A stretch of 64,000 nucleotides of DNA, from assembly GCF_011761475.1 (NCBI RefSeq), contig NZ_JAASRS010000001.1, positions 248,001 through 312,000 of the forward strand, read 5' to 3'. The translations under genes and the position numbers were made by a program. This document shows positions 1 to 64,000 of the stretch, piece by piece. This DNA comes from Saccharococcus thermophilus. Its GTDB lineage: Bacteria > Bacillota > Bacilli > Bacillales > Anoxybacillaceae. Position 1 is the stretch's first letter. Each line of letters opens with the position of its first letter. The notes under the pieces are model-generated. The model searched no databases. It saw only the letters and a list, made by a program, of their open reading frames with translations, and was not told the origin of the DNA.

Positions 1-20
1 AATAAACACAAGGATGTCTT

Positions 21-54
21 GCCTCATCAAGCTGCTTTTGATGGGGTTTTTTCT
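21..54 (+). terminator. Rho-independent terminator of the gene upstream of parA
   Basis: CCTCATCAA (22-30) pairs with TTGATGGGG (38-46) around a short loop and is followed by a T run. It closes a + strand gene that lies before the window. The remaining bases to parA hold a possible -10 (TAAAAT, 99-104) without a convincing -35. Confidence 0.8.
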
Positions 55-140
55 TTCGGTGGCAAATAGAAAACAAGTTCATTTTATTTTTTTCATGATA
101 AAATAGACAATATGAGTAAGAATTAGAGGTAGGTGGCATC

Positions 141-902
141 GTGGGCAAAGTAATTGCAATTGCGAATCAAAAAGGCGGAGTCGGAAAAACGACGACAGCG
201 GTCAATTTAGCCGCTTGTTTAGCGCATATCGGAAAAAAGGTATTATTAGTAGATATCGATCCGCAAGGCAATGCGACAAGTGGGATCGGAATTGAAAAAG
301 GGGATGTCGATGAATGCGTTTATAACGTCATTATTGGCGATTTAAAAGCGAAAGATGTCATAAGACCAACCAATATTGAAAATCTACATATCATTCCGGC
401 TACCATTCAATTAGCGGGAGCAGAAATTGAGCTTGTATCGGTCATTTCCCGTGAAATTCGCTTAAAAAATGCGCTTGACCCTTTGCGGGAAATTTACGAT
501 TTCATCATTATCGACTGTCCTCCTTCGCTAGGGTTGTTGACGTTAAACGCGTTAACGGCGGCCAATTCCGTTCTTATTCCCGTACAATGCGAATATTATG
601 CGCTCGAAGGGCTGAGCCAGCTACTCAACACAATCCGGCTTGTACAAAAACATTTAAATCATGATTTGCGTCTTGAAGGCGTTTTGTTAACGATGCTAGA
701 CGCCCGTACGAATTTAGGCATTCAAGTCATTCAGGAGGTAAAAAAATACTTCCGCGAAAAAGTATATAACACGATTATTCCGAGAAATGTACGGCTGAGC
801 GAAGCGCCAAGCCACGGAAAACCAATCATTTTGTACGACGTAAAATCGCGGGGAGCGGAAGTGTATTTAGAATTGGCAAAGGAGGTGCTAGAGCGTGGCT
901 AA
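141..902 (+). CDS. parA: Chromosome-partitioning ATPase ParA (Soj)
   Basis: ParA-type Walker ATPase that dimerises on ATP, binds nucleoid DNA and works with ParB at parS in origin segregation; in bacilli Soj also controls DnaA and sporulation timing. The 253-residue protein has the deviant Walker A motif [12 protein letters not shown] near residues 11-22, Walker A' around DIDPQGN (39-45) and the Walker B region FIIIDCPPS near 121-129, all at the usual places for this family. The GTG start at 141 is preceded by a GAGGTAGGTGG ribosome site. The 3' end overlaps parB by 8 bases, so the two are probably translationally coupled. Length is full for the family. Confidence 0.97.
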
Positions 903-1755
903 AGGTCTTGGCAAAGGCATTGACGCGCTGTTTTCCCATCTGGCGTTAACGGAAAAAGAGGAAACGATCCAAGAAGTGAGCATTGATGAGCTTCATCCGA
1001 ATCCTTACCAGCCAAGAAAAACGTTTCAGCCGGAAGCGATCGAAGAATTAAAGCAGTCGATTTTGCAGCATGGAATACTGCAGCCGCTGATCGTCCGCAA
1101 GTCGATAAAAGGGTTTGAAATCGTCGTAGGGGAGCGGCGATATCGCGCTGCGAAAGAAGCGAATTTACAGACCGTTCCCGTAGTCGTGCGGGAATTGACG
1201 GATCAACAAATGATGGAATTTGCCTTGTTAGAAAATTTGCAACGGGAAGATTTAAACCCGATCGAAGAGGCAATGGCCTATAAAATGCTGATGGACAAGC
1301 TACAGCTTACTCAAGAAGAGATTGCTAGCCGCGTGGGAAAAAGCCGTCCCCATATCGCCAACCATCTCCGTCTGTTGTCATTGCCAAAAGATATACAAAA
1401 GCTGATTGTAGACGGAACGTTGACAATGGGGCATGGCCGAGCTCTGTTAGGATTAAAGCACAAAAATAAGATGAAATCGGTTGTCGAACGCATTATGCGC
1501 GAGCAGTTGAATGTGCGTCAATTAGAAAAACTCATTCAGCAAATCAATCAAAATGTTTCACGTGAAACACCGAGGCGAAAACCGGTGGAAAAAAGCGTCT
1601 TTTTGAAGGAAAGCGAGTCATTATTGCGGGAGAAGCTAGGAACGAATGTGACGATTAAACAAACGAGAAAAAAAGGAAAAATTGAGATCGAGTTTTTCTC
1701 TTCTGAAGATTTAGAGAGAATACTAGAGTTACTAGATGTGCGGTTGGATGAATAA
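895..1755 (+). CDS. parB: Chromosome-partitioning protein ParB (Spo0J)
   Basis: CTP-dependent sliding-clamp protein that loads at parS, spreads along DNA and recruits SMC and ParA. In its 286 residues one sees the N-terminal ParB/Srx fold with GERRYRA near residues 79-85, the central HTH around [20 protein letters not shown] (about 140-159) and a C-terminal dimerisation segment ending in [18 protein letters not shown]. The GTG at 895 follows AAAGGAGGTG and overlaps the end of parA. The linker before the C-terminal domain encodes NVSRET, which is the translation of the parS site inside the gene. A short hairpin with a T run follows the stop. Confidence 0.97.
1554..1569. promoter_or_regulatory. 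parS centromere site inside parB
   Basis: TGTTTCACGTGAAACA is a perfect 16-bp palindrome and matches the parS consensus TGTTNCACGTGAAACA known from Bacillus. It is the loading site for ParB. The internal position in parB is the same as in B. subtilis spo0J. Confidence 0.95.
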
Positions 1756-1758
1756 AGT

Positions 1759-1789
1759 GACCATCCTATGACGGTGGTTTATTTTTTTA
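1759..1789 (+). terminator. Terminator after parB
   Basis: ACCATC (1760-1765) pairs with GGTGGT (1773-1778), with one T-G pair, and is followed by a T-rich run. It is a short, moderately stable hairpin just after the parB stop codon. Confidence 0.6.
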
Positions 1790-1805
1790 TTAGGAGGAAT
1801 TCATC

Positions 1806-2507
1806 ATGGTACTATTAGGAACCATTGTCAACGGAATATGCATTGCAATTGGATCATTGTTAGGAAAAATATTCCACCGTATTCCTGAACGAGTAAAGGC
1901 AACGGTGATGGGGGGAATCGGTCTCGCGGTAGCACTGCTCGGAATTCAAATGGGGATAAAAAGCGAACAATTTCTAATCGTCATTTTTAGTCTTGTCCTT
2001 GGCGGCGTGTTAGGCGAAATATGGGATTGGGATCAAAAACTAAACCAGCTTGGCGAATGGGTCGAGAAAAAAGTCGGAGGCAGTCAGCAAGGAAATATCG
2101 CAAAAGGATTTGTCAGCGCTACGTTATTATTTGTCATTGGCGCCATGGCGATTGTCGGCGCCCTGGACAGCGGATTGCGTGGAGACCATCGCGTTTTGTA
2201 TACAAAATCGATTTTAGATGGCTTTACAAGCATTATTTTAACGACAACGCTTGGAATTGGTGTTATTTTTTCCGCGATTCCTGTTATGATTTATGAAGGA
2301 GGCATTGCGCTGCTCGCTACCCAAATTGAACGATGGGTGCCAAAAGAAATTATCGATTCATTCATTGCCGAATCGACGGCAACAGGAGGAATTTTAATTA
2401 TGGCGATTGGTTTGAATATGCTCGGCATTACGAACATCCGTGTAGCAAATCTATTGCCTAGCATCATCGTTACTGCCTTTGCCGTTTCCATTCTTTATTT
2501 CTTTTGA
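1806..2507 (+). CDS. DUF554 family membrane protein
   Basis: Polytopic membrane protein of 233 residues, recognised as DUF554 (YdfK/YqgA type) from its glycine-rich hydrophobic pattern: an N-terminal GTIVNGICIAIGSLLGKIF, then GGIGLAVALLGIQMG, an acidic segment GEIWDWDQKLNQLG, the motif FVIGAMAIVGALDSGLRGDH near residue 120, and repeated helices to the C-terminus. About seven membrane segments are likely. The function of the family is unknown and transport has been proposed. ATG at 1806 follows TAGGAGGAATTC. It is flanked by terminators and so probably forms its own unit. Confidence 0.85.
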   Translation: MVLLGTIVNGICIAIGSLLGKIFHRIPERVKATVMGGIGLAVALLGIQMGIKSEQFLIVIFSLVLGGVLGEIWDWDQKLNQLGEWVEKKVGGSQQGNIAKGFVSATLLFVIGAMAIVGALDSGLRGDHRVLYTKSILDGFTSIILTTTLGIGVIFSAIPVMIYEGGIALLATQIERWVPKEIIDSFIAESTATGGILIMAIGLNMLGITNIRVANLLPSIIVTAFAVSILYFF

Positions 2508-2518
2508 AAAGCAAATAA

Positions 2519-2556
2519 CCCCCTTCTTGTTTATCGCAACAAAGAGGGGATTTTTT
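2519..2556. terminator. Terminator between DUF554 gene and yyaC
   Basis: An imperfect stem pairs CCCCTTCTTGTT with AACAAAGAGGGG, followed by a TTTTTT run on the + strand. It sits between two convergent genes and can also act for yyaC. Confidence 0.75.
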
Positions 2557-2564
2557 ATAAATGA

Positions 2565-3188
2565 TTACCATGGCTGACGATAATCTTTAGCAAATGTTGT
2601 ATTTGTCAAAAACTCTTTTCGGTTTAACTGCCGGTCGGCTTCGTAAATGCCGTTGGCGATCGTTTTCGCCATGTTCATCACGAGATGGAGGCGGGTGTTT
2701 TGCAACACGAAAAATTCCATAAAGCCGCTGACATTGACTACTCCTGTAATATGGACGTCGCCGACAGGAGGAAGCTGTTTATTCACTCCGGCTCCAGGCC
2801 GTACCGGTCCTTTTGCGATTGTGATCGCGCCGACGCTTTTCAGCCGGCCTAAACAGGCATCGATAGCAATCATAAACGTGTCATGGTGAATAGAGCGAAT
2901 AGCGTTGATTTTTTCTTCCAAGTTGACAGCATGGATCGGCTCTTCCAATGTTCCATATACATGAAAGTGGGAAAGATGTTTTTCTTTTAACATAGTGCCA
3001 ACAAGCGGTCCAAGGGAATCTCCTGTTGAACGGTCTGTGCCGATGCAAACAATGGCGACAGGCTGAGATAACGGATCAGGAAGTAATGAAACAAGCCGCA
3101 GCGCAATGAACGTTGAAGCCCCATGCTCATCATGAAAAACACGTTCCTTATCATCTTTCGAAGAGAAAAAAATAGATGGTATGCTCAT
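2565..3188 (-). CDS. yyaC: YyaC family sporulation protein (GPR-like, DUF1256)
   Basis: Resembles YyaC, a sporulation protein with a fold related to the spore protease GPR. Visible features are PVAIVCIGTDRSTGDSLGPLVG, a phosphorylase-like nucleophile region with conserved Asp and Ser, MIAIDACLGR in the middle and GVNKQLPPVGDVHITGVV later on, all characteristic of DUF1256. The upstream-most frame start is a TTG at 3215, but GGGAG lies about 7 bases before an ATG at 3188, so I start there, giving 207 residues. The gene is convergent with the DUF554 gene, and its place near parB matches B. subtilis. Sporulation-specific expression is inferred from the family. Confidence 0.85.
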   Translation of the reverse strand: MSIPSIFFSSKDDKERVFHDEHGASTFIALRLVSLLPDPLSQPVAIVCIGTDRSTGDSLGPLVGTMLKEKHLSHFHVYGTLEEPIHAVNLEEKINAIRSIHHDTFMIAIDACLGRLKSVGAITIAKGPVRPGAGVNKQLPPVGDVHITGVVNVSGFMEFFVLQNTRLHLVMNMAKTIANGIYEADRQLNRKEFLTNTTFAKDYRQPW

Positions 3189-3355
3189 TCGATTCACTCC
3201 CGGTTTCCCATTCAAAGTATTAACAGTATACGGAAAAAACGAAAATTATATACATATAGGTGCCTTGTTTTCGCTTATTAGTACAAATTGATTGGTAATC
3301 TTGTTAAAATAAATAGTGATGCAAAGCGTAAAACGATATAGAGGTGTAGAAAACA

Positions 3356-4261
3356 TTGGATATGGTAAAACAGAGCAAGATTTTCGACCGATTGTTTGGA
3401 TTTGCTACAGACGAAGAGTTTTGGGTCAATTTAGGGGCAGGAGCGTTAAAAATCATTTTGATTTTGGTGTTATGCACCGTTGCCAAAAAAGTGTTGACAG
3501 TAGCCGTCCATAATATTTTCAAAGTGCGGCAAAAGGCGCCGATCCGCATTTCTGAGCGGCGGGAAGCAACATTGTTAAGGCTCCTCGATAATGTGATTAA
3601 GTACGTACTATATTCTATTGCGTTGATTATGATTTTAGATACGTTGGGCGCGAAAGTACAAGCGCTTTTAGCAGGCGCGGGAATTGTCGGACTTGCTGTT
3701 GGTTTCGGCGCGCAAAGTTTAGTAAAGGATGTCATTACCGGATTTTTTATTATTTTTGAAGATCAGTTTGCGGTAGGAGACTATGTCCGCATCGGCAATT
3801 TTGAAGGATATGTGGAGGCAATCGGTTTACGGGTAACGAAAATTAAAAGTTGGACGGGAGAAATTCATATTTTGCCAAACGGAAGCATTACGCAAGTGAC
3901 GAACTACTCTCTCAGCAATAGCGTTGCTGTAGTCGATGTCAGCATTGCGTATGAAGAGGATATTGAAAAAGTAGAAGAAGCGATTAGCGAACTGCTGCCG
4001 CAATTGCCGGCAAAATACGAAGACATGGTTGCTCCGCCTGAATTGTTGGGCGTGCAAAATTTAGCTAATTCTGAAGTAGTGATGCGCATCGTCTGCGAAA
4101 CAAAACCGATGCGTCATGTTTCTGTGGCAAGAGCGATTCGAAAAGAGATAAAAATGCATTTAGATGAAAAGGGAATCGAAATTCCGTATCCACGCCTCGT
4201 TCTTCATAATCGCAATGAGCAAGAAAAACAATCTGTTCAGCAAGCCAAAGAAAACGCCTAG
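3356..4261 (+). CDS. MscS-family mechanosensitive channel
   Basis: Small-conductance mechanosensitive channel homologue of 301 residues that would release solutes on hypo-osmotic shock. Two or three N-terminal helices are followed by the pore-lining TM3 pattern, glycine- and alanine-rich AGIVGLAVGFGAQSLVKDVI near residues 105-124, then the beta domain with GDYVRIGNFEGYVEAIGLRVTK, which is the MscS signature. The C-terminal alpha-beta domain ends in a short charged tail. The TTG at 3356 has GAGGTG 9 bases upstream; an ATG at 3362 is the alternative. It is followed 21 bases later by yyzM and probably shares its transcript. Confidence 0.93.
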   Translation: MDMVKQSKIFDRLFGFATDEEFWVNLGAGALKIILILVLCTVAKKVLTVAVHNIFKVRQKAPIRISERREATLLRLLDNVIKYVLYSIALIMILDTLGAKVQALLAGAGIVGLAVGFGAQSLVKDVITGFFIIFEDQFAVGDYVRIGNFEGYVEAIGLRVTKIKSWTGEIHILPNGSITQVTNYSLSNSVAVVDVSIAYEEDIEKVEEAISELLPQLPAKYEDMVAPPELLGVQNLANSEVVMRIVCETKPMRHVSVARAIRKEIKMHLDEKGIEIPYPRLVLHNRNEQEKQSVQQAKENA

Positions 4262-4282
4262 ATAAAAGATAGGGGTGAGCCA

Positions 4283-4480
4283 ATGGAAAATAAAGAATTT
4301 GGATTATATGATATCGTGGAAATGAAAAAGCCGCATCCGTGCGGCACGAACCGCTGGAAAGTCATCCGTTTAGGCGCCGATATTCGCATCAAATGCGAAG
4401 GTTGCGCCCATAGTGTGCTTCTTCCGCGCAAAGAGTTTGTAAGAAAGCTGAAAAAAGTGTTGGTGAAGCATGAGGAGTAG
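4283..4480 (+). CDS. yyzM: DUF951 family small protein YyzM
   Basis: Protein of 65 residues that matches DUF951. It has DIVEMKKPHPCGTNRWKVIR near the N-terminus and IRIKCEGCAHSVLLPRKEF after it. The Cys of HPCG and the CEGC pair could bind a metal, which is my inference. The gene lies between the MscS gene and the yyaE/ychF pair as in other Bacillaceae. The function is unknown. ATG 4283 follows AGGGGTGAGCC. Confidence 0.88.
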   Translation: MENKEFGLYDIVEMKKPHPCGTNRWKVIRLGADIRIKCEGCAHSVLLPRKEFVRKLKKVLVKHEE

Positions 4481-4523
4481 TTTCCTCATGCTCTTTCTAT
4501 AAACGGAAAAGGGGAGGAAATTA

Positions 4524-6536
4524 ATGGGAGTAACGCACGTCACATCGTGCCCGCTAAACTGCTGGGATGTGTGCGGACTAAAAGTAACGGTTCAAGACGG
4601 AAAAGTGAAACAAGTGGACGGGGATGAAACACATCCGATTACGCAAGGGAAAATTTGCGCCCGCGGCCGTATGCTCAAAGAGCGGACGAATTCAAGTGAG
4701 CGCCTTTTGTATCCATTAAAAAAAATGAACGGTCAGTTTATGCGTATTTCCTGGGAGCAAGCGCTCGATGAAGTGGCGGAAAAAATGAGGGAAATCAAGG
4801 AACGTTACGGGACGACCTCGGTGCTTCATAGCCATGATTACGCCAATAACGGATTGTTAAAAAATTTAGACCAACGCTTTTTTAACTGCTATGGCGGCGT
4901 GACGGAACTAACAGGCAGTTTATGCTGGGGGGCGGGCATTGAAGCACAGACATGGGATTTTGGCAATTCCTATAGCCACGCTCCGGAAGATATTCAAAAC
5001 AGCCGCCACGTCGTTATTTGGGGGCGGAATGTGGCGCGGACGAATATGCATTTGTTTCAGCATCTGCTTGCGGCGAAAAAGCGGGGAACAAAGATCATTG
5101 TCATTGATCCGCTGTTTCAGCAAACGGCGCAAATCGCCGATATGTATGTATCCGTAAGACCAGGAATGGATGCGTTTTTAGCGATGGGAATTATAAAAGA
5201 AATGCTGCGCCTAGGTTTGGAAGACCGCGCGTTTATTGAACAGCATACCGTTGGGTTTGCCGACGTCGAGGCGATACTAGAAAGTATAACGATGGAAAAA
5301 ATTGAGCGGCTTACGGAAGTGGAGCGCGACGTGATGACGCAATTAGCTGTTATTTACGGACATCGCCCAACCGCTACTTATTTAGGGCTTGGCATGCAAC
5401 GATACGCGAACGGAGGCAATACGATCCGCTGGATTGACGCGCTGGTGGCGATAAGCGGTAATGTCGGCATTCCAGGGGGCGGGGCGAATTTCGGCAATCT
5501 GCAAGTCGGACAATCTTTTGATATTGCCGCACTTGCTCTTCCACAGCGAAAAACAGCTTCCCGTACGTTTACGATGATGAAACAGGCGGAAAGCATTTTG
5601 CAGGCGACAAACCCGGATATTAAAATGATCATCGTGACGTGCGGAAACCCGCTCACACAAGTGCCGAATACGAACTTAGTGAAAAAGGCGTTCCAGTCCG
5701 TAGAAACGGTCGTGGTATTCGAACAGTTTATGACGGATACTGCCGAACTGGCCGATTATGTATTTCCGGTAACGACGGTATTTGAGGAAGAAGACATTTA
5801 TTATTCGTCCATGTACCATGCTTACGTCAACTATGGACCAAAGCTTGTTGAACCGCCGGGTGAGGCAAAATCCGACCTTTGGATTTGGACGGAGCTGGCG
5901 AAACGGCTTGGTTTTGGCGCTGATTTTGCTTATACAAGGGAAGAATTTTTAAAAATGGGGTTAAAGCCATTGGAACAATACGGCATCACGCTCGAACGGC
6001 TAAAAGAGGAAAAGCATCTGCTTCTCCCGGTTCAGCCTGTGCCATGGAGCGACTACCGCTTCCAAACGCCGAGCGGAAAGTATGAGTTTACTTCCGCATT
6101 AGCAAAGCAAAAGGGAATGAATGGCAAACTGCAAATCATGTATCCAGCCGAGTCGGAAATAACGAATCCGTTATTAGCGAAAAAATACCCGTACCGTTTG
6201 TTGACGATTCACCCGCTCCGTTCGAATCATTCCCAACATTATCATCTTGTCGAAGCGATTCAAGCGGTAAAAATCGAAGTGGCAAAAGATGTTGCGGAAG
6301 AAAAGGGATTGTCAGAAGGAGATAAGGCAAGGGTGTTCAACGATCGCGGCGAATTAATAGGAACGGTAAAAATTCTTGCTAAAGCCCATCCGAAAACGAT
6401 CAATATTGATGAAGGACAATGGGCGAAATTTGGCGGTGCGGTCAATGTGTTGACATCGGACCGCGAATCGGACAACGGGCGCGGCAGCACTTTATACGAC
6501 TGTTTAGTCAATATCGAAAAGGTGGAAAATGACTAG
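4524..6536 (+). CDS. yyaE: Molybdopterin oxidoreductase YyaE (FdhF/DMSO-reductase family)
   Basis: Cytoplasmic molybdopterin-dependent oxidoreductase of 670 residues without a visible Tat signal. The N-terminus has the [4Fe-4S] ligand pattern CPLNCWDVC with a fourth cysteine in GKICARGR (about residue 45). The segment GGVTELTGSLCWGAG (near 120-134) is the usual pocket for the Mo ligand region, and the C-terminal molydopterin-dinucleotide-binding domain shows HPLRSNHSQHYH and the ending IDEGQWAKFGGAVNVLT. The substrate cannot be read from the sequence. The gene is the positional equivalent of B. subtilis yyaE. ATG 4524 follows GGGGAGGAAATTA. It ends before the true start of ychF. Confidence 0.88.
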   Translation: MGVTHVTSCPLNCWDVCGLKVTVQDGKVKQVDGDETHPITQGKICARGRMLKERTNSSERLLYPLKKMNGQFMRISWEQALDEVAEKMREIKERYGTTSVLHSHDYANNGLLKNLDQRFFNCYGGVTELTGSLCWGAGIEAQTWDFGNSYSHAPEDIQNSRHVVIWGRNVARTNMHLFQHLLAAKKRGTKIIVIDPLFQQTAQIADMYVSVRPGMDAFLAMGIIKEMLRLGLEDRAFIEQHTVGFADVEAILESITMEKIERLTEVERDVMTQLAVIYGHRPTATYLGLGMQRYANGGNTIRWIDALVAISGNVGIPGGGANFGNLQVGQSFDIAALALPQRKTASRTFTMMKQAESILQATNPDIKMIIVTCGNPLTQVPNTNLVKKAFQSVETVVVFEQFMTDTAELADYVFPVTTVFEEEDIYYSSMYHAYVNYGPKLVEPPGEAKSDLWIWTELAKRLGFGADFAYTREEFLKMGLKPLEQYGITLERLKEEKHLLLPVQPVPWSDYRFQTPSGKYEFTSALAKQKGMNGKLQIMYPAESEITNPLLAKKYPYRLLTIHPLRSNHSQHYHLVEAIQAVKIEVAKDVAEEKGLSEGDKARVFNDRGELIGTVKILAKAHPKTINIDEGQWAKFGGAVNVLTSDRESDNGRGSTLYDCLVNIEKVEND

Positions 6537-6615
6537 TGCAAGAAGGCGCTTGTCATTTTCTTTTGGAGTCACTATAATGAGGAAAGATGCGACCGGGAAA
6601 GAGGGAGTGGAATGT

Positions 6616-7716
6616 ATGGGATTGACAGCTGGAATCGTCGGGTTGCCAAATGTCGGCAAGTCGACGCTATTTAATGCGATTACGAAGGCAGGAGCAGAGT
6701 CTGCCAATTATCCTTTCTGTACCATTGAGCCAAACATCGGCATTGTCGAAGTGCCGGATGAACGGCTAAAAGTGTTGACGGAAATGTTTAAGCCGAAGCG
6801 CACGGTACCAACAGTGTTTGAATTTACCGATATCGCTGGCATCGTTAAAGGGGCAAGCAAAGGAGAAGGGCTTGGCAATAAATTTTTATCGCACATTCGC
6901 CAAGTCGATGCAATCTGCCAAGTTGTCCGCTGTTTTACGGATGAAAATATCACCCATGTAGCGGGAAAAGTCGATCCGCTTGCCGATATTGAAACGATCA
7001 ATTTAGAGTTAATTTTGGCCGACTTAGAAACGGTGGATAAACGAATCGACCGCGTCGGCAAAATCGCCAAACAAAAAGATAAGGATGCCGCTTTTGAATA
7101 TGATATTTTATTGCGCTTAAAAGAAACCTTTGAGGCTGGAAAACCTGCGCGTACCCTTTCTTTTACAGAAGAAGAAATGAAAGTGGTAAAACAGCTTCAT
7201 TTATTAACGATTAAACCAATGTTATATGTAGCTAACGTCGGTGAAGAAGACGTGGCGAACCCAAACAGCAATCCGTTTGTGCAGCAAGTTCGCGAATTTG
7301 CAAAAAGCGACAATGCGGAAGTTATTGTCGTGTGCGCAAAAATTGAAGAGGAAATCGCGCAATTGGACGATGAGGAAAAAGAGCTGTTTTTACAAGAACT
7401 TGGCATTGAACAATCAGGACTCGATCAATTAATTCGCGCATCGTACAGCTTGCTTGGTCTGGCGACATTTTTCACCGCGGGAGAACAAGAAGTGCGTGCC
7501 TGGACGTTCCGTAAAGGCATGAAAGCACCGGAATGCGCGGGAATTATTCACTCTGATTTTGAACGCGGGTTTATTCGCGCCGAAACGGTTTCATACGAAG
7601 ATTTAGTTGCAGCGGGATCGATGGCAGCGGCGCGCGAAGCTGGAAAAATCCGCCTTGAAGGAAAAGACTACGAAGTGCAGGATGGCGATATTATTTATTT
7701 CCGCTTTAATGTTTGA
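6616..7716 (+). CDS. ychF: Redox-regulated ATPase/GTPase YchF
   Basis: Obg-family P-loop protein (YyaF in B. subtilis) linked to ribosomes and oxidative stress; in the family it prefers ATP. The 366-residue protein has G1 GLPNVGKSTLFNAIT at residues 8-22, G3 DIAGIVKGASKGEGLGN, the diagnostic NxxE-type G4 variant (YVANVGEED) and a C-terminal TGS domain ending KDYEVQDGDIIYFRFNV. The frame is open from 6529, but the conserved start MGLTAG and the GAGGGAGTGG ribosome site put the start at the ATG 6616; this removes the apparent overlap with yyaE. Confidence 0.96.
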   Translation: MGLTAGIVGLPNVGKSTLFNAITKAGAESANYPFCTIEPNIGIVEVPDERLKVLTEMFKPKRTVPTVFEFTDIAGIVKGASKGEGLGNKFLSHIRQVDAICQVVRCFTDENITHVAGKVDPLADIETINLELILADLETVDKRIDRVGKIAKQKDKDAAFEYDILLRLKETFEAGKPARTLSFTEEEMKVVKQLHLLTIKPMLYVANVGEEDVANPNSNPFVQQVREFAKSDNAEVIVVCAKIEEEIAQLDDEEKELFLQELGIEQSGLDQLIRASYSLLGLATFFTAGEQEVRAWTFRKGMKAPECAGIIHSDFERGFIRAETVSYEDLVAAGSMAAAREAGKIRLEGKDYEVQDGDIIYFRFNV

Positions 7717-7718
7717 TA

Positions 7719-7747
7719 TTGCTTATCCTTCCTGGCCATGATATAAT
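7719..7747 (+). promoter_or_regulatory. Promoter of rpsF operon
   Basis: TTGCTT (7719-7724), a 17-base spacer and TATAAT (7742-7747), with TGA directly before the -10 giving an extended -10. Transcription would begin near 7754, ahead of the S6:S18 leader. Confidence 0.75.
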
Positions 7748-7773
7748 CAAAAAACGTGAGTAATGTTTTATTG

Positions 7774-7815
7774 CTCCTTGCCCTTTATCAAAAGGGCCGT
7801 TTAGACCAAAAGGAG
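7774..7815 (+). promoter_or_regulatory. S6:S18 autoregulatory leader of rpsF
   Basis: An outer stem CTCCTT (7774-7779) pairs with AAGGAG (7810-7815), which is the rpsF ribosome site. An inner 7-bp stem GCCCTTT (7780-7786) pairs with AAAGGGC (7791-7797), and the single-stranded strand after it begins CCGTTTAGACC. The CCG beside the inner stem and the sequestered SD match the ribosomal S6:S18 binding motif described for rpsF leaders, so excess S6:S18 should repress translation. Confidence 0.8.
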
Positions 7816-7824
7816 GTGACGAAC

Positions 7825-8112
7825 GTGAGAAAATACGAAATTATGTACATCATCCGCCCAAATATGGACGAAGAAGCAAGACAAGCTCTAGTAGAACGTT
7901 TCAATACTATTTTAAAAGAAAATGGTGCGGAAATTACAAATGTGACGGATTGGGGCAAACGCCGCTTAGCATATGAAATTAAAAAATATCGTGACGGCCA
8001 TTACATGATTGTTAATGTCGTTTCTGAACCAAAAGCGGTGCAAGAGTTTGACCGTTTAGCGCGAATCAGTGATGATATTATCCGTCATATCGTTGTTAAA
8101 GAAGAAGAATAA
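7825..8112 (+). CDS. rpsF: 30S ribosomal protein S6
   Basis: Ribosomal protein S6 of 95 residues that pairs with S18 on the 30S platform. The N-terminus [17 protein letters not shown] and the middle [18 protein letters not shown] are S6 signatures. The frame is open from 7756, but a strong AAAAGGAGGTGACGAAC site precedes the GTG at 7825, which gives the usual length. It is the first gene of rpsF-ssb-rpsR. Confidence 0.98.
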
Positions 8113-8139
8113 TTTTTTCCATGTTAAGAGGTGGTTCTG

Positions 8140-8634
8140 ATGATTAACCGCGTAATTCTCGTCGGAAGGTTAACGAGAGATCCGGAATTACGCTATACTC
8201 CAAGTGGGGTGGCTGTTGCAACGTTTACGCTCGCTGTCAATCGGCCGTTTACCAACCAACAAGGCGAACGGGAAGCCGACTTTATCAATTGTGTCGTTTG
8301 GCGGCGCCAGGCGGAGAATGTGGCGAATTTCTTAAAAAAAGGAAGTTTAGCCGGAGTCGACGGTCGTTTGCAAACCCGCAGCTATGAAGGTCAAGATGGA
8401 AGACGTGTATATGTGACAGAAGTGGTTGCTGATAGCGTCCAATTTCTTGAGCCGAAAAGTAGCACAGAACAGCGTGGAACGACAGCAGGCGGCTACTATG
8501 GGGAGCCATTCCCACTTGGACCAGATCAGAACCATCGCTATCCAAATGAAAAAGATTTTAGTCGCATAGATGAAGATCCTTTTGCCAATGACGGCCAGCC
8601 GATCGATATTTCGGATGATGATTTGCCATTTTAA
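8140..8634 (+). CDS. ssb: Single-stranded DNA-binding protein SSB
   Basis: Essential ssDNA-binding protein for replication and repair, 164 residues. The OB fold runs through [51 protein letters not shown] and VEGR-like [12 protein letters not shown] flexible linker leads to the acidic tip DISDDDLPF, which binds partner proteins. The start is the ATG at 8140, after AAGAGGTGG; the GTG at 8131 lies within that ribosome site. It sits between rpsF and rpsR as in all bacilli. Confidence 0.97.
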
Positions 8635-8928
<294 letters not shown>

Positions 8929-8932
8929 GAAA

Positions 8933-8967
8933 AAAAGCAGTAAGGGGGATGTCCTTACTGCTTTTTC
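8933..8967 (+). terminator. Terminator of the rpsF-ssb-rpsR operon
   Basis: AGCAGTAAGG (8936-8945) and CCTTACTGCT (8953-8962) form a perfect 10-bp stem, followed by TTTTCTT. Confidence 0.92.
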
Positions 8968-8998
8968 TTATGTTTAAATTTCAAGAAGGGAGGCACGG

Positions 8999-9928
8999 TT
9001 GTTGCGGAAAACATATGTGATCACGGAAGGCGCTATCCAATTGTCCTTATTTGCTGTGTTATTTTTGATTGCTTTATACGTGCCGCTCATCGGAGTGATT
9101 GCGACTTTGTTTTTGGCGCTGCCGTTTATTATTTTTACGATAAGGCATGGGTATACTTATGCGCTTTTGCTCCTTGTTGCTTCACTCATTATTTCCGCGC
9201 TGATTGGCTCGCTGTTTTCCATGTTGATGGCACTGATGTTCGGAACAGCGGGGATTGCAATCGGGGCAATGCTTGCCAGAAATAAAAGCCGTCATATAAT
9301 TTTACTTATCAGCGCGCTTATATTTCTTATTAACCTAGTCATCGATTATGCCATCTCCGTAAAATTTTTGCAGATGGACATCATTCAGGAAACGCTTTCA
9401 ACTTTTCGCCAATCATTTGATATGGCGATGAAAATGATGAAAGGGATGGGGCAGAATCCGTCGCCGCAGTTGCAGGAACAAATTCACCAAGGATTCGAGA
9501 TTCTAAAATATGTTGTGCCTTCGTCGTTTGTCATTGTTGCTTTTCTGCTTGCTTACATAACGATCATCGTCTCTATTCCGGTTTTAAAGCGATTGAAACT
9601 GCCGGTCGGCACGTGGCCGCCGTTTCGGGATATAACGTTGCCAAAAAGTCTATTATGGGTTTATGTATTGGTGCTTGTCCTATCTTTTATCCCATTCGAA
9701 AAAGGAACGTTTGCCTATATCGCTATTTTAAACGTATATTATGTATTGCAGCTGCTTTTGACGGTGCAAGGATTTTCCTTTTTATATCATATGGCGAATA
9801 AAAAAGGTATTCCAAAAGGGATGGTCATTGGCGGAACGGTGTTATGCTTATTCCTGCCTTTTCTACTTTATCTTATCGCGATATTAGGTATAATTGATTT
9901 AGGATTTGATTTGCGAAAACGCATATAA
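8999..9928 (+). CDS. yybS: YybS family membrane protein (DUF2232)
   Basis: Polytopic membrane protein of 309 residues in the conserved place between rpsR and gdpP. About eight hydrophobic helices are visible, with a longer soluble stretch around residues 120-165 (rich in Met, Gln and Lys) and an aromatic C-terminal half. It matches DUF2232, which resembles ECF-transporter S components; the substrate is unknown. The start is a TTG at 8999 or 9002, behind GGGAGGCA. It is followed by gdpP after 45 bases and probably shares transcription with it. Confidence 0.85.
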   Translation: MLRKTYVITEGAIQLSLFAVLFLIALYVPLIGVIATLFLALPFIIFTIRHGYTYALLLLVASLIISALIGSLFSMLMALMFGTAGIAIGAMLARNKSRHIILLISALIFLINLVIDYAISVKFLQMDIIQETLSTFRQSFDMAMKMMKGMGQNPSPQLQEQIHQGFEILKYVVPSSFVIVAFLLAYITIIVSIPVLKRLKLPVGTWPPFRDITLPKSLLWVYVLVLVLSFIPFEKGTFAYIAILNVYYVLQLLLTVQGFSFLYHMANKKGIPKGMVIGGTVLCLFLPFLLYLIAILGIIDLGFDLRKRI

Positions 9929-9973
9929 TCATTAGATGAGGTACATTATTCTTCGATGTAGGAGCTGACTTGA

Positions 9974-12396
<2,423 letters not shown>

Positions 12397-12469
12397 GAGC
12401 GTGGTCGTTGTTCAGTTTAATTTTATGTCTTCATGAAAGGGAAGCGGTATATCGAGATACAGAAGAATA

Positions 12470-12516
12470 AATGTGATTTTATGGGGAGCTTTTCCTCATA
12501 TAATCACATTTTTCTT
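12470..12516 (+). terminator. Terminator between rplI and dnaB
   Basis: AATGTGATT near 12470-12478 pairs with AATCACATT (12502-12510), with inner pairing TATGGGGA to TCCTCATA, then TTTTCTT. The stem is long with small bulges. Confidence 0.8.
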
Positions 12517-12551
12517 ATGATAGGAAAAACGGGGGAAAAGGTGGTGAAACA

Positions 12552-13916
12552 ATGAGCGAGCTATTTTCGGAACGGATTCCTCCGCAAAGCATTGAAGCGG
12601 AACAGGCTGTGCTAGGCGCCGTATTCCTTGATCCTTCCGCTTTAACGTTAGCTTCGGAAATTTTAATTCCGGAAGATTTTTATCGCGCTGCCCATCAAAA
12701 GATTTTTCATGCGATGCTTCGTGTCGCGGATAAAGGTGAACCAGTCGATTTAGTTACGGTAACGGCCGAGCTTGCCGATACGCAGCAATTGGAAGAAGTG
12801 GGCGGTGTCTCGTATTTAAGCGAGCTTGCTGATTCAGTGCCGACAGCGGCCAACGTTGAATATTACGCGCGCATTGTAGAAGAAAAATCCGTGTTGCGCC
12901 GCTTGATTCGCACCGCCTCGTCGATTGCGCAAGACGGCTACACAAGAGAAGATGAAGTAGACGTTTTGCTTGACGAAGCAGAGCGGAAAATCATGGAGAT
13001 TTCGCAGCGCAAACATTCAGGCACATTTAAAAATATTAAAGAAGTCCTTGTGCAGACATATGATAATATTGAAATGCTCCATAATCGAAAAGGCGAGGTG
13101 ACGGGAATCCCGACTGGATTTACGGAGCTTGACCGCATGACATCGGGATTTCAGCGCAGCGATTTTATTATTGTTGCGGCCCGTCCATCTGTAGGAAAAA
13201 CAGCGTTTGCTTTAAATATTGCGCAAAACGTGGCGACAAAAACGAATGAAAACGTCGCGATTTTTAGTTTGGAAATGAGCGCTCAGCAACTAGTGATGCG
13301 GATGTTATGCGCGGAAGGAAATATTAACGCGCAAAATTTGCGGACCGGAAAACTGACGCCGGAAGATTGGGGCAAACTTACGATGGCAATGGGGAGTCTG
13401 TCGAACGCTGGCATTTATATCGATGATACGCCTAGCATCCGCGTCAGCGATATTCGCGCCAAATGCCGGCGTCTAAAGCAAGAAAGCGGACTAGGCATGG
13501 TGGTGATCGATTACTTGCAGCTCATTCAAGGAAGCGGCAGAAACAGGGAAAACCGGCAGCAGGAAGTGTCGGAAATCTCCCGCTCCTTAAAAGCGTTAGC
13601 CCGTGAATTAGAAGTACCGGTCATCGCGTTATCGCAGCTGTCCCGAAGCGTCGAGCAGCGTCAAGATAAGCGGCCGATGATGTCCGATATCCGCGAATCA
13701 GGAAGTATCGAGCAAGACGCCGATATTGTCGCCTTTTTATACCGTGATGACTATTACAATAAAGATTCGGAGAACAAAAACATTATCGAGATTATTATCG
13801 CTAAACAGCGCAACGGCCCGGTTGGGACAGTGCAGCTTGCATTTATTAAAGAATATAATAAGTTCGTCAATTTGGAACGTCGTTTTGATGATGCGCAAAT
13901 TCCGCCAGGGGCGTAA
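12552..13916 (+). CDS. dnaB: Replicative DNA helicase DnaB (DnaC in B. subtilis)
   Basis: Hexameric 5'-3' replicative helicase of 454 residues. The N-terminal domain begins RIPPQSIEAEQAVLGAVFLD; the RecA-like C-terminal domain has Walker A ARPSVGKTAFALN near residue 215, Walker B MVVIDYLQLI near 315, and the arginine-finger region SRSVEQRQDKRPMMSDIRES. No intein is present. ATG 12552 follows AAAAGGTGGTGAAACA. In B. subtilis the same gene is called dnaC. It lies between two terminators, so it is probably its own unit. Confidence 0.97.
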   Translation: MSELFSERIPPQSIEAEQAVLGAVFLDPSALTLASEILIPEDFYRAAHQKIFHAMLRVADKGEPVDLVTVTAELADTQQLEEVGGVSYLSELADSVPTAANVEYYARIVEEKSVLRRLIRTASSIAQDGYTREDEVDVLLDEAERKIMEISQRKHSGTFKNIKEVLVQTYDNIEMLHNRKGEVTGIPTGFTELDRMTSGFQRSDFIIVAARPSVGKTAFALNIAQNVATKTNENVAIFSLEMSAQQLVMRMLCAEGNINAQNLRTGKLTPEDWGKLTMAMGSLSNAGIYIDDTPSIRVSDIRAKCRRLKQESGLGMVVIDYLQLIQGSGRNRENRQQEVSEISRSLKALARELEVPVIALSQLSRSVEQRQDKRPMMSDIRESGSIEQDADIVAFLYRDDYYNKDSENKNIIEIIIAKQRNGPVGTVQLAFIKEYNKFVNLERRFDDAQIPPGA

Positions 13917-13920
13917 CGAA

Positions 13921-13960
13921 AAGAAGGTGTCATTTTTTACTGACGCCTTCTTCATTTTAT
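13921..13960 (+). terminator. Terminator after dnaB
   Basis: GAAGGTGTCA (13923-13932) pairs with TGACGCCTTC (13941-13950), with one G-T pair, then TTCATTTTATT. Confidence 0.85.
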
Positions 13961-14022
13961 TGGACAGTGCTTTTAAAATACGAATAAATTAAATGCTAAT
14001 AAACAGCAACGTTCGTGTTTTC

Positions 14023-15376
<1,354 letters not shown>

Positions 15377-15395
15377 AATATGTATAATAATTATA

Positions 15396-15437
15396 GAAAA
15401 AGCGTAGATGCAGCGATGTATCTATGCTTTTCTTTTT
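15396..15437 (+). terminator. Terminator after purA
   Basis: AAAAGCGTAGAT pairs with ATCTATGCTTTT around a loop GCAGCGATGT, then CTTTTTG. Confidence 0.85.
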
Positions 15438-15549
15438 GTTTCTCCTTTAAATGGCAAACGGTTAGGAGTGATTTCATTTTGATAACATGATAAATTAATA
15501 ATGACAAATCTATTTCTGATTCCATCGACAAAGAAAGGATGTGAAGAAG

Positions 15550-16257
15550 ATGGAAAAGCGGATTTTAGTTGTTGATGACGAGAAGCCAATTGCGGATATT
15601 TTGCAATTTAATTTACAAAAAGAAGGATATGAAGTGATTTGCGCATACGATGGCGAAGAAGCGTTACAAAAAGTCGAGGAAATCATGCCTGACCTTATTT
15701 TGCTAGATATTATGCTTCCGCAAAAAGACGGAATGGAAGTATGCCGGGAAGTGCGGAAAAAATACGATATGCCGATTATTATGTTAACGGCGAAAGATTC
15801 CGAGATCGATAAAGTGCTTGGTTTAGAGTTAGGGGCAGATGACTATGTCACGAAGCCGTTTAGCACGAGGGAGCTATTGGCGCGGGTAAAGGCGAATTTA
15901 CGTCGCCATTCGCAAATCGCGGCGCAGGAGGATGCCAATGATATGAATGAGATTATTATCGGTTCGCTCGTCATTCGTCCTGATGCCTATATCGTGTTGA
16001 AACGAGGGGAAACGATTGAATTAACGCATCGTGAGTTTGAACTTCTTCATTATTTAGCCAAACATATTGGACAAGTGATGACAAGGGAGCACCTGTTGCA
16101 AACGGTGTGGGGATACGATTATTACGGCGATGTCCGTACGGTCGATGTAACGGTGCGGCGTCTTCGTGAAAAAATTGAAGACAATCCGTCACACCCTTCA
16201 TGGATTGTGACACGGCGGGGAGTCGGCTATTATTTGCGCAACCCAGAACAGGAGTAA
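15550..16257 (+). CDS. walR: Essential response regulator WalR (YycF)
   Basis: OmpR/PhoB-type regulator of 235 residues that controls cell-wall hydrolases with WalK. The receiver domain has acidic pocket VVDDEKP (residues 6-12), the phospho-acceptor in LLDIMLP (near 53), the switch Thr in MLTAKDS and Lys in TKPFSTREL. The C-terminal winged helix shows [14 protein letters not shown] and [15 protein letters not shown]. The GTG at 15541 stands on the ribosome site, so the ATG at 15550, nine bases after AGGAT, is the better start. It leads the walRKHIJ operon. Confidence 0.97.
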
Positions 16258-16266
16258 CGAAAGCAG

Positions 16267-18096
16267 ATGAAAAAAGTAGGCCCATTTCGTTCGATTCACT
16301 TCAAATTTGTCGTTATATACGTTTTGCTTATTCTTGTCGCGATGCAAATCATCGGTGTGTATTTTGTCAGAAAGCTAGAAACAGAGCTAGTACAAAGTTT
16401 TAAAAATTCCCTAAATGAACGGGTGACGCTGCTGGCATACAATGTGGAGCAGGCTATGAATAGGGAGAGAGATGCGAAAAGCCCGACGTTAGAAGAAGAT
16501 ATTCGCTCCCTTCTTCACGATTTTGTTTCCCAAGATATTTCCGAAGTGCGTGTCATTGATGACAAAGGCAAAGTGTTGGCAACATCCAACCCTTATATGC
16601 AAAATATTGTAGGAAAGCGGACGACAGAGATTTATGTCAAACGATCGCTTGTAACAGGGGAAATAGTCGACCGCATGCTCCTTGATCCCAAAACAGGGCA
16701 TCGCATGTATATTTCTTCTACGCCGATTAAGTCAGGCGGCGAAGTAAAGGGAGTAATATACGTTATCGCTTCGATGGAAAACGTATTTTCCCAAATGAGG
16801 CAAATTAACACAATTTTAGCAACGGGGACCGGCATTGCCCTTGCCATTACTGCTGTGCTCAGTATTTTTTTGTCACGCACGATTACCCGTCCGATTTCCG
16901 ACATGCGTAAACAGGCATTGGCGATGACAAAAGGGGACTTCTCACGCAAAGTAAAAATTTACGGTTACGATGAAATCGGACAATTGGCGATGACGTTCAA
17001 TAATTTAACGAAAAAACTGCAGGAAGCGCAGGCAACGACGGAAGGGGAGCGCCGCAAGCTGGAGTCGGTATTGACGCATATGACCGACGGGGTGATTGCG
17101 ACGGACCGCCGCGGCAGGGTGATCCTCATTAACGACGCCGCCTTGAACATCTTGAATGTTTCACGTGAAACAGTGCTGTCGAGTTCCATTATTGACGTGC
17201 TTGGAATCGGTGATCAATACACGTTTGAAACGTTGCTCGAGGAGCGCGATTCGCTTATTTTAGACTTCAGCACCGATGAGGAATTATATATTTTGCGCGC
17301 TTCATTATCGGTTATTCAAAAAGGGACCGGTTTTGTGAACGGGTTGATTGTTGTTTTGCACGACATTACTGAGCAGGAAAAAATCGACCGGGAACGGAGG
17401 CAATTTGTTGCGAATGTTTCCCATGAGCTCCGTACGCCGCTGACAACGATGAAAAGCTATTTGGAAGCATTGGCGGAAGGGGCTTGGCAAGACAAGGAGA
17501 TCGCTCCGCGATTTATTCAAGTAGTGCAAAACGAAACGGAACGGATGATCCGCTTAGTCAACGATTTATTGCAGCTTTCTAAACTCGATAGTAAAGATTA
17601 TAAGCTGAATAAATCATGGATCAATTTTTCCGCGTACTTTCATAAAGTGATTGATCGCTTTGAATTAACGAAAAGCGAAAATATCACATTTGTGCGCAAA
17701 ATTCCACAGGAAGCCATTTTTATTGAAGTGGATGAAGATAAAATTACACAAGTGTTAGATAATATTATTTCCAATGCTATCAAATATTCTCCGCAAGGCG
17801 GAACGATTACGTTTCGTGTCAGAGAGCTTGCCGATGAAATTATTGTCAGCGTCAGCGATGAAGGGGTCGGCATTCCGAAAGCGGACTTGGCGAAAGTGTT
17901 TGAACGGTTTTATCGTGTTGATAAAGCAAGATCCCGCAAACTTGGCGGTACTGGACTCGGGCTGGCAATTGCGAAAGAAGTCGTCGTTGCCCATGGGGGA
18001 ACGATTTGGGCGGAAAGTAAAGAGCATAAGGGAACAACGATTTTCTTTACCTTACCGCTAGAACGTGATCAAAAGGATGACTGGTACGATGTATGA
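16267..18096 (+). CDS. walK: Cell-wall sensor histidine kinase WalK (YycG)
   Basis: Membrane histidine kinase of 609 residues that phosphorylates WalR. It has TM1 (about 14-34), an extracytoplasmic PAS/Cache domain, TM2 (near 184-202), HAMP with RPISDMRKQALAMTKGDF, a cytoplasmic PAS (about 260-365), HisKA with the acceptor His in FVANVSHELRTPLTT near residue 386, and HATPase with DNIISNAIKYSP, DEGVGIP and GTGLGLAI. A perfect parS lies inside the PAS-coding part. The 3' end overlaps walH by eight bases. Confidence 0.97.
   Translation: MKKVGPFRSIHFKFVVIYVLLILVAMQIIGVYFVRKLETELVQSFKNSLNERVTLLAYNVEQAMNRERDAKSPTLEEDIRSLLHDFVSQDISEVRVIDDKGKVLATSNPYMQNIVGKRTTEIYVKRSLVTGEIVDRMLLDPKTGHRMYISSTPIKSGGEVKGVIYVIASMENVFSQMRQINTILATGTGIALAITAVLSIFLSRTITRPISDMRKQALAMTKGDFSRKVKIYGYDEIGQLAMTFNNLTKKLQEAQATTEGERRKLESVLTHMTDGVIATDRRGRVILINDAALNILNVSRETVLSSSIIDVLGIGDQYTFETLLEERDSLILDFSTDEELYILRASLSVIQKGTGFVNGLIVVLHDITEQEKIDRERRQFVANVSHELRTPLTTMKSYLEALAEGAWQDKEIAPRFIQVVQNETERMIRLVNDLLQLSKLDSKDYKLNKSWINFSAYFHKVIDRFELTKSENITFVRKIPQEAIFIEVDEDKITQVLDNIISNAIKYSPQGGTITFRVRELADEIIVSVSDEGVGIPKADLAKVFERFYRVDKARSRKLGGTGLGLAIAKEVVVAHGGTIWAESKEHKGTTIFFTLPLERDQKDDWYDV
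17157..17172. promoter_or_regulatory. Second parS site, inside walK
   Basis: The same perfect palindrome as in parB, TGTTTCACGTGAAACA, about 15.6 kb downstream. It is read in the same frame as in parB, so both genes encode NVSRET at this place. Confidence 0.93.
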
Positions 18097-19426
18097 AACA
18101 GTGAAGTCGATTGTGTTAACCACTTTAGTGCTCATAAGCATTATTTTAACGTTTGGATTATGGACATACCATCCAAAATATGATGTGTTGCAAAATGACG
18201 AATATATTCAGCATGTTTCCGTCAGCAACACTCAAGTAGATACAGCGATGATCGTCCAGCCTTCGCAAATATTGATTCATAAAAATAATGCCCATTATGG
18301 AATCGACAAGGATGAGGAAAAAAATGAGATTTTAAAAGAAATAAAAAAATGGACAATCGATGATTTTGAAGATATTTCTTCGACGATTCCAACCGGAAAA
18401 TTTTTATCGTTTTTATACGAAAAACAAAGACTGGAGCTCGTTTATCCCGATAGCATTCCTATCGATGTGTACCGGTCCATTTTCCAAATTAAAGATAAAG
18501 GGATAAAAAATGTCTATTTTGACCGCATTGTCATTCCATTAGCGAACAAAAATGAGCTCTCTGTTTATTTTATTTCTACGGAAAAACGGAAAGTGTACAA
18601 GGCGCTGGCAAGCGATGTTACATTATCGGAAATAAACAAACTAACCGAGGAAATCGATCGCTATCCGCGCTACTTCCCTTATGCCGTTAGTGAAACGAAG
18701 CAGATTTATTTGCCGGAAGAAGAAGTGGTCATGGATCGCCTGCAGTATTATACGGACGAGCTCGACCCTGATAAATTTAAAGAGGCGTTGTTTAGTGATC
18801 CAAGTTTTGTAAAAAAAGATTTAATTACATTTGGCGAAGAGTATACGGATGGGTCACGTCTAATGGACGTTGATTTTCTGCAACGAATGTTGCTGTACGT
18901 CAATCCGGCGGCGTGGATGGAGAACAGTGACGGGAATGAACAAAATGAGAATTTAATCCAAAAAAGCATTGATTTTGTCAACGAACATGGCGGCTGGACC
19001 GATATGTATCATTTTGCAAAATGGAATAAGGAGGAACGGAAAGTTGTATTCCGCCTTACGGTTAACGGCTGTCCCGTGTTTAATGAATACGGTATGTCTG
19101 AAATCGTACAAACATGGGGAGGTAGCGACCTTGTAAAATATCAGCGGCCTCTGTTTCGTTTAGAAATTGCCGACCGCGCCCATGTGCCAAAAACGCTATT
19201 ATCCGGTCATGGAGTGATCGAAAAGCTCGAAAAGATAAAAGGACTTAGAAAGGGTCTAGTCAAAGATATTACAGTTGGCTATGAGCTTATGAAAGATCCG
19301 GAACGTGAAAAAGTGATTATTTTAGAGCCGGCATGGTTTTACTTGTATGGCCAGACGTGGAAGAAAGTACCCATAGATGATCAGGATCTTGAAAAAAGAG
19401 GAGGGAACGTAAATGGATTGGAGTAA
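18089..19426 (+). CDS. walH: WalK regulatory protein WalH (YycH)
   Basis: Bitopic membrane protein of 445 residues with one N-terminal helix (about 6-26) and a large extracytoplasmic domain; in B. subtilis it acts with WalI to restrain WalK. The N-terminus YETVKSIVLTTLVLISIIL and the ending GQTWKKVP fit YycH. The frame opens at 18065, but AAAGGATG places the start at ATG 18089, with ATG 18077 as a less well spaced choice. It overlaps both walK and walI. Confidence 0.92.
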   Translation: MYETVKSIVLTTLVLISIILTFGLWTYHPKYDVLQNDEYIQHVSVSNTQVDTAMIVQPSQILIHKNNAHYGIDKDEEKNEILKEIKKWTIDDFEDISSTIPTGKFLSFLYEKQRLELVYPDSIPIDVYRSIFQIKDKGIKNVYFDRIVIPLANKNELSVYFISTEKRKVYKALASDVTLSEINKLTEEIDRYPRYFPYAVSETKQIYLPEEEVVMDRLQYYTDELDPDKFKEALFSDPSFVKKDLITFGEEYTDGSRLMDVDFLQRMLLYVNPAAWMENSDGNEQNENLIQKSIDFVNEHGGWTDMYHFAKWNKEERKVVFRLTVNGCPVFNEYGMSEIVQTWGGSDLVKYQRPLFRLEIADRAHVPKTLLSGHGVIEKLEKIKGLRKGLVKDITVGYELMKDPEREKVIILEPAWFYLYGQTWKKVPIDDQDLEKRGGNVNGLE

Positions 19427-20192
19427 AACAAAGACGATTTTCATTATTACGTTCCTGATCCTCGATTGTTTTTTAGGTTATCAGTTTATGGAAAAGCGAA
19501 ATAGCAGCCAGTTGGACGTCATTTTAGAAACAACCATTGAAGAGCAGTTGGATGCAAACGGCATCACCTACGTCGAACTGCCGAAAGAAATTACAAAGGC
19601 GGCTTATGTGAGCGGCAAAAGCAAGAAGTTTACGGAAGAAGAAGTGAAAAAATTGTCGGGGCAAAAAGTAACGATACAGGATGATAAAGAGCTAAAAGGG
19701 ACATTCGTGCATCCGATATCGCTCAATTTTAAGGATCCGTACCGGTTGAAAGAATTTTTGCAGCGGCATATTATAGACGGCCAAAAATATACGTTTTGGG
19801 CGTTTGATGGAAAATCTAATACGGTCATTTGCTATCAGACGTACGATGGCAAAATCATTTATAATGAAAACAGCAAACTGTTAATACATGTCAATGATCG
19901 CAATGAAGCGGTATCTTATGAGCAAACGATGTTAGATGATTTACAAAAATATGAAAGAAAGCAAGACATTGTTCCTGCTATTAAGGCAATCGAAACGTTA
20001 TATAAAAAAGGATATTTGCAGCCGGGAGACCGCGTTACCTCGGTGGAGCTGGGATACTATGGCCTTGTGCAGTTTACCGCCTCACAAGTATTAACGCCAA
20101 CGTGGCACATTGTCGTAAACGGGAAAGAAGATTATTTTATTAACGCCTTTGAAGGACAAATCATTAACGATGAGGGGAATGTTTTGGAGTGA
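19413..20192 (+). CDS. walI: WalK regulatory protein WalI (YycI)
   Basis: Membrane-anchored regulator of 259 residues, partner of WalH. It begins MDWSKTKTIFIITFLILDCFLGYQF, one signal-anchor helix, followed by an extracytoplasmic YycH-like beta domain that ends in YFINAFEGQIINDEGNV. GAGGAGGGAACGTAA precedes the ATG. It overlaps the end of walH by 14 bases. Confidence 0.93.
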   Translation: MDWSKTKTIFIITFLILDCFLGYQFMEKRNSSQLDVILETTIEEQLDANGITYVELPKEITKAAYVSGKSKKFTEEEVKKLSGQKVTIQDDKELKGTFVHPISLNFKDPYRLKEFLQRHIIDGQKYTFWAFDGKSNTVICYQTYDGKIIYNENSKLLIHVNDRNEAVSYEQTMLDDLQKYERKQDIVPAIKAIETLYKKGYLQPGDRVTSVELGYYGLVQFTASQVLTPTWHIVVNGKEDYFINAFEGQIINDEGNVLE

Positions 20193-20198
20193 GAAATA

Positions 20199-20993
20199 AT
20201 GGGGATGCAGTTTAGTGTCTTAGCAAGCGGCAGTACAGGAAATGCATTTTATATAGAAACAGAGCGGCAGCGGCTCCTTGTCGACGCAGGTTTAAGCGGC
20301 AAACAGTTAGAGCAATTATTTGCGCAAATCGACCGCCAGCTGCAAGATATCACCGCTGTGTTAATCACCCATGAACATAGCGATCATATTAAAGGGTTGG
20401 GCGTGATTGCTCGCAAGTACCGTTTGCCTATTTATGCGAACGAAAAAACATGGAAAGCAATGGAGGGAATGATTGGCGAAATCCCCACCGAGCAAAAGTT
20501 TATTTTTCCATTAGGGAAAGTGCAGTCGTTTGACGGCTTGGATGTGGAATCGTTTGGTGTATCGCATGATGCGGCCGAGCCGATGTTTTACGTATTTCAT
20601 CATGAAGGAAAAAAGCTGGCGCTAATGACAGATACGGGGTATGTCAGTGACCGGATGAAAGGGACGATTGAAAATGCCGATGTCTTTATTTTTGAAAGCA
20701 ACCATGATGTCGAAATGCTGCGGATGGGAAAATACCCGTGGAATGTCAAACGCCGCATTTTAAGCGATGTCGGCCATATTTCAAACGAAGATGCAGGGCT
20801 GGCGTTAGCCGATGTCATTGGCGACCGTACAAAGCGAATTTATTTGGCCCATCTAAGTCAAGATAATAATATAAAAGAATTAGCGCGGATGACAGTAGCA
20901 CAAGTGTTGGCAAATAAAGGGCTGGGGGTTGGCGATCAGTTTGATTTATACGATACCGATCCGAAAAAAGCAACGGCGTTAGCGTATGTCTGA
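20199..20993 (+). CDS. walJ: Metallo-beta-lactamase fold hydrolase WalJ (YycJ)
   Basis: Cytoplasmic MBL-fold protein of 264 residues, the last gene of the wal operon. Metal ligands are visible in [11 protein letters not shown] near residues 58-68, HDAAEP near 120, and MTDTGYVS near 146; late histidines in DVGHISNED and LAHLSQDNN complete the site. YycJ homologues have been reported as exonuclease-like enzymes and are linked to cell-division timing in streptococci. ATG 20199 follows GGAGTGAGAAATA. Confidence 0.93.
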
Positions 20994-21114
20994 CTATCGT
21001 TTTGTCGAAAATAGATAAACGTGTTTACCATGGATTTTTCTGCTTATCCATGATTATAATGAGGAATGGACAGCCTATCGGAAGGAACGATCGTTACGGA
21101 AAGGATTGATGCGC

Positions 21115-22338
21115 ATGGGGTACTACGATGACCATTATGAGCAGTACCAGCCAATTCAAAAAAGAAGACGCGGAGGCTGGTTTGTTTCTACGTTAGTAGG
21201 CGCTGTGTTAGGGGCGTTTTTAGTAGTAATCTCTATTCCGGCTCTTTCGCGGTGGGACGTGCTTCCTTATGATATTGTCCCGAAAGAAAGTGAACAAGCA
21301 TCAAATAAGGAAACAGCCAAGGTGCCTCCCATCCAGCAAAACGTTTCCGTTGATGTGACAAGCCAAATAACAAAAGCGATTGATAAAGTGTCCGATGCGG
21401 TTGTTGGTGTTGTTAACATTCAAGAAGCGAATTTTTGGTCGCAGGACGGAGAAGAGGAAGCGGGAACCGGCTCAGGCGTCATCTATAAAAAAGAGAATGG
21501 GAAAGCTTTTATTGTGACGAACCATCATGTTGTGGAGAACGCCAGTCAATTAGAAGTAAGCTTAAAAGATGGAACAAGAGTGCCAGCGAAGCTGTTGGGA
21601 AGCGATGTGTATATGGATTTAGCGGTATTGGAAATCGATGCGAAGCATGTCAAAAAAGTAGCCGAATTTGGCAATTCAGATACAGTCAAACCGGGAGAAC
21701 CTGTCATTGCGATCGGCAATCCGCTTGGGCTACAATTTGCTGGTTCTGTTACAGAAGGAATTATATCAGGAACGAATCGAACAGTAGAAGTTGACTTAGA
21801 CCAAGATGGTAGTCCGGATTGGAATGCGGAAGTATTGCAAACGGATGCGGCCATTAACCCAGGTAATAGCGGTGGAGCCCTTGTCAATATTCAAGGGCAA
21901 GTTATTGGCATTAACTCAATGAAAATTGCCCAAGAAGCGGTAGAGGGAATTGGATTTGCCATCCCAATTAATACAGTGATTCCGGTTATTTCAGATTTAG
22001 AAAAGTACGGGCAAGTGCGTCGTCCATACATGGGGGTAGAGCTTCGGTCTTTAAGCGATATTTCCTCGTATCATTTACAGGCAACACTGCATTTGCCGAA
22101 AAATATAACCGAAGGGGCGGCGATCATTCAAGTTGAGCCGATGTCGCCGGCCGCACAAGCGGGCTTAAAGCAATTTGATGTCATCGTTGCCTTAGACGAT
22201 CACAAAATTCGTGATGTATTGGACTTGCGAAAATATTTGTATACGAAAAAATCGATTGGCGATAAAATGAAAGTGACATTCTACCGTGACGGGGAAAAAC
22301 ATACGGTGACGATGAAGCTGGAAAGAGAATCCTTTTAA
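21115..22338 (+). CDS. htrC: Membrane serine protease HtrC (YyxA), DegP/HtrA family
   Basis: HtrA-type surface quality-control protease of 407 residues. A short cytoplasmic N-terminus rich in Tyr, Gln and Arg precedes one helix (about 24-43). The trypsin-like domain has the triad His in VTNHHVVE, Asp in YMDLAVLEID and Ser in NPGNSGGALVN, and a single PDZ domain follows from about residue 300 with AAIIQVEPMSPAAQAGL. TTG 21106, ATG 21109 and ATG 21115 are possible starts; spacing from GGAAAGG favours 21115. A TATAAT lies at 21055-21060. It follows walJ, as in B. subtilis. Confidence 0.95.
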   Translation: MGYYDDHYEQYQPIQKRRRGGWFVSTLVGAVLGAFLVVISIPALSRWDVLPYDIVPKESEQASNKETAKVPPIQQNVSVDVTSQITKAIDKVSDAVVGVVNIQEANFWSQDGEEEAGTGSGVIYKKENGKAFIVTNHHVVENASQLEVSLKDGTRVPAKLLGSDVYMDLAVLEIDAKHVKKVAEFGNSDTVKPGEPVIAIGNPLGLQFAGSVTEGIISGTNRTVEVDLDQDGSPDWNAEVLQTDAAINPGNSGGALVNIQGQVIGINSMKIAQEAVEGIGFAIPINTVIPVISDLEKYGQVRRPYMGVELRSLSDISSYHLQATLHLPKNITEGAAIIQVEPMSPAAQAGLKQFDVIVALDDHKIRDVLDLRKYLYTKKSIGDKMKVTFYRDGEKHTVTMKLERESF

Positions 22339-22358
22339 TCAAGATTGAAAAAGGGGAA

Positions 22359-22391
22359 AGGAGCGGATTCACGCTCCTTCTTCTTTTTCCA
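22359..22391 (+). terminator. Terminator after htrC
   Basis: AAGGAGCG and CGCTCCTT form a stem around GATTCA, followed by CTTCTTTTT. Confidence 0.88.
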
Positions 22392-22393
22392 CA

Positions 22394-22630
22394 AGTGGAT
22401 AAAAGGAGTGGGACCGATGTTTATTTGCTGTGAAGAACATGTGGATATAGCTATTGATATGTATGTGGATGAAACAGAACAAGCCCCTAATATTTCATTG
22501 ATTCCTGTGGATAACTCCGATCAATCGTGCGATTTTTGCGAAAATAAGGCTGTATATATAGTAGGGAACTAACGTTTTTACACAATATGTGGATATGTAT
22601 TGTGTATATGTGGATAAGTGTTGTTGATAA
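22394..22630 (+). other. Cluster of DnaA boxes around yyzF and before rlmH
   Basis: Seven copies of TGTGGATAA-type 9-mers lie in the same orientation. Perfect: 22506-22514 and 22609-22617. One mismatch: 22394-22402, 22440-22448, 22588-22596 and 22622-22630. Two mismatches: 22464-22472. This is far denser than chance. From memory, B. subtilis has oriC-proximal DnaA-box clusters that help restrain initiation, one of them by yydA, its rlmH gene. Confidence 0.82.
22417..22572 (+). CDS. yyzF: CxxH/CxxC small protein YyzF
   Basis: Small protein of 51 residues with an N-terminal CCEEH and a later CDFC, the pair that defines the CxxH/CxxC family and suggests zinc binding. ATG 22417 follows AAAAGGAGTGGG. 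Its coding DNA also carries several DnaA boxes, so the base sequence is under two constraints. No function is known. Confidence 0.85.
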   Translation: MFICCEEHVDIAIDMYVDETEQAPNISLIPVDNSDQSCDFCENKAVYIVGN

Positions 22631-22655
22631 CATGTTCACAAGGTGGGGATGAGCT

Positions 22656-23135
22656 GTGCATATTTATATTGTTGCTGTTGGTAAGTTGAAAGAAAAATAT
22701 TTAGTACAAGGGGTGAATGAATATGCAAAACGGCTATCCGCCTATGCGAAAATCGACCTTATGGAAGTTCCGGATGAGAAAGCGCCGGAACATTTAAGCG
22801 AGCAGGAAGCAGAGCAGATCAAGCAGAAAGAAGGAGAACGGATTTTAGCGAAAATTCCTGATGACGCCTATGTCATTGCCCTGGCGATAGAAGGGAAAAT
22901 GAAGTCATCGGAACAGTTTGCCGCCGATTTGGACAAGCTGGCTACTTACGGAAAAAGCAAAGTAGCGTTTGTGATCGGCGGCTCGCTCGGCTTAAGCAAA
23001 CAAGTAATGAGGCGCGCCGACGAAGCGTTATCGTTTTCCAAAATGACGTTCCCGCACCAGCTAATGCGTCTCATTCTCCTTGAACAAATTTATCGGGCGT
23101 TCCGGATTAATAGGGGGGAACCGTATCATAAATAG
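22656..23135 (+). CDS. rlmH: 23S rRNA pseudouridine-1915 N3-methyltransferase RlmH
   Basis: SPOUT-class methyltransferase that modifies helix 69 of 23S rRNA. The 159-residue protein begins [15 protein letters not shown] and shows the SAM-binding knot [13 protein letters not shown] near residues 106-118 and the C-terminal [20 protein letters not shown] with the ending GEPYHK. The start is GTG 22656, behind AAGGTGGGGATGAGCT. The upstream leader contains DnaA boxes. Confidence 0.97.
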
Positions 23136-23157
23136 GGAAAATGGGGAGTTTGCATAA

Positions 23158-23192
23158 TAAGAGGAACCGTGTGTTACGCGGTTCCTTCATAT
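23158..23192. terminator. Bidirectional terminator between rlmH and the diguanylate cyclase gene
   Basis: AGGAACCG pairs with CGGTTCCT around TGTGTTACG. It overlaps the end of the - strand gene and serves the two convergent genes. Confidence 0.7.
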
Positions 23193-24412
23193 TTTACTGA
23201 CACTCTGTTTTTCCCGCAGTTTTTTGATTGCAAAAGCAGCTGATCGGCGTATACGTATGCTTTCTCTATGGATACATGGCCGCCGGTTTGAAAGAAATAC
23301 AAACCAAAGGAAGAAGTATAGGAGATGAGCCGCTCCTCAGCCTCATACTCTACATATACGACACTTTCGCGAATCGCCTGCAAAATCGTTTCCACGAGCT
23401 GGACGCTTTCTTCAAAAGTCCGGTTGCGCAGGAATATCGTAAATTCCTCTCCGCCGCTGCGGAATAAGAAATCGTCTTTATTTAGAAAGCGTTGCAATGT
23501 CGAGGCAAAATGCCGGATTACTTGATCGCCGACGGCATGATTATATGTATCGTTAATTTTTTTAAAATTGTCGATATCGGCGACGACAACGCTCATCCAT
23601 TCATTTGTTTGATTTAATTCGGCTATCTTTTTATCCATAAACGCGCGGTTATGGACACCGGTGAGAAAATCGGTATAGGCCATTTTTTCAAATTGGTCGC
23701 GCTCGATTTTATGCTGGATGCTTTGCGATTTGGAGAAAAAGGAGCGGCTGACGAAATAATTAAGCAAAAACAAGCTAATGAGCATGCCCCATCGTTTTTC
23801 TTCCAAGAAAATCAACAGCAGGCCGTTCGTTAACGAAGCTTTCCCCATGTCAAACCAGCTTCTTGTTTTAATAAAGTCAATTGCCTCTTGCCATGTTCTT
23901 ATATCGCCTACAATATGGAAGACAATAATAAGACCAATGTCCGTCAACAAGGAGACGATAACGATTAGCAAAAACAAAAGCAGCCAAAAACCAAACGGGA
24001 TGCGGTCGAAAAAAGGATAAAGAAGGTGATATAAGTAGAATGCAAGGGAATTAAACGTCACAAAAGAGCCAATATTGTATATCGTATGCAGCCATTCGTC
24101 AGGTTCCGCCGTTTTTAGCCATTTTTTCGTAATGTGTTCGGTCAGGCGAAACAATGCCTCAAAAATAAACAATCCAAGAGGGCCGGCAAAAATAGCGAAC
24201 GATAAACTGTAATTGATGCCGTAATCGACAGGAATATTGCTTTTTGTTTTATCGACGACGCGCAAATGGGAATAAAGGCTAGAAAAAAGCCAGTATAAAA
24301 ACAGTGCTGTGAAATATGTATCATTGGCGGTAAAAGGTTGGGAATACACGGCGATGGCAATGGAAGTAAAGAAGACAGCAAAAATCAGCTTTCTTGCCCG
24401 CGATAGCATCAT
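23174..24412 (-). CDS. Membrane diguanylate cyclase (GGDEF protein)
   Basis: Protein of 412 residues with an N-terminal membrane sensor of about six to eight helices (residues 8-235) and a C-terminal GGDEF domain. The cyclase domain starts at DFLTGVHNRAFMDK, has the metal-binding DIDNFKKINDTYNH, the active loop SGGEEF near residue 341 and no visible RxxD inhibitory site in the expected place. It should make c-di-GMP from GTP; the signal sensed is unknown. The ATG at 24412 follows AGGAGAGAAATAG. No EAL domain or effector gene is adjacent. Confidence 0.93.
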   Translation of the reverse strand: MMLSRARKLIFAVFFTSIAIAVYSQPFTANDTYFTALFLYWLFSSLYSHLRVVDKTKSNIPVDYGINYSLSFAIFAGPLGLFIFEALFRLTEHITKKWLKTAEPDEWLHTIYNIGSFVTFNSLAFYLYHLLYPFFDRIPFGFWLLLFLLIVIVSLLTDIGLIIVFHIVGDIRTWQEAIDFIKTRSWFDMGKASLTNGLLLIFLEEKRWGMLISLFLLNYFVSRSFFSKSQSIQHKIERDQFEKMAYTDFLTGVHNRAFMDKKIAELNQTNEWMSVVVADIDNFKKINDTYNHAVGDQVIRHFASTLQRFLNKDDFLFRSGGEEFTIFLRNRTFEESVQLVETILQAIRESVVYVEYEAEERLISYTSSFGLYFFQTGGHVSIEKAYVYADQLLLQSKNCGKNRVSVKYEGTA

Positions 24413-24796
24413 CTATTTCTCTCCTACGAATCATTGTCAACAAAAATATTCTGATTTAACAGATAATTAATTTTAAAATAATAAGTAGAACAATTTTTAT
24501 TGTATTTAAAATTATATCTCCATTTTTTCGTTTATTAAATACCTATAATTAGGAAATTTTAGTAGAGCTGGATCATAAAATGATTGACAGGACAAGCTAA
24601 AAGATGTTAGCATGAAATCCAAATAACCAATAGCGATTTTAAATTTTAGATACTCGACACATAAAATTGCACGTTTGGTTAAGAAGGATATGGTTCTTCG
24701 TTGAGCTAAGCGCTTTGATGAACGCGATGATCCATGGGGGGAGGGTTTCTTTATCGCTGCTTATCAAACGGGGAATGATTTGAAAGGAGCTATTGA
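24413..24796. other. AT-rich intergenic region between divergent genes
   Basis: This stretch of 384 bases separates the diguanylate cyclase gene from the desaturase gene. I see no credible ORF. A TTGACA at 24584-24589 with a weak TAGCAT 18 bases on could be the desaturase promoter, which would leave a long leader of about 180 bases without an obvious structure. Confidence 0.5.
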
Positions 24797-25915
24797 ATGA
24801 AAGAATTTCATACGTTCGGTTGGTATGCGGCAAAAATTTCCCCATATTTACCGAAAAAAGCGTTTCAACCTGTCAAGTCCCGTCTTTTTGGAGGTTTTGC
24901 TTATTTATTGTTGACCATCAGTGGAATCCTCGCTGTTTCTCTTTTGAATCTTCATCCGATATGGAATCTCCTCATTTCTGTTGTGCTAGGCTTCAGTTTC
25001 GCGTCATTAGGATTTTTAGGACATGAAATTTTGCATGGCACGGTCGTGCGAAAACCGTGGCTGCGCGATGTTCTAGGCGCGATTGCGTTTTGGCCGCTAT
25101 GCACCGGACCAAAGCTATGGCGAAAATGGCACAATGTGACTCATCATGTACACACACAGGATGAAGAATTGGATCCTGATGCGTGGCCAAGTTTAGAGAA
25201 ATTAGCCAAAAGCCGCTTATTGCGCTGGGTATACAAGATTCCGTTTCCGATTCGCGCGTTTTTTGCTTTTAGTTCCTTATCGGTGATGTTTACGATTCAT
25301 TCTATCAAGATGTTAGTGTATTTCTTCAAAGATTTTCAGCCAAAAACTCGAAGAGTCGTATTGCTTCAGTTTTGCCTGCCATGGGCTACGTGGATTGGGC
25401 TATTATTAATCATTGGTTGGGAACGTTGGTTTTTCGCCTTTTTGTTGCCGTTGTTCATTGCAAATTTTATCGTGATGAGCTATATTTCTACTAATCATCG
25501 TTTAAATCCGTTAGTTCCGGTGAATGATCCGTTAGCGAACAGCCTCTCGGTGACCGTGCCGAAGTGGATCGATGTGCTTCACTTTCACTTTTCGTATCAT
25601 ACGGAACATCATCTCTTTCCAGCGATGAGCTCGAAATATTATCCATTAGTGAAAGAGCATATTAAACGAATGTGGCCGGATAGATATCATGAAATGCCGA
25701 TGAGTAAAGCATTGGCCGCGCTATGGAAAACGCCGAGAGTCTATTATCAGCAAAATGAACTGATTGAGCCGCGGCAAGGTCATGTTTATGGCGTGCTAGG
25801 AAATGGATTGGATCCTGACCATATTATGTATCGAAACTTAGAGACAACACCATTGTCTGACTTAGAGCATAAACGGGTAGTGATGAAAAAAGCGACAGGA
25901 GCAGGGAAAGAGTAA
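24797..25915 (+). CDS. Membrane fatty-acid desaturase
   Basis: Integral-membrane di-iron desaturase of 372 residues that probably inserts a double bond in membrane lipid acyl chains. The three histidine boxes are visible: GHEILHGTVV near residues 74-83, WHNVTHHVHT near 110-119 and YHTEHHLFPAM near 272-282. Hydrophobic pairs flank the boxes (about 30-70 and 185-235). The soluble C-terminus of about 80 residues has no known domain. ATG 24797 follows GAAAGGAGCTATTGA. It resembles the FA_desaturase family rather than B. subtilis Des in detail, so position specificity is open. Confidence 0.9.
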   Translation: MKEFHTFGWYAAKISPYLPKKAFQPVKSRLFGGFAYLLLTISGILAVSLLNLHPIWNLLISVVLGFSFASLGFLGHEILHGTVVRKPWLRDVLGAIAFWPLCTGPKLWRKWHNVTHHVHTQDEELDPDAWPSLEKLAKSRLLRWVYKIPFPIRAFFAFSSLSVMFTIHSIKMLVYFFKDFQPKTRRVVLLQFCLPWATWIGLLLIIGWERWFFAFLLPLFIANFIVMSYISTNHRLNPLVPVNDPLANSLSVTVPKWIDVLHFHFSYHTEHHLFPAMSSKYYPLVKEHIKRMWPDRYHEMPMSKALAALWKTPRVYYQQNELIEPRQGHVYGVLGNGLDPDHIMYRNLETTPLSDLEHKRVVMKKATGAGKE

Positions 25916-25917
25916 AA

Positions 25918-25957
25918 AGAAGGATTCTTCATCATTGATGAAGAATCCTTTTTTGTT
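25918..25957 (+). terminator. Terminator after the desaturase gene
   Basis: AAGGATTCTTCATC pairs with GATGAAGAATCCTT around a very short loop, followed by TTTTTG. The stem is long and perfect. Confidence 0.93.
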
Positions 25958-25972
25958 TCATTCAAATCGTAT

Positions 25973-26001
25973 TTGACACTCCTTTTTCGATAAAGGATAA
26001 A
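25973..26001 (+). promoter_or_regulatory. Likely promoter of the glycerate operon
   Basis: TTGACA (25973-25978), a 17-base spacer and GATAAA (25996-26001). The -35 is perfect and the -10 is weak. Confidence 0.5.
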
Positions 26002-26057
26002 AATGGAATAGAATTAGTCAATGTAAGTGTTATGAAAATTCATGTGGGAGAGGAATG

Positions 26058-27326
26058 ATGGTGAATATTCAAATAAGCGCCTTAGGAGCGTTTGTTGCCT
26101 TAACAGTGGCTATCGTTTTGATTTTGCGAAAAGTTTCTCCCGCCTACGGAATGATCGCCGGAGCCTTTATCGGCGGCATCGTCGGCGGCGCGGATATAAC
26201 CGATACGGTCAATGTGATGATGGAAGGAGCAAAAGCAATGGTTCCCGCCGTCTTGCGCATTTTGGCCGCCGGGGTGCTGGCGGGAGTGTTAATGGAATCA
26301 GGGGCGGCGGCATCGATCGCCAAAACGATTGTTGGCAAACTTGGCGAAACGCAAGCTTTGCTTGCGCTTGCCATAGCGACGATGCTGTTGACGGCGGTTG
26401 GCGTGTTTGTCGATGTCGCGGTCATTACTGTCGCGCCGATTGCATTGGCGATTGCGAGACGGGCGAATATCTCGAAAACGGCGATTTTATTCGCAATGAT
26501 TGGCGGCGGAAAGGCGGGAAACATTATATCGCCAAATCCGAACGCCATCGCCGCGGCGGATGCATTCCATATTCCGCTGACATCCTTAATGGCGGCTGGG
26601 ATCGTCCCGGCGGTATTCGGGCTTGCTGTTACGTATATCATCGCAAAAAAACTTGCGCAAAAAGGAACGTTTGTTGATGATGTACAGGAAAGAGAAAGCA
26701 GCGGGCAAGTGCCTTCGTTCCTTGCGGCCATCATTGCCCCGCTTGTCGCGATATTATTGCTCTCACTGCGACCATTATTTGATATTGCGATTGACCCAAT
26801 GATTGCCCTTCCAGTTGGCGGTATTGTTGGTGCGCTAGCGATGAAAAAAGGGACGAAGCTGAATGGCTATGCTATGTCTGGATTATCGAAAATGTCTGGT
26901 GTTGCCATCATGTTAGTCGGGACGGGGACATTGGCGGGTATTGTTGCTAATTCCTCGCTAAAAGACGCTATCATTAACGGTTTGGATCATTTCGGGTTAC
27001 CCGCGTACGTACTAGCGCCGATTTCGGGGATTTTGATGTCCGGGGCGACTGCTTCGACGACTGCTGGAACCGCTGTCGCGAGCAGCGTCTTCGGTGCGAC
27101 AATTATGAGTCTAGGCGTTTCCGCATTAGCTGGAGCCGCTATGATTCATGCCGGGGCGACGGTGCTCGATCATTTGCCGCATGGTAGCTTCTTTCATGCG
27201 ACGGCGGGCAGCGTCCATATGGAGATAAAGGAACGGCTGAAATTAATTCCGTATGAGTCGCTGATCGGCTTGACACTTACCGTCATCTCGACGCTTATTT
27301 TTGGCGTCTTTCGCTTGTTTTCATGA
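26058..27326 (+). CDS. GntP-family permease, probably glycerate uptake
   Basis: Polytopic permease of about 422 residues with 12 or so glycine- and alanine-rich helices, typical of the GntP (gluconate/glycerate proton symporter) family. Motifs include AYGMIAGAFIGGIVGGAD, GVFVDVAVITVAPIALAIA and GGGKAGNIISPNPNAIAAAD. The substrate is inferred from the glycerate kinase gene that follows after 19 bases. ATG 26055, ATG 26058 and GTG 26061 are adjacent starts; I take 26058 from the spacing to GGGAGAGG. Confidence 0.85.
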   Translation: MVNIQISALGAFVALTVAIVLILRKVSPAYGMIAGAFIGGIVGGADITDTVNVMMEGAKAMVPAVLRILAAGVLAGVLMESGAAASIAKTIVGKLGETQALLALAIATMLLTAVGVFVDVAVITVAPIALAIARRANISKTAILFAMIGGGKAGNIISPNPNAIAAADAFHIPLTSLMAAGIVPAVFGLAVTYIIAKKLAQKGTFVDDVQERESSGQVPSFLAAIIAPLVAILLLSLRPLFDIAIDPMIALPVGGIVGALAMKKGTKLNGYAMSGLSKMSGVAIMLVGTGTLAGIVANSSLKDAIINGLDHFGLPAYVLAPISGILMSGATASTTAGTAVASSVFGATIMSLGVSALAGAAMIHAGATVLDHLPHGSFFHATAGSVHMEIKERLKLIPYESLIGLTLTVISTLIFGVFRLFS

Positions 27327-27345
27327 TTCTAATGGAGGGAGAAAG

Positions 27346-28488
27346 ATGAAAATCGTTATTGCGCCAGATTCGTTTAAAGAAAGCCTTTCCGCACTCGAAG
27401 TGGCGAATGCAGTGGAAAAAGGCTTCCGCGAGGTATTCCCGGAGGCGGAATACGTGAAAGTGCCTATGGCGGACGGCGGAGAAGGCACCGTTCAGTCGCT
27501 CGTTGACGCGACAGGCGGACGCATCGTCGAAACGGAAGTGACCGGACCGCTCGGGGAGCGCGTGTCGGCCTTTTTCGGCATGCTTGGCGACGGGAAAACG
27601 GCTGCGATTGAAATGGCGGCCGCTTCCGGCTTACACCTTGTCCCGCGGGAAAAGCGCAATCCGCTGGTGACGACAACAAGAGGAACGGGAGAATTAATCC
27701 TCGCCGCTCTCGACGAAGGCGCTGAGCATATTATTATCGGCATCGGCGGAAGCGCGACCAATGATGGCGGTGCTGGCATGATTCAGGCACTTGGCGGCCG
27801 CCTTTTAGACCGATATGGACAGGAAATCGGCCCTGGAGGCGGCAGCTTGTCCGAACTGGCCGACGTTGATCTTTCCGGGCTAGATGAGCGGCTGAAACGC
27901 GTCAAAATGGAGGTGGCCTGCGATGTCGACAATCCGCTGACAGGACCAAAAGGCGCCTCAGCGATATTCGGCCCGCAAAAAGGAGCGTCGCCGGAAATGG
28001 TCGCGGTGCTCGATCAAAATTTGCAGCACTATGCCACTGTCATTGAACGGGTGTTAGGAAAACAAGTAAAAGACATCCCTGGCGCTGGGGCGGCAGGTGG
28101 TTTAGGCGCGGGGCTGCTTGCCTTTCTGAACGCAGAGCTAAAGCGCGGCGTTGACATTATACTGGAAACGGTAAAATTTGCTGAGAAAATTCAAGGTGCC
28201 GCGCTGGTGATCACCGGAGAGGGGCGCATCGATGGGCAGACGATTTTCGGAAAAACGCCTGTTGGTGTCGCTAAAACGGCCAAGCGGTACGGTATACCGG
28301 TCATCGCTATTGCCGGTTCTCTGTCCGATGACAGCGACGTTGTGCTGAACCACGGCATTGACGCGCTTTACAGCATTGTCCCAGGAATTATTTCACTGGA
28401 AAAAGCAATCGAAAACGCCGAATATTATATTACAAAGGTGGCGCGGAACATTGCTGCGGCATGCAAAATTGGAAAAAATATAGAGTGA
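27346..28488 (+). CDS. glxK: Glycerate kinase
   Basis: Phosphorylates D-glycerate (2- or 3-phosphoglycerate product, GarK/GlxK family). The 380-residue protein begins MKIVIAPDSFKESLSA and has PMADGGEGTVQSLVDATGG, IIGIGGSATNDGGAGM near residue 130, DVDNPLTGPKGAS and ITGEGRIDGQT near the C-terminus, all family signatures. The frame opens at 27301 within the permease gene, but GGAGGGAGAAAG places the start at ATG 27346. It forms an operon with the permease. Confidence 0.94.
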   Translation: MKIVIAPDSFKESLSALEVANAVEKGFREVFPEAEYVKVPMADGGEGTVQSLVDATGGRIVETEVTGPLGERVSAFFGMLGDGKTAAIEMAAASGLHLVPREKRNPLVTTTRGTGELILAALDEGAEHIIIGIGGSATNDGGAGMIQALGGRLLDRYGQEIGPGGGSLSELADVDLSGLDERLKRVKMEVACDVDNPLTGPKGASAIFGPQKGASPEMVAVLDQNLQHYATVIERVLGKQVKDIPGAGAAGGLGAGLLAFLNAELKRGVDIILETVKFAEKIQGAALVITGEGRIDGQTIFGKTPVGVAKTAKRYGIPVIAIAGSLSDDSDVVLNHGIDALYSIVPGIISLEKAIENAEYYITKVARNIAAACKIGKNIE

Positions 28489-28596
28489 GAAGGTCAAAAG
28501 ACACTATCTTTGACCCAGTGAAGCTAGGGATTACCGGCGCGGATTTTTGAGAAAAAGATATTCAACCTCTCGCGCTAAAACAGTAAATGAAAACAT

Positions 28597-28633
28597 ACAA
28601 AGGGAGCTGACCATTATAGACAGCTCCCTTTGT
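28597..28633. terminator. Inverted repeat between glxK and manA
   Basis: CAAAGGGAGCTG (28598-28609) pairs perfectly with CAGCTCCCTTTG (28621-28632). The T runs after it are short on both strands, so it is a moderate bidirectional terminator. A second small hairpin, GGTCAAA with TTTGACC, lies at 28491-28514. Confidence 0.7.
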
Positions 28634-28634
28634 A

Positions 28635-29591
28635 TTATGCGCGCGGCCATGAGGCGATTGCTTCTAATGTTCCTTTGATGGCAAAGCGGCCAAATTGATG
28701 CGGCAAAATAAAATGATCTCCTTTTTTCAGTGCGTAAGAACGTTCCCCGGATACGAGTTCCCCTTGTCCGTCAAGGATGCTGACGATCAAAAAATGCCGC
28801 GTTTGTTCGAATTCGGCAGTCCCGTCGACTTCCCACTTTTGCACGCCAAAGTAGTCGCTTTCGATAAAGGTGGTAACGACAGCGCCGTCCATTTGTGTGA
28901 CGCGCGGGTGGACAGCGGCGTCGTGATGCGGGACGGTAATGACGTCGAGCGCTTTGTCTAAATGCAGTTCGCGTTTCTTCCCGTTGCTGTCGACGCGGTC
29001 ATAGTCGTAGACGCGATAGGTCGTATCCGAGCTTTGCTGTGTCTCGAGGACGAGCGTTCCTTCGCAAAGGGCGTGCATCGTGCCGCTCGGGACATAGAAA
29101 AAGTCGCCAGGCTTGATCGGGATTTTGCGAAGCAGCTTGTCCCACTGTCCTTGTTCCATCATTTCCTTCAGTTCTTCTTTCGTCTTTGCATGATGCCCAT
29201 AAACAAGCTCTGCGCCTTGTTTGCAGTCGATAATATACCAGCATTCCGTTTTTCCGAATTCGCCATTTTCATGTTCTTTTGCGTATGCGTCATCGGGATG
29301 CACTTGCACCGACAAATCCGCGTTCGCATCTAAAATTTTCGTCAATAACGGAAAGCGGTCCGACGGAAAGTGGCCGAATAAGTCGCGCCGCTCTTCCCAT
29401 AATTGGCCAAGTGTCATTCCTTGAAATGGTCCATTTTGAACGACGGTTTGCCCGTTTGGATGGGCCGATACCGCCCAGCATTCGCCTGTATGCGGCGAAG
29501 GAATCGAATAGCCGAATCGTTCTGCCAGCTTTGTACCGCCCCAAATTCGTTCTTGAAAAATAGGAGTGAGAAAAATTGGCTCGATTTGCAC
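28635..29591 (-). CDS. manA: Mannose-6-phosphate isomerase, class I
   Basis: Zinc enzyme that interconverts mannose-6-phosphate and fructose-6-phosphate. The 318-residue protein starts QIEPIFLTPIFQERIWGGTKLA and has zinc ligands in VQVHPDDAYA and GKTECWYI, with FFYVPSGTMHAL near residue 170. It is the Bacillus-length type I enzyme. The GTG at 29600 overlaps the ribosome site, so the GTG at 29591, seven bases after AAAGGGGTGA, is the better start. In B. subtilis manA follows manP; here only a fossil PTS tail precedes it. Confidence 0.93.
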   Translation of the reverse strand: MQIEPIFLTPIFQERIWGGTKLAERFGYSIPSPHTGECWAVSAHPNGQTVVQNGPFQGMTLGQLWEERRDLFGHFPSDRFPLLTKILDANADLSVQVHPDDAYAKEHENGEFGKTECWYIIDCKQGAELVYGHHAKTKEELKEMMEQGQWDKLLRKIPIKPGDFFYVPSGTMHALCEGTLVLETQQSSDTTYRVYDYDRVDSNGKKRELHLDKALDVITVPHHDAAVHPRVTQMDGAVVTTFIESDYFGVQKWEVDGTAEFEQTRHFLIVSILDGQGELVSGERSYALKKGDHFILPHQFGRFAIKGTLEAIASWPRA

Positions 29592-29656
29592 GGAAATCAC
29601 CCCTTTTATAGAGTTATACAGGTTTTCCTAACTTCATTATACAAAAATATTTTTGT

Positions 29657-29746
29657 TTATACTTGTTCAAATAATCGTATGACTTCTTCTTTTGTTTTGG
29701 CTTGTAGAAGATGTTCGCGAAATTCATCATCCTCATGGAAAGAGAA
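29657..29746 (-). pseudogene. Fossil C-terminus of a PTS EIIA domain (manP-like)
   Basis: A 29-codon open stretch reads FSFHEDDEFREHLLQAKTKE then EVIRLFEQV and a stop. The pattern of an acidic turn followed by LLxAKTxEEVIxLF is typical of the last helices of mannitol/fructose-type EIIA domains. The reading frame is closed 30 bases further upstream by a stop, and there is no start or ribosome site. It lies directly upstream of manA on the same strand, where B. subtilis has manP, so it is best read as the remains of a deleted mannose PTS gene. Confidence 0.6.
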
Positions 29747-29774
29747 AAAGAGCTGCCTTATTTGGGCAGCCCTT
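29746..29774 (-). terminator. Terminator after the Rieske oxidoreductase gene
   Basis: On the - strand GGGCTGCC and GGCAGCTC form a stem, followed by TTTTTCTCT, right after the stop codon. Confidence 0.85.
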
Positions 29775-31300
29775 TATTGTGATGGATAATCCTCGATTTT
29801 GTTTAAAGGCCGTTTCGCCGGCCCTTCGACGACATCACCGTGAATGGAGAAGCGCGAGCCGTGGCACGGGCAGTCCCAAGTGCGGTCGCCGCTGTTCCAC
29901 TCAATTTCGCATCCCATATGGGTGCATGTCGTATCTACGAGGAACAATGTCCCGTCTTCGTCCTTATACGCGCCAGCGCGCTTTCCGTTTACGGTCACGA
30001 CCGCGCCCTCGCCGTTGGCCAAGTCTTCCGGCTTGCGGACGACCACTTCGATTTTCCCTTCAACAAGGTGTTTCGCGACATCGATATTTTGTGTGAGAAA
30101 ATGTTTGACGCTTGGGTCGGCATAAAACCGCGACGGCGTATATAAGTCACGGTAGCGGTTGTCGTGTCCCAGGATCAGGTCGCTGATTAGTAACCCCGCC
30201 ACTGTTCCGTTCGTCATGCCCCACTTGCGGTACCCTGTCGCGACATAAATATTCGGCGTGTCCGCGGTCATGTTCCCAATGTACGGCACTTTATCAAGTG
30301 TCGTTAAATCTTGCGCCGACCAGCGGTAAGGGATGTCGGTCACTGTAAATAACTCCGAGGCAAACGACTGCAATGCCTCGTAATGCCGCATCGTTGGGAC
30401 GCCTTGTCCTGTCTTATGGTTTTCCCCGCCGATTAAAATTAAGTTTTCCCCATTCATGGACGTATAGCGGATCGAGCGTTTTGGATGATCGGCGCTTAAA
30501 TACATGCCGCCAGGATAGGCTTCAGCGATTTTCACGCCTAATACGTAAGAGCGTTCCGCATACATGCGGGAGAAATAGAAACCGCCGTCATAAAACGGAA
30601 AATGGGAACAAATGACGACATGTTCGCACGTCACCCGCTTTTTGTCTCGGGTGACGACAGTCAGCTCTTGTCCTTGCTCGATGTCGGCGGCGGGCGTGTG
30701 TTCGTAAATTTTTCCGCCTGCCTGGACAACAGTGTCGACTAGTTTCGTTAAGTATTTCAGCGGGTGAAATTGCGCTTGATTTTTCATGACGACCGCGGCT
30801 TTCGCCGGGATTGGAAGCGGGATCGTTTCTAAGAACGCCCCGTCAATGCCGAGCTTTTCATATGCTTTCCATTCATTGATTAACTTCGTTAGCGAGTCGG
30901 AAGAAGTAGTGTATATGTATGCATCCTGTTCCTTGAAATCACAATTGATGTCGTGCTGCTTGACTGTATTGCGGATAAAATGCAATGCGTCCATGCATGC
31001 CTCATAGTACAGTTTTGCCTTTTCCTGTCCAAGGTGTTGAATAAACTCATCATAAATGATGTCGTGCTGTGCCGTAATTTTTGCGGTCGTATGCCCGGTT
31101 GTTCCGTTAAGAAGGCGATCCGCTTCTAATAAAGCGACACGAACCCCCTTTGTAGCAAGCAAATAAGCCGTGGTAATTCCAGAGATTCCTCCGCCGATAA
31201 TGGCAACACCGGTACGAATATCTTCTTCTAGTTTTGGAAACGAAGGCAGATCGACTGATGTCCGCCAATATGGCTCCAATGATGAAGGAAGAGATGGCAT
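29774..31300 (-). CDS. FAD-dependent oxidoreductase with C-terminal Rieske domain
   Basis: Protein of 508 residues that fuses a DadA/glycine-oxidase-type FAD domain to a Rieske [2Fe-2S] domain. The dinucleotide fold GVAIIGGGISGITTAYLLA is near residues 31-49 and the second FAD site near GYRKWGMTNGTVAG (about 360). The Rieske domain at the C-terminus has CTHMGCEIEW and CPCHGSRFS, the C-x-H and C-x2-H ligands. The substrate is unknown; relatives are called Rieske oxidoreductases of the DAO family. The ATG at 31300 is nine bases after AAGGAGG; a TTG at 31309 is too close to it. Confidence 0.9.
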   Translation of the reverse strand: MPSLPSSLEPYWRTSVDLPSFPKLEEDIRTGVAIIGGGISGITTAYLLATKGVRVALLEADRLLNGTTGHTTAKITAQHDIIYDEFIQHLGQEKAKLYYEACMDALHFIRNTVKQHDINCDFKEQDAYIYTTSSDSLTKLINEWKAYEKLGIDGAFLETIPLPIPAKAAVVMKNQAQFHPLKYLTKLVDTVVQAGGKIYEHTPAADIEQGQELTVVTRDKKRVTCEHVVICSHFPFYDGGFYFSRMYAERSYVLGVKIAEAYPGGMYLSADHPKRSIRYTSMNGENLILIGGENHKTGQGVPTMRHYEALQSFASELFTVTDIPYRWSAQDLTTLDKVPYIGNMTADTPNIYVATGYRKWGMTNGTVAGLLISDLILGHDNRYRDLYTPSRFYADPSVKHFLTQNIDVAKHLVEGKIEVVVRKPEDLANGEGAVVTVNGKRAGAYKDEDGTLFLVDTTCTHMGCEIEWNSGDRTWDCPCHGSRFSIHGDVVEGPAKRPLNKIEDYPSQ

Positions 31301-31386
31301 ATCACACAAGCCTCCTTGTCGTGTTTTTATTAGTTTGGCTTGATAAGGGAAAAACTATCCGCCGTGGTTAGAAAAAATGATGTACG

Positions 31387-31428
31387 GAAAGGCAGGTGTA
31401 AAGAACGGCATCTGCTTTTCTTTTTTTG
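31387..31428 (+). terminator. Orphan terminator-like hairpin
   Basis: GAAAGGCAGGTG (about 387-398) pairs with CATCTGCTTTTC (409-420) with one mismatch, followed by TTTTTTT. It lies between divergent genes where no + strand gene ends, so it is either a leader attenuator of the next gene or a leftover. Confidence 0.6.
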
Positions 31429-31521
31429 GTAATTGCACGCAAGAAAAACGAAAGATGATACAATAGGAGTAAAGAACGATCCGAATATTTTATAAAAATA
31501 ATAGTTAAAGGAAGATCGGGA

Positions 31522-32883
31522 GTGAATAAATATTCAAATTTTCACGAAGAAAATGCAGCTGTCTGGCATGATAGCTCGATTTTAGAGCATTACGGTTTAA
31601 ATGAACTAAATTTTGAATCGGTGAAAAGTTATCGGGAAAAATTTGCTTCGGTAAAACCCAATCATCCATGGAATGGGCTGGAGACGAAAGAATTTTTATA
31701 CAAAATTGGTGCATGGGGAAAACTGCGGGACAGCAGCAAAGAAGGGGTAACATTAGCGGGATTGTTAATGTTTAGCGAAGAGCGCATCATTACAGAAGTT
31801 TTGCCACAATACTTTCTTGAATATCGGGAAAGTTTGAACGGTATAGTAACCGGCGATTGGACGACGCGGTTTACCTCGCAGGACGGTACGTGGTCAGGTA
31901 ATTTATATGATTTTTATCATAAAGTAATATCGCAGTTTCAGCGCCATGAGATGGATCCCGCGCTGCAAACAGCGGTATATGAAGCATTAATGAATGCGAT
32001 TGTGCATGCCGATTATTTAGGAGAAGGCGGCATTATCATCGAAAAAGAAAATGGCATATTTCGTTTTGCCAATCCAGGGCTGTTCCGCATCCCAGTCGAT
32101 TCCGCTCTTTCCGGACATATGAGCAATCTTCGCAATCCGAATTTATTTAAAATGTTTATTTTAATTGGCCTTTGCAAACGGGCCGGATTTGGTTTAAGAC
32201 ATATTGCGGCTACCTGGAACGATCGGCGCTGGAAGCAGCCAGAATTTATTCAACATTCGAATCCGGAACGGACGATCGTTGTATTATATCCATTTCATTT
32301 TCCAGCTGAAACAGCGGCTACTTATGAAACAGATATATATCAAAATATGAAACAGCATGATGAGGAAGACATCGATATCTCATTTATGGACGAAGAACCG
32401 GACTCCGTAAATAACAATCTCAACTCCTTAAATAAGGAGTTTAACTCCATAAATAACGACCCTAACTCCGTAAATAATCGCAAAAAGTCCGTAAATAACA
32501 AACGAAACTCCGTAAATATAGACTCTAACTCCGTAAATAGTGATGTATACTCCATAAATAAAGGGGATAACTCCGTAAATAGCTTGCTCAACTCCGTAAA
32601 TAATGAGTTATCCTCTGATGAAATCGATGAGAAACTATGGAATATCGCAGAGTTAGCAAGAAAGAAAAAACGATTGCCTCCAAGTGTGATGGAAAATATC
32701 ATTTTGCAGCTTTGTGAGCAAAGGCCGTTGATGTTAAAGGAATTAGCGGCACTATTGGAAAGAACGCCGGATGGATTAAGAAACAACTATTTAGGCAAGC
32801 TATTAGAGGAAGGAAAAATCCGTCTGAAATATCCAGATCAGCCGAATCATCCGAAACAAGCGTATATGAAAGCGACGGAATAG
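31522..32883 (+). CDS. COG2865-type ATP-binding regulator lacking its AlbA_2 domain
   Basis: Protein of 453 residues resembling the C-terminal two thirds of COG2865 (Schlafen AlbA_2/HATPase_c_4) regulators. Visible family parts are HPWNGLETKEFLYKIGAWG, VTLAGLLMFSEERIITE, DGTWSGNLYDFYHKV, the HATPase segment YEALMNAIVHADY near residues 155-167 and FANPGLFRIP, then GFGLRHIAATW. A linker of ten heptads (residues 294-363) follows and a winged-helix-like C-terminus (PLMLKELAALLERTPDGLRN). The N-terminal AlbA_2 domain normally present is absent. GTG 31522 has AAAGGAAG at a usable distance. DNA-binding regulation is inferred from the family. Confidence 0.72.
   Translation: MNKYSNFHEENAAVWHDSSILEHYGLNELNFESVKSYREKFASVKPNHPWNGLETKEFLYKIGAWGKLRDSSKEGVTLAGLLMFSEERIITEVLPQYFLEYRESLNGIVTGDWTTRFTSQDGTWSGNLYDFYHKVISQFQRHEMDPALQTAVYEALMNAIVHADYLGEGGIIIEKENGIFRFANPGLFRIPVDSALSGHMSNLRNPNLFKMFILIGLCKRAGFGLRHIAATWNDRRWKQPEFIQHSNPERTIVVLYPFHFPAETAATYETDIYQNMKQHDEEDIDISFMDEEPDSVNNNLNSLNKEFNSINNDPNSVNNRKKSVNNKRNSVNIDSNSVNSDVYSINKGDNSVNSLLNSVNNELSSDEIDEKLWNIAELARKKKRLPPSVMENIILQLCEQRPLMLKELAALLERTPDGLRNNYLGKLLEEGKIRLKYPDQPNHPKQAYMKATE
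32401..32610 (+). repeat. Ten tandem 21-bp repeats in the COG2865 gene
   Basis: Ten uninterrupted units of exactly 21 bp, each with a conserved core like AACTCCGTAAATAA and a 7-base variable part. They encode heptads of the type N-S-V/I/L-N-x-x-x. The core varies little (GTA, TTA, CTA or ATA in the middle), whereas the last two or three codons of each unit differ freely. The period keeps the reading frame and equals two helical turns. Confidence 0.95.
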
Positions 32884-32915
32884 GAAGGCGCCGACCAGGC
32901 AGCCTTCTTTTTTAT
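32884..32915 (+). terminator. Terminator after the COG2865 gene
   Basis: GAAGGC (32884-32889) pairs with GCCTTC (32902-32907), followed by TTTTTT. Confidence 0.75.
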
Positions 32916-33057
32916 GTCACGTAAATGGTGCGCATCGAAACCATACAGATGTTGATTAGAAAATTACGACTCAAGTCTTAGAGAAAAATAACACCTTGGC
33001 TCATTAGCGAAATATGGAATGATTGGTAGGATGGAAGACAGAAAGGAGGAGAAAAAG

Positions 33058-33402
33058 GTGAAAAAGCTTGGATTGTTTATCATCGGTGCGATTGCGGCGG
33101 TTATGTTCTTTGCAAACATCAGTTCTCTCGCCGTTTTAGCAGTGAGCCTTGTCATTTTGTATTACGCATGGAAGCGATGGATGAAAGCGAACACAACGAT
33201 GAAAAAACTGTTTTGGATCGCGGTCGGAATTATCGCTTTCGTTGCTTCCGCTTTGAATGCGCCTGCGCTCATTGCAGTTGCCGCAGCGTATGTGTTGTAT
33301 GTAGTTTATAAAAAATGGAATGAAACAAAACAGACGAAGGAAATCGATGACCCGTTTGCTCATTTTGAAAAGCAGTGGGCAGAGTTAGAACGAAGCTTTT
33401 AA
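33058..33402 (+). CDS. Small membrane protein, Lmo0954/LiaI-like
   Basis: Protein of 114 residues with two pairs of hydrophobic helices (about 3-40 and 53-85) and a charged tail that ends FAHFEKQWAELERSF. It resembles the small membrane proteins (Lmo0954 family) found just before pspA-type genes in Firmicutes; the DPFAHFEKQW tail is shared by that group. The next gene is a pspA-like gene, which supports an envelope-stress role by context. The GTG at 33058 follows AAAGGAGGAGAAAAAG; the frame is open from 33019. Confidence 0.75.
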   Translation: MKKLGLFIIGAIAAVMFFANISSLAVLAVSLVILYYAWKRWMKANTTMKKLFWIAVGIIAFVASALNAPALIAVAAAYVLYVVYKKWNETKQTKEIDDPFAHFEKQWAELERSF

Positions 33403-33414
33403 AGGAGGAAAACC

Positions 33415-33825
33415 GTGGTGGCCGATTTATTGACGAGAATTAAAAATATCATCATGGCTGATTTGCATGAGATGATCAATCAAAAAGAAAAGCAAAATCC
33501 AATTGCCTTATTAAATGAATATTTACGGCAATGCGAAAAGGAGGTAGAAAGGGTTCGTCATTTGCTTGAGCGGCAGCACCTATTGAAGACAGAACTCACG
33601 CGCGAATACAATCAGGCGAGAGAGCTTGCGGATAAGCGGAAGTACCAAGCGCAAATCGCTTCCCAAGCGGGGGAAAATGAACTATATGAATTTGCCATTT
33701 TAGAGCAGACAAAATATGAAGAAAGGGCATCGCGAATACAAGAGCTGCTCCAGCAAGTAACAAACGAGCTAGAGCAGTTGGAAAGAAAATATGAAGAAAG
33801 GAAAATAACGCAACGAAGGCCATGA
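33415..33825 (+). pseudogene. Truncated, probably frameshifted PspA/IM30 family gene
   Basis: The 136-residue product is an almost continuous coiled coil and begins VADLLTRIKNIIMADLHEMI, the PspA/IM30 N-terminus. Full-length relatives have about 210-230 residues. After KYEERK the frame runs into TQRRP and a stop, but another frame continues as RKENNATKAMKAINKVQK, which resembles the end of PspA-type proteins, up to a stop near 33885. A deletion with frame change is the simplest reading. GTG 33415 follows AAAGGAGGAAAACC. A shortened product could still be made and bind its membrane partner. Confidence 0.65.
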
Positions 33826-33868
33826 AGGCCATAAATAAAGTACAAAAACGACATGAAGACGGCGATAA

Positions 33869-33912
33869 AAAAACATCCATCCCCTAGGTAGATGGCAAGG
33901 GGATGGATGTCT
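33869..33912. terminator. Bidirectional terminator between pspA remnant and permease gene
   Basis: ACATCCATCCCC (33873-33884) pairs perfectly with GGGGATGGATGT (33899-33910). A run of A before it gives the T tail for the - strand permease gene. Confidence 0.9.
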
Positions 33913-33915
33913 CGT

Positions 33916-35310
33916 TTAGCCGACTTGCTTTTTGTCCGCAGCTTCGATATGCCGCTTATGCAAGCCTTTTGCATAATAGACGGCCACGAGCAAGATGAGC
34001 CAGGCTGGTCCGATGATGAGCGCGATTCGTGTATCTTTGAAGTAGCCCATTAAAGCAGCAACTCCGATGAGGAAGGCGAGAGAAATATAAGAGCTGTAAG
34101 GATAGAACGGCACTTTGTATTTTAATTGTCGTTGCTTTTCTGGGCTTAAGCGTTTGCGGAACTGCAATTGCGCCAGCAAAATAATCGCCCATGTCCAAAT
34201 CGCGCCGAATGTGGCGACGCTCGTTACCCATTGAAATACTTTCTCGGATACATAGTTTAAATAAACGCCAAACAGCATTGCGATGGCCGTAACGATCAGT
34301 GCGATTCCAGGGACGCCGCGTTTCGTCAATTTGGCGAAAGAAGACGGCGCTTCCTTTTGTTCGGCAAGGTTAAAGAGCATCCGGCTGGTGCTAAAGATAC
34401 CGCTGTTGCAGGAAGACAAGGCCGCGGTTAACACGACAAAGTTGATGATTCCCGCAGCGGTGTGAATGCCGATTTTTTCAAACGTCAGCACAAACGGGCT
34501 TCCTTTTTGCCCGATTTCATTCCATGGATAGATCGACATAATGACAAACAGCGCGCCGACATAGAAAATTAAAATGCGCCAAAATACGCTGTTAATGGCC
34601 CGAGTGAGCGATTTTTCCGGGTTTTTCACTTCGCCGGCAGTGACGCCAAGCATTTCAATGCCTAAATAAGCGAACATGACCATTTGCAAGGACATTAATA
34701 CACCGGTAATGCCGTTCGGGAAAAAGCCGCCATGTTTCCAAAGGTTGCTGATGCCGGTGGCGATTCCGCCGTTGCCGATGCCAAACAGAATCATGCCCAA
34801 GCCGACGACAATCATAAATACAATCGTGACAATTTTAATAAGGGCAAACCAAAATTCTAATTCTCCATATGCTTTTACGGCGAGAAAGTTGATAGTCGTC
34901 ATCAGTACTAAAGCTGCTAACGCCCATACCCATCTTGGTGTATCCGGAAACCAAAACTGCATATAAATGCCGACAGCGGTAATTTCCGCTATACAGGTAA
35001 CGACCCATAAAAACCAATAGTTCCATCCAGTTAAGTAACCAGCAAGCGGTCCTAAATAGTTGTGCGCATAGCGGCTAAAGGAACCGGCGACGGGATTTTC
35101 GACGGCCATTTCTCCGAGAGCGCGCATAATAAAAAACATGACCGCGCCGCTTACCGCGTATGCCAGTAAAATAGCTGGCCCCGCCAGCTTAATCGCTGAT
35201 GCTGATCCGAGGAATAAGCCAACCCCAATCGCGGCTCCAAGGGACATCAGCGAAATATGTCGCTCCTCTAGCCCGCGATGCAGTTTTTGTTCATTTTTTG
35301 AGATTTGCAT
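33916..35310 (-). CDS. Amino-acid permease, APC family (AapA/YtnA/ProY-like)
   Basis: Proton-coupled amino-acid transporter of 464 residues with 12 predicted helices. The N-terminus GLEERHISLMSLGAAIGVGL with GLFLGSASAIKLAGPAI and later FSRYAHNYLGPLAGYLTGWNYW are signatures of the AAT subfamily. MFAYLGIEMLGVTAGEVKNP and NSGIFSTSRMLFNLAEQ further support it. The substrate is not clear from sequence; relatives carry proline, alanine or aromatic amino acids. ATG 35310 follows GGGAGGAAACAAGG. A possible catabolite element lies upstream. Confidence 0.9.
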   Translation of the reverse strand: MQISKNEQKLHRGLEERHISLMSLGAAIGVGLFLGSASAIKLAGPAILLAYAVSGAVMFFIMRALGEMAVENPVAGSFSRYAHNYLGPLAGYLTGWNYWFLWVVTCIAEITAVGIYMQFWFPDTPRWVWALAALVLMTTINFLAVKAYGELEFWFALIKIVTIVFMIVVGLGMILFGIGNGGIATGISNLWKHGGFFPNGITGVLMSLQMVMFAYLGIEMLGVTAGEVKNPEKSLTRAINSVFWRILIFYVGALFVIMSIYPWNEIGQKGSPFVLTFEKIGIHTAAGIINFVVLTAALSSCNSGIFSTSRMLFNLAEQKEAPSSFAKLTKRGVPGIALIVTAIAMLFGVYLNYVSEKVFQWVTSVATFGAIWTWAIILLAQLQFRKRLSPEKQRQLKYKVPFYPYSSYISLAFLIGVAALMGYFKDTRIALIIGPAWLILLVAVYYAKGLHKRHIEAADKKQVG

Positions 35311-35386
35311 CCTTGTTTCCTCCCATCCGTCAGGACAAAGATTATTTTTCTAAAAATAAACAAAATTATAGCGAAAAAAATAATTT

Positions 35387-35400
35387 ATAAAACGTTTACA
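35387..35400 (-). promoter_or_regulatory. Possible cre (CcpA) element upstream of the permease gene
   Basis: On the - strand TGTAAACGTTTTAT matches 12 of 14 positions of the cre consensus TGWAANCGNTNWCA. It lies about 77-90 bases before the permease start. The surrounding 335 bases (35311-35645) are otherwise very AT-rich with no ORF, and such DNA can produce chance matches. Confidence 0.35.
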
Positions 35401-35645
35401 TTAAATATACATAATTCATGAGTATTTGTAAATGTATTTATATGGTAAATAGTCTATGTTTTATTTATTATTATAATATTAATAATATTTTTAAAATTAG
35501 GATATTATAATTTGCCTTGTTATACTTAGTATGCTTTCCCATGAGGGAATTCATTTTGGTAATTTGCAGGCCTGATTGCCCACGTGCTTGAAATTTTGTA
35601 AAATGAAATTCGCTTTAATTATTATGCGGAATGAAGGTGATGGCA

Positions 35646-36359
35646 ATGAACGAACAAGAAGCAAAAACGTTCATTGAACAGCTGCAAGAAGAAGGACTGC
35701 TGACGGAAGAAACGCGTCCTATTTGGGAAATGATTTTGCCGGAACGGTTAAAGCGGATGTATGACGTGCTTTGCCGGCGGACGCGTTATGTTACCTTGTT
35801 GACTGAAGCGGTCGATGATCCGCACAACCAGGCAGCGGTGTTGCGGACAGCGGAAGCGTTTGGCGTGCAGGATGTCCATATCGTCACGGGAAGAGCGCCT
35901 TTTGAACCGAATCCTTTAGTGACGCGGCATGCCGATAAATGGCTGACGCTTTATCGAAAACCGGATATTGTAACGGCGATTAAAGAGTTGCAAGCAAAGG
36001 GATATCAAGTGTATGCCAGCTATCTTGGAGAAGGAACGATTCCTCTTTCTAACATCGACGTGTCGCGACCGACGGCGCTTCTCTTTGGCAACGAACATAG
36101 CGGCGTGTCGCAAGAGGCGCTTCATGTTGCCGATGCGACGTTTATGATTCCGATGTATGGGTTTGTCCAAAGTTTTAATATATCGGTAGCAGCTGCGCTT
36201 TCATTATATGATGTAACCGAAAGAGCACGCCAACAAGCAGGCGAGCGCTATTATTTATCATTTCAAGAAAAAAAGGAACTATATGAAAAATGGATGTGGC
36301 AGACGTTAAATCCACGCATTCGCAAACAGCTTAAGGCACGGTTAGGCTATTCTTTTTAA
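35646..36359 (+). CDS. trmH: SpoU-type RNA 2'-O-methyltransferase, probably TrmH
   Basis: SPOUT methyltransferase of 237 residues. The three SpoU motifs are visible: DPHNQAAVLRTAEAFGVQDV near residues 57-76, ALLFGNEHSGVSQEAL near 143-158 and PMYGFVQSFNISVAAALSLYD near 169-189. The N-terminal helical extension and the basic C-terminus ending KQLKARLGYSF fit TrmH, which methylates the ribose of G18 in tRNA. The ATG at 35646, six bases after AAGGTG, is a better start than ATG 35631. It is flanked by terminators. Confidence 0.9.
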   Translation: MNEQEAKTFIEQLQEEGLLTEETRPIWEMILPERLKRMYDVLCRRTRYVTLLTEAVDDPHNQAAVLRTAEAFGVQDVHIVTGRAPFEPNPLVTRHADKWLTLYRKPDIVTAIKELQAKGYQVYASYLGEGTIPLSNIDVSRPTALLFGNEHSGVSQEALHVADATFMIPMYGFVQSFNISVAAALSLYDVTERARQQAGERYYLSFQEKKELYEKWMWQTLNPRIRKQLKARLGYSF

Positions 36360-36396
36360 CCTTCCCTAGTTCATGGGGAAGGTTAATTTTTTTTGA
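36359..36396 (+). terminator. Terminator after trmH
   Basis: AACCTTCCC pairs with GGGAAGGTT, followed by AATTTTTTTT. Confidence 0.88.
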
Positions 36397-36468
36397 AAGG
36401 GATATTATTGGGTAAATTTCATTTTTTAGTCACAATCGTGAATATTTATTGAACAATTATTGAATGGT

Positions 36469-36497
36469 TTGTGACAAATGTGTTTCGAATTTATGAA
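36469..36497 (+). promoter_or_regulatory. Likely promoter of the qox operon
   Basis: TTGTGA (36469-36474), a 17-base spacer and TATGAA (36492-36497). The leader would be about 80 bases. Nearby GTCACAATCGTGA and TTGTGACAAATGTG could be regulator sites, but I cannot assign them. Confidence 0.55.
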
Positions 36498-36582
36498 ATT
36501 ACCTTCTTATGAGTTTCAACTATTTTCACTTTTGATATGTTAGAAACAAATAGTCATGTTATTCGAGCATAAAGGAGGAAGC

Positions 36583-37524
36583 ATGCCGATGAAGCAGGCA
36601 AAACAGCGGGGACGGAAATGGTTTTCATTGCTTCCCCTATCATTGTTGCTTCTATTAAGTGGTTGCAGTGAAAAGATAGCGGTATTGAATCCGCAAGGAC
36701 CTGTCGCCAAAACACAATATCATTTAATTATGTGGTCGATTGGTTTTATGGCATTTATTATGATTGTTGTTTTCGTATTATTTGCGGTTGTGCTGATTCG
36801 ATATCGCGAAAAGCCGGAAAATGCCGATTATGAGCCACCGGAAGAAGAGGGAAATACATTATTGGAAATCGTATGGACGGCAATTCCAATTATGATTGTC
36901 ACCTTGTTGGCAATTCCAACGGTGAAAGCGACGTTTGCGCTCGAAAAACCGCAGCGCCATGATGTCAAGCCGTTAACGATCCATGTCACCGCGGCAAACT
37001 GGAAATGGATTTTCAGCTATCCAGACCAACATATTGAAACGGTGAATTATGTAAATATCCCTGCAGGTGTTCCAATAAAGTTTAAACTGACATCCGTCGG
37101 TCCGATGAACTCATTTTGGGTGCCGGAATTAGGCGGACAAAAATATGCGATGGACAGTATGGAAACACAATTAATTTTGCAAGCAGACAAACCAGGTACC
37201 TATATGGGACGAAGCGCAAACTTCTCAGGAAAACAATTTACGCATATGGAGTTTGAAGTTGTCGCACAGAAGAAAGAAGACTTCGGTAAATGGGTAAAAG
37301 AAGTGCAACAAACGGCGCCAAAGCTAAATAAAGAGAAATATGCGCAAATTTTAAAACCTGGGTTAGTCGGACGGATGACGTTTTTGAATACGCATCTTGA
37401 GTGGATAGACCATGCGAAACAAAACAACCACAATATGGACAATATGTGCAATACAAACAATACGAACAAGGAAGAACATAGCGATCATCATGGGAACATG
37501 GAAAACGATCGCCACGCACATTAA
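36583..37524 (+). CDS. qoxA: Cytochrome aa3 quinol oxidase subunit II
   Basis: Lipoprotein subunit II of the menaquinol oxidase, about 313 residues. The signal ends in the lipobox LLSGC; two helices follow (near 50-75 and 95-115) and then a cupredoxin domain with NWKWIFSYPDQ and GGQKYAMDSM. The CuA ligand pattern of cytochrome c oxidases is missing, which fits a quinol oxidase. After NTHLEWIDHAKQ the protein ends in a tail rich in His, Asn, Met and Asp not seen in B. subtilis QoxA. ATG 36583 or ATG 36589 can start it behind AAAGGAGGAAG. Confidence 0.93.
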   Translation: MPMKQAKQRGRKWFSLLPLSLLLLLSGCSEKIAVLNPQGPVAKTQYHLIMWSIGFMAFIMIVVFVLFAVVLIRYREKPENADYEPPEEEGNTLLEIVWTAIPIMIVTLLAIPTVKATFALEKPQRHDVKPLTIHVTAANWKWIFSYPDQHIETVNYVNIPAGVPIKFKLTSVGPMNSFWVPELGGQKYAMDSMETQLILQADKPGTYMGRSANFSGKQFTHMEFEVVAQKKEDFGKWVKEVQQTAPKLNKEKYAQILKPGLVGRMTFLNTHLEWIDHAKQNNHNMDNMCNTNNTNKEEHSDHHGNMENDRHAH

Positions 37525-37548
37525 TTGGCGGGAAAGGAGGAACCGCAT

Positions 37549-39495
37549 ATGAAGTGGAGCGAGTTTTTTGTCACTGGCGAGCCGCTTATTTATGCAGCGG
37601 ATGTCGCGATTGTGTTAACGATTATCGGTATCGTTTTTGTGTTGACGTATTTTAAAAAATGGAAATGGCTTTGGGATGAGTGGTTAACGACAGTAGACCA
37701 TAAAAAAATTGGGATCATGTATATTATTTGTGCCGTATTAATGTTGTTCCGCGGCGGCGTAGACGCGCTATTAATGCGGGCACAGCTAACGGCACCGAAT
37801 CTGAAATTTCTCAATGCGCAACATTACAATGAAATTTTTACCACGCATGGTACGATTATGATTATATTTATGGCGATGCCGTTTATTATTGGATTAATGA
37901 ACGTTGTCGTACCGCTGCAAATCGGGGCGCGTGATGTCGCGTATCCGTACTTAAATGCGTTAAGCTTCTGGCTCTTTTTCTTTGGCGCACTGCTTTTTAA
38001 TATTTCGTTTGTCATTGGTGGCTCCCCAGATGCTGGCTGGACGTCGTATTTTCCACTTGCTAGCAATCAATTTAGCCCAGGGGTTGGCAATAACTATTAC
38101 GCAGTTGCCTTACAAATTTCCGGAATTGGGACGTTGATGACCGGAATTAACTTTTTGGTGACCATTTTAAAAATGCGGGCGCCGGGTATGACGCTTATGC
38201 GCATGCCGATGTTTACATGGACGGTTTTAATTACATGTGTAATCATTATTTTCGCGTTTCCAGTCTTAACGGTCGCATTAGCGTTAATGACGTTTGACCG
38301 CTTGTTTGACACGCAATTTTTCACGATGGCTAACGGTGGTATGTCCATGCTTTGGGCAAACTTGTTCTGGATTTGGGGCCATCCGGAAGTGTATATCGTC
38401 GTTTTGCCAGCTTTCGGGATTTTTTCGGAAATTGTCAGCACGTTTGCCCGCAAACGTCTATTTGGTTATAAAGCAATGGTCGGTTCGATCGTTGGCATCG
38501 CCTTTTTAAGCTTTCTCGTTTGGGTGCACCACTTCTTTACGATGGGTGCAGGCCCAGCGGTAAACTCGTTTTTCTCGATTACAACGATGGCGATTGCGAT
38601 TCCGACTGGGGTAAAAGTGTTCAACTGGCTATTTACACTGCGCAAAGGAAGAATTCGTTTTACGACAGCGATGCTTTGGGCGTTAGCGTTTATTCCAAAC
38701 TTCGTCATTGGCGGGGTTACTGGCGTCATGCTCGCCATGGCAGCGGCGGACTATCAATATCATAATAGTTATTTCTTAGTTGCCCATTTCCATTATGTAT
38801 TAATTGCTGGTACGGTGTTTGCTTGTTTTGCTGGGCTTCATTATTGGTATCCGAAAATGTTTGGTCATCTATTAAATGAACGTTTAGGAAAATGGACGTT
38901 CTGGCTCTTTATGATTGGATTTAACGTTTGCTTCTTTCCAATGTATTTCTTAGGATTAATGGGAATGACGCGACGCATGTACACGTACTCTGCCGGACTT
39001 GGCTGGACGCCGCTGAACGTTGTCGCGACGATTGGCGCGGCGCTGATGGGTATCGGCTTTATCATGCTTTGCTATAACATTTATTACAGCGCGCGGTACG
39101 GCGAGCGCGACATGACCGGAGACCCGTGGGACGGACGCACGCTCGAGTGGGCGACTGCTTCACCGCCAGCGCACTACAATTTCCCAATCACTCCGGAAGT
39201 AACGGATTTGGACGCTTATTGGGTGATGAAGAAAAACGGCAACGGATTTGAAGTAAAAGAAGAACAATTAAAGCCGATTCATATGCCAAGCAACTCAGGC
39301 CGCCCGTTCTTGATTTCGATTGCGTTTTTCTTCGCGGGCTTTGGTCTTGTCTTTAAATGGTTTACGCTGGCGATTATCGCTGCGATCTTCATTATTCTCG
39401 GTTTAATTCTCCGTTCGTTTGACGATGATGACGGCTATTACATTAGCGTGGACGAGATTAAACGCACGGAGCGTTTGGCACGGAAGGGGGCGTAA
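37549..39495 (+). CDS. qoxB: Cytochrome aa3 quinol oxidase subunit I
   Basis: Catalytic haem-copper subunit of 648 residues with about 14-15 helices. It has [13 protein letters not shown] near the N-terminus, the haem-a ligand His in [10 protein letters not shown], the CuB/cross-linked Tyr motif [12 protein letters not shown] near residue 280, the two CuB histidines in [10 protein letters not shown] and the haem ligands in [29 protein letters not shown] precedes ATG 37549. The large subunit ends in a charged tail and is followed 3 bases later by qoxC. Confidence 0.97.
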
Positions 39496-39498
39496 CGG

Positions 39499-40113
39499 AT
39501 GGCAGAAGCAGCTCACCGATATGATGAAACGATGCCGCTCGAGTATCGGACGGAAGAAAGCCGTTTAAATATTTTAGGATTTTGGATTTTCCTTGGCGCC
39601 GAGGTCGCGTTGTTTGCGACCTTGTTCGCCACCTATCTTGTTTTATTTCAGCGTACGGGAAGCGGCCCGACCGCGAAAGACCTATTTGAGGTAAAAGATG
39701 TTTTAATCGAAACGTTGCTTCTATTAACAAGCAGCTTTACGTGCGGACTCGCCATTTTTGAAATGCGCCGCGGCCGCATGAGCGGGCTGTTGGCATGGCT
39801 GTTGGTGACGCTTCTTTTAGGCGCAGGGTTTATTACCTTTGAAATTCGCGAATTTATTCATTATGTCCATGAAGGGGCAACGATACAGACAAGCGCGTTT
39901 CTCTCTAGCTTTTTCGTGCTTGTCGGAACGCACGGGGCGCACGTCAGCCTTGGGATTGGCTGGATGATTTTAATTATCATTCAGCTGCTGCAGCGCGGAT
40001 TTACGCCGCGGACGGCAAGAAAAGTGTTTATCGTCAGCTTGTATTGGCACTTCCTTGACGTCGTGTGGATTTTTATCTTTACATTAGTTTATTTGACCGG
40101 GATGGTGATCTAG
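39499..40113 (+). CDS. qoxC: Cytochrome aa3 quinol oxidase subunit III
   Basis: Five-helix subunit III of 204 residues. It begins EAAHRYDETMPLEYRTEESR and has ILGFWIFLGAEVALFATLFATY, the conserved VGTHGAHVSLGIGWM and YWHFLDVVWIFIF near the end. The gene starts 3 bases after qoxB and ends 1 base before qoxD, so the four genes are tightly coupled. Confidence 0.96.
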   Translation: MAEAAHRYDETMPLEYRTEESRLNILGFWIFLGAEVALFATLFATYLVLFQRTGSGPTAKDLFEVKDVLIETLLLLTSSFTCGLAIFEMRRGRMSGLLAWLLVTLLLGAGFITFEIREFIHYVHEGATIQTSAFLSSFFVLVGTHGAHVSLGIGWMILIIIQLLQRGFTPRTARKVFIVSLYWHFLDVVWIFIFTLVYLTGMVI

Positions 40114-40114
40114 G

Positions 40115-40414
40115 ATGGGTGCAAACAATCACCATGAATCATTTCCTTGGAAACATATCATTGGATTTATTCTCTCGCTTGTGCTGACGTTCGCTGCGCT
40201 TTGGGTCGCGCTATCTTCGGGATTAACGGTGAAGGCGATTATTGGCGTCATCGTCATTTTTGCGATCATTCAAGCAAGCTTGCAGCTATTTATGTTTATG
40301 CATATGACGGAAAGCGACAGCGGCAAAATTCAAACGATCAATATGGCGTATGCCTTTTTTATTGCGATAGTGGTTGTTGCCGGGTCGGTTTGGACGATGT
40401 CATTCGTATTGTAA
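40115..40414 (+). CDS. qoxD: Cytochrome aa3 quinol oxidase subunit IV
   Basis: Small subunit IV of 99 residues with three helices and the family motif SLQLFMFMHMTES near residues 57-69. The N-terminus NNHHESFPWKHIIGFILSL matches QoxD. It closes the qox operon and is followed by a strong terminator. Confidence 0.95.
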   Translation: MGANNHHESFPWKHIIGFILSLVLTFAALWVALSSGLTVKAIIGVIVIFAIIQASLQLFMFMHMTESDSGKIQTINMAYAFFIAIVVVAGSVWTMSFVL

Positions 40415-40423
40415 TGCGGAATC

Positions 40424-40460
40424 GCTGGCTCTCTCTATGTAGGAGAGCCAGCTTTTTTAT
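40424..40460 (+). terminator. Terminator of the qox operon
   Basis: GCTGGCTCTC (40424-40433) and GAGAGCCAGC (40443-40452) form a perfect 10-bp stem, followed by TTTTTTAT. Confidence 0.95.
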
Positions 40461-40557
40461 ATATTGACGGCAAATATAACGCTATGATAGGATAAAAGAA
40501 ATCCAAGAAAGAAGATAAAATAAAGCGGAAAAAACGGAGATTAAACGAAATAGTAAA

Positions 40558-40703
40558 TCTTATCCAGAGAGGTAGAGGGACTGGCCCGATGAAGCCCAGC
40601 AGCCCCTGATGTTCGTCAGAAAGGTGCTAATTCCAGCAGAACGGTTGGTTCTGGAGGATAAGATGAAGCAAAAACTTCTTCTTATCGAAGAAGTTTTTTA
40701 TTT
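40558..40703 (+). promoter_or_regulatory. SAM-I (S-box) riboswitch with terminator
   Basis: The aptamer runs from P1 TCTTATCC (40558-40565) to GGATAAGA (40656-40663) and contains the S-box core AGAGGTAGAGGGACTGGCCC followed by GATGAAGCCC. The terminator stem AAAACTTCTTC (40671-40681) pairs with GAAGAAGTTTT (40687-40697) and leads into T-rich sequence. The P1 3' strand GATAAGATGAAG can pair instead with CTTCTTATC, so SAM binding would free the terminator. A TTGACG (40464-40469) with TAGGAT 18 bases on is a likely promoter. Confidence 0.96.
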
Positions 40704-40733
40704 TTCCGGTTCATGGGGGAGGAGAGGAGCAAG

Positions 40734-41795
40734 ATGAGATACGGGTTTTGGCTGCCGATTTTCGGAGGATGGCTGCGCAATGTTGATGATGAAATGATGC
40801 CGGCGACGTTTGAATATGCCAAAACGGTGGCGCAAAAAGCGGAACAATGGGGATATAGCACGACATTAGTCGCCGAGCTGTATTTAAATGATATAAAAGG
40901 ACCGGAGAGCGATTCGCTGGAAGCATGGTCGACCGCGGCGGCGCTGGCGGCGGTGACAGAAAAATTGGAAATTATGGCGGCAGTCCGTCCCGGTTTCCAT
41001 AATCCGGCTGTTACGGCGAAAATGGCGGCCAATATTGACCACATCAGCAACGGCCGCTTCACGCTGAATGTCGTATCAGCATGGTGGGAAGAAGAAGCAC
41101 GTCAATATGGCGGCATTTTTACCGAACATGATGAGCGCTATGACCGCACGGAAGAATTCGTTCAAGTGTTAAAAGGGATGTGGACGAACGATGTATTTGA
41201 TTTCCGGGGAAAATTTTATGAAGTAAAAGGTGCCCATTTAGCACCGAAACCAGTACAAAAGCCGTATCCGGTTTTGTACGCCGGCGGCGAGAGCGAACGG
41301 GGAAAACAAGCGATTGTGGAGCATTGCGATGCGTATGTGATGCATGGCGGAACAGTCGAAGAAATCGCCCGCAAAGTTGCTGATATGAAGCAGCGACGCA
41401 AACAGGCGGGAAAAGAGCCGTTTCGCTCGTTTGGCATGGCGGCGTTTGTCATTTGCCGCGACAGCGAGGAGGAAGCGCAGGCGGAATTAAAGCGCATTAC
41501 CGACGTCAAATTATCGAGCGGCTATGCAGGATATAAGGATTTCGTCAATAAATCCCAGCTTGAGTTGCAGTTAAAATTGCAAGACTATTCCGTATCGAAT
41601 CGTGGACTGCGGCCAAACTTCATCGGCACGCCGGAGCAAATTGCCGATCGCATTTTGGCGTATGAAGCTGCAGGGGTTGATTTATTATTATTACAATTTT
41701 CTCCGCAATTGGAGGAAATGGAGCAGTTTGCCAAACAAGTAATGCCGCTTGTCGAGGAGCGACGGAATTCGCTTGCGGCAAAAGGGGGAAAATAA
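40734..41795 (+). CDS. LLM-class flavin monooxygenase, SfnG/SsuD-like
   Basis: FMNH2-dependent monooxygenase of 353 residues, luciferase fold. The N-terminus RYGFWLPIFGGWLRN, the central HNPAVTAKMAANIDHISNGR and NVVSAWWEEEARQYGG followed by HDERYDRTEEFVQVLKGMW resemble dimethylsulfone monooxygenase SfnG and alkanesulfonate monooxygenases. The S-box upstream predicts expression when SAM or methionine is low, which fits salvage of sulfur from organosulfur compounds. The substrate is inferred. ATG 40734 follows GGAGAGGAGCAAG. No flavin reductase gene is next to it. Confidence 0.88.
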   Translation: MRYGFWLPIFGGWLRNVDDEMMPATFEYAKTVAQKAEQWGYSTTLVAELYLNDIKGPESDSLEAWSTAAALAAVTEKLEIMAAVRPGFHNPAVTAKMAANIDHISNGRFTLNVVSAWWEEEARQYGGIFTEHDERYDRTEEFVQVLKGMWTNDVFDFRGKFYEVKGAHLAPKPVQKPYPVLYAGGESERGKQAIVEHCDAYVMHGGTVEEIARKVADMKQRRKQAGKEPFRSFGMAAFVICRDSEEEAQAELKRITDVKLSSGYAGYKDFVNKSQLELQLKLQDYSVSNRGLRPNFIGTPEQIADRILAYEAAGVDLLLLQFSPQLEEMEQFAKQVMPLVEERRNSLAAKGGK

Positions 41796-41796
41796 G

Positions 41797-42744
41797 ATGA
41801 GCAAAATTTACATTATTCATGAAAATAGCGAATGGACCGTGCATTTAACGCGGCGGTTGGATGAACTTGGTCTGCCTTATGAAGAATGGTTTTTAGACAA
41901 GGGGACGATCGATTTATCGGCGACGCCGCCGGAAGGGGTATTTTACAACCGGATGAGCGCCTCTTCCCATACGCGGGGGCATCGTTTTGCTCCGGAATTC
42001 ACGGAAGCGGTGCTCGCCTGGCTCGAGCGCCATGGGCGCCGGGTGTTTAACGGAAGCAGGGCGCTGCGTTTAGAAGTGAGCAAAGTAAATCAATATACGG
42101 CGTTAAATGCGCATGGAATCCGCACGCCGAAAACGATTGCCGCCGTCGGCAAGGAACAAATTATGGAAGCGGCGAAACAGCTTGGCGCGCCTTCGTTCAT
42201 TACGAAACATAACCGCGCTGGAAAAGGGCTTGGTGTGCAGCTGTTCCATTCCATTGAAGCGCTTGGGCAGTATCTCGAAAGCCCTGCTTTTGAGGATTCG
42301 GTCGACGGCATTACACTGGTGCAAGAATATATTCAAGCGCCGGAGCCGTTCATCACCCGTTGTGAATTTGTCGGCGGAAAATTCATGTACGCCGTGCGCG
42401 TAGACACATCGGAGGGGTTTGAACTTTGCCCGGCGGATGCTTGCCAAATCGGCGATTTGTTCTGTCCAGTCGGTGAAACGGCAATGCGTCCGAAATTTGA
42501 AATTATAGACGGCTTTTCCGATCCGATACTTGAGAAATATGAGCAGTTTTTGCGCGCCAATGATATTCACATCGCCGGCATCGAGTTTATTCGCGATCAA
42601 AACGGCACGATTTTTACTTATGATGTCAACACCAATACGAATTACAACTCGGAGGCGGAGGCGCGCGCCGGCAAGTTTGGCATGTTAGAGGTGGCCAAGT
42701 TTTTAGGCGAGGAATTAAAGCGGATTCAAACCGCTTCGGTATAA
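41797..42744 (+). CDS. ATP-grasp ligase, RimK-like
   Basis: ATP-grasp protein of 315 residues that joins a carboxylate to an amine or thiol through an acyl phosphate. Visible are the preATP-grasp start KIYIIHENSEWTVHLTRRLDELGLPYEEW (read as two parts), the nucleotide lid FITKHNRAGKGLGVQLF near residue 132, and the Mg-binding TYDVNTNTNYNSEAE near 285-299. The partners cannot be told. It follows the monooxygenase by one base and so lies under the same S-box, which ties it to sulfur metabolism by context. Confidence 0.82.
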   Translation: MSKIYIIHENSEWTVHLTRRLDELGLPYEEWFLDKGTIDLSATPPEGVFYNRMSASSHTRGHRFAPEFTEAVLAWLERHGRRVFNGSRALRLEVSKVNQYTALNAHGIRTPKTIAAVGKEQIMEAAKQLGAPSFITKHNRAGKGLGVQLFHSIEALGQYLESPAFEDSVDGITLVQEYIQAPEPFITRCEFVGGKFMYAVRVDTSEGFELCPADACQIGDLFCPVGETAMRPKFEIIDGFSDPILEKYEQFLRANDIHIAGIEFIRDQNGTIFTYDVNTNTNYNSEAEARAGKFGMLEVAKFLGEELKRIQTASV

Positions 42745-42753
42745 ATAATAAAT

Positions 42754-42800
42754 ATAGCCCTGGTTTCCAGCCTTTTGCAGGCGCAAAAACCAGGGCTATG
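42754..42800. terminator. Bidirectional terminator between the S-box operon and artP
   Basis: ATAGCCCTGGTTT (42754-42766) pairs perfectly with AAACCAGGGCTAT (42787-42799); the loop contains a second short pairing, CCTTTTGCAGG. Confidence 0.8.
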
Positions 42801-42893
42801 TGTTTGCGCATGGAAGCAGCGTGCCAGCGCCTTTGCTGCTGTGGTCCATAAAAAACCTTGTCGCTTCATTGCGGCAACAAGGCAAATACGAGG

Positions 42894-43619
42894 TTACAGC
42901 ACCTTCGACAAAAACGATTTTGTCCGTTCATGTTTTGGATTATCAAAAATTTCACTCGGCGTACCTTCTTCGACGATGTAGCCGCCATCCATAAACAGGA
43001 CGCGGTCGCCGACTTCACGGGCAAAGCCCATTTCGTGTGTCACGACAACCATGGTCATTCCTTCGTTTGCGAGCTGTTTCATGACGGCCAGCACTTCTCC
43101 GACCATTTCTGGGTCTAAGGCGGATGTCGGCTCGTCAAACAGCATCACTTTCGGTTCCATCGCCAAGGCGCGAGCGATCGCGACGCGCTGCGCCTGTCCG
43201 CCCGATAGCGAATCCGGGTAGACGTTTGCCTTTTCTTGCAGTCCGACTTTTTTAAGCAGCTCCATTGCTTTTGCTACTGCTTTTTCACGCGGCCATTTCC
43301 GCACTTTTATTGGAGCGAGTGTGATGTTATCGAGCACGGTCATATGCGGGAATAAGTTAAAGCGCTGGAATACCATTCCGACTTCTTCGCGCACTTTGTT
43401 AATGTTTGTCTGCTTTTCTTTTATGTTGACTCCGTCAATGATGATTTCCCCTTCATCGAAGTCTTCTAAAAGGTTTAAGCAGCGCAAAAAGGTCGATTTC
43501 CCGGAACCGGATGGGCCAATGACGACGACGACTTCCCGTTCGCGAATATGGGCATTAATTCCTTTCAGCACTTCTAGGTCGCCAAATGATTTTTTTAAAT
43601 TATTTACTTTAATCCTCAC
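42894..43619 (-). CDS. artP: Arginine ABC transporter ATPase ArtP, restarted from an IS end
   Basis: ABC ATPase of the polar amino-acid type that powers ArtJ-ArtM uptake of basic amino acids. Walker [14 protein letters not shown]-loop [12 protein letters not shown], signature [15 protein letters not shown] and Walker [13 protein letters not shown] are intact, as is the H-loop VTHEMGFA. An IS1634 element is inserted right at codon 2. Without it, the native start would be ATG overlapping the artM stop in ATGA, reading MIKVNN. Now the IS terminal repeat gives GAGAGGGTG as a ribosome site and a GTG at 43619, reading MRIKVNN, so a full-length protein of 241 residues is still encoded. Whether it is transcribed is open. 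Confidence 0.92.
43609..43614. repeat. Left target-site duplication of IS1634 element
   Basis: TTAATC directly before the left IS end. The same six bases follow the right end at 45502-45507. Confidence 0.93.
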
Positions 43620-45501
43620 ATTTCGCACCCTCTCGACGAAAATCGGGAGGATTTTTTCGTTCCGATGTCGAATGAATCCTTGACACACAAGGAACGTAAA
43701 GGAGTTTTTCACTTATGAACGTTCAAGTCAAAAAGGTCTATCGCAATTCTTATTTGAATATAATAAGTGCCCTATTCAAGAAACTGGGTCTGCCTCAATT
43801 GATTGACCATCTCGTGCCCGTCGATCCGCAGTGCCAAACGCGAGTCAGCGATGCCGTTCAGGCCATCCTCTACAATGTGTTTGACGGCCGGCAAGCCCTT
43901 GTTCACTTGGAACATTGGGCTCAGGAGGTCGATTGTGAGAAACTCATCCGTCCCGATCTCCATCCTTCCTGGTTGAACGACGATGCGTTGGCCCGTCATC
44001 TCGATCGCCTGTATGAGGCTGGCATTCACAACGTCATCAGCACTTGCTTGATTCATATTTATCGAAAAGAAGGCCTTTCCCTCCGAGCCTTCCACGCCGA
44101 TACGACGGACAAGACCGTTTACGGCGCGTATGAATCGGCCTCGTTAGAGGCCTTACAAATCACACATGGCTACAACCGCCATCATCGTTGGCAAAAACAG
44201 ATCGGTTTCGGACTGGTCGGCAACGAGGACGGCATCCCGTTTTACGGCGATGTGCACGATGGCAACCTGCCCGATAAAACATGGAATCCCGAGGTGCTGT
44301 CTCGTGTCCATGAACAGCTGAAGCAGGCCAAAATCGAAGACGAATGGATTTACGTGGCCGATTCCGCCGCGATGACGAAAGAGACCCTGGCGCAAACCAA
44401 AGCGGCCAACGCCTTTTTGATCACCAGAGGCCCTTCGTCGCTCCGGATCGTGAAAACCGCGCTGGCCGAAGCGGATGCTGAGGACACGACGTGGAGCGAT
44501 CCCTTTACGTTGGCGGAGAGAAACGGCGCCACGTACCGGGTATGGGAAACGGCCTCGACGTATGAAGGCCACCCCGTTCGGCTGATCGTTGTTGAATCGA
44601 GCGCGCTCGACCAGCGAAAAGGAAAGACGCTTGAAAAAGAACGAACCAAAGAAGCGGAGCTTCTTCGCGAGGAACAAGCCCGTTGGGAGCGTCACCCCTT
44701 CTCCTGCCGGGAAGATGCCGAACAAGCCTTGGCGTCCCTCAAGGCGTCCCTTCGCCCCCGGTTTCATCGGGTTGAGGCCGCGGTCGAAGAGATCGTACGC
44801 CTGAAAAAACGGCGCGGACGGCCGAAAAAAGGGGCGGAACCCGAGGTGGAGACGCTGTATTTCTTGCACCTTGACGTCGAATTCGACCAAGACGCGTGGG
44901 AACAGGCGAGACGGAAAGCGTCCCGGTTTGTCCTTGTCACGACCGTTCCGAAGGAATGGAAGGGCCAACCCATGGATGCCCAAGAGATCTTGAAGCTGTA
45001 TAAAGGGCAGATCTCGGTGGAAATGAACTTCGCTTTTTTGAAAGATCCGTTTTTCACGGATGAGATTTACGTCAAAAAACCAGAACGGGTCGCAGTATTA
45101 GGCTATTTGTTTCTGTTGGCCTTGGCTATTTACCGCGTTTTTCAGCGCCGAGTGCGTCAGTTTATTACTCCAGAACACCCGTTGAAGGGTCCTGGAGGCC
45201 GCAAGCTGACCCGGCCGACGGGACAGGCGATTTTTCAGCTGTTTCAATATGTGAACGTCGTCCTGTTCAAGCTGCCGGATGGGCGCATCCAACGCTCACT
45301 GGATCGCTCCCTTACCCCTGATCAGCGAAGGATTCTGCAGGGATTGGGCATGGATGAGAGCATCTACGTGTAACGTGATACGGAACGACCAGCGATGGTA
45401 AAAAAAGGATTGCCATCGCTCGTTGTGTTGGTCAAAAAGTTATTCTGAAAAACTAAATAAAAAATCCTTTGTTTTGACCTTGTTAGGGTGCGAAATGTGA
45501 G
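43615..45501 (+). mobile_element. Complete IS1634-family insertion sequence, 1,887 bp
   Basis: The ends are a 17-bp perfect inverted repeat: CTCACATTTCGCACCCT at 43615-43631 and its complement at 45485-45501. TTAATC is duplicated on both sides (43609-43614 and 45502-45507). One transposase gene fills the element on the + strand, opposite to the interrupted art genes. The element is visibly richer in G+C than its surroundings, and the identical terminal repeats and duplications suggest a recent insertion from a related, more GC-rich Geobacillus. Confidence 0.95.
43715..45373 (+). CDS. IS1634 family transposase
   Basis: DDE transposase of 552 residues of the IS4 superfamily. An N-terminal helical domain starts NVQVKKVYRNSYLNIISALF. 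Probable catalytic residues are D129 in FHADTTDK, D216 in YVADSAAM and E436 in GQISVEMNFAFLK; Y429, Q432, E436 and K443 follow the IS4 signature Y-2-R-3-E-6-K with Gln in place of Arg. A basic insertion KKRRGRPKKG lies near residue 364. The length is normal and no frameshift is seen, so it may be active. The start at ATG 43715 follows AAAGGAG. Confidence 0.95.
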   Translation: MNVQVKKVYRNSYLNIISALFKKLGLPQLIDHLVPVDPQCQTRVSDAVQAILYNVFDGRQALVHLEHWAQEVDCEKLIRPDLHPSWLNDDALARHLDRLYEAGIHNVISTCLIHIYRKEGLSLRAFHADTTDKTVYGAYESASLEALQITHGYNRHHRWQKQIGFGLVGNEDGIPFYGDVHDGNLPDKTWNPEVLSRVHEQLKQAKIEDEWIYVADSAAMTKETLAQTKAANAFLITRGPSSLRIVKTALAEADAEDTTWSDPFTLAERNGATYRVWETASTYEGHPVRLIVVESSALDQRKGKTLEKERTKEAELLREEQARWERHPFSCREDAEQALASLKASLRPRFHRVEAAVEEIVRLKKRRGRPKKGAEPEVETLYFLHLDVEFDQDAWEQARRKASRFVLVTTVPKEWKGQPMDAQEILKLYKGQISVEMNFAFLKDPFFTDEIYVKKPERVAVLGYLFLLALAIYRVFQRRVRQFITPEHPLKGPGGRKLTRPTGQAIFQLFQYVNVVLFKLPDGRIQRSLDRSLTPDQRRILQGLGMDESIYV

Positions 45502-45507
45502 TTAATC
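45502..45507. repeat. Right target-site duplication of IS1634 element
   Basis: TTAATC directly after the right IS end. It contains two bases of the TGA stop codon of artM (45506-45508 on the + strand read TCA). Confidence 0.93.
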
Positions 45508-46162
45508 ATTGGTTTGAATACTTCCTTTCCAAATAATGTAGTAGTTTACTAAGGGAAAGGGTTAAAAGCAAATAAATAAACGCCACGGTTAAATATGGTT
45601 CCCAAACGCGGTAGTACTCTCCTGCAGCTGCTTTTCCCCAATACATAAGCTCTGGGGCGGCAATGACAAGGCCGAGGGACGAGTCTTTAATTAAAACGAT
45701 AAACTCATTTCCAAACGGCGGGATCATCCGTTTTAATGCTTGCGGCAAAATAATATAGCGCATCGCTTGAGCATGCGTCATACCGAGCGAGCGGGCCGCT
45801 TCCATTTGCCCTTTGTCAATCGATTGAATGCCGGCGCGGAAAATTTCTGCGACATATGCTGCCGAGTTTAAGGACAGCGATACAATCAGCGAGACGGTCG
45901 CGCTTGGCTGGGCAAAAAACAGCGGCATAACTCCAAAGTGTACAAGCAACATTTGTACGATAAGCGGCGTGCCGCGGAAAAAGTTAATGTACCATTCAAA
46001 CGGAAGGCGGATGAGCCGCTTCGCGGACATTTTGCCAAGGCCGATCATAAGACCGAGAATCAAGCCGGCAATGATAGCAGCGATCGAAACCCCAATCGTT
46101 AATAACACCCCACTTAGGAAAAACGGGGCATATTCTTGAATAATATCGAAACGAAAATCCAT
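45506..46162 (-). CDS. artM: Arginine ABC transporter permease ArtM
   Basis: Polar amino-acid ABC permease of 218 residues with about five helices. It begins DFRFDIIQEYAPFFLSGVLL, has the hallmark YINFFRGTPLIVQMLL and the EAA loop EAARSLGMTHAQAMRYIILPQA that contacts the ATPase. The ATG at 46162 follows AAGGTGAGGGCT; the frame is open to 46213. The TGA stop originally overlapped the artP start. The IS is inserted immediately after it, so the protein is intact. Confidence 0.94.
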   Translation of the reverse strand: MDFRFDIIQEYAPFFLSGVLLTIGVSIAAIIAGLILGLMIGLGKMSAKRLIRLPFEWYINFFRGTPLIVQMLLVHFGVMPLFFAQPSATVSLIVSLSLNSAAYVAEIFRAGIQSIDKGQMEAARSLGMTHAQAMRYIILPQALKRMIPPFGNEFIVLIKDSSLGLVIAAPELMYWGKAAAGEYYRVWEPYLTVAFIYLLLTLSLSKLLHYLERKYSNQ

Positions 46163-46182
46163 AGCCCTCACCTTTCTTATAA

Positions 46183-46217
46183 AAAATGCGTAACTAAATA
46201 AGTAGTTACGCATTTTT
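46183..46217 (-). terminator. Intercistronic hairpin between artJ and artM
   Basis: AAAAATGCGTAACT (46183-46196) pairs perfectly with AGTTACGCATTTTT (46203-46216) and carries T runs on both strands. It lies between the binding-protein gene and the permease gene and would reduce read-through, so that artJ is made in excess. Confidence 0.85.
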
Positions 46218-46231
46218 GAATGTTTGCGCGG

Positions 46232-47053
46232 TTATTGTTGTTTCAATAAGTTATCGACCTTTGGTTCTGTTCCAAACCATTTTTTATAAATCTCGGCGTA
46301 TTTGCCGCTTTTTATCAGTTTTTTCAATGCTTCGTCCACTTTTGGCTTCAAGTCGCTTCCTTTCGGGAACATCAGCCCGTAAAACTCAGACTCAAAATGG
46401 TCTGGATCGGCGATGGTTTTGATTTTTTTATCCGGATTGTTTTTCACATATTCGTTTGCCACTGCGTTGTCCGTGACAACCGCATCCACACCGCCGTTTA
46501 ATAATTCCATAATTGCCACAACTGTGTTTTCGAATTTTTTAATGTTTTTATTGTCTTTGCCCAGCAATTTCTCGACTGCTTCCTGCCCGGTCGTAGCGTT
46601 TTGGACGCCGATGACTTTTCCTTTTAAGTCAAGCGCGTTTTTGATTGGGCTATTTTCTTTCACCATAATCATATGAGTGGATTCAAAATAAGGAATGGAG
46701 AAATCGTATGTTTGTTTCCGCTTATCATTGATCGTGATGCCGGAGATCGCCATGTCGATTTCTTTGCTTTGCAATGCGGCAAATAGCGGATCCCAGCCGA
46801 TATTTTTTAATTCATAGTCAATGCCTGCTTCTTTCATTACCGCATCTAACAAATCAACGTCAAAACCGACGATTTTCCCTTTATCCATATACTCAAACGG
46901 TGCAAACGCAGCGTCTGTTCCGACGATGACTTTTTTCTTTGCTTCTTCTCCTCCCGCAGAAGACGAAGAACTCGGTTCCGCTGATTTTCCGCATGCAGCC
47001 AACGCTGTAAGCAATGCAATCACTACAGCGATAATTGTTCCTTTTTTTATCAT
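46232..47053 (-). CDS. artJ: Arginine-binding lipoprotein ArtJ
   Basis: Substrate-binding lipoprotein of 273 residues, first gene of artJMP. The signal peptide ends in the lipobox LAACG, followed by a Ser-rich linker. The mature domain VIVGTDAAFAPFEYMDKGKI, then GFDVDLLDAVMKEAG and NIGWDPLFAALQSKEIDMAI, is close to my memory of the G. stearothermophilus ArtJ arginine/lysine/histidine receptor. It ends IYKKWFGTEPKV. The ATG at 47053 follows AAAGGGGGATGTTTATC; the frame is open to 47131. Confidence 0.93.
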   Translation of the reverse strand: MIKKGTIIAVVIALLTALAACGKSAEPSSSSSAGGEEAKKKVIVGTDAAFAPFEYMDKGKIVGFDVDLLDAVMKEAGIDYELKNIGWDPLFAALQSKEIDMAISGITINDKRKQTYDFSIPYFESTHMIMVKENSPIKNALDLKGKVIGVQNATTGQEAVEKLLGKDNKNIKKFENTVVAIMELLNGGVDAVVTDNAVANEYVKNNPDKKIKTIADPDHFESEFYGLMFPKGSDLKPKVDEALKKLIKSGKYAEIYKKWFGTEPKVDNLLKQQ

Positions 47054-47448
47054 GATAAACATCCCCCTTTGTGCCATTGTTAATAGATGATTATATATTA
47101 TCAATCTATCAACATTTTTACGTTTATGCAATACTATTTATAAAAATAATTATTTGAATATTTTGGTTAATATATAATGCACGAATAAACCTCTTTATTA
47201 TTATATTCTATTAGATGAATTATAATTTATAATATTCTTGAAATAAATGAATATTCATTTTTATAAAATAATGTAGTAGAAGCAGTTGGTTTATTTTTAT
47301 ATTATAAATTAATTGAATATTCAATTTTATTTTTGGGAAATCTGCAGTTATATTTATGTTTTAAACAATTGGGGAATTATGATTATTATTGTAAAAATAA
47401 TATTCTTTCGTTGTGATGGCAGGAAGGACAACAAAGGAAGGGAGATAA
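47054..47448. other. AT-rich upstream region of artJ with two TGAATATTCA palindromes
   Basis: No ORF is visible. Two 16-bp perfect palindromes share the core TGAATATTCA: AAATGAATATTCATTT at 47245-47260 and AATTGAATATTCAATT at 47311-47326, with centres 66 bp apart. TGAAT/ATTCA is also the half-site of ARG boxes bound by ArgR/AhrC, but the usual four-base AT spacer is absent. A TATAAT-like element on the - strand lies near 47085-47090. Confidence 0.55.
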
Positions 47449-47488
47449 GAAAAAACCCGAACACGTTGTCGTGTCCGGGTTTTTTCGT
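47449..47488 (-). terminator. Terminator after the GNAT gene
   Basis: AACCCGAACACG pairs with CGTGTCCGGGTT, with one mismatch, flanked by A and T runs. For the - strand it lies just after the stop. Confidence 0.9.
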
Positions 47489-48160
47489 TTAAATCGGCAG
47501 CAATTCCACTTCCGTTTTCGTTTTTAAGTTTTTGATCATGTCATGCCAGGCGTCTGACTTGTTTGGCAAAATCGCGTAGTACGTCTGAAGAAAGCGGACG
47601 ATGAGGTCGGCCGGCAGCGAGTCTCCCTTATGGCTATAGGACAGGAAACAAAAATCAAGGGCCGATACCGCTTCCCCATCATTTTTCCATGAAGGGTGGA
47701 CGTATGGAAAGTTAAGCTTGCGGTAGCCGATATGGGACAGCACTTCGCGGCGGACATAAGGGTCCATCGGCTTAATGCCGCCGAACGAATGGTCTTGCAC
47801 GCGATAAGGATCGTAAATTTCCGCAAACATGCCCAATAGCTTATTGCCGTGCTTGGCGGCCATGTCTAGCAAATCTTTCTCGCGGTGTTCCATTAAAAAG
47901 CGGCCGATGCCAAGCCCTTCTTTGCCGATGATCGTAAAGTCCGTCATCGCGACGTTCATGTCCGGGTAGTAGCGGTATTCGGTCGCGCCGACGACATGGT
48001 CGTCTAGTACGGCAACACAGACGCGCAAATTCGGGTCTTGGAGCGGTTCTTTCCACAGCTCAAATTCGAGCACTTCTTCTTCTGGAAATACCGTTTGTAG
48101 CAACTCATACATTTTTGCAAAAAGCGGGTTGTCAATGCTTGTAATTCGTACGTATTTCAT
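47489..48160 (-). CDS. GNAT-type N-acetyltransferase
   Basis: Protein of 223 residues with a GNAT pattern: start KYVRITSIDNPLFAKMYELL, the fold strands RVCVAVLDDHVVGATEYRYY, and the acetyl-CoA loop GKEGLGIGRFLMEHRE near residues 85-99. It belongs to the type fused to a nitrilase-like domain in B. subtilis YhcX, as I remember it; here the two halves are separate genes 17 bases apart. The substrate is unknown. ATG 48160 follows GAGAGGGGTGAACCG. Confidence 0.75.
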   Translation of the reverse strand: MKYVRITSIDNPLFAKMYELLQTVFPEEEVLEFELWKEPLQDPNLRVCVAVLDDHVVGATEYRYYPDMNVAMTDFTIIGKEGLGIGRFLMEHREKDLLDMAAKHGNKLLGMFAEIYDPYRVQDHSFGGIKPMDPYVRREVLSHIGYRKLNFPYVHPSWKNDGEAVSALDFCFLSYSHKGDSLPADLIVRFLQTYYAILPNKSDAWHDMIKNLKTKTEVELLPI

Positions 48161-48177
48161 CGGTTCACCCCTCTCCC

Positions 48178-49038
48178 TTATTTCCAGTCCGGGTACAAGT
48201 CGGTGCGGCGGTCGCGCCATGTCGTCACCGCGCCTTTTTCCCGTACTTTGTATAACAGCGACAAGTCGAGGTCGGCGGTGACAATCATGTCGTCGTTAAT
48301 TTCTCCTTCGACTAGAATGCCGCGCGGCGGGAACGGAATATCGTTTGGCGTAATGACCGCGGCTTGGCCGAAGTTGGCGCGCATGAAGTCAACGGTTGGC
48401 AGCGAGCCGACCGTGCCTGTCGTGACAACATACACTTGATTTTCGACGGCGCGCGCGTGGCAGCAATACCGGACGCGATGGAACCCATGGCGGTCGTCCG
48501 TGCACGATGGGCAGAAGATGACGTCCGCTCCTTTGGCGCGCACGATGCGCACGATCTCCGGAAATTCAATATCATAGCACGTCAACAGCGCGATCGTTCC
48601 TTTTTCCGTTTCGAACACATTGACGCTTTCTCCTGGAGCAATGCCCCATTCCTTTACTTCCGTTGGGGTAATGTGCAGTTTCGCTTGCTGATGGATTTGT
48701 CCGTCTGGAGTAAATAAATGGGCGACATTGTACAATTTTCCGTCTTTGCGGATGACGTGCGTGCCGCCGATAAGGTACATGCCGGTTTCTTTCGCCAGCG
48801 AAGTAAATAGTTCGTAATACGGTTCTGTATAATTTGGCAAGTCATCGATCGTTGGTGTTTTGCCTGTGTTGGATGGAATGGACAAAAGCTGTGTTGTCAT
48901 AAATTCCGGAAACAAAACAAACTCCGCTTCAAACTCTTGCGCCGTTTTCACATAATGGGTTACTTGATCGGCAAATTGCTGGAATGAGTCAATCGTATGC
49001 AAATGGTATTGTACAGCAGATACCCGCAATCGTATCAC
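48178..49038 (-). CDS. Carbon-nitrogen hydrolase (nitrilase superfamily)
   Basis: Amidase-type enzyme of 286 residues. The catalytic Glu lies in LFPEFMT near residue 43, the Lys in QQAKLHITPTE near 126 and the Cys in LLTCYDIEFPE near 157, with FCPSCTDDRHG and CHARAVENQVYVV further on. This is the E-K-C triad of the family. The end DRRTDLYPDW is close to the B. subtilis YhcX type. The GTG at 49038 stands close to AGAAGGATG; a TTG nine bases in is the alternative. It precedes the GNAT gene in an operon. Confidence 0.88.
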   Translation of the reverse strand: MIRLRVSAVQYHLHTIDSFQQFADQVTHYVKTAQEFEAEFVLFPEFMTTQLLSIPSNTGKTPTIDDLPNYTEPYYELFTSLAKETGMYLIGGTHVIRKDGKLYNVAHLFTPDGQIHQQAKLHITPTEVKEWGIAPGESVNVFETEKGTIALLTCYDIEFPEIVRIVRAKGADVIFCPSCTDDRHGFHRVRYCCHARAVENQVYVVTTGTVGSLPTVDFMRANFGQAAVITPNDIPFPPRGILVEGEINDDMIVTADLDLSLLYKVREKGAVTTWRDRRTDLYPDWK

Positions 49039-49102
49039 ACATCCTTCTTTTGTAATTTTTTGTTTTTATATTATCACGTTTGTTTTTTGGTATAAAGCAA
49101 AA

Positions 49103-49134
49103 AAAGAGGGCAGGAGATGCCTTCTCCTGCCTTA
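49103..49134 (-). terminator. Terminator after pdxK
   Basis: GGCAGGAGA and TCTCCTGCC form a stem around a four-base loop; on the - strand it is followed by CTCTTTTTTTG. It overlaps the end of pdxK. Confidence 0.85.
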
Positions 49135-49947
49135 TTGTTGTTGATAGCGGCGGTACGCGGCATGGTTCGTTGGGCCGACGTATTGGTTGAGCGGGAACGA
49201 ATGGCGGATGGCTGCGGTAATGAACGCTTTTGCCGTAGCAATCGCTTCTTTTACCGGTTTGCCTTTTGCCAGCTCAGCCGCGATGGCTGCCGAGAACGTG
49301 CAGCCGGCGCCGTGTGTATAGGTCGTTTCGATGCGGTCGGACTCTAACAATTCGAACGTTTGGCCGTCGTATAGCACATCGACCGCTTTTTCATGCGGAA
49401 TTTTGCGCCCGCCTTTGACGATGACGTATTTGGCGCCAAGCTCATGAATTCGGCCTGCCGCTTCTTTCATATCTTCCACCGTTTCGATGCGGTGAAGTCC
49501 GCTTAACTGCGCCGCTTCAAACAAGTTTGGCGTGACCACTGTCGCTTTTGGCACAAGCACTTCGCGATAGCATACTGTATTTTCTGGATGGAGCGGCTCA
49601 TCGGCTCCTTTGCACACCATGACAGGATCAATGACGACATTCGTTAATTGATGTTTTTCGATCGTTTTTGCCGCGAGTTCAATAATATCTGTCGTCGGCA
49701 GCATCCCCGTTTTCATCGCGTCGACTCCGACGCCGACGATGATCGTTTCGAGCTGTGCTTCAATCGTCGCGAGATCGACCGGAAACACTTGATGGAACCA
49801 GTTGTTATGCGGATCCATTGCGACGATGGTTGTAATGGCGGTCATTCCATATACGCCAAGTTCTTGAAACGTTTTTAAGTCCGCTTGAAGACCAGCGCCG
49901 CCGCTGCTGTCGGAACCGGCGATCGTCAGTGCTTTAGGCATTGCCAT
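49132..49947 (-). CDS. pdxK: Pyridoxine kinase PdxK (ThiD-like)
   Basis: Ribokinase-fold enzyme of 271 residues that phosphorylates pyridoxine or pyridoxal for vitamin B6 salvage; the fold is that of HMP kinase ThiD. It begins PKALTIAGSDSSGGAGLQAD and has GMTAITTIVAMDPHNN, DAMKTGMLPTTDIIELAA and the catalytic anion hole THGAGCTFSAA near residue 213. These agree closely with my memory of B. subtilis PdxK. HMP kinase activity cannot be excluded. ATG 49947 follows AGGAGGATGCATC. Confidence 0.9.
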   Translation of the reverse strand: MAMPKALTIAGSDSSGGAGLQADLKTFQELGVYGMTAITTIVAMDPHNNWFHQVFPVDLATIEAQLETIIVGVGVDAMKTGMLPTTDIIELAAKTIEKHQLTNVVIDPVMVCKGADEPLHPENTVCYREVLVPKATVVTPNLFEAAQLSGLHRIETVEDMKEAAGRIHELGAKYVIVKGGRKIPHEKAVDVLYDGQTFELLESDRIETTYTHGAGCTFSAAIAAELAKGKPVKEAIATAKAFITAAIRHSFPLNQYVGPTNHAAYRRYQQQ

Positions 49948-50043
49948 GATGCATCCTCCTTCTTATGTATCGGTGATAATGTATTATTTAATCATAGCAC
50001 AAATCACTTCGATAAGGTAGAAAAGTGCTTGTGACAAAGCAAA

Positions 50044-50078
50044 AAACCGGCGCTGCGGCAAGCGCACAGCACCGGTAT
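50044..50078 (-). terminator. Terminator after ald
   Basis: ACCGG-C-GCTG pairs with CAGC-A-CCGGT around a GC-rich loop; on the - strand GGTTTTTTGC follows. Confidence 0.85.
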
Positions 50079-50084
50079 GATGGA

Positions 50085-51218
50085 TTAGTTTGCGGCTAGT
50101 TGTTTCCCTAACGCTTCTTCGACTGGGACATAGTTGTAGCCTAGGTCGCGGGCGACCGCTTCGTACGTAATTTCGCCATTGGCGACGTTGACGCCCAGTT
50201 TGAGCGCGTGGTTGTCGGCGATTGCTTGGTGAACGCCTTTATTGGCAATTTGCAGAGCGTACGGAAGCGTCACGTTCGTTAAGGCAAGCGTGGATGTTCT
50301 TGGCACTGCCCCTGGCATGTTGGCCACCGCATAGTGAACGACACCGTGTTTCACGTATGTTGGGTTGTCGTGCGTCGTGACGTGGTCGCTTGTCTCGACG
50401 ATACCGCCTTGGTCAATCGCGACATCGACGATGACAGAGCCTGGTTTCATCGCTTTGACCATGTCTTCCGTGACGAGTTTTGGTGCTTTCGCGCCAGGGA
50501 TTAATACAGCGCCGATGACGAGGTCCGCCTCTGCGACTGCTTGCGCGATGTTCATTGGGTTCGACATTAGCGTCGTAATTTGGTGGCCGAAAATGTCGTC
50601 TAATTCGCGGAGACGATCGGCGTTTAAATCAATGATCGTGACATCCGCGCCAAGCCCGACAGCGACTTTTGCCGCGTTCGTTCCGACGGTACCGCCGCCG
50701 ATGATTGTCACTTTGCCGCGGCTTACTCCCGGAACGCCGCCAAGAAGAATTCCTTTTCCACCGTAAGGTTTTTCTAAAAATTGCGCGCCGATTTGCGCCG
50801 CCATCCGTCCTGCGACTTCGCTCATCGGTGTAAGCAGCGGAAGTGTGCGTCCGACTTGCACCGTTTCATAGGCGATAGCAATGACTCCTTTTTCTTTTAG
50901 CGCTTGTGTCAATTCCGGTTCAGCGGCAAGATGCAAGTAGGTGAATAAAATTAACCCTGGACGGAAGTAGCCGTATTCGCTTGGCAGTGGCTCTTTTACT
51001 TTCATGATCATATCTGCATTTGTCCATACGTCCTGCGCTTGCTCAATAATTTGCGCTCCAGCGCTGGCATAATCTTCATTGGTGAAACCGCTTCCAATTC
51101 CTGCGTCTTTTTCCACTAATACCGTATGTCCTGCTTGAACGAACGACATAACGCCCGCCGGCGTGATCGCGACACGGTTTTCGTTATTTTTTATTTCCTT
51201 TGGTACCCCGATAATCAT
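50085..51218 (-). CDS. ald: Alanine dehydrogenase
   Basis: NAD-dependent L-alanine dehydrogenase of 377 residues, used to grow on alanine and in sporulation. It begins [21 protein letters not shown], has the catalytic Lys in [10 protein letters not shown] and His in TYLHLAAEP, the nucleotide-binding [20 protein letters not shown] near residues 174-193 and [37 protein letters not shown] precedes the ATG at 51218. The PucR-type regulator gene lies just upstream on the same strand. Confidence 0.96.
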
Positions 51219-51333
51219 CAGCAAAATTCCTCCTCTATAAAATGACCTTAATTACAGTATAAATGGTTGTTTCCATTTTGGCTTTGTTAGGAAAAAAGAA
51301 AGAAGCGCCATCCTTTTGTGGATTTCCACAAAG

Positions 51334-52572
51334 TTAATGAAGCGCTTCATATTTGGCCAGTTTAATATCAATATACAATTTTACTTTTTGATTCATATCA
51401 TGTAAGTCCATTTCAGCGATCTCGGCGATGCGCTTCAGCCGGTAAGAGAGGGTATTCGGATGAATGTTCAGCGCTTTTGCCGTTTCATTGACATTGCTGT
51501 CGTGATCGAAAAAGACTTCAAACGTCTTCACTAAATCGCTATGATGTTTTTGATCATAAGCTTGCAATTTCGTTAAAGCAGGGTTGATTAGCTCTCCGTT
51601 CCGCTTTTTTTCCAACAATAAATCAAAAAATTGATAAATGCCAAGTTGTTGATATCCATAAATAGAGCGAATTTGTTCCGGAAACTTTTCTTTCATTTTC
51701 AGCACGGTCAACGCTTCCCGATAGCTTTTTTCAATCAATGTGTACGTTTCGTAAATGCCCCCGAAGCCGCTTTGGACGCTGTTGATATGAAAACGCTCTT
51801 TCATTTTGAGCGCGAACGATTCGATAAACGTGTGCAGCTCTTTTAACGGCTGGTTCGTCGTTTTTGGAGCGGCCAACAGGATGACGTCATGACGGTCGAC
51901 CGTATAGAGAAGAAGCTGAATTTGCTGGGTCGTTTGCAATAAGTAGGAAATTTGCTTTTCAATTTCCCGTGTCATTTCGGTGGCCAAGCGGAAAATGATC
52001 ACCGAAAATAACGGAGCGGTCGGAATTTGCATCATCTCAAAGCTTTCTTTAATTTCTTCCTCTGTCGCCATATGTCCGGTTAACAGCTTCCAAAACAATT
52101 CTTGAACCCGCTCTTCTTTTTTATTTTTGCGCATATACAGCTGCAATACTTTGTTTTTCGCCGCTTTGGCTGCTTGTTTTAGCAGTTCCATATCCTCTTT
52201 CGATAACGTGCGGTCGGTCTCGAGCGCCCAAATAAATCCGATCACTTCATCGTTTTTCCAAATGGAGACGGCGACGCGGCTGCCAAGGCCGACTTCGGAA
52301 ATGGAGGCGACGCGGACAGGCTCGCGGCTGCTTAGCAGCGCTGGAATCGCTCCTTGTTTCCACAAACTATTAATCACCTTTTCCGGCACGCGACGGCTAA
52401 TGATCGTCGCCGTCCGCGCTGGGTCGGTATAGTCGTCATGAGCGCTATAGGCGATCAGCCGATGGTTCGCGTCTTCAATCGTAATCGGGCATTGCAGCAA
52501 CTCGCTAATATGGTCGGCAAACTCTTCAAGGCTGTCAAAGTTGCCGCGAAAAGGGTCATCATAATGAGACAT
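51334..52572 (-). CDS. adeR: PucR-family transcriptional regulator, AdeR-like
   Basis: Regulator of 412 residues with an N-terminal GAF-like sensor (about 10-140), a central GGDEF-like CdaR domain (about 165-290) and a C-terminal HTH_30 motif NVNETAKALNIHPNTLSYRL near residues 362-381. B. subtilis AdeR, which activates ald in response to alanine, has the same design and place beside ald, so activation of ald is the likely role. ATG 52572 has only a weak ribosome site upstream. An imperfect hairpin spans its stop codon (51300-51347). Confidence 0.85.
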   Translation of the reverse strand: MSHYDDPFRGNFDSLEEFADHISELLQCPITIEDANHRLIAYSAHDDYTDPARTATIISRRVPEKVINSLWKQGAIPALLSSREPVRVASISEVGLGSRVAVSIWKNDEVIGFIWALETDRTLSKEDMELLKQAAKAAKNKVLQLYMRKNKKEERVQELFWKLLTGHMATEEEIKESFEMMQIPTAPLFSVIIFRLATEMTREIEKQISYLLQTTQQIQLLLYTVDRHDVILLAAPKTTNQPLKELHTFIESFALKMKERFHINSVQSGFGGIYETYTLIEKSYREALTVLKMKEKFPEQIRSIYGYQQLGIYQFFDLLLEKKRNGELINPALTKLQAYDQKHHSDLVKTFEVFFDHDSNVNETAKALNIHPNTLSYRLKRIAEIAEMDLHDMNQKVKLYIDIKLAKYEALH

Positions 52573-52693
52573 ATTGTTTCCCTCGTTTCCTCCATACGAA
52601 CATCGTGTATTTCTATTCTATCATGAAACGATTTTTCGATGACAAATATTGCGTGATATAGGAATGGACGCAACCTATATCGAATAACAATAG

Positions 52694-52825
52694 GAAAATG
52701 TTTTCATCGGAAAAGAGGAAATGGGCAATATACTGTGGAAGACGATCGAAGACATGACCGCGGACGGCGTGAAAACGCCTGACATCGGCGGAAAAGCGGC
52801 ACGGGAAGCAACTGATGAGATTTAG
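52694..52825 (+). pseudogene. Fossil C-terminus of an isocitrate/isopropylmalate/tartrate dehydrogenase gene
   Basis: From 52694 an open stretch of 43 codons ends in ILWKTIEDMTADGVKTPDIG, then GKAAREATDEI and a stop. The pattern V-K-T-P-D-(I/L)-G-G-x-A followed by ten residues and an end is the usual C-terminus of the beta-decarboxylating dehydrogenase family. A stop (52691-52693) closes it upstream and there is no ribosome site. The rest of the gene is gone. The following bases to 52856 hold nothing recognised. Confidence 0.65.
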
Positions 52826-52856
52826 CTTATGGTCGTGAAAGAATAGGCGTTTTTCT

Positions 52857-52885
52857 TTGACAAGTGTGCCGCTTGTAGCTACTCT
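52857..52885 (+). promoter_or_regulatory. Promoter of the EIIA gene
   Basis: TTGACA (52857-52862), a 17-base spacer and TACTCT (52880-52885). The leader is about 115 bases without a clear structure. Confidence 0.7.
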
Positions 52886-53008
52886 GAATATGGAAAAGCC
52901 AGTACGCAGGGATGGTGACTGTGCATGCAGGCAAGGCCTAAGACGAGCACTGTCGTGGCGTTTTAGGATAAAAAGTGGAAGAGCAAGAATAAGAAAGGGA
53001 TGAACACC

Positions 53009-53512
53009 ATGTTTAAAAAATGGTTTGGCAAAAAAGAAAAAACGACACATGAAGACGTTGTCGCTCCATTGACAGGAACAATAAAACCGCTTGAAGAAGT
53101 TCCCGATCCCGTCTTTGCGCAAAAAATGATGGGCGATGGCATCGCGATTGAGCCGACAGACGGGGAAGTCGTGGCGCCGGTGGACGGCGAGGTCGTGCAA
53201 GTATTCCCGACAAAACACGCTGTCGGATTGCGTTCCGAAGCGGGCGTCGAGCTGTTGATTCATGTTGGATTAGAAACGGTTTCCATGAACGGCGAAGGCT
53301 TTACGGCTCATGTCGCAGCGGGGGACCGTGTGAAAAAAGGCCAGCGCTTATTAACGGTCGATTTCGGACTTGTCCAACAAAAAGCGAAAAGTACGATCAC
53401 TCCGATTATTGTGACGAACGGCGATGTAGTGGCAAGCTTGCAAAAAACGTCAGAAACGAAGGCGACAAAAGGAGAAACCGTCATTTTTCATATCGAAACG
53501 AACAATGCGTAA
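53009..53512 (+). CDS. Stand-alone PTS glucose-type EIIA (YpqE/Crr-like)
   Basis: EIIA-Glc domain of 167 residues. The conserved features are VVAPLTGTIKPLEEVPDPVF, MMGDGIAIEPTDGEVVAP and the active-site His in LLIHVGLETVSMNG near residue 87, with FTAHVAAGDRVKKGQ after it. It should accept phosphate from HPr and pass it to an EIIB/C partner that lies elsewhere. ATG 53009, eight bases after AAAGGGA, is preferred over ATG 53000. It is a single-gene unit with its own promoter. Confidence 0.93.
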   Translation: MFKKWFGKKEKTTHEDVVAPLTGTIKPLEEVPDPVFAQKMMGDGIAIEPTDGEVVAPVDGEVVQVFPTKHAVGLRSEAGVELLIHVGLETVSMNGEGFTAHVAAGDRVKKGQRLLTVDFGLVQQKAKSTITPIIVTNGDVVASLQKTSETKATKGETVIFHIETNNA

Positions 53513-53620
53513 CCACTAATTAATCGGATTGGGGTTGCGGATAGGTTCCATGTTGATCGCAACGTTATTGCTCGGATTTTATAAAAAACGATTTGTTTTT
53601 GACATCCAAAAATGGAGTTT

Positions 53621-53662
53621 GTAACGCCGCAATGACGATAAGTTGCGGCGTTATTTTTTTGC
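53621..53662 (+). terminator. Terminator downstream of the EIIA gene
   Basis: AACGCCGCAA (53623-53632) pairs perfectly with TTGCGGCGTT (53643-53652), followed by ATTTTTTT. It lies 110 bases after the stop codon. Confidence 0.92.
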
Positions 53663-53701
53663 TAAAATAAAAGAAATAATGATAGCAAATGGGGGATGGG
53701 T

Positions 53702-55321
53702 ATGAAATGGCAAACAACCGAGCAGTTGAAACAATTGCTTTGTCGCTTAGTCCAATATCCAAGCATCAGCGGGACAGAAGCGGAAGTGCGGCTCGCGCAA
53801 TATATAGCGGACCAACTGCACACCCTTGATTATTTCCGGGGAAATAATGAGCTTGTCCAATTGCATCCGACTGGGGACGGACGCTATTTTGTAACAGCGC
53901 TTGTAAAAAAAGCGGAACAAGTGCGCGACACCGTCATTCTTCTCAGCCACTTTGATGTCGTCGATGTGCAAGATTACGGAGCGTGGAAGGATGCCGCCTT
54001 TTCGCCAGAGGAGCTGACGAAGCGATTTTACGAACAGAAGCCGCAGCTTCCTGCGGACGTGCAGGCGGACATGCAAGCAGGAGAATGGCTGTTTGGCCGC
54101 GGCGTGATGGATATGAAATGCGGTCTTGCTCTTCATATGGCGATGATCGAGCAAGCGTGCCACGGAAAGTTTGATGGGAATTTACTGCTCCTTACCGTGC
54201 CGGATGAGGAGGTAAATTCGGTTGGAATGCGCACGGCGGTGCCGGTCCTTGTCGAAATCGCGGAAAAATACGGATTAACCTATCGGCTCGTAATCAATTC
54301 CGAACCAATGTTTACGCGCTATCCAGGGGACAAAACGAATTACATTTACACCGGCTCGATTGGAAAAGTGCTGCCGGGCTTTTATTGTTACGGAAAAGAA
54401 ACACATGTCGGCGAACCGTTCGCAGGGTTAAATGCCAATTTCATGGTGGCGCAAATCGCCAATGAACTAGAGCTAAACACCGACTTTTGCGAAGTGTTTA
54501 GCGGGGAAGTCAGCCCGCCGCCGACGAATTTGTGGCAAACCGATTTGAAAGAGGATTACTCCGTACAAATACCGCATCGCGCCGTAACGTTATTTAATTT
54601 ATTCTTGAAGCAAAAACCGCTCGATGACGTGACGAGCTCGCTTGTGGAAGTGGCGAAGCGCGCGGCGAAACGAATCGAAGAACATTACTACGTTCAGGCA
54701 TCCCGCTTTGCCAAGCTGGAACAATCGACGCCAAAATCGCTTTCTGTCCACGTATGGACGTTTGCCGAGCTAAGAAAAAAAGCGGTAGAGATGTTTGGGA
54801 CGACAAAAGTACAGGAGTTGGAAGCCAGCATTTTAGCGGAGAATATGAACAAAGACGAACGTGAAAAGACGATCGCGCTCATCGATCAGCTGGCGATGCT
54901 TTGCAAAGATTTCGCGCCGATGATCGTCCTGTTTTACGCGCCGCCATATTATCCTGCCGTCAATTCCAGCGCCGATCCGCTCATTGGGCAGCTTGTTGCC
55001 AAACTAAAAACGTATGCGCAAGAAACACATGGAGTTTCGCTCGTAGAGCAGCATTATTTCGGCGGCATTTCCGACTTAAGCTACGTCGGTCTACAGCAAT
55101 CGCCCGCCTCCTTGCGAGCGATTACTGACAATATGCCGCTCTGGAACCGCGACTATGGTTTGCCGCTTGACGCGCTGGCGAAATTTCAAGTTCCGGTGCT
55201 CAATGTCGGCCCGGTCGGACGCGACGCCCATCAATGGACAGAACGCCTCAACGTCCGGTTTGCGTTTGAAACGGTGAAAGCGTGGTTGGAGTATACGATG
55301 AAAGAAGTATTTGCGAAATAA
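53702..55321 (+). CDS. rocB: RocB-type M20 peptidase
   Basis: Metallopeptidase of about 539 residues in the M20 family, of the RocB type found with arginine breakdown genes. Metal-binding motifs are SHFDVVDV near residues 80-87, FGRGVMDMKCG near 135-145 with the bridging Asp, and VPDEEVNSVG near 165-174; a late His lies in HYFGGISDLSY. The exact reaction of RocB is not known. ATG 53702 is better spaced to GGGGG than ATG 53696. No other roc genes are adjacent. Confidence 0.88.
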   Translation: MKWQTTEQLKQLLCRLVQYPSISGTEAEVRLAQYIADQLHTLDYFRGNNELVQLHPTGDGRYFVTALVKKAEQVRDTVILLSHFDVVDVQDYGAWKDAAFSPEELTKRFYEQKPQLPADVQADMQAGEWLFGRGVMDMKCGLALHMAMIEQACHGKFDGNLLLLTVPDEEVNSVGMRTAVPVLVEIAEKYGLTYRLVINSEPMFTRYPGDKTNYIYTGSIGKVLPGFYCYGKETHVGEPFAGLNANFMVAQIANELELNTDFCEVFSGEVSPPPTNLWQTDLKEDYSVQIPHRAVTLFNLFLKQKPLDDVTSSLVEVAKRAAKRIEEHYYVQASRFAKLEQSTPKSLSVHVWTFAELRKKAVEMFGTTKVQELEASILAENMNKDEREKTIALIDQLAMLCKDFAPMIVLFYAPPYYPAVNSSADPLIGQLVAKLKTYAQETHGVSLVEQHYFGGISDLSYVGLQQSPASLRAITDNMPLWNRDYGLPLDALAKFQVPVLNVGPVGRDAHQWTERLNVRFAFETVKAWLEYTMKEVFAK

Positions 55322-55361
55322 AAAAGCAGCGGTAATGGAAGAAGAGGACGTGCACATAACT

Positions 55362-55643
55362 CTGTCAAGTAGACGTTGAAAAAAGAGTATATGAAGCTGC
55401 GGTCTTTTCTCGGTATTCAACCGGGGAAAGACCGTTCCGTTTTTCCTGGAAACGACTGTGATTGTAAAAAGTCTTCAGTCGCTGATACGCCTGTTCAATT
55501 GTTTTTAGGCGCACTAAATACAACTTCTCTGTCTTTAAATGTGAGAAAAAGCTTCATGATCATGGCAATTTAAATCCCTCCCAAGTAGACATTTAAGAAC
55601 ATCATATCAAATGTCCTCTTTTTTCGCTGTCTACTTGTAGGGA
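55362..55643. mobile_element. Internally deleted IS3-family element
   Basis: The ends carry matching inverted sequence: CAAGTAGAC near 55366-55374 and GTCTACTTG at 55629-55637. On the - strand, the right end is followed by a leader, a further copy of the TCTACTTGGGAGGG type, and then only the last 62 codons of an OrfB transposase. About 280 bp remain of an element that is normally over 1 kb. It can no longer code for its own movement, but its ends might be used by a related transposase. Confidence 0.75.
55365..55553 (-). pseudogene. C-terminal remnant of IS3-family OrfB transposase
   Basis: Reads SFFSHLKTEKLYLVRLKTIE, then YNHSRFQEKRNGLSPVEYRE near the end. The SHLKTE and N-x-x-RFQ-x-K-x-N-G-LSP-x-EYR pattern is the well-known end of IS3/IS150-group transposases. 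A TGA stands directly before it and there is no start. Confidence 0.85.
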
Positions 55644-55676
55644 ATAGTACCACCTAAAACAGGACCTACCTCTCTT

Positions 55677-55793
55677 TTACTCAACTTTGATACTTGTTTC
55701 TACACGTTTCATAAACTGTTCCCACGTCAACATTGCTTCACAGATTTTGCGACAATGAAGCCCATGTTCCTTAGCCGTGGAAGGAATAGACAC
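55677..55793 (-). CDS. Small ORF in frame after the DUF6516 gene
   Basis: A 38-codon ORF with a GTG start directly after the TGA of the DUF6516-like gene, in the same frame. It reads HGLHCRKICEAMLTWEQFMK in its middle. There is no ribosome site of its own, so it would need coupling or stop-codon read-through. I recognise no family. It may be a mutated extension of the upstream gene or noncoding sequence. Confidence 0.3.
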   Translation of the reverse strand: MSIPSTAKEHGLHCRKICEAMLTWEQFMKRVETSIKVE

Positions 55794-56255
55794 TCAAAAT
55801 GAGTGATTTTCATTGTATTCTTCGTGTCTTACAATATATTCACGAATGATAGCAACTACTGTTTCTAAATCTTTTACGGAAGTTGCTTTTCGCGGAACAA
55901 TGTCTCCTGGGACATGGTGATGATGATAAGGATTTGTACTGACTTGATGAGGTGGTTTTGGATGATCTTGCTTACCGAAAGCTGTGATATGTCTTGTCGA
56001 TTTTCCGATTGGTTTCTTCCTCTGGGATAATTCCCAACCATAATGATATTCCTCGATATGACCATTCTCGTCCAATTTTTCGTTAATAAACAAAACCGCT
56101 TCCCCATATATGTTGTGATTATTTAATGGTAATGTCGCGACGACTCTACTTTGTCCTTTGGTCTTGATCTCAGGGACTAGTTTATGATTAAAAAGATCTG
56201 GGTTCGATCTAAAAAGTTCATGGATATATCGAACCCTACATTGTTGATTCATCAA
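55794..56255 (-). CDS. DUF6516/TumE-like protein, possible toxin
   Basis: Protein of 153 residues. The middle EEYHYGWELSQRKKPIGKST, followed by HITAFGKQDH and NPYHHHHVPGDIVPR, resembles DUF6516 proteins, some of which are toxins of the TumE type paired with an HTH antitoxin TumA. The histidine-rich HHHHVPGD is the most striking feature. It overlaps the upstream HTH gene by 20 bases, which suggests coupled synthesis, as in toxin-antitoxin pairs. Toxicity is inferred only from the family. The codon use is more AT-rich than the core genes around it. Confidence 0.6.
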   Translation of the reverse strand: MMNQQCRVRYIHELFRSNPDLFNHKLVPEIKTKGQSRVVATLPLNNHNIYGEAVLFINEKLDENGHIEEYHYGWELSQRKKPIGKSTRHITAFGKQDHPKPPHQVSTNPYHHHHVPGDIVPRKATSVKDLETVVAIIREYIVRHEEYNENHSF

Positions 56256-56982
56256 GCTTTCTTAACTCCTCAAGTGCGTCGCGCCAATCAAAATAATCAT
56301 CTGGTTCATCAAGTTCATACGGGTCGGTTACATCTTTAAAAACGTCTTCAAATGTTCCTTCATATTTTTCTTCAAATCGTTTGATTTCATCTTTAATTTC
56401 CTTAATTAAATCTGTTTTTGTTTGATTACGGAGTTTGTAGTACTGATACAGCTCTTGAATTTTAGATGCCCAAATGCCATCGCTCCAGTAAAAAACATTG
56501 TGTAAAGGATAACAGTGCTGACTAGGGACTGGCACCTTCTCCATACCGCAATCGACATAGCGGCTAATGGTAGAGCGTGAAACACCTAAATGTTCTTGTA
56601 GCTGACGAGAAGTTATTAATGCTTCCTTATGGTACGTGTACTCAAGAACACCGCGCTCGGTAATGTCAAAAAACAATTGATCTAAGTAGTATTTAGCTTT
56701 AGCAAATGATTCAACTAGAGGTGCTTCCTTGTCTGCTAATACGATGTTTAAATTCTCTGTCCATTCGCTATACTGAGCGTTTTCTTGTTTGAAAATACTG
56801 TTTTCACTCGGAGTAACAGCAATTAGATAAGAAAAAAATTTCATTTGCATCGCATAGGCATAGGACGCAACTAATTCGGCTGAGCTAATATCAGGGTATT
56901 CATTTAGCTTTTCAACCAGTTTCATGCAAATTTCTTCGCGAACATCAGATGTTTTTGCATTGACATCTTGCAGAGGAATCAT
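56236..56982 (-). CDS. HTH protein, putative antitoxin or regulator
   Basis: Protein of 248 residues. The N-terminal 125 residues are mainly helical with no known motif (AYAMQMKFFSYLIAV near 42). A helix-turn-helix lies in the middle, SRQLQEHLGVSRSTISRYVD near residues 127-146, of the excisionase/MerR-like type, followed by VPSQHCYPLHNVFYW. The C-terminus is very acidic (DPYELDEPDDYFDWRDALEE). RBS AAAGGAGGTG is well placed for ATG 56982. A perfect inverted repeat upstream suggests that it binds its own promoter. It is larger than usual TumA antitoxins. Confidence 0.6.
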   Translation of the reverse strand: MIPLQDVNAKTSDVREEICMKLVEKLNEYPDISSAELVASYAYAMQMKFFSYLIAVTPSENSIFKQENAQYSEWTENLNIVLADKEAPLVESFAKAKYYLDQLFFDITERGVLEYTYHKEALITSRQLQEHLGVSRSTISRYVDCGMEKVPVPSQHCYPLHNVFYWSDGIWASKIQELYQYYKLRNQTKTDLIKEIKDEIKRFEEKYEGTFEDVFKDVTDPYELDEPDDYFDWRDALEELRKLDESTM

Positions 56983-57016
56983 ATTCGCACCTCCTTTCTG
57001 AATATTTTATCATTTT

Positions 57017-57044
57017 ATGAAACAAAAAGCTATTTTTGTTTCAT
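57017..57044. promoter_or_regulatory. Perfect 12-bp inverted repeat upstream of the HTH gene
   Basis: ATGAAACAAAAA (57017-57028), spacer GCTA, TTTTTGTTTCAT (57033-57044). It lies 35-62 bases before the HTH gene start, where the promoter should be, with a TAAAAT -10-like element on the - strand near 57006-57011. It is most simply an operator for autoregulation. A terminator role is less likely because it precedes the gene and the stem is AT-only. Confidence 0.65.
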
Positions 57045-57168
57045 TTTAAACATTCCTTGCTTTGTTTATTCATTTTTTGGATAAACAGGAAGAATACTTC
57101 CGTTACAGGATATCCATCACCAATAAAATGATTAACGTATCAGTGTTATAACGGGAGGTAACAGCGCC

Positions 57169-57249
57169 ATGACGGGTGATATAAACGAAGGACAATGGGA
57201 GAATGTTTTTGCTTATGCAGAACATCATATTCAAACATCTATAAATTAA
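57169..57249 (+). CDS. Possible small peptide gene, 26 codons
   Basis: ATG 57169 is nine bases after a good GGGAGGT site. The ORF reads TGDINEGQWENVFAYAEHHI followed by five residues and a stop. I know no relatives. The 57045-57285 stretch is otherwise without genes. The strong ribosome site is the only support. Confidence 0.3.
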   Translation: MTGDINEGQWENVFAYAEHHIQTSIN

Positions 57250-57277
57250 AAGCTGAATAAAACCAACCGAATCTTTA

Positions 57278-57306
57278 TTGAATAAATGACTCAAACCCCA
57301 TATAAT
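57278..57306 (+). promoter_or_regulatory. Promoter of niaP
   Basis: TTGAAT (57278-57283), a 17-base spacer and TATAAT (57301-57306). Confidence 0.85.
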
Positions 57307-57315
57307 GAGGTAAGA

Positions 57316-57331
57316 AAGTGTCTTTACACTT
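57316..57331. promoter_or_regulatory. Probable NiaR operator before niaP
   Basis: AAGTGT-CTTT-ACACTT is a perfect inverted repeat, placed right at the start of transcription. Its composition agrees with what I remember of niacin-responsive NiaR (YrxA) sites in Firmicutes, and niaP is a known target, so repression by NiaR when niacin is plentiful is likely. Confidence 0.65.
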
Positions 57332-57351
57332 GTAATAATAGGAGGATTGAC

Positions 57352-58548
57352 ATGGACCAAAAGGCAATTTCGCTGCGGAAGCTGTTAGGAGTGGCCGGGT
57401 TTGGCTGGTTGTTTGACGCGATGGACGTCGGCATGTTGTCGTTTATTATGGCGGCGCTGCAAAAAGATTGGGGCTTAACGGTGGAACAAATGGGCTGGAT
57501 TGGCAGCGTCAACTCGATCGGGATGGCGGTCGGAGCGCTTTTATTTGGCTTGTTGGCGGATCGGATTGGCAGAAAAAATGTGTTCATTGTGACGCTTTTA
57601 TTGTTTTCTGTCGGTAGCGGGCTATCTGCTTTGACGACGACATTGACGGCGTTTTTAGTGCTGCGCTTTCTTATCGGCATGGGATTGGGCGGCGAATTGC
57701 CGGTCGCTTCGACGCTTGTCGCGGAAAGCGTCCCGGCGAAAGACAGAGGACGGGTCGTTGTCTTGCTAGAAAGCTTTTGGGCTGGAGGCTGGCTTGTCTC
57801 GGCTTTAATTTCGTACTTTGTCATTCCGAAATACGGATGGCAAACGGCGCTTTTGCTTGCGGCTGTCCCGGCGCTGTACGCGCTCTATTTGCGCTGGAAC
57901 TTGCCGGACTCGCCGCGGTTTGCGAGCGCGCGGAAAGAAGAGACGGTATGGGACAATATCGTGAAAGTTTGGTCGTCCCCGTACCGGAAAGAAACGATCA
58001 TGCTGTGGGTGCTTTGGTTTTGCGTCGTCTTCTCGTACTATGGCATGTTTTTATGGCTGCCAAGCGTGATGGTGATGAAAGGGTTCAGTCTCATTAAAAG
58101 TTTTGAATATGTCCTGATGATGACGCTCGCGCAGCTGCCGGGCTACTTCAGTGCCGCGTGGCTCATTGAACGAGCGGGGCGGAAGTTTGTACTCGTCACG
58201 TACTTAATCGTCACTGCTTTGAGTGCTTACTTCTTTGGCAATGCCGATTCTCTTGCGTTGCTGATGACTTCGGGTATTTTGCTTTCCTTTTTCAACCTTG
58301 GCGCGTGGGGGGCGCTATATGCCTACACGCCGGAGCAATATCCGACGTCGATTCGCGGTACAGGAGCGGGGATGGCCGCGTCATTTGGACGACTCGGCGG
58401 CATTTTAGGTCCGCTTTTTGTTGGCTATCTTGTCGCTCAGCACACTGCCATCACCACGATTTTCGCGGTGTTCTGCCTGTCGGTGTTTATCGGCGTGATT
58501 GCTGTCTGGGTACTAGGCAAAGAAACGAAGCAGCAAGAATTGGCATAG
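57352..58548 (+). CDS. niaP: Niacin/nicotinamide MFS transporter NiaP
   Basis: Major facilitator of 398 residues with 12 helices. The start ISLRKLLGVAGFGWLFDAMD and the motif LLADRIGRKNVF near residues 70-81, with GMGLGGELPVASTLVAE and SYYGMFLWLPSVMVMKGFS, agree closely with my memory of B. subtilis NiaP (YceI). It imports niacin for NAD synthesis. ATG 57352 follows AGGAGGATTGAC; the frame is open from 57286. The promoter and probable NiaR site upstream support the call. Confidence 0.9.
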   Translation: MDQKAISLRKLLGVAGFGWLFDAMDVGMLSFIMAALQKDWGLTVEQMGWIGSVNSIGMAVGALLFGLLADRIGRKNVFIVTLLLFSVGSGLSALTTTLTAFLVLRFLIGMGLGGELPVASTLVAESVPAKDRGRVVVLLESFWAGGWLVSALISYFVIPKYGWQTALLLAAVPALYALYLRWNLPDSPRFASARKEETVWDNIVKVWSSPYRKETIMLWVLWFCVVFSYYGMFLWLPSVMVMKGFSLIKSFEYVLMMTLAQLPGYFSAAWLIERAGRKFVLVTYLIVTALSAYFFGNADSLALLMTSGILLSFFNLGAWGALYAYTPEQYPTSIRGTGAGMAASFGRLGGILGPLFVGYLVAQHTAITTIFAVFCLSVFIGVIAVWVLGKETKQQELA

Positions 58549-58563
58549 CGATTGACAAAACAG

Positions 58564-58608
58564 GAAAGGAGCTATACCCTTAATGGTAATTGCTCCTTCT
58601 TTTTTGTG
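58564..58608 (+). terminator. Terminator after niaP
   Basis: AAGGAGC (58566-58572) pairs with GCTCCTT (58592-58598), with further pairing inside, followed by CTTTTTTG. Confidence 0.8.
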
Positions 58609-58637
58609 GGGAGAAAAAGAGAGGCGGTGAACAGGCT

Positions 58638-59462
58638 TTGGATCCCCTTGTATCGGTTGTCATTCCTACCTATAATCGTCCGCTCCCGCTTGCGGAGCTA
58701 TTAGAGTCATTAAGCAGACAGACATATCAGCGCTTTGAAGTCGTCCTTGTCAATGATGGAGGCGAGCGCGTCGACGACATTGTCGCGCTGTATCCGGAGC
58801 TCGATGTCCGCCTCATTCATTGTCACGACAATGTCGGACATGTCGAGGCGAGAAACATTGGCGTGAAAACGGCAAAAGGGGAACTGATCATGCTTTGCGA
58901 TGACGATGACTTACTGCTTCCGCCTCATATAGAGCGGATGGTCGCGGAAGTCGCAGATGCCGATTTTGTCTATTCCGATGTGGAAATTTTTCATTATCGA
59001 GTGGAAAATAACCAACGCATCCCGACGGCCCGCTTTTTATTCGCCTATGAATATGACCGGGAAGCGATGCGGAAATTTTCAACCTATGTGCCGTCAGGGA
59101 GTTTGTATCGAAAAGCGATGCATGACCGTCTCGGTTATTTCGACCCGTATGTTCACCATTATTGGGACTGGGACTTTTTTTTACGTGTGTCCACGACGTG
59201 TCGCGTCAAACGTGTCGCGACGGCGAGCGTATTGTACGCTTTTGCGGAAAGCGGCGACAACTTGTCGCGACAGATGAGTGACAAGCGGCGCATGTACTTA
59301 AACCGGTTAAGTGAAAAGCATGGGCTTGGCGACTTGCCGATGAAAAACTTTTGGCTGCTCCTTGAGGAGCCAGAAGTGAAAAAGCGGCGCGCCAAAAGCG
59401 AAGTAATTTGGGACGGGTCTCCGATCGTATCAAGGCTGGCGCAATTGCAAAATCGTGTGTAA
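58638..59462 (+). CDS. Family 2 glycosyltransferase, YwdF-like
   Basis: GT-A fold glycosyltransferase of 274 residues. The N-terminus DPLVSVVIPTYNRPLPLAEL, VVLVNDGGE near residue 38, HVEARNIGVKTAKGELIMLCDDDD with the metal-binding acidic cluster near 90, and the acceptor region YWDWDFFLRVS are GT2 features. Donor and acceptor are unknown. The frame is open from 58590, but GAGAGGCGGTGAACAGG and the family start favour TTG 58638. B. subtilis has the GT2 gene ywdF near ung, and this one lies in the same neighbourhood. Confidence 0.85.
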   Translation: MDPLVSVVIPTYNRPLPLAELLESLSRQTYQRFEVVLVNDGGERVDDIVALYPELDVRLIHCHDNVGHVEARNIGVKTAKGELIMLCDDDDLLLPPHIERMVAEVADADFVYSDVEIFHYRVENNQRIPTARFLFAYEYDREAMRKFSTYVPSGSLYRKAMHDRLGYFDPYVHHYWDWDFFLRVSTTCRVKRVATASVLYAFAESGDNLSRQMSDKRRMYLNRLSEKHGLGDLPMKNFWLLLEEPEVKKRRAKSEVIWDGSPIVSRLAQLQNRV

Positions 59463-59478
59463 AAAATGCCGCCGGCCA

Positions 59479-59508
59479 TTGACGAGCGTTTTGCGATTTT
59501 GCTATCAT
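59479..59508 (+). promoter_or_regulatory. Promoter of the glyS T-box unit
   Basis: TTGACG (59479-59484), an 18-base spacer and TATCAT (59503-59508). Confidence 0.65.
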
Positions 59509-59514
59509 AATTAG

Positions 59515-59742
59515 CAAAATGAAATACGCTGTAACGATGATGGATCAATAGTAGTTAACCCTCTCTTCGCTAGCGAGCCGGGGACGGTGGAAGCCCGGTG
59601 AAGATGGTTAATGAAACGGCAGTCCGGAGTTGCTTGTTCGAAAAGTGGATGCGAGACGATCGCATCAACTAGGGTGGAACCGCGGGAGTCACGCTCTCGT
59701 CCCTAGGCGAAAGGCCTAGTGGCGAGAGCGTTTTGTTTTCGA
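59515..59742 (+). promoter_or_regulatory. Glycine T-box leader
   Basis: The T-box sequence AGGGTGGAACCGCGGG is at 59671-59686. Stem I contains pairing of GTTAACC with GGTTAAT and the loop segment CGGTGGAAGCCCGG; the bases after it, GAAACGGCAG, offer GGC (59618-59620) as a glycine specifier. The terminator CGCTCTCG (59692-59699) pairs with CGAGAGCG (59723-59730) with an inner hairpin, then TTTTGTTTT. Uncharged tRNA-Gly should favour antitermination. Confidence 0.95.
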
Positions 59743-59770
59743 AAAAAGCAAGTTGAAGGAGGAAACGAAG

Positions 59771-61153
59771 ATGGCAGCAACAATGGAAGAAATCGTGGCC
59801 CACGCCAAACATCGCGGCTTTGTCTTTCCTGGTTCGGAAATTTACGGCGGTTTGGCGAACACATGGGATTACGGCCCATTAGGAACGGAATTAAAAAATA
59901 ACATTAAGCGGGCATGGTGGAAAAAATTTGTTCAGGAATCCCCGTATAACGTCGGCTTGGATGCGGCAATCTTAATGAACCCGAAAACGTGGGAAGCGTC
60001 CGGCCATTTAGGCAACTTCAACGACCCAATGATCGACTGCAAACAGTGCAAAGCGCGCCACCGCGCCGACAAGCTGATTGAAAATGCGCTACAAGAAAAA
60101 GGAATCGAAATCGTGGTTGACGGACTTCCGTTTGAGAAAATGGAAGAGCTCATTCAAGAGCATCATATCGCTTGTCCGGAATGCGGCAGCCATGATTTCA
60201 CGAACGTGCGCCAATTTAACTTAATGTTTAAAACCTATCAAGGCGTCACCGAATCGAGCGCCAACGAAATTTATTTGCGTCCGGAAACGGCGCAAGGCAT
60301 TTTCGTCAACTTTAAAAACGTGCAACGCACGATGAGAAAGAAGCTGCCGTTTGGCATCGCGCAAATCGGCAAAAGCTTCCGCAATGAAATTACGCCGGGC
60401 AACTTTACGTTCCGCACCCGCGAATTTGAACAAATGGAGCTCGAATTTTTCTGCAAGCCTGGCGAAGAGTTGAAATGGTTTGATTACTGGAAACAGTTTT
60501 GCAAGCAATGGCTGCTGTCATTAGGGATGAAGGAGGAAAATATCCGTCTCCGCGACCATGCGAAGGAAGAGCTGTCGCACTACAGCAACGCGACGACGGA
60601 TATCGAGTACAAATTCCCGTTCGGCTGGGGAGAATTGTGGGGAATCGCGTCGCGGACCGATTACGATTTGAAACAGCATATGGAATATTCCGGCGAAGAT
60701 TTCCATTATCTCGATCAAGAAACAAATGAACGGTACGTTCCTTACTGCATTGAGCCGTCTCTTGGCGCGGACCGCGTCACGCTCGCGTTTATGATCGACG
60801 CCTATGACGAAGAGAAGCTCGAAGACGGCACGACGCGGACGGTGATGCACTTGCATCCGGCGCTTGCCCCTTATAAAGCGGCTGTCTTCCCGTTGTCGAA
60901 AAAACTATCGGAAGGCGCGCGCCGCATTTATGAAGACCTATCGAAATATTTCATGGTGGATTATGATGAGTCCGGTTCGATCGGCAAACGCTACCGCCGC
61001 CAAGACGAAATCGGCACCCCGTTCTGTATCACGTACGATTTTGATTCCGAACAGGACGGCATGGTGACGGTGCGCGACCGCGACACGATGGAGCAAGTAC
61101 GCATCCCGATTGCCGAGCTAAAACGCTTTTTAGAAGAAAAAATACAATTTTAA
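59771..61153 (+). CDS. glyS: Glycine--tRNA ligase, homodimeric type
   Basis: Class II synthetase of the alpha2 type (460 residues), not the alpha2-beta2 GlyQ/GlyS of B. subtilis. It has [20 protein letters not shown] at the N-terminus, a zinc-like [13 protein letters not shown] and CPECGSHDF, motif 2 with [20 protein letters not shown] near residues 205-224, and motif 3 [14 protein letters not shown]. The C-terminal anticodon-binding domain starts near 355 with [17 protein letters not shown] 59771 is eight bases after GAAGGAGGA. A T-box controls it. Confidence 0.96.
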
Positions 61154-61159
61154 GCACGT

Positions 61160-61200
61160 AAACAACCAGCGCTTTTTTGCATGCGCTGGTTTTTTTGTTT
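61160..61200 (+). terminator. Terminator after glyS
   Basis: AACCAGCGC (61164-61172) pairs with GCGCTGGTT (61183-61191), followed by TTTTTTG. Confidence 0.92.
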
Positions 61201-61247
61201 CAAGAGGGGAAAACTATAGGTAATAGAGAAAAAGGAGGTTTAGCTAC

Positions 61248-61499
61248 ATGTTGTCACTTATTATATCCATCGTGATTGCCGCCATTATCGGGGCCATTGG
61301 TGATGCGCTTGTGAAAGCGGATATGCCCGGTGGAATCATTGGATCAATGATTGTTGGTTTTGTCGGCAGCTGGATTGGACATTGGTTGTTCGGAACATGG
61401 GGGCCTGTCATTGGCGGTTTCGCCATTATACCTGCCATCATCGGCGCGGCAATTTTTGTCTTTTTGCTTGGGCTGATTTTCAAAAGCATGCGGAAATGA
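61248..61499 (+). CDS. GlsB/YeaQ/YmgE-family stress membrane protein
   Basis: Small membrane protein of 83 residues with three helices and the glycine-rich repeats GAIGDALVKADMPGGIIGSM, then GFVGSWIGHWLFGTWGP, typical of the transglycosylase-associated/GlsB family. Its function is not established; members are often stress-induced. ATG 61248 follows AAAAGGAGGTTTAGCTAC. A terminator follows. Confidence 0.88.
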   Translation: MLSLIISIVIAAIIGAIGDALVKADMPGGIIGSMIVGFVGSWIGHWLFGTWGPVIGGFAIIPAIIGAAIFVFLLGLIFKSMRK

Positions 61500-61551
61500 A
61501 CACTTTGTTTAGAAGTGGGAGTTTAAGGCAAGGATAAATGGAATGAAACGT

Positions 61552-61588
61552 AAAAAAGCTCCTCTTGCTGAGAGGGGAGCTTTTTCGT
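61552..61588 (+). terminator. Terminator after the GlsB-type gene
   Basis: AAAAAGCTCCTCT pairs with AGAGGGGAGCTTTTT around TGCTG, with one bulge, followed by CGTGTTTT. Confidence 0.88.
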
Positions 61589-61706
61589 GTTTTACAAACC
61601 GTCCGCAAACGGAACGAAGCGAATGTGAGCAAAAAGCTCCCGAAAATGTGCTTATAGGTTTGGCCAAAAGTGCTATGTTATAATAAAACATAGAATGTAA
61701 ACAGGC

Positions 61707-61871
61707 ATGAGTGTTGATCCGTTTGCGAGTCTGAAAAATTTATATCGTTTTGAACGCGTTCATGTATCGCTCGCGGCGTTTGCCCTCTGTTTCTTTCTTT
61801 TGCATTGCATTGGGTACGAACAGTTGATGCCGTTTTATAAAGGGACGAGCTATGTGTTTATTTTCATCTAA
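61707..61871 (+). CDS. Small hydrophobic protein of unknown function
   Basis: A 54-codon ORF with N-terminus SVDPFASLKNLYRFERVHVS and a hydrophobic segment LAAFALCFFLLHCIG, then a short polar loop and an ending YVFIFI. It could be a one-helix membrane peptide or the leftover start of a larger membrane protein. The ribosome site is weak (ACAGG). It lies in the 430-base stretch between the GlsB-type gene and ung that holds no other candidate gene. Confidence 0.35.
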   Translation: MSVDPFASLKNLYRFERVHVSLAAFALCFFLLHCIGYEQLMPFYKGTSYVFIFI

Positions 61872-61930
61872 TTTTAGGACGCTCGATTTGGTACATTAAT
61901 ATAATGAGTAAATAAAAAGGGGTTAGCAAG

Positions 61931-62617
61931 ATGGCTATTTTGAAAAATGACTGGGCTCCACTATTGGAAGAAGAGTTTCATAAGCCATATTACATAAAAC
62001 TTCGCGAATTTTTGAAAGAGGAATACCGTACACGGACAATTTATCCCGACATGTACGATATTTTTAATGCGCTTCACTATACGCCGTATGCGCAAGTGAA
62101 AGTCGTGATTTTAGGACAAGACCCGTACCACGGACCGGGGCAGGCGCACGGACTGAGCTTTTCCGTCAAACCGGGAGTGCCGCTGCCGCCGTCGCTTGTC
62201 AATATTTTTAAAGAGCTTCATGATGATTTAGGATGTTATATTCCAGACAATGGATATTTAGTAAAATGGGCGAAGCAAGGAGTGTTGTTATTAAATACCG
62301 TGTTGACGGTGCGCCGCGGGCAGGCCAATTCTCATCGAGGAAAAGGATGGGAGTTTTTCACCAACCGCGTCATTGAGCTCGTAAATGAAAAACAAGATCC
62401 GGTCGTCTTTCTTTTGTGGGGGCGGCATGCGCAAGAGAAAAAAGAGCTGATTACGAATCCGCACCACTGCATTATCGAAGCGCCGCATCCAAGTCCGTTT
62501 TCGGCGGCGCGCGGCTTTTTTGGCCATCGTCCGTTTTCGCGGACGAACGCGTTTTTGCAACAATGCGGGTACGACCCGATTGACTGGCAGATTGAGAACA
62601 TAGGAGACAAAGCTTGA
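61931..62617 (+). CDS. ung: Uracil-DNA glycosylase
   Basis: Family 1 UDG of 228 residues that removes uracil from DNA. The catalytic motif [18 protein letters not shown] is near residues 62-79 with Asp 64 as the activating base, [16 protein letters not shown] follows near 123, and the DNA-intercalation loop [18 protein letters not shown] near 187. ATG 61931 follows AAAGGGGTTAGCAAG. It leads the ung-ywdI pair. Confidence 0.97.
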
Positions 62618-62646
62618 GTGATATGATTGGATGAGGAGTGAACACA

Positions 62647-62907
62647 TTGACGATTTCGATTGCGACGATTTTGGCAAAAATGGAGGCAGAGCTGCGAAAA
62701 GCAAGGGCGGCGGACAGTCCGCAGCGCGTGCGGGAACATGTCGCCGCCGTGCGCGCTTTATGTGACTTGGTGTTGGAAGAAGAGGAAAAACGAGAAGTGC
62801 CGTCGGTGTCTTTGCCGGAGGCGGCGACGCTTTTGATTCAGCAAGGAAAAGGGGAGCGAGTTGACATCGGCGACGACGCAAACGGCCCATCGCTGTTCGA
62901 TTTCTAG
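62647..62907 (+). CDS. ywdI: YwdI family protein
   Basis: Protein of 86 residues, helical, with ATILAKMEAELRKARAAD near the start and AAVRALCDLVLEEEEKRE in the middle, then an acidic end DIGDDANGPSLFDF. It matches the YwdI family by place after ung and by pattern; the function is unknown. A GTG at 62638 overlaps the GAGGAG ribosome site, so the TTG at 62647 is preferred. Confidence 0.75.
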   Translation: MTISIATILAKMEAELRKARAADSPQRVREHVAAVRALCDLVLEEEEKREVPSVSLPEAATLLIQQGKGERVDIGDDANGPSLFDF

Positions 62908-62929
62908 GGAATTGCATTTATGGTAGCGT

Positions 62930-62962
62930 GGAAGACCCTTCTTGAGCAGAAGGGTTTTTCTT
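62930..62962 (+). terminator. Terminator after ywdI
   Basis: ACCCTTCT (62935-62942) pairs with AGAAGGGT (62948-62955), followed by TTTTCTTTG. Confidence 0.85.
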
Positions 62963-63020
62963 TGTTGTCGAAATGCGTTATGATAGGGATGAAAATTGTG
63001 CAGGAGAGGGCGGAGATATC

Positions 63021-63392
63021 ATGAAAACGTTTGTCTTTCTTGGAGCGCTGAATGCCTTTTTAGCCGTTGCCCTTGGGGCGTTTGGGGCGCATGGGCTCGA
63101 AGGGAAAATTCCCGACCGTTATTTTGAAATATGGAAAACAGCGGTGCAGTACCAAATGTTTCATGCGCTTGGCCTGTTGGTCGTTGGATTGCTGCTTGGC
63201 AAATTTCCGCAAGCAGGCTTGATCAGCGCGGCGGGCTGGATGATGTTTATCGGCATCATCTTATTTTCCGGAAGCTTGTATGTGTTAAGCGTGACGCAAA
63301 TTAAACCGCTTGGAGCGATCACCCCGTTTGGTGGCGTTGCGTTTTTAATCGCGTGGGTGCTGATCGGTTATGCGGCAATGAAAATAGGTTGA
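63021..63392 (+). CDS. ywdK: DUF423 family membrane protein YwdK
   Basis: Four-helix membrane protein of 123 residues. The N-terminus FVFLGALNAFLAVALGAFGA and HGLEGKIPDRYFEIWKTAVQ with YQMFHALGLL define DUF423; GSLYVLSVT and ITPFGGVAFLIAW follow. The function is unknown. The ATG at 63021 follows AGGAGAGGGCGGAGATATC; the frame opens at 62973. Confidence 0.93.
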   Translation: MKTFVFLGALNAFLAVALGAFGAHGLEGKIPDRYFEIWKTAVQYQMFHALGLLVVGLLLGKFPQAGLISAAGWMMFIGIILFSGSLYVLSVTQIKPLGAITPFGGVAFLIAWVLIGYAAMKIG

Positions 63393-63430
63393 AGGGAGCG
63401 TTTCCATGAAGCGCTCCTTCTTTCTTTTTT
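63391..63430 (+). terminator. Terminator after ywdK
   Basis: GAAGGGAGCG pairs with CGCTCCTTC around TTTCCATGAAG, then TTTCTTTTTT. Confidence 0.8.
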
Positions 63431-63487
63431 CGAATATAAACGGTTCTTTGCGGGTGGCAAATGGCCGAAAGTTTTTCTGACGTTCAT

Positions 63488-64000
63488 TTACGGGGATAAC
63501 CATATGCCAAAAACAAAGAGCAATCCGAAGGCCCAGTGATGCCAGGCAGCCCATTTCATGCCGCTGATTTCTTCCATCCGTTCGGCTCCACAGCGGAAAC
63601 ACCAGCGAAGCCGAATGGCTAGCGGCAGAGCAAGCAAGGCTATTCCCGCTGTCCATGGAACGATATGGAAAGCGATTAAACTAATCATGGACAAGTAGGC
63701 GAGGGCGAGTATAACGGCAAGAAAACGTACAGCGCCCGCGCGTCCGAGAACGATCGCCAAGGTGCGGCGAAATGTCCGGTCTTTTTCGATGTCGCGTATA
63801 TTGTTAGATAAAATCATGGAAGCGATCAGCAGGGCGAAAGGAAAAGAGACGGCAAAAACCTGGGCATCGGGTGGATCGCCTTGCACGGTATAGGCGAGGG
63901 AAGTGGCCACCGGTCCCATGAATACAGCAGCGACAAGCTCTCCTAAGCCTAGCGACGATAAAGGACGTGGGCCGGCCGAGTAGGCGTAACCGAACAAGAT
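63488..64000 (-). CDS. UbiA-family prenyltransferase, MenA-like (5' end outside the window)
   Basis: C-terminal 170 residues or so of a membrane prenyltransferase. YSAGPRPLSSLGLGELVAA is the MenA-type loop between the two aspartate motifs, and NNIRDIEKDRTFRRTLAIVLG is the second Asp-rich motif. Several helices follow to the end. The first Asp motif and the start lie beyond base 64,000. It probably makes menaquinone from DHNA, but other UbiA substrates are possible. Confidence 0.85.
   Translation of the reverse strand: MLFGYAYSAGPRPLSSLGLGELVAAVFMGPVATSLAYTVQGDPPDAQVFAVSFPFALLIASMILSNNIRDIEKDRTFRRTLAIVLGRAGAVRFLAVILALAYLSMISLIAFHIVPWTAGIALLALPLAIRLRWCFRCGAERMEEISGMKWAAWHHWAFGLLFVFGIWLSP

Follow-up and report, generated by a model that had tools for sequence, protein, structure and literature searches.

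The gene at positions 31522–32883 of the window (the whole stretch of 64,000 nucleotides of Saccharococcus thermophilus DNA that was analysed) raises the question of why a coding sequence should carry ten tandem units with an exact period of 21 bp, whether these units are kept for the heptads that they encode or as nucleotides, and, in the latter case, what reads them.

The array gene and its product

The features of the locus, in window coordinates, are as follows.

31456–31464 (+): extended −10-like word TGATACAAT, possibly the promoter of the array gene
31507–31515 (+): Shine-Dalgarno-like sequence AAAGGAAGA
31522–32883 (+): protein gene (open reading frame), 453 aa, GTG start
32065–32262 (+): HATPase_c_4 domain, residues 182–247 (Pfam, 32.3 bits against a cut-off of 26)
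32302–32613 (+): linker, residues 261–364, predicted to be disordered (AlphaFold2 pLDDT below 50 throughout; residues 260–363 in the other run)
32401–32610 (+): array of ten 21-bp units, each RACTCCNTWAATAR plus 7 free bases (from the sequence and shuffles)
32725–32865 (+): C-terminal winged helix (Fic-like_C, residues 402–448), candidate reader of the array (Pfam, fold matches)

The original prediction held that the gene starts where the AlbA_2 domain of its relatives ends and that it has a ribosome site; both statements are borne out, the second by the Shine-Dalgarno-like sequence listed above. The frame 5′ of the GTG is closed by a TGA at 31456, Pfam finds no AlbA_2 in the window protein, and there is no SLFN_AlbA_2 match in any of the three orthologue-group proteins that were run (the window protein, L033 and L048). 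The window protein is a homologue, without AlbA_2, of relatives that we take to be COG2865-type, as the original prediction labelled them, and not a member with the full architecture. A TGATAMAAT-like word is seen by eye in the matching upstream place of many orthologues; TGATACAAT itself was absent from the output of a consensus promoter scan, which found 4 promoters against 4.8 expected.

The C-terminal region (residues 384–453) superimposes on winged-helix chains, among the matches listed, with Z of about 9–10.4 and rmsd of 1.5–3.3 over 58–68 residues, the Fic protein 4rgl giving Z 10.3 and rmsd 2.4 over 68 residues; the VIA-align matches listed cover only the winged helix, except for 3lmm. 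These matches include known DNA-binding proteins, and the Pfam score for Fic-like_C is 23.7 bits, under the cut-off of 27. The winged helix is among the well-conserved parts of the protein. Foldseek with the whole model returned 3lmm and, weakly, histidine-kinase ATPase domains. The linker had been proposed to form a solenoid or polar zipper, and a structured linker finds no support in the pLDDT of about 25 obtained in both AlphaFold2 runs (26 and 32 sequences), low confidence that is still compatible with order when bound.

A match to the protein was found in every one of the 41 family genomes, and by record name it also occurs in Parageobacillus, Anoxybacillus, Thermolongibacillus, Aneurinibacillus, Domibacillus, Peribacillus, Niallia, Sporosarcina, Metabacillus, Lysinibacillus, Ectobacillus, Priestia and Paenibacillus sp. 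FJAT-29882 (as filed). A match at E ≤ 1e-60 was found in 31 of the 348 genomes drawn from the order, one of them being L167 (G278, 36.5% identical), which has an extra winged-helix-like region and no array and was left out of the 67 as more distant; removal of duplicates and of L167 gives the set of 66 orthologues used below.

A paralogue with AlbA_2 (open frames of 637–661 aa) occurs in 10 of the 41 family genomes, the window's own genome being without one, and the orthologue proteins begin just downstream of the point where AlbA_2 ends in this paralogue. The printed orthologue frames, in sets of 55 (duplicates included) and 10, likewise start at that point and are too short upstream to hold the 118-position AlbA_2. 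A recent truncation was rejected on account of these short starts and of the 41 family matches, and the printed frames mark the short start as a trait of the group. The lack of AlbA_2 is borne out by Pfam and by the closed upstream frame, but it is not peculiar to this gene, being the state of the printed orthologues as well.

The gene is followed by a small membrane-protein gene at 33019–33402 (+) and by a gene at 33415–33825 (+) that is presumably PspA/IM30-like, and these two are found in 3 of 29 relatives' loci. A FAD/Rieske gene lies near the array gene in 12 of the 29 loci looked at, some of which are short. The neighbours seem not to be conserved beyond the family.

Conservation of the 14-base core as nucleotides

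The units of the window array start every 21 bp from 32401 to 32590, and all ten are in frame. Each matches AACTCCGTAAATAA at 12–14 of its 14 bases, and the summed match is 131/140, a value that never rose above 66 when the bases of the stretch were shuffled 2000 times. This confirms the ten in-frame units with a 14-base core and 7 free bases that the original prediction had read. There is no deviation from the 21-bp period; the cores vary somewhat, with GAC, AAG and TAC also found at codon 1, and the 7 free bases differ in each unit, so that the whole unit is not homogeneous in the manner of a VNTR. No convincing extra copy was found near the gene's own promoter within the window. Two near-copies of another 21-bp unit, ATATGTGGATAAGTATTGTGT, are found at 22585–22624, with a sequence unlike the array. 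An antisense ORF at 32340–32786 (−), 148 aa, mirrors the array in LFTELxx heptads; because any one antisense frame is open across the array in at most 20 of the 66 orthologues, antisense coding was rejected and this ORF is a by-product.

The array is present in 66 of the 66 distinct orthologues. Units were chosen by the protein pattern only, so that codon choice alone was tested, and the core base stood at 1543 of 1673 core third positions. Synonymous shuffles gave 733.6 ± 18.2, with a maximum of 786, and in none of the 66 genes did any of its own 500 shuffles reach the observed value. Asparagine is encoded by AAC 385 times and AAT 6 times at heptad position 1, and by AAT 512 times and AAC 46 times at position 4, an opposition that is explained by neither tRNA supply nor protein. 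Serine is TCC in 485 of 545 array places. The effect of kinship was eased by the use of 15 representatives and of 17 independent close pairs. In the representatives (13 genus names as filed, the window gene standing for Parageobacillus by likeness; three have proteins identical to named loci), serine is TCC at 130 of 142 places inside the array and at 26 of 364 in the rest of these genes. Single-base departures from AAC at codon 1 are nonsynonymous in 203 cases and synonymous (AAC–AAT) in 2, a count for which units were picked by nucleotide score and which thus leans towards the core. The change of TCC to TTC (Phe) was seen 48 times, against 45 for all synonymous TCC changes together, and where the residue at codon 1 changes the core base is retained (GAC, AGC, TAC).

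Among the 17 pairs, which have equal unit numbers, core third positions diverge by 0.077, against 0.152 at third positions elsewhere, whereas core first and second positions diverge by 0.097, against 0.030 elsewhere; the free bases, at 0.347, are the fastest class. The core therefore changes as a single nucleotide word, and the spacer diverges more rapidly than third positions do. The same core, which in extended form reads RACTCCGTAAATAACGA, and the same codons recur in genera with about 50% protein identity; what is kept in the core is its nucleotide sequence and not the peptide. The codon test, the divergence and the TCC usage all indicate selection on the nucleotides of the motif, as is characteristic of iterons.

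Counted by nucleotide score, in-frame units number exactly ten in 44 of the 66 orthologues (range 5–11), a count that, unlike the protein-chosen codon test, is partly circular; counted by protein pattern there are ten in 34 genes (range 7–13), this count adding a degenerate flanking heptad in some genes, so that the window gene has 11. Motif intervals are exactly 21 bp in 520 of 557 cases, stray hits and one non-orthologue (L167) included, and those of 42 and 63 bp reflect units that are degenerate or missing. Array span is equal in 125 of 144 between-species pairs with at least 85% identity, and the 19 that differ, mostly by one unit, trace back to a handful of genes (L027, involved in 12 pairs, L013, L086/L087 and L089). 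In nine close pairs compared unit by unit the differences are mostly point changes in register, and free-base identity over 68 pairs is 0.522 at the same unit index, against 0.319 at other indices. The active expansion and contraction of the original prediction is not supported: single-unit differences occur, but because the spans are so often equal, units are gained and lost slowly, and unit number does not commonly vary between close relatives as in a VNTR. The array is an old, nearly constant feature, with a fixed period and orientation, a near-fixed copy number and fast-changing spacers.

Repeats in AlbA_2-bearing relatives

Pfam places SLFN_AlbA_2 in L054, L115, L116, L159 and L178. AlbA_2-type relatives in other phyla often have shorter arrays in the same place in the linker, some with a related core. 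The family's own paralogue has four 21-bp units AACTCCGGACCTAACG, two of them diverged; Salmonella (L159) has three direct copies of RRCTTAACGCATARYG, and E. coli ABU 83972 (L178) three of TTGATCACGGATAACGA, one with 3 mismatches. The linkers of the Pantoea and Burkholderia relatives hold several copies of RACTCCACANATARCG and of AGCTCCGGAGGTTTCGA and its variants, respectively, and that of Pseudoalteromonas L116 several repeat copies. In the viral contig L180 there are four copies of AGCTCCGAACATAACG, in L181 three of AACTCCGGTTATAA, and in L190 three of GACTCCACACATAAGG with one 18-bp interval. Among the core types are RACTCCGTAAATAACGA, GGACCT and ATCACGGATAACG. L118 has two imperfect copies only, and no repeats were seen in the linker of Bacteroides L123.

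With a matrix built from the orthologues, the linker sites rank first in L180, L181, L190, L117 and the near-twins L054/L059, where none of 300 synonymous shuffles reaches them; the other 16 of the 22 AlbA_2-type relatives tested, among them L118, L123, L182, L183, L186, L187 and L189, gave no comparable match, L115 being reached by 4 of 300 shuffles and the others by 37 or more. Outside this test were the shorter relatives L121, L122 and L124, which are without the C-terminal part, as well as L188 (frame cut) and L192 and L193 (other architecture).

Some AlbA_2-type relatives have periods of 12, 18 or 24 bp. The viral contigs L182, L183, L186, L187 and L189 carry linker arrays of about 8–14 near-identical units with a 12- or 24-bp period and GAGCT- or CTTAGT-type words; GAGCTNRGT is common to L182, L183, L186 and L189, and L187 has CTTAGTACTGAG. 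Parabacteroides L119 has copies of one 11-mer at distances of 20 and 22 bp, so that the middle copy is in another frame, and in Salmonella (L159:3542–3581) an inverted copy faces the first direct copy as a 12-bp inverted repeat; the out-of-frame copy and the inverted copy both point to the nucleotide sequence as the unit of selection. In E. coli, a degenerate copy of the repeat with 3 of 17 bases mismatched is found at L178:2748–2764, 217 bp before the gene start, and could be an operator; the match is too weak to use. The E. coli relative was found in 8 of 5426 genomes at 99.9–100% identity, and the two sequences compared are of equal length.

Relatives of the AlbA_2 type lie between genes for subunits S and R of type I restriction systems on Pseudoalteromonas plasmids (L116, L118). 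L178 and L124 (Streptococcus satellite phage Javan416) adjoin genes annotated as DNA-damage-inducible protein D, and L124 also adjoins an integrase gene. Against a library of defence systems the window protein gave weak linker matches only, and relatives matched parts of pAgo-type models (L054 at 4.8e-13). Proteins of the L054 type are rare, with 4 of 299 genomes of the phylum at E ≤ 1e-60, its own gene included. A PF13749 search of 249 genomes of the phylum gave matches in 55, and none of the 30 loci viewed by eye has a linker of the window type; L127 and L145 do show short repeats, though not of this kind, and L154 is an unrelated frame. A HATPase_c_4 match was absent from the B. subtilis control genome.

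Viral contigs yielded no relative by the orthologue profile and none in a scan with L116, and phage and plasmid records contain no match to the array; a mobile or phage origin of the array gene was accordingly rejected. Two-copy motif hits in viral contigs look like chance. A viral scan with the AlbA_2-type profile gave 19 loci, of which L180–L193 were viewed, 11 being laid out as repeats, and L194–L198 were left out.

Candidate readers of the array and known systems

Like iterons, the array consists of tandem direct repeats of a short motif at a near-constant spacing of about two helix turns. The exact tandem pair occurs in its own genome in this gene only; in the order, 23 of the 348 genomes have it, against 2 for the backward control, and it lies inside the orthologue in 22 of the 23 (10 placed by reading frame, the rest by coordinates) and in a low-complexity gene in the remaining one. 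The strict single motif is found outside the gene 4 times in the 3.1 Mb of its own genome, against 2 for the backward-pattern control. Since the tandem pair is all but confined to the orthologue, the simplest reader is the gene's own product.

We therefore propose, with a probability of about 0.58, an iteron-like arrangement in which the ten repeats are nucleic-acid recognition sites lying head to tail within the coding sequence for their own most likely reader. The target would be double-stranded DNA, and the winged helix at the C-terminus of this protein would bind a single unit; molecules bound to neighbouring units, which are two helix turns apart, would be aligned on one DNA face and could cooperate by way of HATPase_c_4, the ATP-binding domain. 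The outcome would be a nucleoprotein complex local to the gene, which would exert at minimum a feedback on transcription of the gene and might extend into a larger nucleoprotein structure, and the disordered heptad linker would be mainly a by-product of having to translate the array.

As for phasing, the four readable departures from the 21-bp grid are all of +9 or +12 bp: 30 bp in L045, 30 bp in L166, 33 bp in one clade (L088, L091, L093, L161) and 51 bp in L048 and L049. This is about one extra helix turn, so that the sites stay on about one face; the chance of an in-phase departure is about one third each, or about 1 in 81 for four events. The 12-, 18- and 24-bp arrays of the AlbA_2-bearing relatives speak against a general phasing rule. 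The idea that the repeats are a DNA target stands in so far as they behave as a nucleic-acid target; that this is DNA, with its sites on one face of the helix, is probable.

Alternatively, the ten ACUCC-N3-AAUA motifs may act in the mRNA, binding the protein itself or another RNA-binding factor and so regulating translation or decay. Such a site would be conserved as nucleotides, on the sense strand only and within the transcript, as the orthologue array is, lying on the coding strand in one frame, and the relatives carry SLFN_AlbA_2 and are annotated as RNA-binding domain-containing proteins. On the other hand, the window protein is without that domain, the period is two DNA turns with departures in phase, the Salmonella copy is inverted (though it may be an RNA hairpin), no Rfam-type family was found in 31300–33100, and the fold of the array RNA is not notable (z −1.5). 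DNA is favoured over RNA, and we consider an RNA site possible but not the outcome to be expected.

It is unlikely that this gene merely houses a DNA site meant for some other protein, for instance a factor that organises the chromosome. What speaks for such a site is the position of the gene, which lies 37–69 kb from dnaA in all 17 family genomes tested (of 41; Anoxybacillaceae), 62 kb from it in one genome of another family, and 322–443 kb from it on the other side in five genomes of a third, distances across contig ends assuming a circular chromosome; the shared distance within the family is synteny, so these count as two or three observations and do no more than hint at an origin-linked role. 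Against such a site stand the near-confinement of the tandem pair to this gene and the repeats at the same place in homologous genes of other phyla. Less probable again is a reading in which ATP drives the protein as a DNA clamp or bridging factor, with the single in-gene array near the origin as the place of nucleation and loading; the gene and its array would then be a self-contained element of these spore-forming Bacillales, centromere-like or nucleoid-organising, and AlbA_2 homologues elsewhere would rely on arrays within their genes in the same way, in a mobile or defence context.

The other explanations fare poorly. A role of the repeats as protein only (heptad linker, zipper, solenoid or multivalent motif) would account for the N-S-x-N pattern of all printed orthologues but not for opposite codons for the same residue, fixed third bases, the frequency of TCC to TTC or a linker predicted to be disordered, and is very improbable. 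We give equally little credence to a neutral slippage array kept alike by copying within it: the units are tandem and in frame, the free bases change fast, 19 of the close pairs differ in span and the relatives L186, L187 and L189 do resemble recent slippage, but the core and codons shared by distant genera, the equal spans, the units in register and the retention of core bases beyond synonymous expectation contradict it. Ribosome pausing at TCC, rare elsewhere in the same genes, or another codon-level role is scarcely to be expected when both asparagine codons are fixed, AAC at one place and AAT at another, and the core base holds through changes of residue.

If the reading as an iteron-like array bound by its own product is true, a family known here by its domain names carries its own binding-site array in its coding sequence, each member has a readable DNA (or RNA) target motif, so that target, specificity and co-evolution are directly testable, and a repetitive disordered linker can result from selection at the nucleotide level. 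The arrays of this family are not described in the titles and abstract openings surveyed in the open-access literature, a scope that excludes subscription papers and preprints.

The best fold match to the model is DIP2311 of Corynebacterium diphtheriae (PDB 3lmm; Foldseek E 3.5e-11), which superimposes with Z 22.7 over 281 residues and an rmsd of 23.9, so that the domains are placed differently. The COG2865-type proteins (the paralogues L054–L059, E. coli L178, Burkholderia L115, Pseudoalteromonas L116) share a homologous ATPase and C-terminal region and have repeats in the same linker; they differ in having AlbA_2 and an extra winged-helix-like region, and mostly 3–4 units, often with another core. 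RacA of B. subtilis, according to excerpts of PMC6593407, is a DNA-binding protein whose ram sites are dense near the origin and spread along the chromosome; unlike the window array, these sites do not form one array in one gene, and no homology is claimed. The sections consulted of PMC3985674 describe ori-lambda as four 19-bp iterons in the middle of gene O of phage lambda. No sign of a replication origin was seen at the array gene, unlike ori-lambda, and here the gene is chromosomal, the sites number about ten, and the predicted reader is an unrelated protein (HATPase_c_4 plus winged helix). What the two have in common is head-to-tail sites about two helix turns apart in the middle of a gene, which in lambda is the gene of the binding protein.
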